From Tubiluchus corallicola (taxonomy: Eukaryota; Priapulida; Priapulimorpha; Priapulimorphida; Tubiluchidae): a DNA stretch of 64,000 nucleotides. Each line of letters opens with the position of its first letter. Position 1 is the stretch's first letter. The stretch lies in NCBI GenBank assembly GCA_030141605.1, contig JAQGDQ010000176.1, forward strand, positions 1-64,000, written 5' to 3'. The notes below the pieces were generated by a model, which did not search any database, was not told the DNA's origin, and saw nothing but the letters and a program-made list of their open reading frames with translations. Positions 1 through 64,000 of this stretch are shown in pieces. Both the position numbers and the translations under genes were made by a program.

Positions 1-823
1 CTACGTTACATTTTGGATTTAACAATCGATGATGCGATTATCACTTCTACTGCATGTGAACGTTACTTAGGCTGTCCATTTCATCTGATGCTAAATCTTC
101 AGAGCATTGTCAAAAACTTGCATCGGACCCTTACGCAACCATTAGCTTAATACAACACTCTCTTTCGGTCTGTTAGATGAGCAGTCATTCCTACTTATAT
201 ATCGGTCTCTAATACGCTCAGAACTTGAGTATGCCTGTCAAGTTTGGTCGCCTCATTATGAACGAGATATTGATGCTTTGGAAAATGTCCAAGATCGTGC
301 CACACACTTAGTTATGTTGAGCTTCTTCTTATGTTGTCTCTTCAGCCTCTCTACATTAGGCATCAACGAGCTGAGTTGATTCTTACTTACCAGTTGCTCC
401 TTGGCCTTGTTGATTTTGACTACAGAAATCTTTTTGTGTTGTCTAGTGATACAAGGTTCGTGGACATCATTTAAAGCTTACAAAGACTTAAGTTATACTT
501 AAGTGCATCTGTACAGTTTTGCATGTCGAGTTATAAATGTATGGAACTCTGCCATTTGAAGTTGTAAATGCCCCTAACTTAACTACTTTTAAAATTTGCC
601 TTCACAGCCATCTCTTCCAAAAGTCGTATTTTTTTTTATAATTTTCTACTTTCCATTAATTGTTATTGTTATAGGTTGTTCATCACTAATGTACATCACT
701 TGTACTGTATGATATGCTGCACTATGTTGTCCCCCTTTGTACAGGGACTACTTTGGGTAATTGAAATTGTTGTAATTTTTGCTTACCAGTCGAGCTACAA
801 TTACTATAAGTAATAATAATAAT
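1..823 (+). mobile_element. 3' end of a decayed CR1/L2-like LINE
   Basis: Conceptual translation, with several frame breaks, gives pieces typical of the C-terminal end of a LINE reverse transcriptase. Around 150-310 it reads like 'LIRSELEYACQVWSPHYER', followed by an ALENVQDRA segment; a later segment has the form 'YQLLLGLVDFDYRNLF', and another (about 520-600) resembles RVINVWNSLP..VVNAPNLTTF. After the coding remnant comes a 3' UTR that ends in a short TAA microsatellite near 808-823, as in CR1/L2-type elements. The 5' part lies outside the window. The clade assignment (CR1/L2/Jockey-like) is from memory of these signature strings and is uncertain; that it is a non-LTR retrotransposon is well supported. 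Confidence 0.75.
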
Positions 824-2210
824 TTTCTTGTACTTTTTCCTGCAATAGTGACTGTCTTCAGTCAGTTAAGTGACACACGAATGCCATGTGGTGCAGTTTG
901 ATAGGCATTTTTACTGTTATGCGCAGGCAGTGCAATTCTGACTCATAAATAAATATATTATGCAGTAATAGAGCTATGTGTAATATATTTATTTATTGCA
1001 GCTCACGTATTCATATTATTTTACGACTAGACAAAGAAGAGAACTTTGTGATAGATTTGGCCATTAGGGGAAACAGCCTGTAAAAATACAGCAATGCAGT
1101 ACACAGAGACGCACAATAACTAACCGCATGCTAGGTGTCATTTTTAGCGTTCGAAATAATTTATCGTGTTGTATCGTGTCGTCTGAAAAACAGATCGTTG
1201 CTAATATTGTATCATTGGAAAAAGTAACATATCGTTCGTTTTGTATCGTTTAACATCCCTACTGTCCAGTATGGTTTCAAGACGTAAATCAGTAAAATTA
1301 TAACCTGGTTAAAAGGAAGTGTTTGTCAATTTTTTTGACTTTTGTAGCAGGCTGTTAACAGTAATTAATGAACTTCTTTAATAACAATAAAATTTGGCAA
1401 TAGTGGTAATCTTTTCATTTATAAATCTCTATTTATTGTGTTTACAGCTGTATTTTCTCAGTAAACTAAGGTAATATGAAAAACAATACAGTAGCAGTTA
1501 AAGGAAACAAGACAGCATTTTAAACTTTAGCTCAAAACAATCTACTCCATTAAATATTGAAAGGGAACATTCTGTTTTTTTAAAAAATGAGTTAGGTGAA
1601 AAAATTATTTCACGTAATCATAAAACTCCTTTTGCGATTGCACAGTTATTTTTTTACTTTTACATGCACTTAGCCTTTTGCTAGTTAGTTGGGCCATAAC
1701 AGAAACGCGTTGCAAAAAAACAGGTTCTGTACCTCTCAGTTCAGAAGTCTTCATTTGTGATGTAGTGCACATGTTCGAGAGCTCATGTGTGAGTGTAGGA
1801 ACAAACTTGAAATTTTAATTTTGGACTTAAAATTTGTGTATAAAGTTTCTGTGCATAATTTTCGTTTTCGCAAAACACATGCATCCCGTTCATGAAATGT
1901 TTATGTATTGAAAATTATGTTCACATGTGATGTCATCATTAGTTGGGCTCGCCTGCTGTTAATTATATTTTAAACTTATTATTTAATTACCAAAAATGCT
2001 TTGGCATTATCATACGTGTTAAAGTGCATACTTTTTATCGTACTTCAAAATGGGGTGGGACATGAAAATTTGTCCTGTTTCCTTTAATTGTTAAAAGTCG
2101 CATGACTGTGAAAGGAAGATTATAGTTTTTTCCGTTCAACTTATATTTTGTCAGATTTTTGTACATGACATGAAAAGTACACAATTCCTAAAGTTTGCTC
2201 TGTTTTGCAG
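824..2210. other. Non-coding stretch, probably VAMP7 intron
   Basis: No convincing exon is seen. The first recognisable VAMP7 exon (2211) begins mid-codon inside the longin domain, so this stretch should be intron and the exon(s) carrying the start codon should lie upstream of the window. A 23-base splice-flanked segment at about 1448-1470 would be phase-compatible, but it is too short to support. A partial hAT-like repeat occupies 1140-1261. Confidence 0.5.
1140..1261 (+). repeat. Partial hAT-type MITE (TATCGT-rich)
   Basis: The right end reads GTATCGTTTAACATCCCTA, nearly the same as the right end of the complete element at 4051-4338. The interior is rich in TATCGT/CGTATC-like words. No clear left terminal repeat or target duplication is visible, so this is a truncated or decayed copy. 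Confidence 0.5.
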
Positions 2211-5200
2211 CATGTTATTTCATGTATTAGTGGATGGAGGCTTGACGTATCTCTGTGCAGCTGACACATCATTTGGACGTCGTATACCTCACGCATTTCT
2301 CAGCGACGTAAGGCATTTTTCACTTTTATTAATAAACAGGAAATGATATGCTGTTCTTAACTTAGTTCTACACGCAACAAAATTATATGAGTAAAGGGTA
2401 TGAAATGCTTTTTTCTGAGATGCAATAATTGTAAGGAATGCAGGTGTGGGTGTGTCGCTGACCTGTTTCTAGAACTGTTTCTATTGACTTTGATTAAAAG
2501 TGAGTGCAGAAGTAAAAGTTTCATATATTAACTAACATAACCAAAAGTTTTTTCTTCAGTTACAGTAATTTTTTCAACTAAATTTGCAATGATACAAAGA
2601 AATTGTTACCACTTTGCTGAAGATTTAAGTTTGAATTGATCCATCCATAGTTGACCCCGAGATGCCAAAATTAGTGTTGTTTGTCAAGATAATAAAATTA
2701 AACAGCCACTTTCGATGATTAGGCTTCACAAAATGAAAAATCCATATTTGTACTATTCATTTATAAACTAATTTCCCATTTGCATTTTTAAGTTTTGTAC
2801 ACAAAATTGCTTATATTTACACATTTAGTTGACCATTTGCTCTAGTCTAAACTGTGTAAAAGTAAACTAGTATGTGAACTGCATTGCTAATTAAATTCCT
2901 GTGTTTATTCAGATACAAACACGATTCACTAGTGGCAGTTTACCTGCCCGAGCGCAAACTGCCGTAGAAAATGAGTTACAAAGAGACTTTGAGTCGGTTC
3001 TCGCTTCGCGAATGGTAAGCATTAAACCATTAGAATTTCACATTTAGTTCATGTAGACGTTATTGATTAAAATCAATGTCTCGTCTTGGAAGACTGTCAT
3101 TGATAATGAGCAAAGTTCTGGTCCCTCAACAATCCTGCTGTTGTGTATTGTTTACTGGCCCAAAGTGTTTATAACTGTACAAAAAGTGTGGTACTGATGA
3201 TAGTGTTGTATGGAGAGTTCCTGTTTTGAACAATGCTGATTATTATATTGATGGCTAAAATTTACCAAATTTTCTGTGAAAAAAAGTATCATATTTTTCA
3301 CCAAATTGCCGAAAACCTAAACTTAACGTTTTAAAAGTGTAAAATTAAATTTATTAAAACATGGTAGAATGTCGCTAATTTCTGCATGTATAGAATCAAG
3401 CTTTATCATTGTCATCATGGGCATTTTTTCTGAAATTCTTTTCTTCAGGCGATTGCAATCGGCATTCTTCTAACTACAAAGAAATTAAACTTAATTTACT
3501 TCCCACTAGATAGCAGTAACATTCTGAAGGTTTTCGACATTATGTCTATGAATGTTTTTCTTACTCTTTTTTGTATTACTAAATTGCTATATGACTACCA
3601 ATTATCCCATAGTCTCTTTTTTGTACAGTATGAAACCTCGAATTATAATATGTTCCGATCATTATTGTATAAACAGTAACCTTAGTTGCGTGTGATTTGT
3701 GTGATGTTATTTCAGGAATATTATTCTACGAGCCCTGACATAGACAGTATCACACAGACACAAGCAAGAGTAAACGAGGTGAAAGGAATTATGCAACAAA
3801 ATATAGAGAAAGTTTTAGAAAGAGGTGACCGACTGGATGACCTTCTAATGAAAACTGACGACTTGGAGGCTTCGGTGAGTAATTTGTTGTTACTCTACAG
3901 ACTTACTTACATTTGAAGTTTCACACTAGATAATCGTAATTTGTTGTGCATTAAAAATTCAACCAGACTGACATAGCTGCACGAGAAAGATAGATTGATA
4001 TGCTACCTATTTGTCCTAAAACTGACGAAAGCTAGATATGTCACACATGTTAGGGATGTTAAACAATACAAATGATTCTGCACTTGACAAGTTTATAATT
4101 TTAAATATTTCTTTTCATCCACTTCTTTGCGTAATTACCGTAAATAAATAGAAAAGGAAAACAATTTTATAAAGGTAAGTGATAAGCAATGATACATGCC
4201 AAATTCGATATGAGAATAATATTCCTAGAATAATATTGATATTATAATGATAAAAACAAATTTTTCGTATTGATACGATAATCGGTATATGTCAATAAAA
4301 TCATTATGGATACATAACGTTATCGTTAACATCCCTAACACATACTTTCTTTTTTATGTCATTGTGGTCACTTCTTATTCAGCAGCAGATCTTATTTCAA
4401 ATTTGACCATTTCTCTAAAACACTCTTTATTTTCTAATACAACTGGATTTCGTTTTATGGTCTAATAAAGTTTTCAAAAGAAGCTTGTGATATCTCAAAA
4501 TCTTATTTTTTTCTCGAAATTTCCTATTTTGATCTTCTGTGAATTTTCATGTCAAACATTGCTTTTGCGTTAATTTCTAATTTATTATAATCTAATGGTC
4601 ACATCAAACAAGTTATATATGCTTATCATTACCAATTAGAGCAAAGAAAAACTCAAATTACGTCTGTCAGCATGTACAAATAACTTCTTTGATTCCTGCG
4701 CATCTGAAAGACCTTTAAAGGACAAGAGCAGGGGTACCTGAAGTAGGTTTCAGAAAAATCGCCTTAAAAAAATTATATTACTTTACAGCATATTTATGCA
4801 TACATCGTACTCGTGTTAAAAAGAATTTATGTTTGTTTTCATTTTAAATCTCCCTCAATACTGTTCCAAAGTCGTCATTACATGACGTCACCTACTCACA
4901 CGTAAATCGGGGGAAGAAAAGGCAATGTTAAATTCACATATACTACACATACTGTGATTATTTTTTCAAACTTCACTCAATGTTATCTAAACTTCTATCA
5001 AATGACCTACCATTAAAATGGAGTCATCGCAGAAGTTTAAATTTACAAGTTTTCACGCAAGCCCTGCATGCAAAAAGGCAGTATTTAAGTATAAAATTTC
5101 AAGACGAATTTTTTAAGCTTTATGTAAGTGGAGGGTTTTCTTGAGCTTCAAGCGTATTCCAGACTTTCTGCATGTGAATTAGTGAGCTTTACATTTCGTG

Positions 5201-8200
5201 ATGCAAAAATTAAGAAAGATGTCTTTAGAATTTTTTACAATGCCTTTAAACTGTAAAGGACAAGCATTAATTTACCAAGGTAAAAATTTACTACCCAATT
5301 AGCCCAACAGCTAGTGAATTGAAGAAGAAAGACATTAAAAAGTCACGGATCAGTCTGTAGTTGAATCCAAAGCTTTGCAGCTAGAATTCGAATGTTGTAC
5401 CTCTCCATTGTTGAGCTGTAGCTTCTGTAGTGACTAAAAGAGCAAGCAAGTTCTGACTACAGTGCCCCAGTTTAAATAACATTCAATCCTGATTGGGTCA
5501 TGGTTTTTCTGCCTATTAGCCACTTGGTTTACTACCTTTAACTTAAATGCATAGATTTTTTAATTCTTTATTAATTGTGCCTTTGTACAGGTAAAGTACA
5601 TTTTTGAACAGTGACCAGCTCATTTGATTATTAAACTTCAGTATTGCACATAGATGATAGAGCTTATTACATTATCTGGCAAATACAACATTAGTTATTT
5701 ACATTTTGTGATTGTCATGGTAACTGACTACACATATTCGTAGATGCAAACAAAATTGCTATTGGCCAGTTCCTTATTTAGGCAGCTATATTTGTACTAG
5801 GCAATTATCCTTGATAAGAAAGTTACTTCACTATTACTTTCCTTATTACGTACCAGTTTCTTATACTTTCCTACACTATATTTTCTTTCATTAAAAATTT
5901 GCTGATTGTTTTATTTGCCTAGTCACCAGGGGTGACCATCAGAAAACGAATTCGAATAAATTTTTGACGTTTGAAGTCAGATCAAACCGAATTTCAAGAT
6001 TTTGAATACGAATCAAATTCAAATTTAGTCTCGTAAAGATCATACACATTGCTTGATTTTGTCCTCTGGTAAAATTCTAACATTTGTTTAAAAATATTGT
6101 ACAAAAATTGGTGCTACATTGTGCTGACTGTATGCTGTTTCAAACTTCTGATGATGCAGAACATGATGTAGCTGAGCTATGTCAATTATTCAAATCAATA
6201 ATTTTAGGCTTGAATCAGTTTGAATTAAGAAAAACTTGTCAATTCGAACATTCGATGCTCACCCCTACTAGTTACTAAACAGGTTTGCATGTATCAAGTA
6301 TTGTGGTTTATCTTTTGAAGTTTTGGAAAATTAGACTGCCCTTATTTGCTAGTCTTATTTAGCCATTATCTTGCTAGATTACTACTAAATATGGATGATT
6401 TGCAAGTCTGTTATACGCCTATGGCCTTATCTGGCAAGTTCACCCACCAAGAGCCTGATACTTAAAACACTGCCATTTCCTGTATCTGTATGGTAACCAT
6501 CTACGTCTTGCAGACTAAATTCTGTCCCACCTTTTCATTGTTGATCGTTGGAATATTATTGAGCCATTGTTAGCAGGACTGTCTAAAGTTAAACAATTTG
6601 ATTTTTCACTGAACCACTCTTGAAAGTTCTGGTACGACTTCCTAGGTTCATTCGGATCGTTAAGTTTGACACATAAAGCACACATCCTCTCTTTTGATAA
6701 AACTTTGTTTGACATCTCGATCGTATAGTACTTTTTCCAGTCAAAGTATTTGTTATAAAGTGTGTCGTTCTTATCCAACAGCAGAAGATAATCTGCCAGC
6801 TCTTTCACTGTGCCAAAGTCGCGCACATCTATGACTGAGTGCGGTGGTGTGATGGTGCGATAGTCAATGCCGCCTAGCACTACTGGTACGACATCAAATG
6901 CCAGTGAACGGAACACTTTCTCTGAAATGTAATCTTTGCAAACACTGTTTTCGAAGGCAAAGTAGAATTTGTACTGGTTTCTCAGCATATCGTTCCAGGC
7001 ACATTTCTTGCAGATGGTTTGACCGCATTGGTTTTTTCGTCCGAAAATGTCCACTCGCATATATTTCTGTAAATGATGTGCAAGTTTTTCACGTTTCGAG
7101 TCGGTGGGACAGTGTGTCACCCACCATGTTGCGAGTTTCGATTTCCTCCTCGCATAATTGATTTTTACATCGTCGGGGTTGTCCCTGCGTATAGTTTTAC
7201 CCCACAGAGTTACAATGTCCGAGTCACTTCTGTAAGTCATGGTCCAGTTAAACCAATTATTAAACCTTTGCAATGTCTTATAACGCCAGTGCAAGTGTGG
7301 CGGAGGCTCGCCTGTATAAAACACCCACCTCTGGTCATTGCGGCGAAAAGTCGGAGCGCTCATCTTACGTGGATCAAAATGGTAAATGTTCATCATGACC
7401 GCTGAGCTTTGTTTTAGCAAATTCTTATCACTGGTAACTAGACAGTTGCTTACTGGGCACTCATCAAATGACTTGAAAGATTCCACAGAGTTTTTAGTCC
7501 AGTAGAGGATGATTTTTGTATTGTTAGTAATTTCTGTTAGGTCAGTGGTGTCTGTGGTTTGCTTTTCTGGTTTGCTATGGGTAGAAAAGTATGCCTGCTT
7601 CAGCTTCATCCCCCGCAGATTTAGGTGAGCCGGCCTCCCTAACTTCCTTTCGTTTTCGTAAGTGGATAAGAAAATTATTGTAAAACAACACAAAAACACT
7701 AGCAACGTTGCTGTAGTTTTCAATTTTAATGGTTTGTTCTGGTGTTGAGAAGCATTATCTTCGCATGCACTAACACTGTTGTTTGAAAAGGTTTCCACCA
7801 TTGTTTCTATTAGCAACAATGGTTGTTATGTCTTAACAAACATTATTCAGTCTTCCATTATCAAAACAATTTATATTTATTATTGCTTAAACCACTTTCA
7901 TTTTTATTTAGACACATTTAGAAACTTACTGACATTCATTGCAAAATAACTACTGTTTTGTCAGTAGATAGAGCACAGTAGTAACTCCAACATTATGTGA
8001 ATTTATTAATTTCTAACCACTGACTTTCTCCACTTGTTTGAGTTCCACACACGCTTGACTAATGGAACTTGTTTCTGACTGCAGAGATGCTGTTCTGGCC
8101 ATTGAACTTCTAGCTGTTGCATGCTCCAGTGAGCAACTCTTTGCTATAATGGAATAGTATGTTGAACTGTTCTGAAAGCTGCCTACACATGGTAATCTCA

Positions 8201-10203
8201 ACCACAGCTTTTCTTTAGCTGTTTAAATACCGAAATTTGGTACATATGCAACACCACTACGTAAAATGCACTGAGATGTGAAAAATAATCTCAATTTCAT
8301 GACTAATGATGAAAAGGGTATCCATTTTTATTGTTATTTTTCTTTCCAAGTATGACAAAAAAATTAAAAAAATAAAAAATCAACCGGGATTTGAACCAAA
8401 GACTTTTTGGTGAGAAGATTTTTCACTAGACCAGTCAGTCTCTTGTGATTATGTGATAGGTCAAAATGTTCAGGAGATATGAGTTTTTATTCCATCATGA
8501 ATTGAAATGATGATGGTAATGGGAAAAGTACAAGCAAATGTTTGTTTATGACATTTATATAATAATACTGTATTTACCATGACAGTTATCTTCATATTTG
8601 CCTGCTAAGTCTAAAAACGTCTATGGTTGCTGAAAAACAAATTTCAAAGTATGTCCCAAAAAACTGTACAAGGTTATTACTTACGTGTTTGAAAGACTTA
8701 TGTAACTGGAAACGAACATTTTGTAATAATTTAAAATGGCACTGTATCACTATCCCAGCATGTGCCACTGACTATTAAAGCAAACACATTATTGGTCGAC
8801 AAGAATAACGTAATTAATTCATTCTTTTGCTTATTAAATGAAGAGTTTGCTACAAATGTTTTGATTATTTTTTCAAACTTTGTGCGATGTTATCTAAACT
8901 TGTTTCAAACAGAAGTTACATTACAGAAGTTTAGAATTTTATACAAGTACCAATACAAACTCTGCGAGCAATAAGGCAGTCTGTAGGCGATACAAAATTT
9001 CAAGACAGAGTTTTATAAATTTATATAAGTAAAAGACGTTCTTGCCATTTGATAAGCTTTTGCGAGGTAAAATTAAATTAGTTTTTATTACATGTATTAT
9101 TTGCCCCATGAAAATGTTGACCCAGAGAAAAGTCTGGCTTTCTGCTCACGATTAATGCCACTGATCTGCAATAGGAAAGAAATGTCACGAGTTTACTAAG
9201 CTAACAAGGATTACTTTCCGCTTAGAGGAAATTATCAAATCATATTACTATATGATTCTTAAAACTCAAACAGCCTCTTCTCCGTGAGCTGGTAGTCAAG
9301 ACCAAGGTATTACGACCCCTAGTGGATCCTGCAGAAGTTTAACATCAACCATAGCAGACAAGCAACCCATAGTAGTCATGTCATAGAAGCTTCAGTACTA
9401 CTCCTTAAAACACAAGAAACCACTCTCCATAAATTAAGCGTAAAAAAATCTGCCTAGAAATTTTATTTCACTTAAATGCTGTCTTGTTGCATGCAGGGCT
9501 TGTAATACTGTATAAAACTTGTAGGCATAGCCATTTTGATGGTAAGTCATTTGAGACTAGTTTAGATAGCATTGTGTAAAGTTTAAAAAAATAATCAGGG
9601 CATTCGTAGCTCACTCTTTGCTAACTTCGCTTTATCTTGTTAATGAGATCAATAATGTGTTTTTGGTGAATCAGTGGTGCACATTTGGATGGTAATGCAG
9701 TGCCGTTTTACCAGGTGATGCGAATATTTTAAACTATTACGAATTTTATTTTCCAATTACATAAGTCTTTCAAACAGGTAAGTATAATACTAAGAATATT
9801 GACTTAGTGTGGGGAGTTCTTTGGGGCATACTTTAAAATTCCCTTTGACCATCAATTTTACCCAATCAGATCATTATTCTTAACTGTTTTCTTTGTTTTC
9901 CAGTCTCAAACATTTCGTAATCACAGCCGCCAGGTGGCTCGGAAAATGTGGTGGAAGAACACTAAGATGATGATCTGTATGGTTTGCACAGGTATCATCG
10001 TCATGCTGGTCTTGACGCTCATCATCCTTTTTTCCCTTGGGGTTCTGCCAGTTAGTAAAGCGGCAACTACGACGACAGTTCCCGCTACTACGACACCACC
10101 TGCCACCACCACCACTCCACCGACAATTCCATCTACAACTGGACATTCGACTAGTCACATGACGACAGAAACCCCAAATGGTACATTAACTTCTGTTCCA
10201 TAA
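2211..10203 (+). CDS. VAMP7: VAMP7-like longin R-SNARE (3' portion) with Thr-rich luminal tail
   Basis: R-SNARE for fusion of late endosomes, lysosomes and secretory vesicles. Coding exons: 2211-2307, 2913-3014, 3716-3874 and 9904-10203 (stop at 10201-10203); all introns are GT-AG and all junctions after the first are phase 0. The first exon encodes the end of the longin domain (MLFHVLVDGGLTYLCAAD). The second completes it. The third begins the SNARE motif, with the zero-layer Arg in ERGDRLDDL. The last finishes the coiled coil (SQTFRNHSRQVARKMWWK), the transmembrane helix (about 9967-10050) and an extra tail of about 50 residues made largely of Thr, Pro, Ala and Ser, with one NGT glycosylation sequon. 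Ordinary VAMP7 ends within a few residues of the membrane segment. The 5' coding exon(s) are outside the window. The third intron (6 kb) hosts the fucosyltransferase gene on the other strand plus repeats. An AATAAA follows at 10468. Family identity is confident; the tail is real in sequence but its function is inferred. Confidence 0.88.
4051..4338. mobile_element. hAT-type MITE with terminal inverted repeats
   Basis: Terminal inverted repeats TAGGGATGTTAA at the left and TTAACATCCCTA at the right bound 288 bp of non-coding, AT-rich sequence with TATCG words inside. Flanking octamers are ACACATGT (4043-4050) and ACACATAC (4339-4346), 6 of 8 matching, as expected for a slightly decayed 8-bp hAT target duplication. 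It lies in VAMP7 intron 3. No transposase is encoded. Confidence 0.75.
4756..5165 (+). repeat. Dispersed repeat family R1, copy 1
   Basis: Shares long stretches with 53525-53765 (for example ATTATATTACTTTAC and the closing TTTTTTAAGCTTTATGTAAG) and with 8660-9062 (TGATTATTTTTTCAAACTT followed by ATGTTATCTAAACTT). Non-coding; no clean terminal repeats were found, so the class is unknown. Confidence 0.65.
5937..6267. mobile_element. hAT-type MITE (CAGGGGTGA/TCACCCCTA ends)
   Basis: 331 bp bounded by CAGGGGTGACCATC on the left and GATGCTCACCCCTA on the right, with an inner TTCGAAT-rich palindromic zone at both ends. Flanking octamers CTAGTCAC (5929-5936) and CTAGTTAC (6268-6275) match at 7 of 8 bases, a good hAT-style target duplication. 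A short open frame inside is not a real gene. Related copies lie at 14670-14920 and 46731-46865. Confidence 0.85.
6515..7801 (-). CDS. Alpha-1,3-fucosyltransferase-like, family GT10, single exon
   Basis: Golgi type II membrane glycosyltransferase that transfers fucose from GDP-fucose to GlcNAc/glucose-type acceptors. Start ATG at 7801 (MVETFSNN); an in-frame non-ATG extension upstream is ignored. The 428-aa product has a short cytosolic N-terminus, a signal anchor at about residues 30-48 (LLVFLCCFTIIFLST), a stem, then the GT10 catalytic region: WVFYTGEPP, the WTMTYRSDSDI segment, and the family's signature donor-binding motif around FAFENSVCKDYISEKVFRSL followed by VVPVVLGG. All are intact, with no frame breaks. 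The gene is intronless, entirely within VAMP7 intron 3, and antisense to it. The sequence beyond the GT10 domain (about 30 residues, ending KRWDRI) is not conserved as far as I can tell. Which FUT subfamily, and which linkage, cannot be decided from sequence alone. Confidence 0.92.
   Translation of the reverse strand: MVETFSNNSVSACEDNASQHQNKPLKLKTTATLLVFLCCFTIIFLSTYENERKLGRPAHLNLRGMKLKQAYFSTHSKPEKQTTDTTDLTEITNNTKIILYWTKNSVESFKSFDECPVSNCLVTSDKNLLKQSSAVMMNIYHFDPRKMSAPTFRRNDQRWVFYTGEPPPHLHWRYKTLQRFNNWFNWTMTYRSDSDIVTLWGKTIRRDNPDDVKINYARRKSKLATWWVTHCPTDSKREKLAHHLQKYMRVDIFGRKNQCGQTICKKCAWNDMLRNQYKFYFAFENSVCKDYISEKVFRSLAFDVVPVVLGGIDYRTITPPHSVIDVRDFGTVKELADYLLLLDKNDTLYNKYFDWKKYYTIEMSNKVLSKERMCALCVKLNDPNEPRKSYQNFQEWFSEKSNCLTLDSPANNGSIIFQRSTMKRWDRI
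8381..8450 (-). repeat. tRNA-derived SINE head
   Basis: On the minus strand there is an A-box-like TGGTCTAGTGA followed, at tRNA-like spacing, by a B-box-like GGTTCAAATCCCGGTT. The cloverleaf is not intact (extended, A/T-rich middle), so this is a SINE head rather than a tRNA gene. An A/T-rich tail lies on its 3' side. Confidence 0.55.
8660..9062 (+). repeat. Dispersed repeat family R1, copy 2
   Basis: Carries the family's left part (TTTGAAAGACTTATGTAACTGG), the central block TGATTATTTTTTCAAACTTTG followed by ATGTTATCTAAACTTG, and the closing CAAGACAGAGTTTTATAAA block. Forms an inverted pair with 9430-9790. Confidence 0.65.
9430..9790 (-). repeat. Dispersed repeat family R1, copy 3 (inverted)
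   Basis: Read on the minus strand it begins CCTGTTTGAAAGACTTATGT, continues with AACGGCACTGCATTACCATC, then the central TTTTTTTAAACTTTACACAATG block and GCCCTGCATGCAAC as in copy 1. It ends about 110 bp before the last VAMP7 exon and is inverted relative to copy 2. Confidence 0.65.
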
Positions 10204-12782
10204 GTCCGAATTCGGAAAATTGCACAAAGACTTTGCGTCTCTGTTATGAACTGAAAAACCATGTAATGTGATTGTATAAATTTGTAAATCCTGAAGCTAT
10301 GTGATTGGTGAGTTCATTGTCTTGAGATATAAGTATTTAATGCAAAGCCTTGTAACAGTTGGAAGTTGTGTCTAAGGTTATCGATAGGTCAAGGTCATAC
10401 CTAATATGCCACGTTCCATGACCATAACAGCTGATCCACACATTCAAAATATATCTTAAATTAGTGTAATAAAACTTATGAACACATTTGAAATTCTGCA
10501 TCGTAAGTTTTTTAAAAAGTTATCGAGAAAGAAATAAGTTTTTCTATTTTGGTCATATAATGGTAAACGAGATTTGCTAATTGCTATTAAATGTGCCTCC
10601 TTTTTAAGTACACACGTTTTATATTAATACATTTGTGTCTGTAATGTTTTTCTATTCCGGTCATATAATGGTAAACGAGATTTTCTAATTGCTATTAAAT
10701 GTGCCTCCTTTTTAAGTACACATTTTATATTAATACATTTGTGTCTGTAATGTACATTTTTATCTGTTGATTTGTTCTTAAGTTGTATTATGTTACATTG
10801 ATTATGGAGAATCTAAACATATTTAGTGTTTATTAAGTTCTTTTTAATATATGGTCTTTATTATGAGGATAAAATCCAATATAATAAATTAATAATAATA
10901 ATAATGATATTCTTGCAGTTTTTGAAAATCTGTATATGTATCTGTCCATTGTTAGGATATGGTGAGGCGCATAATGTATGAAAAGTGTAAAATGCGCTAG
11001 ATTTTAAAGAAACAACTTGGTATTGGCAAAGTGCAACAGGACGAAACTGACAGATCCTCATGCGGATACCTGCAACCTGTAACACTTTACCTTCTGCAAT
11101 CTTGATAAGTTTCAACCGAAGATATTATTAGCACTAGTCTAGCAGTCTTAAATGAATATTTTTTTGAAAACAGAGGAAGCTCAGTCATTTGCAACAGTGG
11201 CTGCTCGTGTAAAGATACTACGGAACTGCAGGCCCCAATTTTCACCCGATGTTATCGATAACCTTCATTATAACGAGTCTTTTTCTCTTTAATTATTTCT
11301 TTATATTATACATTATATAACTTTTAAGCTTAATGTCAGTAGCCATCCCCTAGTTCACGAAAAAATCCTTGTATGCAACTGTGTGCTTCACAGTTCCAGC
11401 GTCGTGGACTTTGGATGTTGTGTGAGATAAGAAGCTACAGGCTAGGTAGAGAAAGCATTGTCGCTCATGCAGTGCAGATCCTGTTGTGCAAGTGTAAGGT
11501 GTTTCTTACTAGTTTAAAAGAATGGCTAAAATGTTCTGGAACAGCACCCCAAATAATTTTAGCTACGAGCCGTCACTCATTTGCAATAGACAGAAGTTGA
11601 ATTGAATTTGTTCGGCAAAGGCAAGTTTTGAAGTTAGAGATGCACAGTTGCTGGTGCAGATAGTAACTGTCATCAATACAGAATATACGCAATCTGCTTT
11701 AATCTTTCATTTCCAGACATCAGAATCTAGAACATTGATAATTCAACTTCTCTTAGTGTACTTGTCCTTTATGCATGCTCTTGAATGAATCTGTTTGAAT
11801 GATAATCCAGTCCCCAAAATACAAAAAAATGTACAAGTGTGCACTAGAAATAGTGCTGCCGGCTAATCCACCTGACTGAGCAGGCCAAGTCCACCATTTA
11901 CTTCAACTTCAACATAAAAAGACTATGCAACAGTTTTGTTAATTAAACATCTAATTTATTTAACTTTCAATATTTTAAACAATCCATTTCTGTAGAAACT
12001 AAGGCACTGCTCACACTCGTCAAACCTAACCTGATTGCACCAACCTGATTTGCCTAAGCAATTTATGCTTAGGTACAATGATAGTTATAATTACTGTGAA
12101 CTCTATTCAACAACTACTTTTTCTTTTCAACTAAACACAGTTACAGTAAGTTAAAATTTATCAAATGAAAAATGTACAGAAAAATCTGCAGCTCAGACCG
12201 GGCTTTCCAGTTGTATATTAACAATAATAAGTGGAATGTTCTCTTTGCATACTAAACAACTTTTACTACCAAGTTTTCTACGTAACTCCTCAAATTCTAC
12301 GAAGCAAAATTAAAAAGCAATCACGCACAATGTAACAATACTGCTGACTAGTTGAGCCATTCTGTCACCTAACAGTAATCTAGAACTGGTTAAAAATATA
12401 CATGCAATTCACGACACAAGATAATTTTTGTAGCTAAGTTTTCTAAAGATGTGTTTACACTTGTCTCTGACAGTGTCTGTGCATTCACATGTCTGGAAAT
12501 AGACTAATAATTTGCACAAGCTACAAAAGGAATGTGGCAAGATCTGATCAATGAGTACATCAATCGGATACATGTTAGAAGCCTAATAATCCACATCACT
12601 TGTTTGCTAAAACTTTCAAAAAAATCTTAACATCGTACTTTGCTGTACAGCCATAAAAGCAGATAGCTGTTAACCAAACAGAATATTCAATAATAAAACA
12701 TGATAATTTTCTATATAATTAATGGCGGACCACTACTAAGCACTTCTAATACATTTCTAATGTAAAACAACAAGCAAAAAGC
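10204..12782. other. VAMP7 3' UTR and VAMP7-ADH5 convergent intergenic region
   Basis: Begins with the VAMP7 3' UTR (AATAAA at 10468) and ends with the ADH5 3' UTR on the other strand. Holds a 108-bp tandem duplication (10538-10751) and a short AAT microsatellite near 10890-10904. Short open frames here show no family resemblance and I treat them as chance. Confidence 0.6.
10538..10751. repeat. Tandem duplication of a 108-bp unit
   Basis: 10538-10645 and 10646-10751 are two adjacent copies (both contain GGTCATATAATGGTAAACGA and TGCCTCCTTTTTAAGTACAC). The second has a 2-bp deletion and only a few substitutions, so the duplication is recent. It lies just beyond the first VAMP7 polyadenylation signal. 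Confidence 0.92.
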
Positions 12783-19599
<6,817 letters not shown>

Positions 19600-19710
19600 A
19601 ATTACAAAAATTGTCTTCGAATTATGAAGTTTAAAAACCTATTCCACAAACATTCAATAAAAAAACTGCACATGCAATCCAACGCCTACCTAAGTACCAA
19701 CACACACACG

Positions 19711-19757
19711 GTGAGGTCTACTTTGCGTACTTCGCGTGGAGCGCACAGGATCATGGG
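19711..19757 (-). promoter_or_regulatory. ADH5 promoter block with Staf/ZNF143-like site
   Basis: A GC-richer island 112-158 bp upstream of the ADH5 ATG. In the ADH5 direction it reads TACCCATGATCCTGTGCGCT, then CGCGAAGTACGCAAAGTAGA, then CCTCACC. The first part resembles the Staf/ZNF143 consensus (CCCATNATGC...GCG) with about three mismatches. About 85% of the block recurs at 25282-25329. Assignment to a transcription factor is inference. Confidence 0.5.
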
Positions 19758-19759
19758 TA

Positions 19760-21702
19760 AAATGATGTTATTCGATGTGTAAACAAACCCGCGTGGCAAA
19801 TTACATTATCGTTAGTTTCAACAACAATTTTAATGGTGTAGAGTGCTGCTACTAATAAAAATTGTAGCTGTAAACTAGTTGACAAACTTTGTGACAAGTA
19901 GAAACTGAGTTTTACAAATCTCATTAGTGATGCATTCGTTAATTTAGTTTTGTATAACTAAAACTATAGATGCCTTCAAGTTACCAGAAGTTTCTAGTGA
20001 CTAAAAGCTAAATATGGTACTGTCCATCTTTCTGGTGAAAGTGCAAAGTATTTTTTATATATATGGAAGCTGAATAAGGAAACTTGTAAAAGATTCACAT
20101 TTTTATTATTTAATTCATATTATTTTTTTAATTTGCTATATTGGGTTCATTTTTATTAGCTTTGTTTATTGTAAATATATACAGATTAGTACTAACTATA
20201 GTAGTAACTTTTTCAGGAATAAAAGTAATATACTAAGTGGTCCACTCACATAGCTTGGGTGGCATCAGTCATTTAATTTTATGGAAGGAAGAACAGCATG
20301 AAATAGTGGACATGTTGCCAACAGGAATATCCATTGACAAAATTGGACAACCTTGAAGCTGATGTGTGTTGAGAGAGGAAATTTACTTTTTACTGTACAT
20401 AAAACATAAGTAGACATTGACAAGCTGCAAGCATCGACTTAGCATTATTGTAATTCAAGAGCTGTGTTACTGTTGTGGCAAACTGATATGGTTGCAATTT
20501 TAACATGTGTAATATGAAGTCTGCTTTAGCTGTTCGTATTGTAAATGCTTGTCCAATTATATGCGTAAATCAAACACTGTGACATACAATAGCAGTATTA
20601 ACTAAAATCTTCATAAGGATTTGAAATTTGGCTCCCCTGATTTACATGTCAACATGTGTGCAAAAGCTAGTTTAAAATGTTTGTGTTTCCAAGCATATAT
20701 CAATATATATAAATTAAGCAACAGTCAATTCGACGTTTGCAACTTTTTGTATTTCAGAATAGCAGTGACAACAAGCATATTGAGAACAACACACAACTAA
20801 AAACTAACAACTCACAAACTGCAATAGCCTAAGTAACTCACTAATGATTCCACATGCATAGCAAACATGCATTAGCATTCCGGCTACATAAGTATTGGCA
20901 GCAGTTATTATAAAATGTGTGCGATCCATTATAAAATATTCTAGAGGCTACCAGCAATAACACAGATAAACAAGATAGCAAGTGTAGTATTCCTTTGTGT
21001 GCTGCTTTGTAAATACACCAATAACTGCTGGTTTTACTAGTCTACTAGAACATGTATACAAGAAACTGCATTACAGATAGCTGAAAAATATCTGAGAAAT
21101 GAAATAATCATGGGCATTTATCTTTTGTGGAAAAGAATAGTGAACTTGCAAAAACTTATGTTAACTCTCTCTGCTATTTTCTTATGTGAGGAAAAACTTT
21201 TCATTAGTAAGGGTCAGTATAACAGTAAAAATTTCACAACTGCATTGTGTGCACGTCATTTAAAATCGAAGGCCACAAAATTATTTGTGAATAAGAGCTG
21301 CCAAAAACTGCTCTTAATAAACTAAGACAACAGAAATAGTGGCACACTTTTGCAAACAGCAAAAACAAATGCTTCTTTATTCAAGACTTTTGGCAGCTCT
21401 AATGTTATCAGTCAACTAAATAAATGTGATTAAAGTATCATTACGTGTTAATTGACTTGCAGTAAGTAAGTTAGAAGCAAGTTAAATTGCAGAAGTTTGT
21501 GAAAGTTAATAAGCGATACATTAATGATACACAGATTATGATGTTAATAAATTATAATCATCTGTAATACATCAACCTAAAAATGTCTACAATGAAAATG
21601 TATGGTACTACACTGAAGCACACAACACACACTAAACTGTGCAAATAAAAAATCAAATACGAAATTGTATAAGCACCTGTGAGTCACATTCATCAGGAAC
21701 TA
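19760..21702. other. Intergenic, no gene seen
   Basis: AT-rich sequence between the ADH5 promoter and the 3' end of the next minus-strand gene. No exon, RNA gene or recognisable transposon end was found. A 71-codon open frame at 21110 shows no family features and is probably chance. Confidence 0.5.
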
Positions 21703-24550
21703 CTAGTTTTTGTAATGAGGCCTTCTCAGTTTAGGCAAATGAGTCTGGGAATGGCACCTGAACATCTGCAATCTTACAGTTTTCCTGCACATGGAGAGTG
21801 GTGGCTTGTAGAATTTTTTTAGGGAGTCCGCTCTCTCTCCAACTCGTCCCTTGGACTTGAGCATTGGCAGTGGAACAGGTAAGCTCTGGTCAAGCCTTGC
21901 TTTCTTTCTTGCAGGACAAGCACTTTCAGACTCTAAGATCAAACCATTGTCTTTCTTCACCAGTTTTGTGGCTTCCTCAAGACATTCGTCTACTAAAGTT
22001 GTGCAATTTCTAAACTGATCTGGGTCAGCATCCTTGCTGAATTTGTAAGTCAGGTCAATTACCTGTTTCAAAGTGGACCTTGCTGATATCAGATGGTTTT
22101 TGAATTGGCCATGCCTCAATGGTAATTCACCAATTGAAAAGTTTGCCGCCCCATCAGGTTCATCTTCTATTTCGCTACTATCAGACACCTCATGGTACTC
22201 TCTCTTGAATGAAACATGGTCATCTGGAACTCCATGAGTGCTCTGTTCATCTTGAGGTTGAAATTTGACAGTGCCGTCTATGAGCTCCCAATCCAAGTTC
22301 AGAACAGGGTGTTCCCTATAGAGGCTGCTAATGTCCTCCCAACCGAAACCTACATTTGCCTTGATGACAGCGAAAAAATGCAAAATCCACCATTTCTGAA
22401 TAATGCAAAAAAGAAAGATAATATTCATAACTATTCTGACCAACATGCAAATTATTTAGCTTAGGCAAAGTAAAATATTACTACAACACATTTCATTCAC
22501 CCTAAACTCTGGAAACTTCACAATTTTTTTTATCTGGATTGTTGCAGGACAACCCATCTTTTTTGTAGGCTGCTGCAGAAATCTGCTTTTTACAAATGCA
22601 TGATCATTTCTCTGAAAATAAACTCAAATTTAGTACATAGAAATGTGATTTAATATGTGCATATTGGGTGTATATGTATTCTAAACTAGTATATATCACA
22701 GCAATGCTAACAGGCTTTTGCTTACCAGCGTCTGATTCTGTTTTAATTATTAGTTTCTGCAGTATCTTCGTGTTTGAACCAGATACATCAAATGTCAATC
22801 ACTTGACATAAGTACTTATTATGCCACTTTTTTATACTAGAAAGCTACTTTAGTGATGCAGAGACACTCACACATATATAAAAGGGTATACTAAAAATGC
22901 ATTGTGACTATTTATTAATCACTAGAAACTTGGGTTGCCAACTATCTCACACACAAGTAAGATATGCTTTGTAATGGAAAAATACAAAAGTTCAGTCAGC
23001 TAGGGCTATTAAATAAACCTAGCTACTCAGGCCTTGACTTTTCATTCCTGATTTGTTGGTTCACTCCAAACAAAGTTTGTGAAAGATGTTCCATACCTGA
23101 AAAAGCCAGAATCATTCTACACGTATCTAAAATAAATTTCTTTAATCGTTACAAATTTTTGATGAATATTTTGCTTATTAATGCCTGTAGGTTGTTACCA
23201 ATTTATTTCCTAAAAAAGTAATTAACGTTTTTATCTAGTTTGTTCGCTGGCCACAGAACTTTATATTAGACTGGTAAATTAAAAATCTGGCCTTACCAAT
23301 TCTTGTCTTCTTTCCACCTTTGTAACATGCAATGGGAAAAGCAAACTGAAATGGCAATATAACAAGCAAATGAAACAAAATTATTAATATAAAGCATAGC
23401 AATAAATGGCAAAATTAAAGCTTAAAATCAAAAGCATGGTGCATTGCAAATTAAGTAGATATTTTAAGCATAAGAACCAAAAAAACTTGCAAAACTGAAA
23501 GCACAAATTGATAAAAATTATAACTATAAAAACGTAAAAATTATAAAAATCCATTCTGCAAAATCCTGAGCCATTCCATGTGCAATAAATTCCTTTATTC
23601 ATTACTAATTTTCTTTTGGAATTTGTCCCACTAATATCTGTTGGTGGTTCCCTCATGGCTTAAAATAGTATTAACACTTTTATTAAAAGGCTAAGAATTG
23701 CTTAAATTAAACGGATATGTAGTTTAATTGTATGTTCCCACTTATGATGAGATCTCATTTAGTTTAAGGCACATTTAGGAATAGGAAAGAAAAATGTGGG
23801 CCTCACCATACGCCGATCCTTATCTTCTTTCCATTTCTTCTTCACTGACAGTCCTCTGTCTCTGCCATGATGGCAAGAGTGTCTTCTTGCCCAAGAAGAC
23901 AAAAGGAATGCCCCATCAAATTCAATTGGCAAACCATTTGCTTTCCGAGACGAAAGTTGCCAATGAATTTTCATACCATTTGATACATCTGAAATGTAAA
24001 TCAGACTCCAACGTACGGTATTTTAGTTCACAAAACTTTCAACACCGGTTTAGCACTTATTTTTCATATCATATGCAGCTTCATATCATGTCATAGTAGT
24101 TTTTCCTATCATATGCAGTGTTTATGAATATAGGCCCGTGAATGACTATAAATATAGTACTATTAATTATAACAGAATTCAGACAACAAAACTCAAAAGA
24201 CTCTGCATAATTCGATTCTCTGTAATTCAGAATATCTTTCATCTCAGACAGATTCAATAGCACGGACTTCTTTCTTTATATCTTAATGCTTAAAGCGATT
24301 TAGGCCAACACTGCCTTTCTTTTCAAAACATTTTACTAATTATTATTATATTAACAATAACATATATTTGCAAACGCCTGCCATGTGCCACAACTCACTT
24401 GGCTATGACACTATAGACACTTACCGACGTCATCGCTTCCGCTGCGACTCAACTACATAATGAGTTGTAGTATCCAATTCATGTTGTTTGATCACTCGAA
24501 CGCAATCATTCACATCGGATACTACAACAGTCTTGTATGCAGCAGCCATT
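21703..24550 (-). CDS. Uncharacterised multi-exon gene, possibly CaRF-like DNA-binding; exon 1 disrupted
   Basis: Proposed minus-strand exons: 24426-24550, 23807-23988, 23297-23345, 23065-23096, 22501-22611 and 21703-22359 (stop at 21703). Exons 2-6 join in one frame: MKIHWQLSSRKANGL with a Trp/Cys/His-containing segment (SSWARRHSCHHGRDRG), FAFPIACYKGGKKTRIG, a short linker, a segment with KKMGCPATIQIKKIVKFPEF, and a 218-residue last exon. The last exon is acidic in the middle (SDSSEIEDEPDG) and basic at the end (PARKKARL, KSKGRVGER). The CPATI-x-I-x-x-I-x-KFP pattern reminds me of calcium-responsive transcription factor (CaRF)-type proteins, but I cannot confirm this. Exon 1 (MAAAYKTVVVSDVNDC...) meets a TGA just before its GTAAGT donor and ends in the wrong phase for exon 2, so either a frameshift has occurred or translation starts in exon 2. 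The exon 4 donor (GGA|GTGAAC) is weak. Confidence 0.5.
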
Positions 24551-24572
24551 TTCTGTTCTTGGTTGAATTTTG

Positions 24573-25231
24573 ATTGGATACTGAGCTTCATGCAAGAATT
24601 AATGCTGCAGCCAGCTCTTTCGGCCGTATGAGGAAACGTGTCTTCGATAACCATGACCTTACCATCGCCACTAAACTGCAGGTGTACATGCATTGCATCA
24701 TTCCGCAGCTTTCCTATGGTCAGGAAACGTGGACGCTCTATCAAGATCAGGTCAGGTCTCTTCGTGCGGTTCAGCAGAGACATCTGCGTCACATCCTTCG
24801 TATTCGCTGGGACGACTATGTGCCAAACGAAGACGTGCTGGCTCGTGCCAAGATGGAAGATATCGAGGTTACGCTTACTAAGGCTCAACTTCGGTGGTTT
24901 GGGCATGTGGTCAGAATGAACGATAAGAGACCGACAAAGGCTCTTCTTCATGGAGAACTAACCAGTGGCTCTCGCAGTGTTGGTCGTCCTCTCCTTCGCT
25001 TCAAGGACAAGGTGAAGTTCTTTCTGAGGAAAGGTGGAATGTTGGACAAGCTGCCTTTCGCAGTTCACGACCGTCCTGCATGGAGATCCCTAGTCAACAA
25101 CTGTGCCGAAAAACTCGATGAAGAAAGACGGATGCTTGGATATGCAAGAAGGTTCAAGTCGTGGATAAGAGATGGTTTCATGGACATCTGATTTGCACTG
25201 ATTTAGCCGTATCGGCTTCGACGTTGTACAT
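24573..25231 (+). mobile_element. Young 5'-truncated LINE, ORF2 C-terminus intact
   Basis: An uninterrupted frame to the stop at 25189-25191 encodes about 205 residues of the reverse-transcriptase tail typical of RTE/craniofacial-development-protein-2-like LINEs: ARINAAASSFGRMRKRVF, PQLSYGQETWTLY, RAVQQRHLRHILRIRW, LRWFGHVVRMNDKRPTKALL and SVGRPLLRFKD. Flanking 10-mers TTGAATTTTG (24563-24572) and TTGAATTTCG (25232-25241) match at 9 of 10 bases and fit a target-site duplication. No stop or frameshift disrupts the ORF, so the insertion is recent. It sits between the neighbouring minus-strand gene's first ATG and the shared promoter block. Confidence 0.85.
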
Positions 25232-25241
25232 TTGAATTTCG

Positions 25242-25345
25242 CGCGTACCCATAGTCCTGTGCGCAAAATCCGAATCATGCCCACAATTCTGTGCGCTCAA
25301 GGCGAAGTACGCAAAGTGGACCTCACCCACACACACGTGCCGGAA
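25242..25345. promoter_or_regulatory. Divergent promoter block with two Staf/ZNF143-like sites
   Basis: A GC-richer island between the minus-strand gene (ATG 24550, now separated by the LINE) and EMC8 (ATG 25801). It contains TACCCATAGTCCTGTGCGC (about 25246-25264) and TGCCCACAATTCTGTGCGC (about 25279-25297), then GGCGAAGTACGCAAAGTGGA and CCTCACC, matching the ADH5 promoter block in order and orientation. CACGTG follows at about 25334-25339. Function is inferred from position and repetition. Confidence 0.5.
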
Positions 25346-25800
25346 ATGCTCGCCGCCTATATCACTTTTTTAACCTTGCGCCTCAACATAATTCTTTAAA
25401 AGCAAGAAATTCGTTAGTAAAACATTATCGAACCAAGTAATTAATATTTCACATATATGTGTTGATATGTTGTAATTTAGTTTTAAAATTACGCAAGATA
25501 ATTAATTTCTGGCATTTTTATAGCAATTACATAATATAGTCCGCGAGCAAAATGTCAATGCGCGTTTGGCGGAAATGAAGATTTAGTTTTGAGTTGTCAC
25601 ATTTACATTTTTAATGTTTTGTTGGCCTTGAGCAAAATATTGGTGGATACTATATCCTCTGACTTGTGCGAGACACGTTCATTGATTACAGTATAACATA
25701 CGACAAAACCTGCTTCTTCGTTAAGTGTTCAAATTATCGCTTAATGACGTTCTTTCAGTAGAAGAGTGTGATTTTGTATCAGCTCCATTTGGTTAGCGCT

Positions 25801-26406
25801 ATGGCAGAACGAGTTATTCTGGATTTACAAGCTTACTGTAAAATTTTGTTACACGTATTTAAATATCCACACTTAGCAGTAAACGGCTTGTTGCTTACGC
25901 GGAAATCGAAAAACAAAGAAAGCAAATCTATTCACGTAGTAGACGCCGTACCGCTGTTTCACATAACCTTAGGATTGGCCCCAATGATGGAAGTGGCGCT
26001 ATTTCAAGTCGACTCGTACTGTAAAAGCAATGATCTTGTAATAGCTGGTTATTACCAAGCCAATGAGAGTTTCAAACACAACAGTCCAGATTTGATAGCA
26101 TGTCGGATAACAGAGAAGATTGCCGAAAATTTTGGTGAGGCATTCCTTCTGATGGTGGAAAACGATAAACTTTCAAATGAAACTGACAATGCAGCTTTTA
26201 CAGTGTATTCAGTACTAGATGGAAAAGCAAAAAGAAGAGAATTTGATAAGATACAAGTAGAGGGCGGAAAAGGACATGCTGTGGCATCGGCCTTGTTATC
26301 AGCCAAAGATCATTGGAACTTAGTTGATTTTGATAATCACCTCGATGACATTTCTTTAGATTGGACAAATCCTGATGTCGCTGAGCGACTCAAAACTGTT
26401 ATATAA
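25801..26406 (+). CDS. EMC8: ER membrane protein complex subunit 8/9
   Basis: Subunit of the ER membrane protein complex, the insertase for tail-anchored and some multipass proteins; EMC8/9 sit on its cytosolic side. A single-exon ORF of 201 aa starts at MAERVILDLQAY (an upstream in-frame extension to 25768 is ignored because the family starts here). Family landmarks: AYCKILLHVFKYPHLAVNGLL, the VDAVPLFH segment, LAPMMEVALFQVDSYC, IAGYYQANE and the C-terminal DWTNPDVAERL. This is the MPN-fold family without a JAMM metal site. Human EMC8 is about 210 aa, so length is normal. EMC8 and EMC9 are vertebrate duplicates; a single invertebrate gene corresponds to both. An intronless copy could be original or a retrocopy, but no poly(A) or target duplication is evident and the frame is intact. 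Confidence 0.95.
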   Translation: MAERVILDLQAYCKILLHVFKYPHLAVNGLLLTRKSKNKESKSIHVVDAVPLFHITLGLAPMMEVALFQVDSYCKSNDLVIAGYYQANESFKHNSPDLIACRITEKIAENFGEAFLLMVENDKLSNETDNAAFTVYSVLDGKAKRREFDKIQVEGGKGHAVASALLSAKDHWNLVDFDNHLDDISLDWTNPDVAERLKTVI

Positions 26407-28189
26407 GAAACTTGTATAATGAAATTTGTACATATATGTATAAAAATTATAATTCCCATTTGTATATTGATAAATTTTGGTGATACATTTATATGCAAAC
26501 AATTATAATTTTCTGAAAGACATAGTTCAAAAAATTAAACGTGTAAATGTTTGATTTTATTTGACTTTGGTGTATGCTTGCTTTATAATTGCTTAATTTG
26601 TCAAAAAACACCATTTTTACAGTAAAAAAACGACGGTATAGTTTGTCTGTAGGCTCTTGTTACTGGCAGTAGGCTTGAACCCACAACCTCTTGCAGAAAA
26701 AGCGGGTATTACTGATGTTTCTCTGCAGGCAATCGAATAATAAACTTGCATTAACAGCTATTTTAATTTCAAGGATTGACACAAAAAGAATCAGCATCTA
26801 GGTACATATTTACAGACTAACGTGTCAATATTGATTCCATTTTCTGCCATTTTAATATATTTAACCTGAATAGGAATTTAATGTGTTTGTGGGCTGAGAA
26901 ACAGAAATAATTTATGAAATTAGTTATGTAGGCTGTTGGTAAACATCTGCATTTTAATTTGCTCAGTGTAGTCTATGCCAGTTGGTTAAATAATGCAAAC
27001 TGCAATTTCTTAATCTGCTTTGAGTAATTAGCTTGTAGACGCCGGTATGTACTTAATAGTTAAATAGCTAAGAAGTAGAATTCTTTATTTTCTTAGTACT
27101 GTTGTTCTTTCTACTGAGTGTTAAACTTTATGGTCAGCCAGTTAATTTTTGATGTTTGCAATTACTAATTATATTTACTTGTCAATGACATACATGTTAA
27201 TATTAATAAAAGTTTTACCATATTCTGACTGTTTGAACAGTCCAATTTTGTTAAGGCTGATATCTGTTAATTAATTGGACTTTGATGATAATCCCTGATC
27301 GCTAGGCATTGTTGCAGAGATTTCACTGCAAAAGAACTTTTTAACTGCACCCCCAACATCTTTGGCATATCAATGAATAGGTAAACTTTTTTTAATTTGC
27401 AGTACTTGGCTGAAAGCTGAGATCCAGTGTAGCATTATTTTTACTGTCAAGAAGTAGCATCTTGTTAGTTTTCCAACATTGACTTGTGTATTTTCCTTCG
27501 TTTCCAAATTCTAAATGTTAAGTAGGTCACTGATAGGTGATGTGTTGACCCAAAGTCACAACATGACAGTACATAAGCACAATCTCCACACTTCCTAGAA
27601 TTCTACCCTGTCTGCTGCTAGTCTTATTAGAAAAATTATGATCAGAAAGTTTGATTGAGTTTGAAAAACACAGATAATAATTCTTTATTAATTAATGTTA
27701 AAAACGAGTCATGCAACAATTATACAAAATGAAAACCTTTTTTATTTAAAACTTACATAGCCATACAAACAAGAGCATCTGAATTTCCACGTATTTATCT
27801 CCGAGTGTTTATATTCATAAATCATATCTGAATAGTTTTCTAATACTAAGCTTTAACACTTTTACTATTGTTTAGTACAAATAAGTTAGGAGGATACGAT
27901 ATTAATCATTACTAGAGAATCGGCCATCTTGATAATTACGAAAACTTCTTACAATGTACAGTGTCTGATAAATCCATCTAACAAAGGTGATGCATTAAAT
28001 CAAACTTACACTTCTATTAAAAAGACAAGTAGCAATAAACACTGTGCTAATTTAATGCAAAGATTTGCAGAATCAAAACACCGTCACAGATAAAAGTGTC
28101 TAAAACAAGCATGAAAATATCCATAGAACAAGGAATATTTACAATGGAACAATAATATGAATACAGGACAAGATTTGTACAGTTTGTAA
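26407..28189. other. Convergent intergenic region, EMC8-RBM8A
   Basis: Holds the 3' UTRs of two convergent genes and one SINE-like fragment (26660-26745). A minus-strand AATAAA for RBM8A lies near 27742-27747. No other exon or RNA gene was seen. Confidence 0.5.
26660..26745 (-). repeat. tRNA-derived SINE-like fragment
   Basis: The minus strand contains GAGGTTGTGGGTTCAAGCCT, a good RNA polymerase III B box in a T-arm-like context. The A-box side is degenerate. Similar in style to the SINE heads at 8381, 39301, 62680 and 62938. Confidence 0.4.
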
Positions 28190-31100
28190 TCAACGCCGTC
28201 TCCTGCCTGGATCACTGTCTCTGCGTCGCGCCCTGCAACAAACAAAAACTTCACTTGAGCATTTTTAATGTGTAACAAATTAGTTTTTACCATGATGTCG
28301 TGGGAAACAGGGTGTATCAACAGGTGGCCAAGCTGTTTTTGTGGCTTCTTTTCTCTCCACACAGGGATGGGAATTTTCTGCAGATACGTGGAATTCTGAG
28401 TTTTTGGAAGACCAGTAGTGCCATTTTTGTAAATCGCGTAAATTCGTTGAAAATTTTTTTCGGGTTGAACCTCAGTTTCATCGAAATTATAACCAAAACT
28501 TTCAGTAGCATTTTTTGAGGTATTTATCCAGCTTACCTTTTATCTCATAGATGTTAAAAATCGCTGAAAAATTTTTGGCTAAAATAGTTCCAATAAAGCG
28601 TAAATATCGTTTATTTGATAATCTGTTCAATTTGTAGCATGCCTTTTATGGCAATGCGGCATATCTTCATTGCTGACAAATGTGAAGCTTTGAGGCCTCC
28701 ATACACAAACAATCGAAATGCCAAAGCGTAATTTGAATAAAACCAAGTTTAATTTTAGAATTTATGAAATATAGGCAACAAAATATATGCAAAATAAAAT
28801 TTGTTAATTTTTTGAAGCTTCACAATCATATGTATCATGTATCCTTGATAGTTGGGTATTTTAAATTATGCATGAAACAAGGTAATTGATATTTTAAGTC
28901 CACTTAGAGGCTCTCTATGGTCACAAAATTGCAATTTGTTGCTGCCCTCAAACCCCCAGCCTGTTTCAGAGTTTTTTGCAATTTGTCAGTCTCATCCCTG
29001 TCCACATCATGAATGACATGGTGGGCTTAAAATAAACATCTATTTTTTGACCCACAACAGGTCACCAAGTCTGAAATTTCACACGAATACCTATCTGACT
29101 AGCAATGGTCGGTGTTGCTTAACCTAACCTTAATGTTTAGATACCAATATATTGCCAAGCCACAAAATTATCTACTCAATCACTGCACATAATGCTAAAT
29201 ATACGATAAATTAGCAAATTACAGCATAGTAAATTATAATAGCAATCATATAGTAAAGAAAAATGTCTTTCTAGGGTCACAGTGAGCAGAATGCAGATTT
29301 TGTAAATGACATTTTTAGAAAAAATTGTCCAGACCTTCTCCTGTTTCTGCCGAGTTTGTTGGCATGGACAAAGGCCCAGTCTACAGCTATTTTCTGCCCG
29401 AGGAGATCAGAACCATTCAGTCCATCCATTGCAGCTTGGGCTTCTTTGAATGTCTCATACTCGACTAACACATATCCCTGGGAAAAATGAAACGTTTTAA
29501 GTCATAGTACCAAGAATAGTAGTGTAACCAATAACTATATTATTATACATACATACAATTTGCATAAAAATACGGAATTGTTTGAATTTTACTTTAAAAA
29601 GGTATTGTTAAGTAAATGTTTATTGCACATTAAACAGTCACATCAAATTTTGATAGCGAATAAACTTGAAGACATCCAATCGGGTTAAACTCTTAGTTTT
29701 TCTCAATTTTCAAGAAGTGAATTGTAAAGGTAAAACATTCCATGGCACCTGTAGTACTGCCTACTGACACCAACACAGTCACAGTAATGTGATTACAGAT
29801 GGGCTTGACACTTCAGGAATAGCTGTTTCTTAGATCCTTTAGATGATCCAGTTCTTTGAATCATTTTGAAAGTGCATGTGAAGCAAGTGTGATATACTGT
29901 ACCTTAAGAAACCCTGTTCGTCTATCCAAGTTCATGTGGAGGTTTTTCATCTCACCGTATTCCCCAAACTTATCGATGATGTCATCTTCCTGAGCTTCCT
30001 CGTGTACGTTTGTTACAAACAGTATCCAACCTTCTACAGCTAAGAACAGCAAATCACTCAACCTTCAGTTTACATACCTAGATATGCTACTATTGCATAC
30101 TAATTATTTTTGCAACATGAAGATGGTTATAACTGATACACAATTCATATTATTTTTTAGCAGTCACTTTTAAGAAAACAACTGCTTGATATCTATTGTT
30201 TCTTTGTCACAATAGTTCAGTGAAAGCATAACAATGGTGTTACACTTCGAAAAAATATAAACATAACAGTCAGTTGCTCATACAATTCACCGCCAGTAAA
30301 TAGGTTTGTTATTTTTATTATTACGATTATTATTATTATTATTACTAATATTATAAATATCATTATTATTATTATTAAATCTCTTTTGGCAGGAACAGAA
30401 TTTACAACATATTAATTTGATTACAAAATACAAAAACATTATACCAAGTTAGTTCATATGACAAGCTACATGCGTTTCACTATCAATTTTTTTCAACAAT
30501 TTCACCGCTTCAAATGCTTGCTAATTTAATTTAAATTTTTAATACATATATAATTATGTATGGACCTATATAGTTTACTGAAAAATTTACTAAATCTTTG
30601 TGCACGAATTAATTGTTTAATCTTGATTTACTGATATAAATGCAGTGGAGTGGATAAATTCACCTTTTATAAAATTAATAGAAGTTACCAATAGAATTTC
30701 ACTTAGTTTCACGTACACGTGATGCACACAATTATTATTGTCTATACTCAGCATCTTACAAACCTAGTCAAGTTCAACCAATCCAAGTTTTTTTTACCAG
30801 CAAAGTTGATTTATTCCTTTTCTGCACAAGTTATAATTTAATATTATTCTCTAGACATAAAATTAATAAAGGAAAACTAACATCTTTGCGGTCCAGGATG
30901 ATCATCGTCTTCTGGCTCGACAGATTCAAACTCTAGATCTTTACTTTTTGCTCCGGATTCTGCAACAACAATCAGTAAGTTAAAAAATATAAATGTAACA
31001 ACGATATCTTATGTAATTATCCAATGGCAAATACATCACACGTGCGACTAAAAATTTATACACAGTGGAGCAGCTAAAGCTTGTGCTGCCCGGAGCAGCA

Positions 31101-32931
31101 CTCGAGTTTGACTGCCCCTTCTACCCCTCCCCATAACTAAAAATAAATATGTAGCAACATTCTTGTGTGTAGGAAGATTTGACATTTGTAAAATTGAACA
31201 GTTTTGCTTTGCACTTGAAATAAGTGGTAGAGACAAATTAATAAACATAGTAAAGAACTACTGAAAAAAATATTTGGAAAGAAATAAATTTCCCTAAGTT
31301 ACAAACATTTCAAAGCATTTCAAACTTTCAACAATACATTTTACCAGTAACAATTTATTTGTAATGTGTTCGAAATTTGCCGTTACAAATGTAGCCAGCA
31401 GTATTAATAAAAATGTAGTTAGAAAAATATAAAAATTTTTACTTTAATACAGTACAGTTCATACCACTAAAATTAACTGAGATTAATCAGGAAACATATA
31501 CAAACCAGCACCAAAACCCCGTCCTTTTCGTCGTTTTGCCTTTTCTTTCAATTGCTGCACCCCTTCTGAAAAAAGAACGGTGATGTGACAAACAGAATAG
31601 TTTACTACTAATTACTATCACGAAGTAAGAACGAAACCTGCTCAGCCCTACTGGCTCTCTGTAACACTGTTAACGGCTGTTTGACCATCCCACTGCATTT
31701 ACATTTCTTGGTGTCTATGCTTAGCCATTTATTGTACCTTATACTGTAAGTGTACAATTTTAGCAGGTATATCTTAGACTTTGATGGTCATTGCACTTAA
31801 AGCAAACACAACGGCGACATCAAAGCAATAATTATATAATACAACAACTAACTGAAAATTGAAAAGAAGCACTAATGTGCGTGGATCTGGCATGATCCAT
31901 TTGCATACGTCTTGTAAAAGTAATGATTTCCATTAAGAAAATCATGGGCAGCATTTACGACTGTCACGGATCCATTTTTTTTTGTACAAATTTAGAATAT
32001 ATGCATTGTTAGGGCAGGTTCATTTACACTTAAGAATGAAAGAAACCACAATAACATAACAATGTATATGGCAGATCTGTTCAATGAATGTGAAACACTT
32101 AGTGGGCACATCAGAGGGCCGTGTTGGGAATGTGAAAAAGCGAGCTCCATTACAGGCTGTGCAATGTTCTGAAGTATCTTCATTCAAAATTTCAGCCTCC
32201 TGCTACGAAAACTGCGGTCTGTGATAATTGGGGAAGAATGCTGACAATTGGGTTGAGCTGTCAACCAGTCGCAGCTGCAAATACTTGACAGGTTGTACTT
32301 ATCGGCATTCAAACTCCTCAGTGAAAAACAACAAAATTCTTTTACTGTTACTTGACTACACAATTATTCACAAAAACAGCAACATTCTCTTTATGGGCAA
32401 TTTCAACTTGCCAATTTTGACATTTGAGAATTGGCCCAAAATGTCTAAGGGCAACCCAAATCCTATGTATTTTGAGGCTCAGTTCACAAAAGTAGTATAA
32501 ACGCGAAAATCTGCTGTATCAACATGTGCATAGCAACACACGTTTTTGCAAAGGTCACAATCCAAGCTGTCTGGACTTCGCTAGAGACTTAAGAAGCGTT
32601 TATTCATTGCATTTCTGGGTGAGGTGGGCACAGATCTGTGTGTATAAACACTCCTGCCAAGAAAAGTTGCCAACGCGCGATCTCAGTAATCCATTACTGA
32701 CTAAAAGTAATCGGTATTCGCGATTACTTTAAATCAGTAGTATCGCCTACCACTGTCCCATACTTCATGAAAATAATCCGCACTTCTCTTACTTAGTCTT
32801 ATAATGAGGGTTAATAATAATATCACAAAGCTTGCATACAAAATTCAGTTATAATTTGTCATACCATCTCCCTCCTCATCTGCTTCAAATTCTTCTACGT
32901 CTTCAGCTTTGACTACTAAGACATCTGCCAT
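28190..32931 (-). CDS. RBM8A: RNA-binding protein 8A (Y14), exon junction complex core
   Basis: Y14 binds MAGOH in the nuclear exon junction complex and functions in splicing-coupled mRNA export, localisation and NMD. Six minus-strand exons: 32865-32931, 31506-31565, 30882-30959, 29903-30039, 29335-29477 and 28190-28232. They sum to 528 nt, giving 175 aa (human 174). N-terminus [23 protein letters not shown]; basic [13 protein letters not shown]; acidic linker [19 protein letters not shown]. The RRM has RNP2 ILFVTNV and RNP1 KGYVLVEY, with the [10 protein letters not shown] loop and [13 protein letters not shown] helix. The C-terminus is an RS-like [17 protein letters not shown], where SR-type serines are phosphorylated in relatives. 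All splice sites are GT-AG and phases are consistent. It starts 275 bp from a divergent Rab gene. Confidence 0.96.
30316..30381. repeat. ATT-rich microsatellite
   Basis: Imperfect ATT/TTA trinucleotide run in an RBM8A intron. Confidence 0.8.
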
Positions 32932-33206
32932 TTTATTTTAAATTAAACTGTGTATACTCTTAAAGCCTTTATGGAATAAGTGAAAAACCGGCAAAAAGAT
33001 ACAGTTAATAGTGCAAGAAGTTGACACCAGGTGACGCACAACTACAAAACAGGTGAGCATTCCTAAGATTTTCTGCTATATGTAAACAGTTCGCACTGTG
33101 CGTGCAATGCAAACGGGAAAATGTGTTCTGTGAAAGTGAAATTGTTAAGTGTTTTTACTGCTTTAATCACTGTGCACCGTAGATCTACGATTTGAGTTTC
33201 AACAAA

Positions 33207-34205
33207 ATGCCAAATGTAAAAGAACTTGAAACGAAAGTTGTAATGTTGGGTTCTCAAGGTAACCTAGTATATTGAATCTATTCCATTGAATAACTCTTAA
33301 ACTTAAAGATTCTGTAAGTGTACCAGGTTAAGTGTAACTGTTTTTTGTTGATTTACTGTTGAACTGCCTTTTCAACCTATATGACCTAGTGGTCATTACT
33401 TTGGCTAATACTGTTTGCGGTCTAATGCTATTACAGGGCTAGTTAACACCACTCTCAGAATAATAATCTACAATTTACAAACATTGTGTATAGCGCGTAT
33501 GCATATAATTACAGACTCTTACAGTACAGGCCTTCCCGATAGTATAGATTGTGTGTACACAGTTGAAAGCTAAAATAGTGATTAATGTTATTCGTATGCT
33601 TACATGATTATAATAATAATGCACAACATAGTACTAATACACTTATGTACAATTTTACATGTTAAGTTGTTAATACAGTGCACTGTATGTGTGTATACAA
33701 TTAATTTTATGTAGTGCATTACTATTGTTACTATGTAGACCTACTAATGTCATAAACCACTACTACAATTTTCAATTTTGTAAAGTCACTAACAGGAAAC
33801 ACTAGAACTACATGGGTGTTGCCAAAATAAACTATTTTATTGAAAATAGTAAAGAAATTTCATAGCAATAGATTCATCAGCTAAAGATGGTAATGTTGCA
33901 GCTGAGCTACAACAGGGAAGCCCAATTTGGGTGGAGGCTAACAGTTAAGTAGTAATGCCTACGTCACAAGTAGGATGGAACCAATGTGGCAGAGGGAGTG
34001 TTGGCACAATTCAAGCCATAGTGCTCTTATAATTTTGCTTACAGTCACTGTTGCTAGTTGACTCTGACTATCATCTACCATCTTTGCTAAACCGACTTAC
34101 TGTTATAGGAGTTGGGAAAACTAGTGTAGTCCTGAGATACTGCGGATCGAAGTTTGATAAACACGTGAGCCCAACCATTGGTGCATCATTTTTTAGTTGC
34201 AAAGT
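33207..34205 (+). CDS. Rab-family small GTPase, first two exons only
   Basis: Exons 33207-33258 and 34109-34205 encode MPNVKELETKVVMLGSQG then VGKTSVVLRYCGSKFDK and HVSPTIGASFFSCKV. They contain a complete P-loop (GSQGVGKT) and a switch I Thr in the PTIGASF context characteristic of Rab5/21/22/24-type GTPases. Splice sites are GT-AG and the junction falls inside the P-loop Gly codon. After the donor at 34206 I found no exon for the DTAGQE switch II motif or the NKxD and SAK motifs up to 39.5 kb. The following 5 kb holds an R1 repeat and a hAT element. The gene is probably real, because it shares a 275-bp bidirectional promoter with RBM8A. It is either split by very distant exons, truncated, or affected by assembly. 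The exact Rab subtype is not decidable from 49 residues. Confidence 0.7.
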
Positions 34206-34339
34206 GTAAGTTTATTTTTCGATTTTGTTTTTAAATTTAAAGCATCTTCAGTTCGGCAGTGGCATTATTAAATAGGAAGAAAAAGGAATTTTAAAGTGTA
34301 TCCTGAATAGCTTTCCATACAAAGTTATATTACTTAGCA

Positions 34340-34530
34340 TTATACTTATCTGCCTGAAAGATTTATGTAATTGAAAAAGAAATTCTTGTAAATTTAAAAT
34401 ATTCCCACCATCTGATAAAACGGCACGCATCGCCATCCTAGTGGGCACCAAAAAACATACTAGTAATGCTATTGATGATATAAAGTATTCCAAATTTTAC
34501 CCTAGTTAGCAAAGAGTGTTAGCGGTTGCT
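34340..34530 (+). repeat. Dispersed repeat family R1, copy 4 (left part)
   Basis: CTGAAAGATTTATGTAATTG, TAAAACGGCAC and TTAGCAAAGAGTG match the left half of copies 2 and 3. The central and right blocks are absent. Confidence 0.55.
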
Positions 34531-35409
34531 GTGCAATAAATACTTGTAATGTAGTAATGTCCCTGAGCAGCCCCCTTACAATGAATTTGTTCATCTTCAT
34601 TGTTTAAACATAATTTGTAGCCAAAACTGATTTGCATGAAACTTATATTTGCAAGCTGTAGCAAAAGGAAGCATTAGGTTGTGTCATGACATTAATGCCT
34701 GAAAGTCTTAAGTTCACATTCAAATTACACATGTATTTTTACTCTCGATTTCTGTAATGTTCTTTTTCACAATACTGGACCTAATCCTATAACTGTCTGT
34801 TTATTATCCGTTTTTGTTAAGTCTTTCTTTCTTTGCCAATGTGTTTACAGTATTTAGGCCTATTGCTCTAATGAACAGGTTAGCCTCTAGAGAAAATTCG
34901 TAAGTTTTCTTTATTAGAAGAGATTTTGGAAATTAGTAGAACTTTTTTTAAAATTGTGACAGGGTTTACCTGTTCGGCAATCCCAACAGTTGCCACTTAC
35001 AGTTATTAAGACACAGAGATGACTGCACCAGCACATTATTATCAATGAGAAACAATGAAGAAATTTTGCATTGAGCTATATACATAGAGGCCAGAGCCGT
35101 GCCGTTTTAGCTGAGCTCCAGCCGGTTTACTTCTACAGTCGACCTAACCGATAAGAAACCGAGCTTTAGTCTCGCCAGCCACTCAGTGATGGGAGTCGAG
35201 CTAGCCGACATTTTTGCTGGTTGCGAAGATTTTCGCTGTTGCAGACAAGTCACTGGCATAGCAGTGTCTAGCTTTTTGCTGGATTACTGCAATGTTTACC
35301 TGTCTTAAGGGCAGAAATCTTTTATTTTAGAATTCTGCCTAACCAATGTCTACAATTGACATAGCAGGCATATAATGATGATGAAATTACTGGTTGAAAT
35401 ATGTTAAAC

Positions 35410-36364
35410 TAGTGGTTCCCAACCGGGGGTACGCAGAAGGTGTGTCAGATCGACACATTTTTTCTTTCTGTAGCCGTTGAAAAGGGTAAAATACACGGGC
35501 AAAATATTTGGCGGACATTTTTTCTGTCTCGAATGAGTTGAATATTTCAATTCAAGGAAACAACATGAACATTGTCGAGGCTCACGAAAAATTATCAGGT
35601 TTCTTGAAGAAGCTTCCAATTTGGATTTGACGAGTTGAGAGCGGCGTACTAACGAACTTCCCAACTTTAGAAGAACTTGTTACAACACAAGGCGAACTCC
35701 CAAACGCATTACAAGCTGACATTGGAGCCCATTTGAAAGTTCTTCAAGAACCTTTTGCTTCTGACGTTGATGAACTGCCAGATGACGATGCGAGCAAAGA
35801 ACTTCTGATTGAATTGCAAGCATGTGAAGTTGAGAAGATGAAGTTCAAGACCACGTCACTAGAGAAGTTCTGGACACAGCTAGGTGCAGACTTCAATGGA
35901 CTGAAAATTGCGGCTTTCGAGGTGTTGGTTCCATTTGTGACAACATACAAATGTGAGCTAGGCTTCAGTGCAATGCTACATTTGAAGACGAAGGCAAGAA
36001 ACCGTTTGGATTTGAGGAGCGACATGCGAGTCGCAATATCAACAATTAAACCTGATATCAAAAAACTTGTTGATAATCATCAAGAACAGCGTGCGCATTA
36101 ATTATGACTGCTGTGAAGATCGCGTTTCCTTGTATTGATGTTTTCATATTCGAGAAAGTTGTTCAAATTACGTATTTCTTAATAATCAGTGATAAAATTC
36201 ATGTTTTCAAAAATAGTTAAAATAAAAAAATGTCGATAATATGAATCGTTGTTTTCTGAAAACTGGTTTTTCAAACGATTTGTTGAAAAATATCAGGTGG
36301 GGGTATGCTGAAGATCGCCACATTTAGAAGGGGTACTTGGCAAGGAAAAGGTTGGGAACCACTG
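35410..36364 (+). mobile_element. Internally deleted hAT (ZBED5/Charlie-like) transposon
   Basis: 955 bp with terminal inverted repeats TAGTGGTTCCCAACC and GGTTGGGAACCACTG. Flanking octamers TGTTAAAC (35402-35409) and TGTTAAAT (36365-36372) match at 7 of 8 bases. Inside, on the + strand, is the C-terminal end of a hAT transposase: AHEKLSGFLKKLPIWI, a stop, FPTLEELVTTQGELPNA, and after it an open frame with TSLEKFWTQL, AFEVLVPFVTTYKCELGFSAM and LKTKARNRLDLRSDMRVAIS, the hAT dimerisation region as in ZBED5/SCAND3-like proteins. The zinc finger and catalytic core are missing, so the element is non-autonomous. It lies downstream of the Rab exons. Confidence 0.92.
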
Positions 36365-36372
36365 TGTTAAAT

Positions 36373-39300
36373 GAAATATGGTGTGGCATTGCGGATTCAG
36401 AGGCAGATTGTGCATGTGCTGACAGAGATACTAAATTTTAGAAATTTTTGAACAGGCAAGCAGTCCATTCAAAATTAAATACACAAATATACAACGTTGG
36501 TCGCTTGTATGGATCATATTATTATTATATGAAATAAATTATATTTGCAATAAATCCATTTTTTTCTGCATATAAGCAGCACGAATTATTTAAAAAATTG
36601 CTCTCCATAATTTAACAGTTAAGTAACAGTTTATCATTTATTTAGTTAACAAAAATTTGTAGCTTTAACTGACTTGGCTGAGTTACTGTGTGAGTCAGCT
36701 GATGTAGTAGCAACTGACAGCTTCAGCCTCTGTACAATTTTAGTCAACTGGTGCAAGTGTACTTTGTTGTAAATTTTAGTGATTGGAAACTAGATGCTTA
36801 ACACAACTGTAATCCTTGAAAATTATAAAACAAAAATATATTATCTTAGAGACTCCACCTAACTCTACACTGAATCACTGAGGGCCTTCAGTGCAAAACA
36901 GGTTGCGCTGCCTTTATAAACGTATCTGAACCAGATTCAGAGATTCTTTTCTGAGCTTTAATTTTTTCAAAATTTTGAAATTACACTTCAGTCAAGAGTG
37001 TCTGTGTGAAGTCTTTTAAGTAACATTTATACTGTGTTGCTGTACGGTGACTTCTTATTTAAAGCTGTCTTTTACAGCAATAAATTTCTTGCGGCTATAA
37101 CCTCTTAAAAAATATTTTTCTGCAGTTCAGAATAATCTTTAAACTGTATGCTTTCAATCAGTACCAAGTTGCATGTACACAGCAACATTGAATAAATCCA
37201 AAGTAGGTTACCAACACTAACTTTCCAGGTGACCTTGTTTCTCAGTACAGCAAGTCTTGTCCAGGCAGCGTCAGAAAGAAGCAATACCAGCACAGCAATC
37301 TTATATGATCCTATAATCCCAGGTAAATCTTCAAGGTAGAACTTCAGTCTAGCCGCAAGAAATGTCCAGAACCATGTTATACAATAAATGTTGTAGCTGA
37401 CGGAATGTCCCAAAACAAAACTTCTAATTCCGCATTGGCTTGCTAACGGTTATTTATTCTGGGGAAAAAAATAAATCAAATATTAAATCATTTAGGTGTG
37501 CATTACAAAAACAAACTGTTCTTCAATAATTTACTCCACATTTGGTTCATATAAACAAAAATGATTAAATATCCGACACGTTTGTTGGATTTCATATTAA
37601 AGATAACAATTACATGTATGACTATTAACCATGTAATCATGCAGTATCTGGCATTACTGAGTATTACAAATTCACTAGAAGCATCATAAAAAATTAAACT
37701 GTGAACTCACGTATATTGGCCAGCGGCATTTAAATCTTAAAAGCATCCACAAACTGCAAGTCACAAGCATTTACCAACTGATCAAATCAGGCTATATTAA
37801 GCAGAATCTAGACAGTGTGACACTTTACTGTCCTACTGCCTTCTGTATAAAGAAAGATGAATCACCTGAGTATTAGTATACAGTCCAAATTTACAGCAAG
37901 TAATTCATTCAAGGCCTAAAAGGTGGCAGCACATGACAGTATCATTATCCCCAACAAGCACGATGTTGTATTGCTCGCTGATAAATAATTACACACTGAC
38001 ACACAGTTTCAAAAAGTACACTTGGTATATAAAAGAAACAATAGTTTACTTGTTTTCCACTACCATAAGAGCTCAGATACTGTGTTCTGTAACATACTTT
38101 TGTGGCTACATTAACACTGTGTATTACTTTAGAAAAACATTAAAAGTCAATATTATAGCATATAAGTAATGTATGTTTTCTAATTTCGGATATTTATTAT
38201 AATAATACTTTCTGTGATCAGTATCTGCTGACACGATGCAGACAAAATGTAAAAGCAGCATACTTTGAATTTTTTGAGCATAAGTACATAAACTGTTTAC
38301 ATATATTTACATTCTTCAATTATACCAGTATTTTGTACATAAAACACAAACCAGCACCCATTTATCTACACTGTAAATAGATAAAAATATAATAGTATAC
38401 AATCCTATAATACAAACCCATAACATGGTAGGCCAGAGCAACATACATAATTAATATGATTAGAGAAGGTACGCAAACTGATGTACATTTACAAAAACAT
38501 AACATTTGTTCCAGCTTATCATTTTCAGGCTGCAGTAGATCACAGTTAATACAAGATAAGGCGAACAAATGAAAAACGTTAGTTTGAGAAACGTCATTAG
38601 TGCTTTGCTAAGAAGTTAAGCTGCATCAGACCTGATTAGTAAACTGATGCACACACTCAAAACTGAAACTGTGTAAATGGACAGGTAACTGCCAGGAAAA
38701 CTGCTTCGGGTGTTTCCATGTTAAAGAATTATCTTTAATAATCATATCATCTTGTAATCATCGCTGCTTTATGTCAATGATGCTATGAAAACTGAAATTG
38801 AGATCTGCTGTTCACCCCAAAAGTCGGTCTGTCTTTGTAGTGTCAAATTAAATGTTAGTGCCAATCTTGCTTCCAATGATATGCCAGTGTGTGCTGGCAT
38901 TCTTTTCTAAAAGAAAACACTTTCATTGACATTCACCACCTACTGGCATAAATAACCATCTTCTTGATTAAAATGTTTTTTCTTAAGTTTTTAACTGCTT
39001 CAACTTCTGCATTGGTTGTTTCAATTGTGTTACTTTAAATAATGTGAAAAGTTGATACTGGCAACATTGGAAGGGGTTCGAATTAAAAAAACACTTTAGA
39101 CCTTTGCTCCAGAAGTAGTTTCATTCCTGTTTGCATATCATTAGGCAAACTCAAAGCTTTAGTTTTAATAACACATAAACTGACTGGAGTTGCATTCTGA
39201 TATTGGCCACGCATCCATATTATACATATTTTCTTGTAATATGTATGTATTATATGCAATATACACGCATTACACAAAATAAATTAAGAGCCTGAAAAGA

Positions 39301-39488
39301 TTTATCCTCAATTGGGAATTGAACCCACTTTTGCATATCAGGCAGTTTTGCTAGTTACCACAGTCTATGCCAAAGTAAAAGCACACATTTCAATCGCCTT
39401 TCAACTGTTATGCATTTTAATCATGCTATTCTACTGCATTAGCTAAATTGTTAGTGCAAAGCTTCTTGCCTTGCTTTTATTTTTCTAG
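36373..39488. other. No assignable gene
   Basis: AT-rich sequence with a SINE fragment at 39301-39375. A 102-codon minus-strand frame at 37105-37413 has hydrophobic patches but no recognisable family or splice context. Missing exons of the Rab gene or of the unidentified gene at 39489 could be here but were not recognised. Confidence 0.4.
39301..39375 (-). repeat. tRNA-derived SINE head
   Basis: On the minus strand GGTAACTAGC (A-box-like) is followed by CTGCCTGATATGCAAAAGT and the B box GGGTTCAATTCCC. An intact cloverleaf cannot be drawn, so this is a SINE rather than a tRNA gene. Confidence 0.5.
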
Positions 39489-41820
39489 AGTTTTGTGAAT
39501 TGTCGCTACGGCTGACTGATGCTGATAAAGATGTGTTTTGTGTTGTTCTCTCTCCAGAATTACAGCATATTAAAGTGGCAGGTAAGCTAGCATGTGCTAA
39601 CATGTATTTTTAATACTTAACACATATTTTGTCAAATCAACTCAATTTACCCTGTAGCGGCAAACACCAGCAATAAATGCTATACAGAAATGTGTCAGCA
39701 CATGACAGCCAGCTATGAACTAGTAGTAAGTGTTTGCAGAGTAGTTTTCTTGTTTAAGATCTTTGCACAAAGTCTCGGCATTCACAAACAAAATTTCAAG
39801 CACACGGTATAATGACAAAAATAGACTGTTACAATAAAACATTTGTCACTGAGCCAAGAAATGGAAAAATTCATTATCACTAAACCTAATTATCGCTAAA
39901 CGGGAGTCGTTAAGTGGCGAATTATTTTAAATTTAAAAAAATAGCACACTTATAATGATTCAGTAAAAGTTTTAAAAATTCTGCTATGAACATTAGCATG
40001 TAAATAGATGCATTCAAAAGTTTCCAATGTAATCATCAACACTACTGTCTTTTGCTGGGAAATTTATGTAAGGTGTTTCAAATCTAAGACACTTACTGTA
40101 ATTTGGAGGAAAAAAGAGAAATAGTCAGTACACAGGCACAATTAAAGTTAAAAGTTTCTTTTTTAAGAAAGCGTGACACTATCATTGATGCAAAATGAAA
40201 TGTTAAACTAATAACGTCGCAGTACCTCAAGCCTGTTTGCATCTAGTGTTTAGATAAACAAGAGTGGTGACAACTTGTTTATTAAAAACTTATAATTTGT
40301 ATATTTTTGCTGCTGACTATTCTAAATTAAAACATGTATAACAAGTATTTGACACATGTATAACAATGTGTAACAAATTTTTTATACTGTAGAAAAATCA
40401 TACAAACATTTCACATGGCTGTTTTCTGAAAACAAATTCAGAAGTGATTGCATTAATAATGACAGTGAAAATTTTTCACAAGATTTTTTTGATTTTACAG
40501 AATATACAAAGAAAAAATATATCTATAGTGTATGTCAAATACCAACAGGTCATGGCAAAAAGTCATAAAGTAATAAATCACTAAATTCTTTACTCATCAT
40601 TCTGAGCAGCCTTTTCTGTGGAATCGTGATGTGAAGAAGCCATTGGTTTGCTGTCACTTCTCAGTCGTGTTGTATCACATGCGCTGTATTTTGTTCCCTC
40701 AAACTGCCTCAGATGAATCTGATTAATTTAAAACAACCAGTAATAAAAGTCATTGATATAGCTAGCTGTTTCGTATTTTTAGACAGAAATTCGAATTTCA
40801 TGACACAAAATAGTTTCATAGTAATAAGTTGTGAAGAAGCTACATTTTTGATGGGATAAATCAAGCAGGTCATTAGCAAGTTCAAGAAATGTGTACAAAA
40901 AAGTTATTCGCCCTTGATGATTGCTTTGCTTGTCATTTTTCTGGAAATTTTATTTCATTTTTAAAACATATGCAAATATTATAAATAAAGCAAATAAATG
41001 AGAATTTAAGTGCTTTTAAATGTAGCACATACACAACATTTGACAAAAACGACTTCAGTATGTCTCAATTCGTGTACTTCATTATGTGTGCACAAAGCAC
41101 CTGCCAAATGAGCAGATAAAAATAAATATTCACCTGTAGATAAAGATTTACTTCTGCACTTCGGCTTAAGAAAGGAAAATTGCCACCACTTTTTAGGTGT
41201 GCCCTTTTTGCTTCGGGGTAGCATTTATACGTTTCTTCCCTAACAGCTTGTGTTAATGCACAATCATCAAATACCTAAAAATGCATCAATTAGAACACTT
41301 GCAGCATAATTAATTCCAGTGCTCCCAGTTTAAGTCGTGGTTGATCCTGTTCCAAACAAATCTCTGCAAATGCTTGAGAACCCTTCCAATGGACACAGTG
41401 CTTTTATTTGATCGCAAAAAGTTTGCCAGTTCAAGAATAGCCAGACACTGATTTACATGTTAATTAGGCTGTGATGGGTAACTTTGGAAAACAGCTACCA
41501 AAACAGCAAGCTTTTTTTTCTACAGTCAAGGCTAGAAAAACGTTCCTACAAATTAATTCGTAATGGTACTAATAGAGGTACTTATAAAAATAAACCCATA
41601 TCACCTTGTAGCCCAGTTTACCCTCTTTCCGAGGAGCTATAAATTTTCAAAGAGTAGCCTCAAGGCACTCTTTGATCGACTGATTGACCCCGGACTAAAA
41701 CTAGAGCAACTTGTACCGGATGACGTGAAACGTGGGCCTCTTTTACAAATGTCTTTATCAGCATTGGACGAGAACTACGAGGAGCTGATTTCGGGAAAAG
41801 CTTTTCTGGAAGACCTGTAA
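39489..41820 (+). CDS. Unidentified protein, 3' exons (partial model)
   Basis: The terminal exon 41612-41820 (preceded by a TTGTAG acceptor) is open for 69 codons to TAA and is followed 21 bp later by AATAAA (41842). It reads [19 protein letters not shown], then [18 protein letters not shown], then [19 protein letters not shown] and KAFLEDL: helical, charged and protein-like. A phase-compatible upstream exon is 39489-39581 ([20 protein letters not shown], then [10 protein letters not shown]). A strong internal acceptor (CTCTCTCCAG, ending 39557) may instead start that exon at 39558. Earlier exons were not found. The terminal exon is antisense inside an SPG21 intron (41275-41946), and the upstream exon lies beyond the SPG21 stop. 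I do not recognise the family. Confidence 0.4.
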
Positions 41821-44681
41821 TCTGTAGTCCTTAAATCTGATAATAAAATTTTAAAGCAAGTAACTGACAGAGAACAACAATAAGAAATGAACAGTAAATC
41901 ATCAACATGAAAGCACAGCTGTAACAGCCTGTGCATACAGACTTACATCCATAACTGTAATGGTGACGTTACTCAGCTTCTGAGGCTCAACGTACGAAGC
42001 CATGCAGTTTAATGTCAATCTTGAAGCCAACTGTTGCTGATTTAGAGAATCGAGCTGAAAGATTACCAGTTATTAATAATCAATCTATCACCACTATCAA
42101 TTCTTTAACACAGGAATTTGCAGTTTTAAATTTTCAGAAGTATGATCTGAAGATTAAATACCTTCTCAACCATAAAATCTATGGAATCTGCTATCTCTGA
42201 ATCCACTGGTGAAGCATTAAAGTTACCCATAACCATTTTTTTTAAAACTAAATTCGGCATCATCCAAAATCTAGAAAAACATGTTCAAGATACGTATCAA
42301 TTACAATCAAAATCTAGTGTTCATGCTTGAGAAAGTGTTGTGTCTAAGTGGTGGCTCCAGTAAGATACTGGGCCTAGGCAGCACCCTGGCATTAGATTTT
42401 GGCACATTTACAGAGCTGTACATGTCGTTTGATTTGCAGTGAATTTTGTGATAAAGTTGAAAATGGTGTCGATAACACAATTTCTTTCTGCAGAAGAAAA
42501 AATAGCAATTTGAAATAAAAGCTCAAATCGATTATGCTCACCTAAATTGATTTGGGCTTTTATTTACTGTAAAGTTAATCAAGTGACGTTTTACAAGGAC
42601 AATAATATTGATTGTTGAAATTGTATTACTATCCTAAAGCCGCAAAATTACATAAAAAACAGAAAAGGTTGAGATCTTCAATTAAAGTTGCATGACACTG
42701 CAGATGAATGAATGAGTTGTTGACATTTTGCAAACAGCTTAAATGAGCAATTTAGCAAATTAGAAATGACATGGCGGTCACAATTCTGAAGAAAAATCCA
42801 ATTAATTTGCGAGTCAAGACCCGCATTGTCTTTTACACATGTATTACTTACAAGGCAGCCGAATCTGTCTGCTCAAAGATACTAGTATCAGTGAAAGAAT
42901 TGCACATGACAATAGAAGCCACTCGGGGGGATCGGAATGTTGCTTCGGCAAATTTCTGACCTAGAAATCCTCCAAGTGATGTACCGAATATATGCACCTA
43001 CACAACATGTATGTACTTCACATTATATATCAAAACTTACACATACACAGCATACAGGAATCATTTGCTCTAAATAAGGCTGCAAAACAAAACAATACTA
43101 ATTAGGTTAACAGCTATGAAACATTAAAGAGACTCATTCCAATGCAGGTTCAGAAGAATTTGGCCCAAGATTTGTAAAACTCTAATTCACATCATCTATA
43201 TTACACACACACACACACTAAAAAATAATCTCTTCTCAGTCGAACTTGAGCTGTTATCTTGCTATACTGTGATAAACGAATACTACTCAGAAAGAGATTT
43301 ACAGTTACTAACTAGTGAACTAACTTTCATGTGTGGACCCAAGTTGGACAGCTGATCATTTACTGCATCAATTTCAGTTCAAGTCAGCAAACAACTTTAG
43401 TTTTGGATGTACATTTGTCAACCACAGACTACAGGTGGGCAAACAATCATGAACCGCACAAACGGAACAGCTGATTGCCACATCAGTAACTGCCTACTAT
43501 ATGACTAGTAGTAAAAACTAAAGACTATCAAAATGCTACTGAGTAACCCAGCAAAAGAAATGCCCATGTCAGAACACAAAAATTACAAAATGCAATTAGG
43601 TTGGCAATATCAGTAGTTACCTTATCGAGATGTAAATAATCGAGTAATTTCCGAAGACCCTCATTCCATTCCATTAAATTCCAGTAAACTGGATATTCTG
43701 TCTGAAATGTTAATTATCAAATTACAAAATGTAGTTTTTTGTAGCATATATGAACTGATGCACTTATAGAGTACCTAATTAATACAATAAAAACTCAGAA
43801 TGCTTCACAGGCCATACGGTTAGGAAAATGCTGTAAAAATACTTGCATCTGCGAATAGAGAAATTTCACCAAATTCATATGGGTAACAAATAGGCAAAAA
43901 GGTAGTAAGCAGTCCAACATTCTTTTTATTTTTTGCCATTCAACAAGCAGTAAAATGCCACAGTACTGATGACTGGGTAATGATGCAATGTTAACCAAGC
44001 TGTTCTCAAACAAAAAGCAGTGAAGCGCTTAGACTTTTCGAAGACTGTTGACATCATTAAGCAACTTGAACTGCGCAAAAGCACATCTGCACAAATGTTG
44101 ATTGTAGTGCCAGCAAATGCAGTCGTGGCAATAATATCATTGATATGAACTGATCTTGGATAACTGTTATGAAGAAAGACTAGGACATTTAAAACAAAGG
44201 TTAATACATACAGAAATGACTCTATAGCCAAGAGCAGACAACGACATGATCTGCTTGAAGAAGACATCGGCACCACCACTAGCAGGAGGTAGGCACAATA
44301 GAGGACAAGCTATACTGCGTGGACCGGCATCATACACTTTCCATTCTTTGCTGTCGTCATCATCAACTACAATCTGAAAATTGCAAACATCATAATGATT
44401 ATCACAAAGGGTCATGAAACCTACAAAGGCAAGTTTGTAGCAATTTCTGAAACGAAAACAAAAGAATGTGACATACGCACATAATTTTTCCTGATGAAGA
44501 CAAGTCTTAGCTTATTTCAGATGACAGGCATGGAGAATCCAAGTGATCGGGGCATATGCTTTGCAAGCAAAGTTAAGAATAGCAATGAGGCTGGTCAAGG
44601 AATGGGTGGGTGATCAAGAAATGTCTGAACATGACTAAGACACCTCTGTTGGTTCAGTGTTTCACCTTAGAGGAATAACCT

Positions 44682-44716
<35 letters not shown>

Positions 44717-45514
44717 TTCCCATTTCAAAACAGCCACTCACATTGATTAGGTCCTGTGAATCCTGCATTCCAGATTGCAACTGAATTATATAAAAAATCG
44801 TTTGGCAAGCAAACTACTTCAAAAATTCAAAATGTTAGTTTATTCACGCTACCAATACATGGTAATTAATGAGACTTTTTGCAATTATTTTAGAGCCTTG
44901 AATTTTAGTTTGGGGGTAACAAATTAACTATTTTTAATCCTAATTAATGATTAATGCCTTGAAACCAAATTTTGTATGAGCAGAAAATGTGAAGAAGTTG
45001 AAACTAAGCCTGGACGGCAACCTGGCGCCATTGGGTTGCCTGTTCGATGTCGTAACCAGTAAACCACACAGCCTCTTGTGCTCAAAGGCAAGTCTTTATT
45101 CAATTCTATTAGTTCACCAGCCAATTTAACATAAAATTTCCAAGTATTTGCTCATCTAGCTGAGAGTTATTATTGAATAATTAGATTATTTTTTTTACAT
45201 TACAAGAGGCTATTATTTAAGTGTTAATTACAAAAATTCAATTGTCAAACACATAAGTTAATTAGATTTTTATCAAAATCAATTAGGTTCAGAATGGTTT
45301 TTCACTTAAGATTCCCTATAAAAAAGATAATACTTTTGCTCCCTCCTTATAGTTGCACTGTAGGCTACATTATCTTTAATTTGAAGCTGAAATCAGACTG
45401 CAGATCACAGAAATCTGTGATTTAATTTCTTACATGATTACGTTCACTCACCTTCTTTTGTGACACAGTGCTTCTGAATGTTTGATACTCTTGAGACCTG
45501 GATATTTCTCCCAT
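40590..45514 (-). CDS. SPG21: Maspardin (SPG21), alpha/beta-hydrolase-fold endosomal protein
   Basis: Maspardin is an alpha/beta-hydrolase-like protein of late endosomes and trans-Golgi that binds CD4 and Rab7; in humans its loss causes Mast syndrome. Eight minus-strand exons: 45452-45514, 44212-44373, 43621-43701, 42852-42997, 42162-42270, 41947-42054, 41134-41274 and 40590-40718. They total 939 nt, giving 312 aa (human 308). Landmarks: [74 protein letters not shown]; the nucleophile-elbow-like [58 protein letters not shown]. All introns are GT-AG. The Ser of the GTSLGG elbow is kept, although catalytic activity of the family is unproven. The C-terminal 30 residues are divergent, as is usual. 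Confidence 0.96.
44500..44713 (+). repeat. Retroposon 3' end with (TAA)n tail
   Basis: Somewhat GC-richer sequence ending in TTTCACCTTAGAGG, then a run of about nine TAA units (44684-44713). This is how LINE (L2/CR1-type) or SINE 3' ends look. In SPG21 intron 1. The family is not identified. Confidence 0.45.
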
Positions 45515-46269
45515 TTTTAGTTATTTAAATTAACTGTAGTTCGATCCGTGCAGCACCTACAAAAATATGAATGCAGCCTACTGTTTTGAAAGTTATTTAC
45601 TACTTTCCAGTTCTAGATTTAATGTCTTTGTTTTTTATCTGGATGTCTAACAGAGATGCATGGGCCGTGAATTTGTGCATGCGAACCCAATCCACAAGAT
45701 TTTCTCGTGGACATGTGGGTCCATACAATTTGCAGGCACATTGGAGTCGTAGATACACCGTATTTCTTAATTACTGTTTGTGGATCCATCTTTAAAGCTG
45801 AAATATTAACTTTTCTGGAAACTAATTCAGGTTTTCTTCAATGCTCAAGCCAAAAACATGCATAACTAGTTACACAGTAGCCAAACTCTTCCCATGTCAC
45901 AGACAACAACCTAATCGAATTGCATCAGCATCTCAGTTTTAGGAAGATTTTCTTTTTTGTGGTGGATTATTCAGGAGGCTTTAACAAATTAATAATAAGT
46001 ATTATAATTAACAGGAACATAAAAAACGGTAAGGAAATAACAATATACCAAATGTCCATCTTAAGATCAGACATAAAAGCTCAGAAAACCATAAAATGGA
46101 TGTCCAAACCAAATCAAAAAATAACATTAACAAGACATTCAACTACACGACGTGATTCTCTACATCACCTGGCTGTACGCTGTCGTGCAATGTGCAAAAA
46201 TTTTGAAATTGAAAAAAGTTTTGGCTATACAAGCACTATGGTCAAAGCAAAAATACGACCATGCTAAAA

Positions 46270-46692
46270 AATTAAACGGCTGCGGAGTACAGACTACGGA
46301 AAGCAAATTATAAAGTTGAAATCGATGCATTTCAAAGGCAAAATTACAGAAACATTTTGGATATTAGATGGCCAAAGAAAATTTCAAACAAATATCTATA
46401 TGAAAAAATAAAAGAAGAACGTTGGACAAAAAAATAAAAAGAGGCCGTTTAAGATGGATTGGGCATATGCTTAGACTACCTTATAATATTCCAGTGAAGA
46501 TAGCTGTTCAACAAGCCATAGAACCAGCTAAAAAACCTGCAGGATGACAAATGTTAACATATTTAGATTTTGCACAGAAAGATTAAAACGCTTCAGCATT
46601 GATCCTTAGAAATAAATGCACTTGGGGCATTGCAGCAAGCAGGGAGTCCTGGCATAGGGAGGTGAGCAGAATCATGTCCCTGGACGTATGAT
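46270..46692 (+). mobile_element. Decayed LINE, reverse-transcriptase tail
   Basis: Frames with stops give EYRLRKANYKVEIDAFQRQN, NILDIRWPKKISNKYLYEKI, GRLRWIGHMLRLPYNIPVKI and ASRESWHREVSRIMS. The order DAFQR...LDIRWP...LRW-GH-LRL...W is the standard C-terminal end of one widespread LINE group. It is a different and much older copy than the one at 24573. Confidence 0.75.
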
Positions 46693-46730
46693 TCATTGGA
46701 TGATGATGAAATACAGTCTACTGTAACAGT

Positions 46731-46865
46731 TAGCGGTGAGCATCGAACGTTCGATTTGAACTAGTTTATTTAGTTTGAATTCGATTCGAATCTAAAATTA
46801 TTGATTCGAATAATTCAGCATTTATGTTCTTTATCAATAAAATGTTTGAAACAGCATGTAAATAG
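46731..46865. mobile_element. Truncated copy of the 5937-6267 MITE family
   Basis: Begins TAGCGGTGAGCATCGAACG and continues with CTAAAATTATTGATTCGAAT and GTTTGAAACAGCATG, matching the reverse complement of the right two-fifths of the complete copy. The other end is missing. Confidence 0.65.
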
Positions 46866-47165
46866 CCTAATTTCGTAATGTTTGCCCAGTTGCTCTTGAT
46901 ATCTCGTCAGCATCTATTTGCCGCGTATTTAAGTGTCTTTAGCGCTTCACATTCCAACACGTTCTGCAGAGTCATTTTCTTTACAACATAATTATATAAT
47001 ATTGGACTGAATTCGACCCAGGGGGTCGAACTCCAAGATGGCATGGCGGTCTTGATATTGCGCATCATGAAGTTCCATTTTATAATCGTTGTGTAGCCGA
47101 TACTTAAACTACAAATGTTAATGTTAATTAACCAAATTAATGTCTGTAAACTAGCACCTTATACC

Positions 47166-47513
47166 TGTTATAGCGTGTCATCTAACTCTCATAAAACAAA
47201 CACAAAAAACTACACTGTACAGAGTTTATTAACAGCACTAATAAAAATAAGGAACCAAAATACACGTGCACAAAAAAGTAACTAACTAATTCAGTAACAG
47301 CACTACACCCGAGGAGCACCTGTGTCAGAAATCAAGGCTGTAGTGACCTCTACACGCTTTTATACTGGCATTCCAGGTCAGCTGGCTTCTCACACCACAT
47401 GTAGGCCCAAACAAGACGTCTGTACCTACAAGAAAGGGGTGAGTCGTTGCTGACGTGGAAGCAGGGCGTGTTGAGGGCCCTACACCTGACTCGACACAGG
47501 TGCCTCCGTAACA
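47166..47513 (-). mobile_element. Probable solo LTR
   Basis: On the minus strand 348 bp begins TGTTACGGAGGCACC and ends GCTATAACA, i.e. TGTTA...TAACA ends, with AATAAA (about 47226-47231) about 65 bp before the right end, as in LTR R/U5 structure. The base composition is GC-richer than the surroundings. Flanking pentamers ATACC and ATATT match only partly. No internal retroelement genes are adjacent, so this is a solo LTR if real. It ends 237 bp before the SNX27 start codon. Confidence 0.5.
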
Positions 47514-47750
47514 ATATTATATAGTGCAGTTGAGGTTACTTTTGTTACGATTTGGGTAATTCCCTTGAACGTCTGTCATGTTTAATTTAATATGCATAAA
47601 ATCTCTCAATTGAACTTCATTACAGGTTCATACTTGTGATTTTTTGAAAGAAGTGCATGGTAACATGGTTCAAAAACTGCGAGTGGATCAAATTGTAAGC
47701 TAAAGGGAGATTTCAAAATCGCTGCTTTTGCGAAATCGGTTTTAGTTAAA

Positions 47751-50700
47751 ATGGCTGATACCGATGGTGATGGTTCTGGTACACCCTCTCCAATTCCTGA
47801 AAACGACGCCAATTACTGTGGTCCTAGGATAGTTATTATTACGAAATCTGAAACTGGCTTTGGTTTTAATGTTCGAGGTCAAGTTAGTGAAGGTGGACAG
47901 CTACGTAGTATAAATGGAGAATTGTATGCACCGTTACAGCATGTGAGTGCTGTTTTGGAAGGTGGAGCAGCTCAAAAAGCTGGTATCCGGAAAGGAGACC
48001 GAATACTCGAAGTGTAAATATTATTTTCGTTAAATTTTGATTTTAGCGACTTATATAAATAGTTTTGCTTGTTTAAATATCCGTTCTAAAATATTTACAG
48101 TCAGCGATTAAGTCATTCAACAGCTCTTCAGCTTTGTCAAGATGAACACGACCTAAATGTGCAAGAGCAATAGTTATATTATTTTTTTGCCTTTTTCCTG
48201 ATATTTATACAAGTCAATCCAATTAAATGTTATCCAATTTTCTGTCTTTTTATTCCATTTAATCCATATTCTCTATTCTCATGAATTATCATTCATTAAA
48301 CTGTATTAATATCTGCAGCTACATAGCTGCAGAACTCGCTATTTTTACTTTTTTAGTTTTCGAATTCACAAATGAAGCAGTTCATGTCTTTGACGACATC
48401 ATTGTACACCATGTAGTATGATGTAGTTGTGTAGGTGTTTTGTTATGATTATAGCAAGGTGCGATATTTATTGCTTTTGCCCAGAATTCTGTTTTGTTAA
48501 TTACGATTTAAGTCCATGAAATCTGGCTTGATGAGAAGTAACTAATGGAGTCATTTGCTATTATGTAGCAGGAACACTAGAAAAATTACTTTAGTTTTGC
48601 TTATTCACTGTTATAGGAATTGTAATGCCAGCATCTGCCATACAATAAAATAGCATTTACAGGTGATTAAAGAACTTAATTATAATAAATAATGTGCAAC
48701 TAAAGTGGACAAATTGTTTGTAAACGAATTTGAAAAATGGCTAAAAAACTGTTTATGATTTCAGACTTTACAGTGTGGTTGCAAAAGTAATTGCTGAACT
48801 GATTATGCTTATTCATTTGTTGTTACAGTAATGGCGTAAACGTAGAGGGCGCGACACACAAACAGGTTGTAGATTTAATTAAGTCAGGTGGTGACACTTT
48901 ACGGCTAACAGTTATCTCAGTATCAAGGTAAACTTGCACATATCTTAGCTGAAATTTTGAAATCAGTACATTTTAACCAACATTTAATTAAATGTTTATT
49001 ATGTGTCCTTGCAAATCAAAACTGTGCATAAGTCAGCATAGCTAAAACTAAGCAAAGTAGAAAGCACCAAAAATTTGGCCAAATGTCGATTTTTTATTTT
49101 TATGACAACAAATGCTAAGTATATTGGTGTTTTATATTATAGCATCAAATTATCAGGAAAATGCCCGAAAAATAGTAAAAATCTAATTTTATAACTCATT
49201 ACCCACTTTTCTGTCTAGAATCTAATCCTGCAATTGTAAAAAACTTGTATTTCCTAACTCCTGTTGTAGCTCATGGAAGCAGCCATTTTGCTTCGGGTTT
49301 TTTCTTTTGACAAGACCAGATCTTTGTCAGGCAGAGCCATCTACTGGATTTAAACGTAACTTCAATTTGCTCTTGCAAAGTCCATAGCAACCTAACTTTC
49401 GTATGGTTGATAAGTGTTTTGTAGAGACGCGACAAAAAACAATGGCTGACTCTAGCAGCGCTCCTCAAGATTACGGTTTTGCTGTGCAAGCACACATAGA
49501 CTCTTGCTTTGGGTTTTTTTATTTTATGGTGCATCAGAGTGGTTAATGAAAGGTTACAGCTGAATATCTTCAACATATATAAGGTCTTACCAGCTCTTTT
49601 GTATTTTATGCTTTTTTGTAAATATTTCAAAGTTTAACTAAACTCATTTATTGCTTTTATATTAAGTTTTTTTAAAAATTCTGCAACATTGGCAAAATTT
49701 TCCTTTTTTATAATAATGCTCACGTGATATTTTTGAAACTAAATTAATCTATTTAGAAAAGAGGCAGAGAAGTTGGAGCCTAGTGATGATTCGTCTGACT
49801 ACACGTACAATGACTACAGTGAAAAACGTTCATTACCAATATCTATTCCAGATTATCAACACATTGATAAACCTTTTCGGAAATATGTGGTACGTGATAT
49901 TGCATAAACCTTATGTACATTCTTTCTACTACAACACATAAATGCATACAATATAGTTTGCTCTATAGTGAAATAGTGGCCTGTAGTTACTATTGGGCAG
50001 TGATTTATTTTTCTGTGGCACCTTCAGTTCTCTGTACATGCAGTTTTAAAGCAGTTTAAAAGCCAGCTCGAAACATAAATATAGAACTCTTAGCATTTTG
50101 TGTTTTTAGCTGTTTTGCTGTGGCTTCTAGTACAGCTCTTGCTTGTTTTGCAGTTAAGAAACCACTGCATGGAATGATTAAATCCCGGTGTGTACTTGGG
50201 GACTTAGGTTGCCGGCTTGTGAATGGGTAACACATAGTAAGTCGATGAGCTTTTGTCCACCTATACAGATTCGTGGAATCGGATGCTGTTTTTGGACACT
50301 GATCGACAACTATTTGCACATGCTTTCACTGCAGCTTGTATTTTGCATTATCTGATGAATATTCTCAGCCAGTGTTACCATATTTAGTAGTTTCTATTTT
50401 GTTGGCATGCCTAAGAGTTTGATTTAGGGATTTTTAAAATGTGTGCTGAAAATCACGCAAGATTATGACAAATAAAAGTAGTTAAAAGGACAAATACTTC
50501 AAAATTCTTGATGTCACTGTCGACAGTACCGTTTACTTTAATTTGCAATGATGATGTAAATGAAAAAAACCAGGTAACTACATTGACATAATGAACACTT
50601 AAAGGTACTCTCATAAGCTTTTAAACTACTTGTAAACTATTATAATGTATTTTTTACTATTTTACTGGAATTTTTATAGTTTTAAGCTCAGAAAACTTCC

Positions 50701-53700
50701 AAAAACAGGTATTTTTTAAATAACCTCGCTTATTTAGCCACTGTAGACACTACACAGATTTAAATGAAAAGCCAGTTTAGGTCCAGTTCCATTTGCCAAA
50801 ATCCAGATGCGGTAAACATGAATCTGTCCCGTCCCTAATGCTGACATTACTATCGAATAATAATGCATCTACCATTTTACATGTAATAGTTAATTATTGA
50901 TTATAAGTCACAATACTTTGCAAGATGCTGTAGCACCTGAATGATTGTATTTAACCAACTTACCTAACAAAATGTTTCCCAGTACAGAAGCAGATCTGCA
51001 AAAGTGCAAAAAATAGCCTCAACTTTAATATTATACTAAGCTTGGAATATTTACTTAAATTTTGCAACCTCATTAAAAAATCCAAATCAAGTTGCTAGAT
51101 TATATGATGTCAGCAAAATGTGCTTAATTCTTCAGAAGACATCACATTTTCCCATTAGGGCATATTCACATGCCTTTGTTTTTTTTGCTGTGATGGTTGA
51201 TGCAGTTGATTTGGCGTCAGTAGTTTTGTTGAAGAAAGAGTTCAGCATCAGTAATCTTATTTTTCGGAACAAATTATTTTTTGTTTTCAGTGTTTGTTAG
51301 TTTTGAACTGTGTCGGTACATAAAAGGTTAATGTACTAAACATATTGCAGTGATTTATTTTCGTTCAGAATGCTAGCATTCGCCGAATATATAAATTGAC
51401 ATTTTTAACTTTTATAACGTAATGATTCAGCCGTAATAATTTATTAGCCAGCATTTATTTTGTTTGCCTTTATACGGAATTGATCAGAAATTCACTTTAT
51501 CATGATCGTCTAGCTGTTTGAGATTTGTGTGCTTTCATGTACAATGAATTATAATCATGGCATTGCAATTTCTCATGTCATTAATTTCTGGTGGTCTGTC
51601 GCCTTGACAAAAGTTCTTGAATAGTAAATTTATAAAAGTTTATTCAGGGAAAGTTATACAAGTCTGTTGTAAAATGTACGGTATAAATTCTAGTACACTG
51701 ACTGTCTGGTCAAACAAACAGTAGAATGTAAATTGGCAAAACGCTGTACCACTTTTGTTGTTGTTGTTGTTGTGATGAAAAATATCTCAGCTAGAAAATT
51801 GTGCTTCAGTTTTACTTTACACATATAGTAAAGTTTGTGTTTGTATAACTGACTATATTGTAAGTAATATTGTGTTGTGGTGCACTCATTCGGATTAGTA
51901 GTTCGCTGTTCCTTAATTGTAGGTTTTGGGATATGGACTGCTTAAATATGGTTCTGACAATTTCTGACTGTATTTGTGTACCGCAACAGAAACACAATGT
52001 CATATAAACGAAAACATCTTACTTTTCACACATTCCCTAATTTGATGGGTAATCAAACGGAATGGGATGTGCTGTATACATTTACACTGTCCAAAATTTT
52101 TTATTGAACTTTAAAATATCGATTTATATATAATGGTTGGTTTGTTTGACCACTTATTTAGTCAATGCTCACTTAATTTGATACAGTCGGACAGTATATA
52201 CGGGGTTTATTCGACGAGAGGGTCTTTGGGTTTTTTTGTGCTCCTTTATCTTCCAGGTAATACACAGCTTACCAGCTACACCAGCATTAGTGTAGTTACT
52301 TCATTTAATTTGGTGGATGTCCACTTCATCTAGCACACTGAAGGTTCAGTAGGTGTTATAGAGATTTCTTTTCTGAGAGACTTACTGCTACAAAAATTGT
52401 GAAAGTTGATAAACTGATTTTATTACCTCCTTCATTTTCTCACATGGCTCTAACCTTTTCAAAGTGTCATCTTGTTCTGCTTGCACAGTATTGATCCTTT
52501 TTCAACCTGTTGAAGCCACCTAGATCTCAAACGAGCTGTATAGCCTTGTAAATCTGTGTCTCCTTTTCATTAGCTTTTCGCACATGCTAAGCAGCTTTGG
52601 AACTTTAGCTTGAATTTCATCAATATGTAAAATTTGAATGAATGAAAGTGAAATTAGGTAAAGTTTTACCGTCGTTATTTAAACTTTTACATAATGATTT
52701 ATATAGCAAAATGGATGAATTTATTATCAATACCTTGCTCACTCTTTGTCTTTTTGGATTTTTTTCCTTAATGGATCCATATGTATGACTATATGGATCA
52801 GTTAATGTTGGTTTGATTTGCTAAGTTAGACCTCTGCCTCTTAACAGAGAAAAGAAACTGGCTGTTCTCTTAGAAAAAGAAAAAGTCTTTTAAGAAACTT
52901 TTAAGAAAAAGTCCGAATTAACAACTAACAAGTCAAATAATGTAAAATAACAAAGTAAAATACGTCTTTCATTTTAACATAAAATCCATTTGCTGTTTTT
53001 CGAAGCAGACATTCCTGTGAAGCTTTTTCTGATTTGTTGCATAATCACTTGCATGTATTCCATGTCTTATTCCTGTTGCAAGCTATAGCATATCTAACAA
53101 CATAATCCCAGTTGTGACCATCTGTATATGACAGCCACCAAGTAAACTGGATCAAACTGCTGCTAATAACACCATAGTTCTTAGTGGCACGGTTGATCAG
53201 TCTTGTTGCCTTCATATTGACTTTTGCATTATAGTGTGTCATACTTCTTCAACCAGTGAAAGGCAATTGCAAATCTAAAATCCTAAGGTTAATTACTTGT
53301 GCGATAAGTAGCAGTTAAAAGTGAAGCAGTGCATAATTTTAACAGTTTTACTAACAGTTTTTTAGTTACCATAGAAAAACTCATAGATATTGCTGACTTA
53401 GCCAATCACTGCGTATATACCCTGTATATATTTACACATTATGTATACAGGTTGCATTATATATACATTATGCAGTAATGTATGAGTATTGGAAACTGCG
53501 TAAAAATTGTATTTGGCAAGACAGTACATTAAATCGCCTAAAAATTATATTACTTTACGGCAATTTTATGCATATATCGTACTCGATTTAAAAAGATTTT
53601 TTGTTTGTTTTCATTTTAAATCTCCTGCGATATTGTTCCGACCATGCCATTACATAATGTCATTGTATGCAACAAAATAGCATGTAAGTGGCAAAAAGTT

Positions 53701-56700
53701 TCAAGACAATTTTTTAAGCTTTATGTAAGTGAAGGGTTTTCTTGTGCTTTAAGCATTTTTTTCTCTAAATTTTAACACTGCATATGGATATTGTTAATTT
53801 TTGATAATATGCATTTAAGAGTATTAAACTGGTAATGTTACAGTTTTTATATAAAATTTTGTTTTTCATCAATATCATTATAGTAAGCATTTTCTTTTAT
53901 TTCTCAGGTCTTTAACATCTATATGGCAGGCAGGCATTTATGCTCGCGGCGGTATTCCGAGTTTTCTGACCTCCATTCCGCACTCAAACGAGAGTTTGCT
54001 GATTTTAACTTTCCAAAACTGCCTGGTAAATGGCCATTCTCGTTATCGGAACAACAACTCGACACACGACGACGAGGTTTAGAACAATATTTGGAGAGAG
54101 GTAATAACTACTTTCAGTGTTTGTTAAACTGTGTAGCTGTAAACTTGTTTACTACCTTCCTTAATTTTTTTATTTTTTGTTTAAAGCATTTTAAGGTGCC
54201 ATGCATTGCGCTATCATTGAATCTGTGTCTTTGAGTATTTAATGAAGCCAGGCTATAATGTGCTTTTATGGTTTCAGTGTGTGCTGTTCGAGTGATTGCG
54301 GAAAGTCAGACCATGCAAGAGTTTTTAACTGAAATTGACAGCAGCGAGGTAAAGTGACATGCTATTGGCTTTTAGCTAAATTTTTCTCAAGTTTTTGCTT
54401 TGTATCAGGAAATGAGTGCCTTTTGGAATATGCGTACATTTTTAGGATGTTACTTTAGAACTGATGAGCAATTATGCCGAGAGCAGAGTATATTTGCGAT
54501 ATTTGTGAGATTATGACAGCAATAAATTGCGGTATTGTCTGGTTATAGCGAAGCTTATTAGTTGAGTTGACTGCAGATTGAAAGGTAGCCTGCCTTTTCC
54601 TTGTTATGTCCACCTCTGTGTTTGGACTCTGCAAACATCTGCAAATTTCTACGATTTATTTTGTACATCTTTTGTGAAAAGTACATAATCACACATAATT
54701 ATCTATTCATATATAAGTAAGAAATTCATGAAATTTAGTGAAACTGTCGCGAGTTTTGTTCCGCATTGCAGAATTACGAAATTACGATGTAGTGTGTACA
54801 GCTTCAAGTCACCTTTAACCATAAATATAATTACAGAAATTGAATTATATTTCAAAACCTCTTGAAAATGTGACAACTAATTCACCTGATGCAAATAATT
54901 TACTTTTTTCTGATACATTACTATTTTCCAATTAAAAATAAATAGATACTACTAATTTAGATCACAGTTTTAAAGTATTCGATGATACAAACTTATATCA
55001 GCTTCGTCATAATCGTATATCCCGCACGACACAGGTTTTAAAAAATTTTCGTGTTTTAGATACATGTGGTTATGTGTAAAACTATTTTCCTATTTATTTG
55101 TCAATAAGTCAAGGAATGTTTTTTCACTGCATAATGCTATTTGTCAAATAAGTTTCAATGCACAAGTAAAACTGCTTAATTTGCTGAATGTCATTATTAC
55201 ACTTTTCAAATTGTTTGTTCAATTTTATATTACATACGAAATGGACTGTAAAATTTTATTAAAATATTTCAAGAAGTTTTTTGATAACAGCTACGTCTTG
55301 AAACATTTTAATAAAATTTAATCTGAGCAAAATCCCAGCACTTACGAAATGGACAGTCATCACTAACTTGTGGACAATTAGTGCTAAATTTTTAATCGTT
55401 TATGATGAAACTCATTTAACTTAAATTGTTTACAGAATTCTACATCAGTGTCAGATGTGATAATGAAGGTGTTGCTACCAGACAAGAACTTACTCACTAT
55501 AACGATATCACGAAATAGCACTGCAGAACAAGTGTTTAACGTAAGTCTGCTATTGCCTTTCTTTTTACTACGGTTTTCTAATGTGTTGCACTTGCCATGT
55601 GTTAATGGAAACTTATCATCTCACAGTGTAAATTGCTAGTTATTGCCTTTTATAAATTGTTTCATTAATTTCCCAGTATTTCTGCCAGTTTTGTATTTTG
55701 CCTTAAATATTGGTGTCAATTATAAATGGTTTCATTAACTAATAAATTGTGCTGGTTTGGTAATTTGTCTGAATTAATACAAATGAAAATGAAACCCTCT
55801 TTACTACTTATTTCAAAATCAGAAATTAAGTTTTGTGACTAGCTATATTTTATGGGATTAGTATTTGTATGTTGTTAGCTGTTCTAGTCCTGATTTAACT
55901 TAATAGATTGGTTTTTTTGGTTTTAGTTGTTGTCATAATATACTCTAATTTATGCATGGTTCTCACTAGAGTATTACCGAGTCCATGCCACTGACATTTT
56001 TGAAACCTTCTGTATTCAGATTACAAAAAAGCTAAAAGGTCTTTTAAAGCATTTTTGTTGGGGCTTAGAAAAAGGCCTGGATACATTGTTCGTTTTTGTT
56101 GCAAAGATTGAAACATTGCCAAGTTATGTCTATGTGTTCACTAGTTCTTGCGTTGCATAGTATTTTATCATTACGCTTAATTTGACACGATTGCATATCT
56201 TTGCTTCATTGTATTTTGTTTGAGTTTATTACTACATATTTTGTTTCTTTCACTGATTTATTATTTATGTTTTTTTTTGTTTTTTGTTTGGTTTGACTTT
56301 TTTCTAGTTTTTTGTTTTAATCGGTTAGCTAAATGCTTTACATATTTTGTTAATCATCATTTCATATTTTTCATTTTATTTCTTTGTTGCATAGCTTACT
56401 TAGTTGTTTCGCTTTCATGTTTAATGTATCCCCCCGTAAATTCATGTTAACACCAGCACCACAAATTTTTTTCAATTTTCACTAACCTGAGAAGGGTAGC
56501 TGACTCGATGACCAATTGGTCTTTCGCTACCCTTTCTCCTACACCCCCCTTAACTCTTTCCTTTATGCTTAATTTATCCTTTTTAATCAATAACTAAAAA
56601 AATAATTAGTCAATTTGTATGCAGGTGTAAATGAAGAGATAAATACAAATGTCTATGTCTATGTCTTGTCTTGTCTATGCTAGTGTATGAATAACTATTC

Positions 56701-59700
56701 TATACGAATTGCAAAGACTGATTTGCGGCATTTTTCACAATCATGATGTTATCTAGATGTGTGCCATAAATGTAGTTGTATAAAAACTCTTTTAAGTTGT
56801 TTGGTCAGGCTTTTACACTCAGCATACAAGCAACAAAACCAATAGCTGTAAAAGGGAATGGTGTTCGTTAAATTTTATTAGTAAACTCGTCTTGGAGAAT
56901 TCTGTTTGATAATGAGCTAACCAACAGTTTTGTCAATATAATATTAGTAGGTCCTACTCAGGACTACTGCATACCAGCTTGGAGGATATTGAGCTGTATA
57001 AAAAGCAAGGTTAGTTTATTATCTGTGAATTAACGCAAATACTGCCGTCTGTTTGCGCATCGTAAAAATTACAGCCGCTGTCTAGCAGATGAGTAAGACA
57101 AAAATCAATACGACACTAAAGCTGGCAGAGTGTGGTCGAGATTGCTAGTCTGGTAAGGTTCATGTAAGTGACCAAACTGATCTGAATAGGCACACACTAG
57201 TAGTAGCGTTTTAATTCAAACTTGTTAGCTGATATTTTGGTTGTCTTTATTGATTATGTGCTTGACGTCACATTGTTTGTTGATAGGTTTCTTATAAATT
57301 ACTAAATATCATGCGTGCATTGTTTCATTGTGATCTACAACACTGTGGTTTTACTGTCTGATGTGCCCGTTTCACAGAGAGAACTGGATGAAAATAACAC
57401 ACGAAATTGCTCTCACAAAATAAAAAAATTTCAAAAAAAATTTCTTTGCGATAACCCATCCCATGTAGCAAGAATGTTTTGCATTTCACAAGTGCATTTT
57501 TTTACGCATATCCAGTCCTACGTCCTATTCAATGCCTTTACAGTTGCAATTTATATAAATTATAGTTATGATCTCAAAAAATAAAAAAAACAGGTCTGAT
57601 ATTACTTTAACTAACATTATTAAATGTACTTTGTTTGTGATGACTGCCGTAACTGTAACTTAATTTAGACATGATCATATTAATATCAAATTACAAAGCG
57701 TCCTTTTTCTTACTACGATAGAGCACTTCAGAAGATAAAAATAGTTCATGAAGTCATTCCGGATGGCATTAACAATACAAGCACTAACGCCGACATAGCC
57801 GCAGTGTTTTGAAAGAAGTCATTTTTAGCAGCACTAGAAGCAAAACATTGTATACCTACTTTAATTTCTGGTAAAATTGTCAAAATAAATTGTAAATGTT
57901 GATATAAATAGGAGTTCAGAATTAGTTTTATTGTTATCATCAAGCAATTGAATTCTCATAGCATTCAATTTATTTTTATTCTTTATTTATTTGTAGTTAC
58001 CAAATTTATTTACATGCACAGTAAGTCATAAGTCCTTGTTTAGCGAAATGGTTCATTTTAAGGACATTTTTTTATTTTGCTCAAAGCAGTGTTATTTTAA
58101 CAACATTTTTTACCTAATTTGAACACAACACTATTCTGTTCCAAGAAAATGTGTGGTAATATAAAATTGGAATATTTGTGCTGTTGCTTCTAAATGTTAA
58201 AGATTATGTCTCTGTGCTAAATGATGGTTATAACCACCTGAGTGCAAACTATACTCAAAGCAATTCTACCTAAAACCTGCTAGTATAGCAACTGGTGTCT
58301 AGAAGAAAGTTTCCAACAGTGTATTACTGATTTTGCCCTTGGAACATGTCAGTGCTTTTGTACATAATTACGTATGGACACGTTATACCTTCGATTAACG
58401 CCGATTTGCTTAACATTGTATTTTGCTAAAACTCATTACTCTCGTCTTGTATGGACTTACTGCATATATTTCCACAGCAAACACAAATTATACTAGTGTA
58501 TTACATTGTGATCTAACAGTTAATAATGCAGCATGCAAAAACCCAAATGTACAATATTTGTTTGCCCGTTTTTGTTATTTATTTTGGTTTACAAAGAAAT
58601 ATTGCAGCATCGCCATTCACGTGATAATTTATTACACTGCACTATTACTGTTAATTACACAGCATTTTATACATTATTTTAAGAATCATTTTAAAAATAG
58701 TGCCATTTGAAAACAATTTTTTAGCATTTCTTCTATACTAACTTGTGCAGTTCCTTTTTATAATATGAGAATCTAATTACTTCTTAATGCGCAACCACAT
58801 TTTCCAAGTAAGTGCAGATGATCAATATTACCAGTTAGAAAACTGAAGTGCCTGCAGTACATTTATAGGAATAATTTGCAATTGAGCATCATTTGCACCT
58901 ACATGCTGTGAATTTATTAATTCATTGAAATTTTATGCCTAGAGAGTATTATAAAAAACTAACAATTCTTATTCTTCTATTTCTAAAAAGAGAATTGAAC
59001 TGGTACATGTGACCAAAGGCTGCAAAATAACGTTGTTGTTCTATGCTGTATTGTCATGATAAGCAAAAATGTACCATGCACCTACATAATTGAAGCACAT
59101 ATTTGTGTGACCGAAGTACGTTATCTATTTTTCTTTCTAAGAAATGAAAAATTTCGTATGTTTTTTGAATTTCACATTTTGTCACTGTAAAATTATCGAA
59201 AATATTGTGACGAGTTCTTCAACTATTACCAACTTGCATGTAAAATTACCCTACTTCTAGATTTTGTGCAAAAAATGTGGCATACAAAGTTTTTTTAAAT
59301 GGCCCCTGGTATTTTTGTATGTTGAAGCTATTTTGGTGAATGGTTATACTGTTCCTTTTTAAGTTATGTCATATACACGAACTCAGTTTGGGGAGCCAAG
59401 TTTGTAATTTATCCTCCTGCTGTGCAAATTGGCAGGAAAATATCGTTCTTTATATGGTGAAACAGCAGTAGTGCTTCAATTACAAGTAAACTGATCCGTG
59501 CACATTAATCTATATGTTTTATGGTTTTCTTTGCAGTTAGTTACCAATAAGCTCGGCATGTCTTCAGAAACAGCTGACTACTTTGCCTTGTTTGAAATCA
59601 TAGACTACAATTTTGGTAAGTAACGATCGTTATTTGCAACAAAAGAGTTAATGACTGAGTAGTTTTTGCGGTGTATGCTTTGTGAGTTTTACCTAGCTTT

Positions 59701-62700
59701 GAAATGCTTATGCTAAGGAATAGCTTAGGTAACAGAATGGTAACAGGACTTACAAAAGCACTACCTAACTGTTAAATACTCATTCAAATATGAGTACGAA
59801 TTTCTGATCGTATAGTGCCTCATCTTAGAGAATTGTTCTTGATGATTAGCTGGGTTAGCACAACAAGTTCACACCCATTCAATATTAATAGAAGGCTCTG
59901 CCATTCTTGAACTGATGGATCCTGGCTTGTGTACTGAACAGTACATAAAAAGAAAAAAACAACACTGCAAACTCCGTTGTCTTGCAGATGTTGTGTAAGG
60001 CTGATTTCTCACACACAACTTGCACTTAACACAATTGTGGACTATAGTACCATTTTATAGCAACTGATGTTTGTTTGGTGACATTTTCGAACTTGTTTAA
60101 ATGCTTCCTTAAAAATAAAATATTCTCACAAATGCTGACAAACTTGTAGTAATATTTCAAAATGATCCAATATATAATTTTGTTTGAGATCTGTTTATCT
60201 CCCAGTTATGACACATTCTCATTTCTAACACTGCGTATATCTGTAGTTGAGGCAGATCGATGAATTCCTGGCAGGGTTTCTAGTTCATAATAGTCATACC
60301 AAAGACAAAAACAGGGTAGCATAGATTGCCAGCATTGTCGCTGATTTTGTCAACAAAATCTATGGATGAAATTTACATGGGTACGAAGTGTCATTGTCAC
60401 TGTATTCTTGGATTATACTAACCATGGTGTCAAGAGAGTATTCTTTCTTTGCCTTGAAGATTTGCCTTTGGTATAAATTTGTCGAAATTATTCTACTTTC
60501 TTTGTAAAATTTTGAAATAGTGCCTTTTTTCAGAGAGAAAGCTACAGCCCAATGAGTTTCCTCACAATTTGTATATACAGAACTATAGTACTGCCACTGC
60601 TACATGTATTACGCTCAGGAAATGGCTTTTCTCGCTGAAAAAAGAGATTCAAGTCTCTGACGATAAAGCTGTCAGTTATTTTTTCTGGCAGGTATGTTGA
60701 AAAGTTCTCAAATACCTTAAATTGTGTGGGCTTATTTTGTTGGGACGTTGTGTTGCAATAATAATGGAAGATATTAAGACTTTAATTCCATTAGCTGACA
60801 AGAACTGTCAACACTACTTTTTGCTTCACGTATTAACGTTTTTTGTCATTACGGGCTACAAATTCATCATTAGTTTTACCTTGTTGTCTGAATCATTAAC
60901 ATTTGAATAGTATGAGCTTTATATTCAAATGTAATATAGATATCATCCTAGGTATGAAAAACAAGACATATTACGGAACCGTTTCTGTTAGTAATTCTGA
61001 ATATAATCGTATATTTTTGACTTACTGTAATAGTTGTAATCTGTGTTTTTTTTTATTTCTACCTCAGATTTTCATTTTGTTGATTTTTAACACAAAATCT
61101 TATTGAAAACAAGTTTAAATGTATCAATACATAATAATGTATGTTCCATATGTGAACAGTTTTTTGTAATATATTTTTCTTAGATATTTGCAGAATAATT
61201 TATTTTATCTTGTAGGCAGTAGATGATGTAAATCGAGGCCAGATTAAACCTGAAGACAAACTTTACCAGCTCAAACCGCTGCAAGATTCTTCAAGAACCT
61301 TAGAGGTATGTGTGCCTCTTTATTTGCTTTACAGGATAAATACTACTATCATGATCTCAGTCATCATCACTGTTTTCATTATTGCACATACAGGCAGCGG
61401 TATGGCTAATTATTGTAACTGTTATATACCTGCTGTAATCATAAGTAGAAGAAAATTGATCTGCCTTCTAGGCTCAATTTCGGGCTTAAAAAATTGCCAC
61501 AGGTTAACAAAATGCAATGCATCTGCCGCCAACCAGACTATCAGGCTTGCTGGTATTGCTGGTAATACTGGTATTGTGGTGCTGTAATTAAATCAGTATT
61601 TTGAAATTAGAGCTCTTCTCAATTCTTTCCTAACGGGTATATGAGCTATTACTGTCACTTATGACTGGTAAAACTAGAGCTTAATGCCCAGACTTTACTT
61701 TCTGCCTTTCAAATACCGGCTAATTTGAGCATTTCTTTGTGTCTTGCATGATATAAAAGCAATTTTTATTTGTGCAGTATTCCATGATCTGAGTAGTTTT
61801 TCTGTTTGAAAACTGCAAGCACTTTTTATTATTTTAAGAAGAAAAGAGCATTTTACAACTTCATTGTTGAACATTTTTAGGACGTACTTTGGCGTTTTAA
61901 CTGTGAGAATTTCATAATGATTCTGATCAAATTTTGCGCAGATTTGTTTAAAATAATCTTGTTGATTTCTATGCTAAGAGAAAAAGTGAAAAGCAAAATT
62001 TATAACTGGGGAATTTACTCTGCAAATATTAACACCCTGCAAATGGGACTTCAGGGCTCAGTGACTGGGCCCACTCAACGTGCATGGCTGTGAGACTTGT
62101 GACTGACGAATTGTCAAGGCTAGTCAGAAGCGTGTTAACCATGTTTGTATGTGAATACAATTCTCCTTCAAAAGAAGAAACTGTCAAAATCAGTATGGCA
62201 AATCAAATCAACCAGAAAGAGTCTTGAACTCATCATTTTATTTACGATTATGTTGCACACAATTTTTATGTGAAAATAAGGGCTGCCATTAAACTTACTG
62301 CTAGACGATTTTATAAGATGTGTTCAATTTGCTTAAATAATGATACTATTTTGCCAACTGTTCCAGTATTTAAAATTAGTCAGAGCAATGGATGGATATG
62401 GCGAGATTTCATTTCCACATTGTGCCTGTGATTCTCGTAAGGAGGGACATGTCATTGCCACGTTCAGCATTGAAAACTTTAAGCTAGCAGCATGTAAAGA
62501 AGATGGAACCCCAGAGGTAGGATATCATTACTAAAAATTAGGAAGTTACAAACAGTTTGTGTTGCATATAAGCTAAGAGAATCGCATGTAACATTAACGA
62601 ATTACCTGTCTTAGAAAACATTTATCACTTGCTAGTTGCAAAAATGGTGTATCGGTATTGGCGTATGTGCGTGGTTGTATTGGCCCAATAGATGGTAGAG

Positions 62701-63269
62701 CCTACCATTTAATTTGTAATCAGGCAGGTTCTGGGTTCAAATTCTGGTTGTCCAGCACTTTTCAGTGCCTTTTCCTTCAATTATTAGGTTAATTGTCGTG
62801 AGCGTGGTGTCATTTTAATGTGTATTCTGGATACCCTACAGAAGGTGCAGAGGCTTAGAAGTCAGCTTCTAAGGTGGCTCTATTTAACTGCATGCTAGTA
62901 GGCAAGAATTCAGACCAACTCTGCTATGTTGGATCAGTAAGCGAAATGGTAGAGAACTTGCATGTAAGCAGTAGATTCTGGGTTCGAACACTGGTTATCC
63001 AATGATTTTTAGTGCTTTTTTCTTTAATTTATTGTTGTAAGCTTCATGTATTTGTGAATGTGCATATCCAAAATAACATATAGTGACTGAGAAATTGAAA
63101 ATTTGAAACTAACTCTTTAAACATTTAATTGCTGTTTTAGTCACAAGTGATTGAATTTTCTTGGGAGGACATTACTGAACACGACTGCGATGAAGAGGGC
63201 ATGTTCTTCTCTTTCAAGTATGAAAGACCGAACAAAAAGCCTCGATGGGTGAAACTTCACTCCCATTTT
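47751..63269 (+). CDS. SNX27: Sorting nexin 27 (PDZ-PX-FERM), 3' end outside window
   Basis: SNX27 is the retromer cargo adaptor that recycles PDZ-ligand receptors from early endosomes to the surface. Eleven + strand exons: 47751-48013, 48829-48927, 49757-49889, 53908-54100, 54278-54348, 55436-55540, 59537-59615, 60534-60691, 61216-61305, 62367-62516 and 63141-63269. They give 490 codons in one frame. PDZ domain, residues about 25-120: [14 protein letters not shown], then the long loop [15 protein letters not shown] that contacts VPS26, then [22 protein letters not shown] domain, about 165-265: [36 protein letters not shown]-like module: [43 protein letters not shown] and [10 protein letters not shown]. 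Human SNX27 is about 540 aa, so about 50 C-terminal residues (MHECFERVF-type helix) should lie past 64000. All sites are GT-AG. It starts with acidic [15 protein letters not shown]. Confidence 0.96.
51757..51772. repeat. TTG microsatellite
   Basis: A short run of about five TTG units in SNX27 intron 3. The rest of this 4-kb intron (49890-53907) shows no exon; it holds R1 copy 5 near its 3' end. Confidence 0.7.
53525..53765 (+). repeat. Dispersed repeat family R1, copy 5
   Basis: Matches copy 1 at both ends (AAAATTATATTACTTTACGG, TTTGTTTGTTTTCATTTTAA, and TTTTTTAAGCTTTATGTAAG followed by AGGGTTTTCTTG). It lacks the central TGATTATTTTTTCAAACTT block. Confidence 0.65.
56210..56680 (+). repeat. 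Possible LINE 3' UTR with hexamer tail
   Basis: In SNX27 intron 6. Pyrimidine-rich sequence, then GAAGGGTAGCTGACTCGATG and TTGGTCTTTCGCTACCCTTT (a stem can form between GGGTAGC and GCTACCC), then a tail of ATGTCT/CTTGTCT repeats (56650-56680). This is the layout of non-LTR 3' ends; no coding remnant confirms it. The rest of this 4-kb intron (55541-59536) shows no exon. Confidence 0.4.
62680..62795 (+). repeat. tRNA-derived SINE, copy A
   Basis: A-box-like GATGGTAGAGCC (62691-62702) and B box GGGTTCAAATTC (62733-62744), then a tail CAGCACTTTTCAGTGCCTTT and TTCAATTATT shared with copy B. In SNX27 intron 10. Confidence 0.65.
62938..63045 (+). repeat. tRNA-derived SINE, copy B
   Basis: A-box-like AATGGTAGAG, B box GGGTTCGAACAC (62980-62991), tail TTTTTAGTGCTTTTTTCTTT then AATTTATTG. 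Same family and orientation as copy A, about 250 bp downstream. Confidence 0.65.
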
Positions 63270-63813
63270 GTGAGTTTTCCTATTTTTTACTGGTTTGTTA
63301 TATTTTTAAATACTACTTAGTACTTGTACACTTTTACTCAGCCATCATTTTTCATGATGCATGCATTGTGTTTTAATATTTTGCAATTTAAGAATTGCAT
63401 TTATGCCAATAATAGTATTTGGTAATAATATTTTGGAATAAAAGCTACATTACCAAGCAAAAACAGATAATTAGTTTGAAGCTAGAGTAGCATATAAAAT
63501 CTTCTGAAACGCATTTATTTTATTCCAAAAATATTATTCATGAAATAAATATAATATGTTGATGAATTTGTCAAAACATCAGAATGATAAAATAAACTGT
63601 TCTAGTTTAATATTTGTGTTAGTCTCCCAGAATTTTTGCCAAATATACCATGAAAGGTAACTCCACACATTATTTATTACAGAAATTATACCTCATTAAA
63701 AATTCTAAAAATGTAGCCTTTAACTGATGCAAGCGCATTCAGATAAAAAAGTCAGTAACTCATTCTCAGTTCTTCTGACTTTAAATTGACATTTCAGTTT
63801 TCACCCTTCATAT

Positions 63814-63942
63814 TAGTGTTGTAGTGCTTGAGTCTTTTGGACTCAACTTGGATTCGTGTGTCACTGAATCGACACTTGACTCGGATTTATTTATAAATGA
63901 CTCGAGACTTAGGAGCTCGACTTGGACTTGACTACAACACTG
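63814..63942. mobile_element. Short MITE with GTGTTGTAGT/ACTACAACAC ends
   Basis: 129 bp with inverted ends AGTGTTGTAGT and ACTACAACACTG, and an interior of repeated GACTCG/GAGTC words, resembling a common hAT-type MITE of marine invertebrates. The flanking octamers match only partly. In SNX27 intron 11, which runs past the window end. Confidence 0.6.
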
Positions 63943-64000
63943 TTATATATTATTATAATGGCACAATTTACTTTATTATATTTTTACAACATTAACATGT

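Follow-up and report, generated by a model that had tools for sequence, protein, structure and literature searches.

Structure of the R-SNARE locus

The window, that is, the whole 64-kb stretch of DNA analyzed here, covers the opening 64 kb of contig C698 from an animal assembly of 343.5 Mb and 2344 contigs. The homeobox genes of this assembly, among them Hox cluster genes and a Post2-like homeodomain, point to a bilaterian, probably a lophotrochozoan; no COX1 was found in it. Near its start, four plus-strand exons, separated by phase-0 introns and ending with the exon at 9904-10203, join in frame to encode an R-SNARE, of which 218 residues were recovered (Table 1). All acceptors and donors of these exons conformed to consensus in a splice-site check. 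The spliced protein matched the Longin profile PF13774 with 51.3 bits (profile positions 24-83 of 84) and the Synaptobrevin profile PF00957 with 106 bits. It thus combines the zero-layer arginine by which R-SNAREs are recognized with the N-terminal longin domain of the longin subgroup, although the first part of that domain probably lies off the contig. The 2.2 kb of contig upstream of 2211 did not yield the first ~45 longin residues or the 5′ exon or exons encoding them. The first base of the contig is also window position 1, and the missing 5′ end of the gene probably lies beyond it.

Table 1. Features of the R-SNARE gene and of the gene nested within it (positions in the window)
Feature	Position	Strand	Evidence
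Longin-domain exon, reading (c)MLFHVLVDGGLTYLCAADTSFGRRIPHAFLSD	2211..2307	+	acceptor TCTGTTTTGCAG, donor GTAAGG; PF13774
Longin C-terminal exon, reading IQTRFTSGSLPARAQTAVENELQRDFESVLASRM	2913..3014	+	splice consensus on both sides, phase 0; alignment to VAMP7 4b93
R-SNARE motif exon with zero-layer Arg in LERGDRLDDL, RG type	3716..3874	+	PF00957; splice sites
Single-exon GT10 fucosyltransferase, antisense in the 6-kb last intron	6515..7825	-	PF00852, PF17039
Last exon, part 1: end of SNARE motif, juxtamembrane ARKMWWKNTK, transmembrane helix	9904..10050	+	PF00957; hydropathy
Mucin-like luminal tail, 50 residues, stop TAA	10051..10203	+	composition, frame
AATAAA polyadenylation-like hexamer in the 3′ flank	10468..10473	+	motif only

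Several other features were seen in the window. Downstream of the R-SNARE gene, 10533-10740 holds two slightly different tandem copies of a ~110-bp segment (ttctatt..ggtcatataatggtaaacgagattt...gtgtctgtaatg). Farther along the plus strand, an EMC8/EMC9-like protein (UPF0172, PF03665) is encoded in one open frame that is apparently intronless (25762-26406), and a pair of exons, PDZ and then PX (47664-54234), probably belongs to a sorting nexin 27 gene. The same strand carries a LINE-type reverse transcriptase remnant, identified by eye and having no Pfam match (24574-25191), and a weak match to the C-terminus of a hAT transposase (35631-36101).

A Thr/Pro/Ser-rich tail follows the membrane helix

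The last exon has a clean acceptor, with TTTGTTTTCCAG directly preceding an open frame that reads SQTFRNHSRQVARKMWWKNTKMMICMVCTGIIVMLVLTLIILFSLGVLP-VSKAATTTTVPATTTPPATTTTPPTIPSTTGHSTSHMTTETPNGTLTSVP*. Its transmembrane helix reaches a peak 19-residue hydropathy of 3.02, and the tail VSKAATTTTVPATTTPPATTTTPPTIPSTTGHSTSHMTTETPNGTLTSVP continues in frame directly past it. Thr, Pro, and Ser make up 33 of the tail's 50 residues (20 T, 8 P, and 5 S), and there is one NGT sequon. An earlier note on this DNA had described about 50 residues of this kind, with the sequon, beyond the helix in what it took to be the last exon. The composition, the clean acceptor, and the phase-0 splices confirm the tail, and the exon also has the appearance of a final one, since it closes with TAA and the AATAAA hexamer 265 bp past this stop is consistent with 9904-10203 being terminal. 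No match for this composition was found in the rest of the window, where none of 6557 overlapping stop-free 50-residue stretches in six frames contained as many as 30 Thr, Pro, or Ser residues, and the maximum was 21.

By itself, a frame without stops counts for little, since about 5% of 50-codon stretches drawn at random downstream were also stop-free; the case for the tail rests instead on its composition, its continuity with the transmembrane helix, and its terminal position. We accept the Thr/Pro/Ser-rich in-frame tail as a real feature at the sequence level. It has the dense Thr, Pro, and Ser of a mucin-like domain and lacks the tandem repeats of a PTS unit. Nor does it resemble the C-terminus of a tail-anchored protein, in which only a very short luminal part follows the anchor.

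Two other origins of the tail were considered and rejected. Read-through into an untranslated region is at odds with base composition, as the tail has a GC content of 48% and its AT-rich 3′ flank only 34%. Expansion of a microsatellite was set aside because Tandem Repeats Finder detected no repeat in the tail at a score of ≥30 and because Thr is encoded by all four of its codons (ACT 6, ACA 6, ACG 4, and ACC 4).

A canonical VAMP7 is encoded elsewhere in the genome

The gene had been called a VAMP7-type R-SNARE in the earlier note. This is right insofar as it is an R-SNARE with a longin domain, but it is not VAMP7 itself. A canonical VAMP7 gene is present on another contig (C523:9194-15580), with a haplotig-like copy on a third (C239). 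These two contigs match at 97% over 7 kb and then diverge by repeat differences, so the copies are probably uncollapsed haplotypes. The exons of the C523 gene read EFERSRAFLFLQEIKKRFQTMFGPRAETALAFAFNTEFSKVLAGQM ... SVTFKKSSRTLAHSMFLKNIKLTIIIIVVVL-VIIYFIISAACGGLGWQKCVGKG, and its C-terminus, ...IISAACGGLGWQKCVGKG, forms a 15-residue luminal end of the CGG..C type. Over 65 SNARE residues, it is 65% identical to mouse VAMP7. In a tree built from 65 aligned residues, which used the splice-checked C523 sequence and left out Ykt6, 98% support joined this gene to mouse VAMP7 in a clade that excluded the window gene.

The two genes of this animal are 42% identical over the SNARE motif and 39% identical over the 121 residues in which they overlap. 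Like VAMP7 (TI-VAMP), the window gene has a longin domain, an RG-type R-SNARE motif, and two phase-0 intron positions that it shares with the C523 gene. It differs in lacking the introns that the C523 gene has after KNI and inside the anchor, in standing apart from VAMP7 orthologues in the tree, and in having its Thr/Pro/Ser-rich tail in place of the ~15-residue CGG..C luminal end typical of VAMP7. Sec22 from the same genome has essentially no luminal end. The tail is therefore exceptional among the R-SNARE C-termini readable here, the others being short.

The window gene as a possible VAMP8-like R-SNARE with a longin domain

When the whole genome was searched with human VAMP8 and VAMP4 (queries whose SNARE motifs agree with PDB sequences), the window gene was the best match to both. 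Identity to VAMP8 was 45-46% (E values of 6e-6 and 2e-5), and for VAMP4 it was 48% across the first exon of the SNARE motif. Neither search, in which short exons can be missed, turned up a VAMP8 or VAMP4 gene apart from this one. Across 65 residues, the window gene is equally similar to VAMP7 and to VAMP8 (33/65 each, 51%), and its PDB scores were 66 bits for VAMP2, 65 for VAMP8, 61 for VAMP4, and 57 for VAMP7. With the full protein, the top PDB match was VAMP7 4b93. In the tree, support for a position with VAMP8, with VAMP4, or as a VAMP7 paralogue did not exceed 34%.

What the window gene has in common with VAMP8/endobrevin is a juxtamembrane signature, DLEASS..F...S..VARKxWWKN, and a similar hydrophobic anchor. 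Human VAMP8 stops at the membrane, and vertebrate VAMP8, a brevin, lacks the longin domain, whereas the window gene has both a longin domain and a 50-residue luminal tail. The same two features separate it from VAMP4, another brevin, which likewise has no longin domain and whose luminal end is very short. Judging from these sequence comparisons, the window gene seems best read as a second longin R-SNARE of the RG type, VAMP8/endobrevin-like, with its longin domain kept. We do not claim orthology, since the placement has low support, with 65 aligned residues and values of at most 34%. An earlier phylogeny derived endobrevin from a VAMP7-like SNARE through loss of the N-terminal profilin-like (longin) fold (PMC6143360). 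Such an origin leads one to expect a longin-bearing intermediate, and the window gene would fit this description.

Precedents for the tail

In searches of a limited literature collection, we found no mucin-like or O-glycosylated R-SNARE, which is weak evidence of novelty, and the exon at 9904-10203 had no relative among viral and prokaryotic contigs, as expected of an animal gene. The nearest precedent within the SNAREs is yeast Sec20, reportedly a Qb-SNARE glycoprotein that is sorted by the HDEL system. It shows that a SNARE glycoprotein can have a luminal C-terminal signal, but it is a Q-SNARE of the ER, the signal is one for retrieval, and its luminal sequence is unrelated to the tail described here. 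In composition, there is a likeness to mucin-like lysosomal membrane proteins such as endolyn/CD164, in which, as in the window gene, a Thr/Pro/Ser-rich luminal segment lies beside a single membrane helix. These are type I proteins and not SNAREs.

The nested GT10 gene is one of many

The gene within the last intron is a genuine GT10 fucosyltransferase, which the earlier note had put forward as a suggestive neighbor, if perhaps a coincidental one. The genome contains about 69 GT10 matches, however, dispersed over many contigs. With GT10 genes so numerous and scattered, the presence of the nested copy does not argue for a glycan-related role of the tail and carries no weight. A functional link between the two was accordingly rejected, and we judge the position of this copy in the R-SNARE gene to be coincidental and not part of the system. 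In most GT10 copies, one open frame spans about 350-550 residues, as if the family had expanded through copies lacking introns.

Competing explanations

We consider it rather probable that the window gene is a VAMP8-like longin R-SNARE, a paralogue of VAMP7, that has gained a Thr/Pro/Ser-rich tail and thereby become a type II SNARE with an O-glycosylated luminal stalk. The strongest competitor, itself on the unlikely side, accepts that the tail is translated and sees it as a neutral, lineage-specific extension of low complexity with no dedicated role, whether or not it bears O-glycans. On this view, the luminal ends of SNAREs would be unconstrained and the extension tolerated. VAMP7 tolerates fusions to its luminal C-terminus, and other loci of this genome are rich in low-complexity sequence, both of which suit a neutral tail. 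Against it, what is kept in the tail is the amino acid sequence, spelled in mixed codons and not as a simple repeat, and its GC content is raised as in coding sequence.

An error in the gene model would be more doubtful still. Splicing from within the helix to a short downstream exon would leave the tail untranslated or confined to a minor isoform, and a donor-like site does occur in the transmembrane codons (CAG/GTATCA, ~9992). Its score is 4.1, compared with 5.7-9.0 for the gene's own donors, and although canonical VAMP7 does have an intron in its transmembrane segment, that intron is in phase 0 and located elsewhere, whereas the weak site here is in phase 1. Moreover, no second exon matching the C-terminal half of the SNARE was found on the contig, no second copy of the exon was found in the genome, and the full helix is encoded without interruption and followed by the polyadenylation-like signal. 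We find it scarcely credible that the window gene is the animal's true VAMP7 with a tail added, the C523 and C239 genes being derived copies. The longin domain and RG SNARE motif, the top full-protein match to VAMP7 4b93, and the two shared intron positions would allow this. Yet it is the C523 gene that has the higher identity to mouse VAMP7 (65% over 65 SNARE residues, vs. 51% for the window gene) and keeps the CGG..C end, and the window gene is the one outside the clade.

A possible route to a glycosylated luminal stalk

If the window gene is a VAMP8-like SNARE with a gained tail, the extension would have arisen in its own lineage, past the membrane anchor. The cytosolic half would do the usual work of an R-SNARE in the fusion of late endosomes, lysosomes, or secretory granules. 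The tail would end up in the ER lumen. With 50 residues still to follow, the anchor would be clear of the ribosome before or near termination, and insertion might be closer to that of a type II signal-anchor protein than to that of a classical tail-anchored SNARE. The principle relating residues past the anchor and the timing of ribosome exit to the tail-anchor insertion route comes from published work (PMC8998515); by its application here, which is ours, the classical tail-anchor route would not be required.

In the Golgi, the dense Thr/Pro run could then be decorated with mucin-type O-glycans. The NGT site lies at a sufficient distance from the membrane to be a candidate for an N-glycan. The resulting stalk would be short, extended, and protease resistant in the vesicle lumen, and after fusion it would face outward at the cell surface. 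VAMP7 with pHluorin on its luminal C-terminus traffics and fuses with the plasma membrane in HEK293 cells (PMC4742910). Because this luminal addition is tolerated, the tail is likely compatible with function and should not block fusion.

What the tail does is a matter of speculation, with protection of the SNARE in the lysosomal or granule lumen, or its sorting, as candidate roles. Protection from luminal proteases, or sorting through O-glycans as in mucin-like lysosomal membrane proteins, appears most plausible; a segment of this length is less likely to shield the cell surface. A broader reading seems unlikely to us, though less so than an error in the gene model. It would make the protein one of a conserved lophotrochozoan class of R-SNAREs that are also membrane-tethered sialomucin-like glycoproteins. 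An O-glycosylated luminal stalk on a longin-type VAMP8 would then protect the SNARE, sort it, or contribute to the glycocalyx after exocytosis, and insertion would have shifted from tail-anchored to type II.

Implications

At present, the long-tailed R-SNARE may be regarded as a modest curiosity at the level of a lineage, with a putative mechanism that appears plausible. Still, the luminal ends of SNAREs are treated as doing nothing, and a naturally occurring R-SNARE whose luminal segment is long and glycosylatable would put this view to the test. The same protein would also probe the limits of insertion by the tail-anchor route, and a VAMP8-like gene with a longin domain may bear on the origin of brevins from longins. 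The tail itself, predicted to lie beyond the membrane, could be coated with sugars there.
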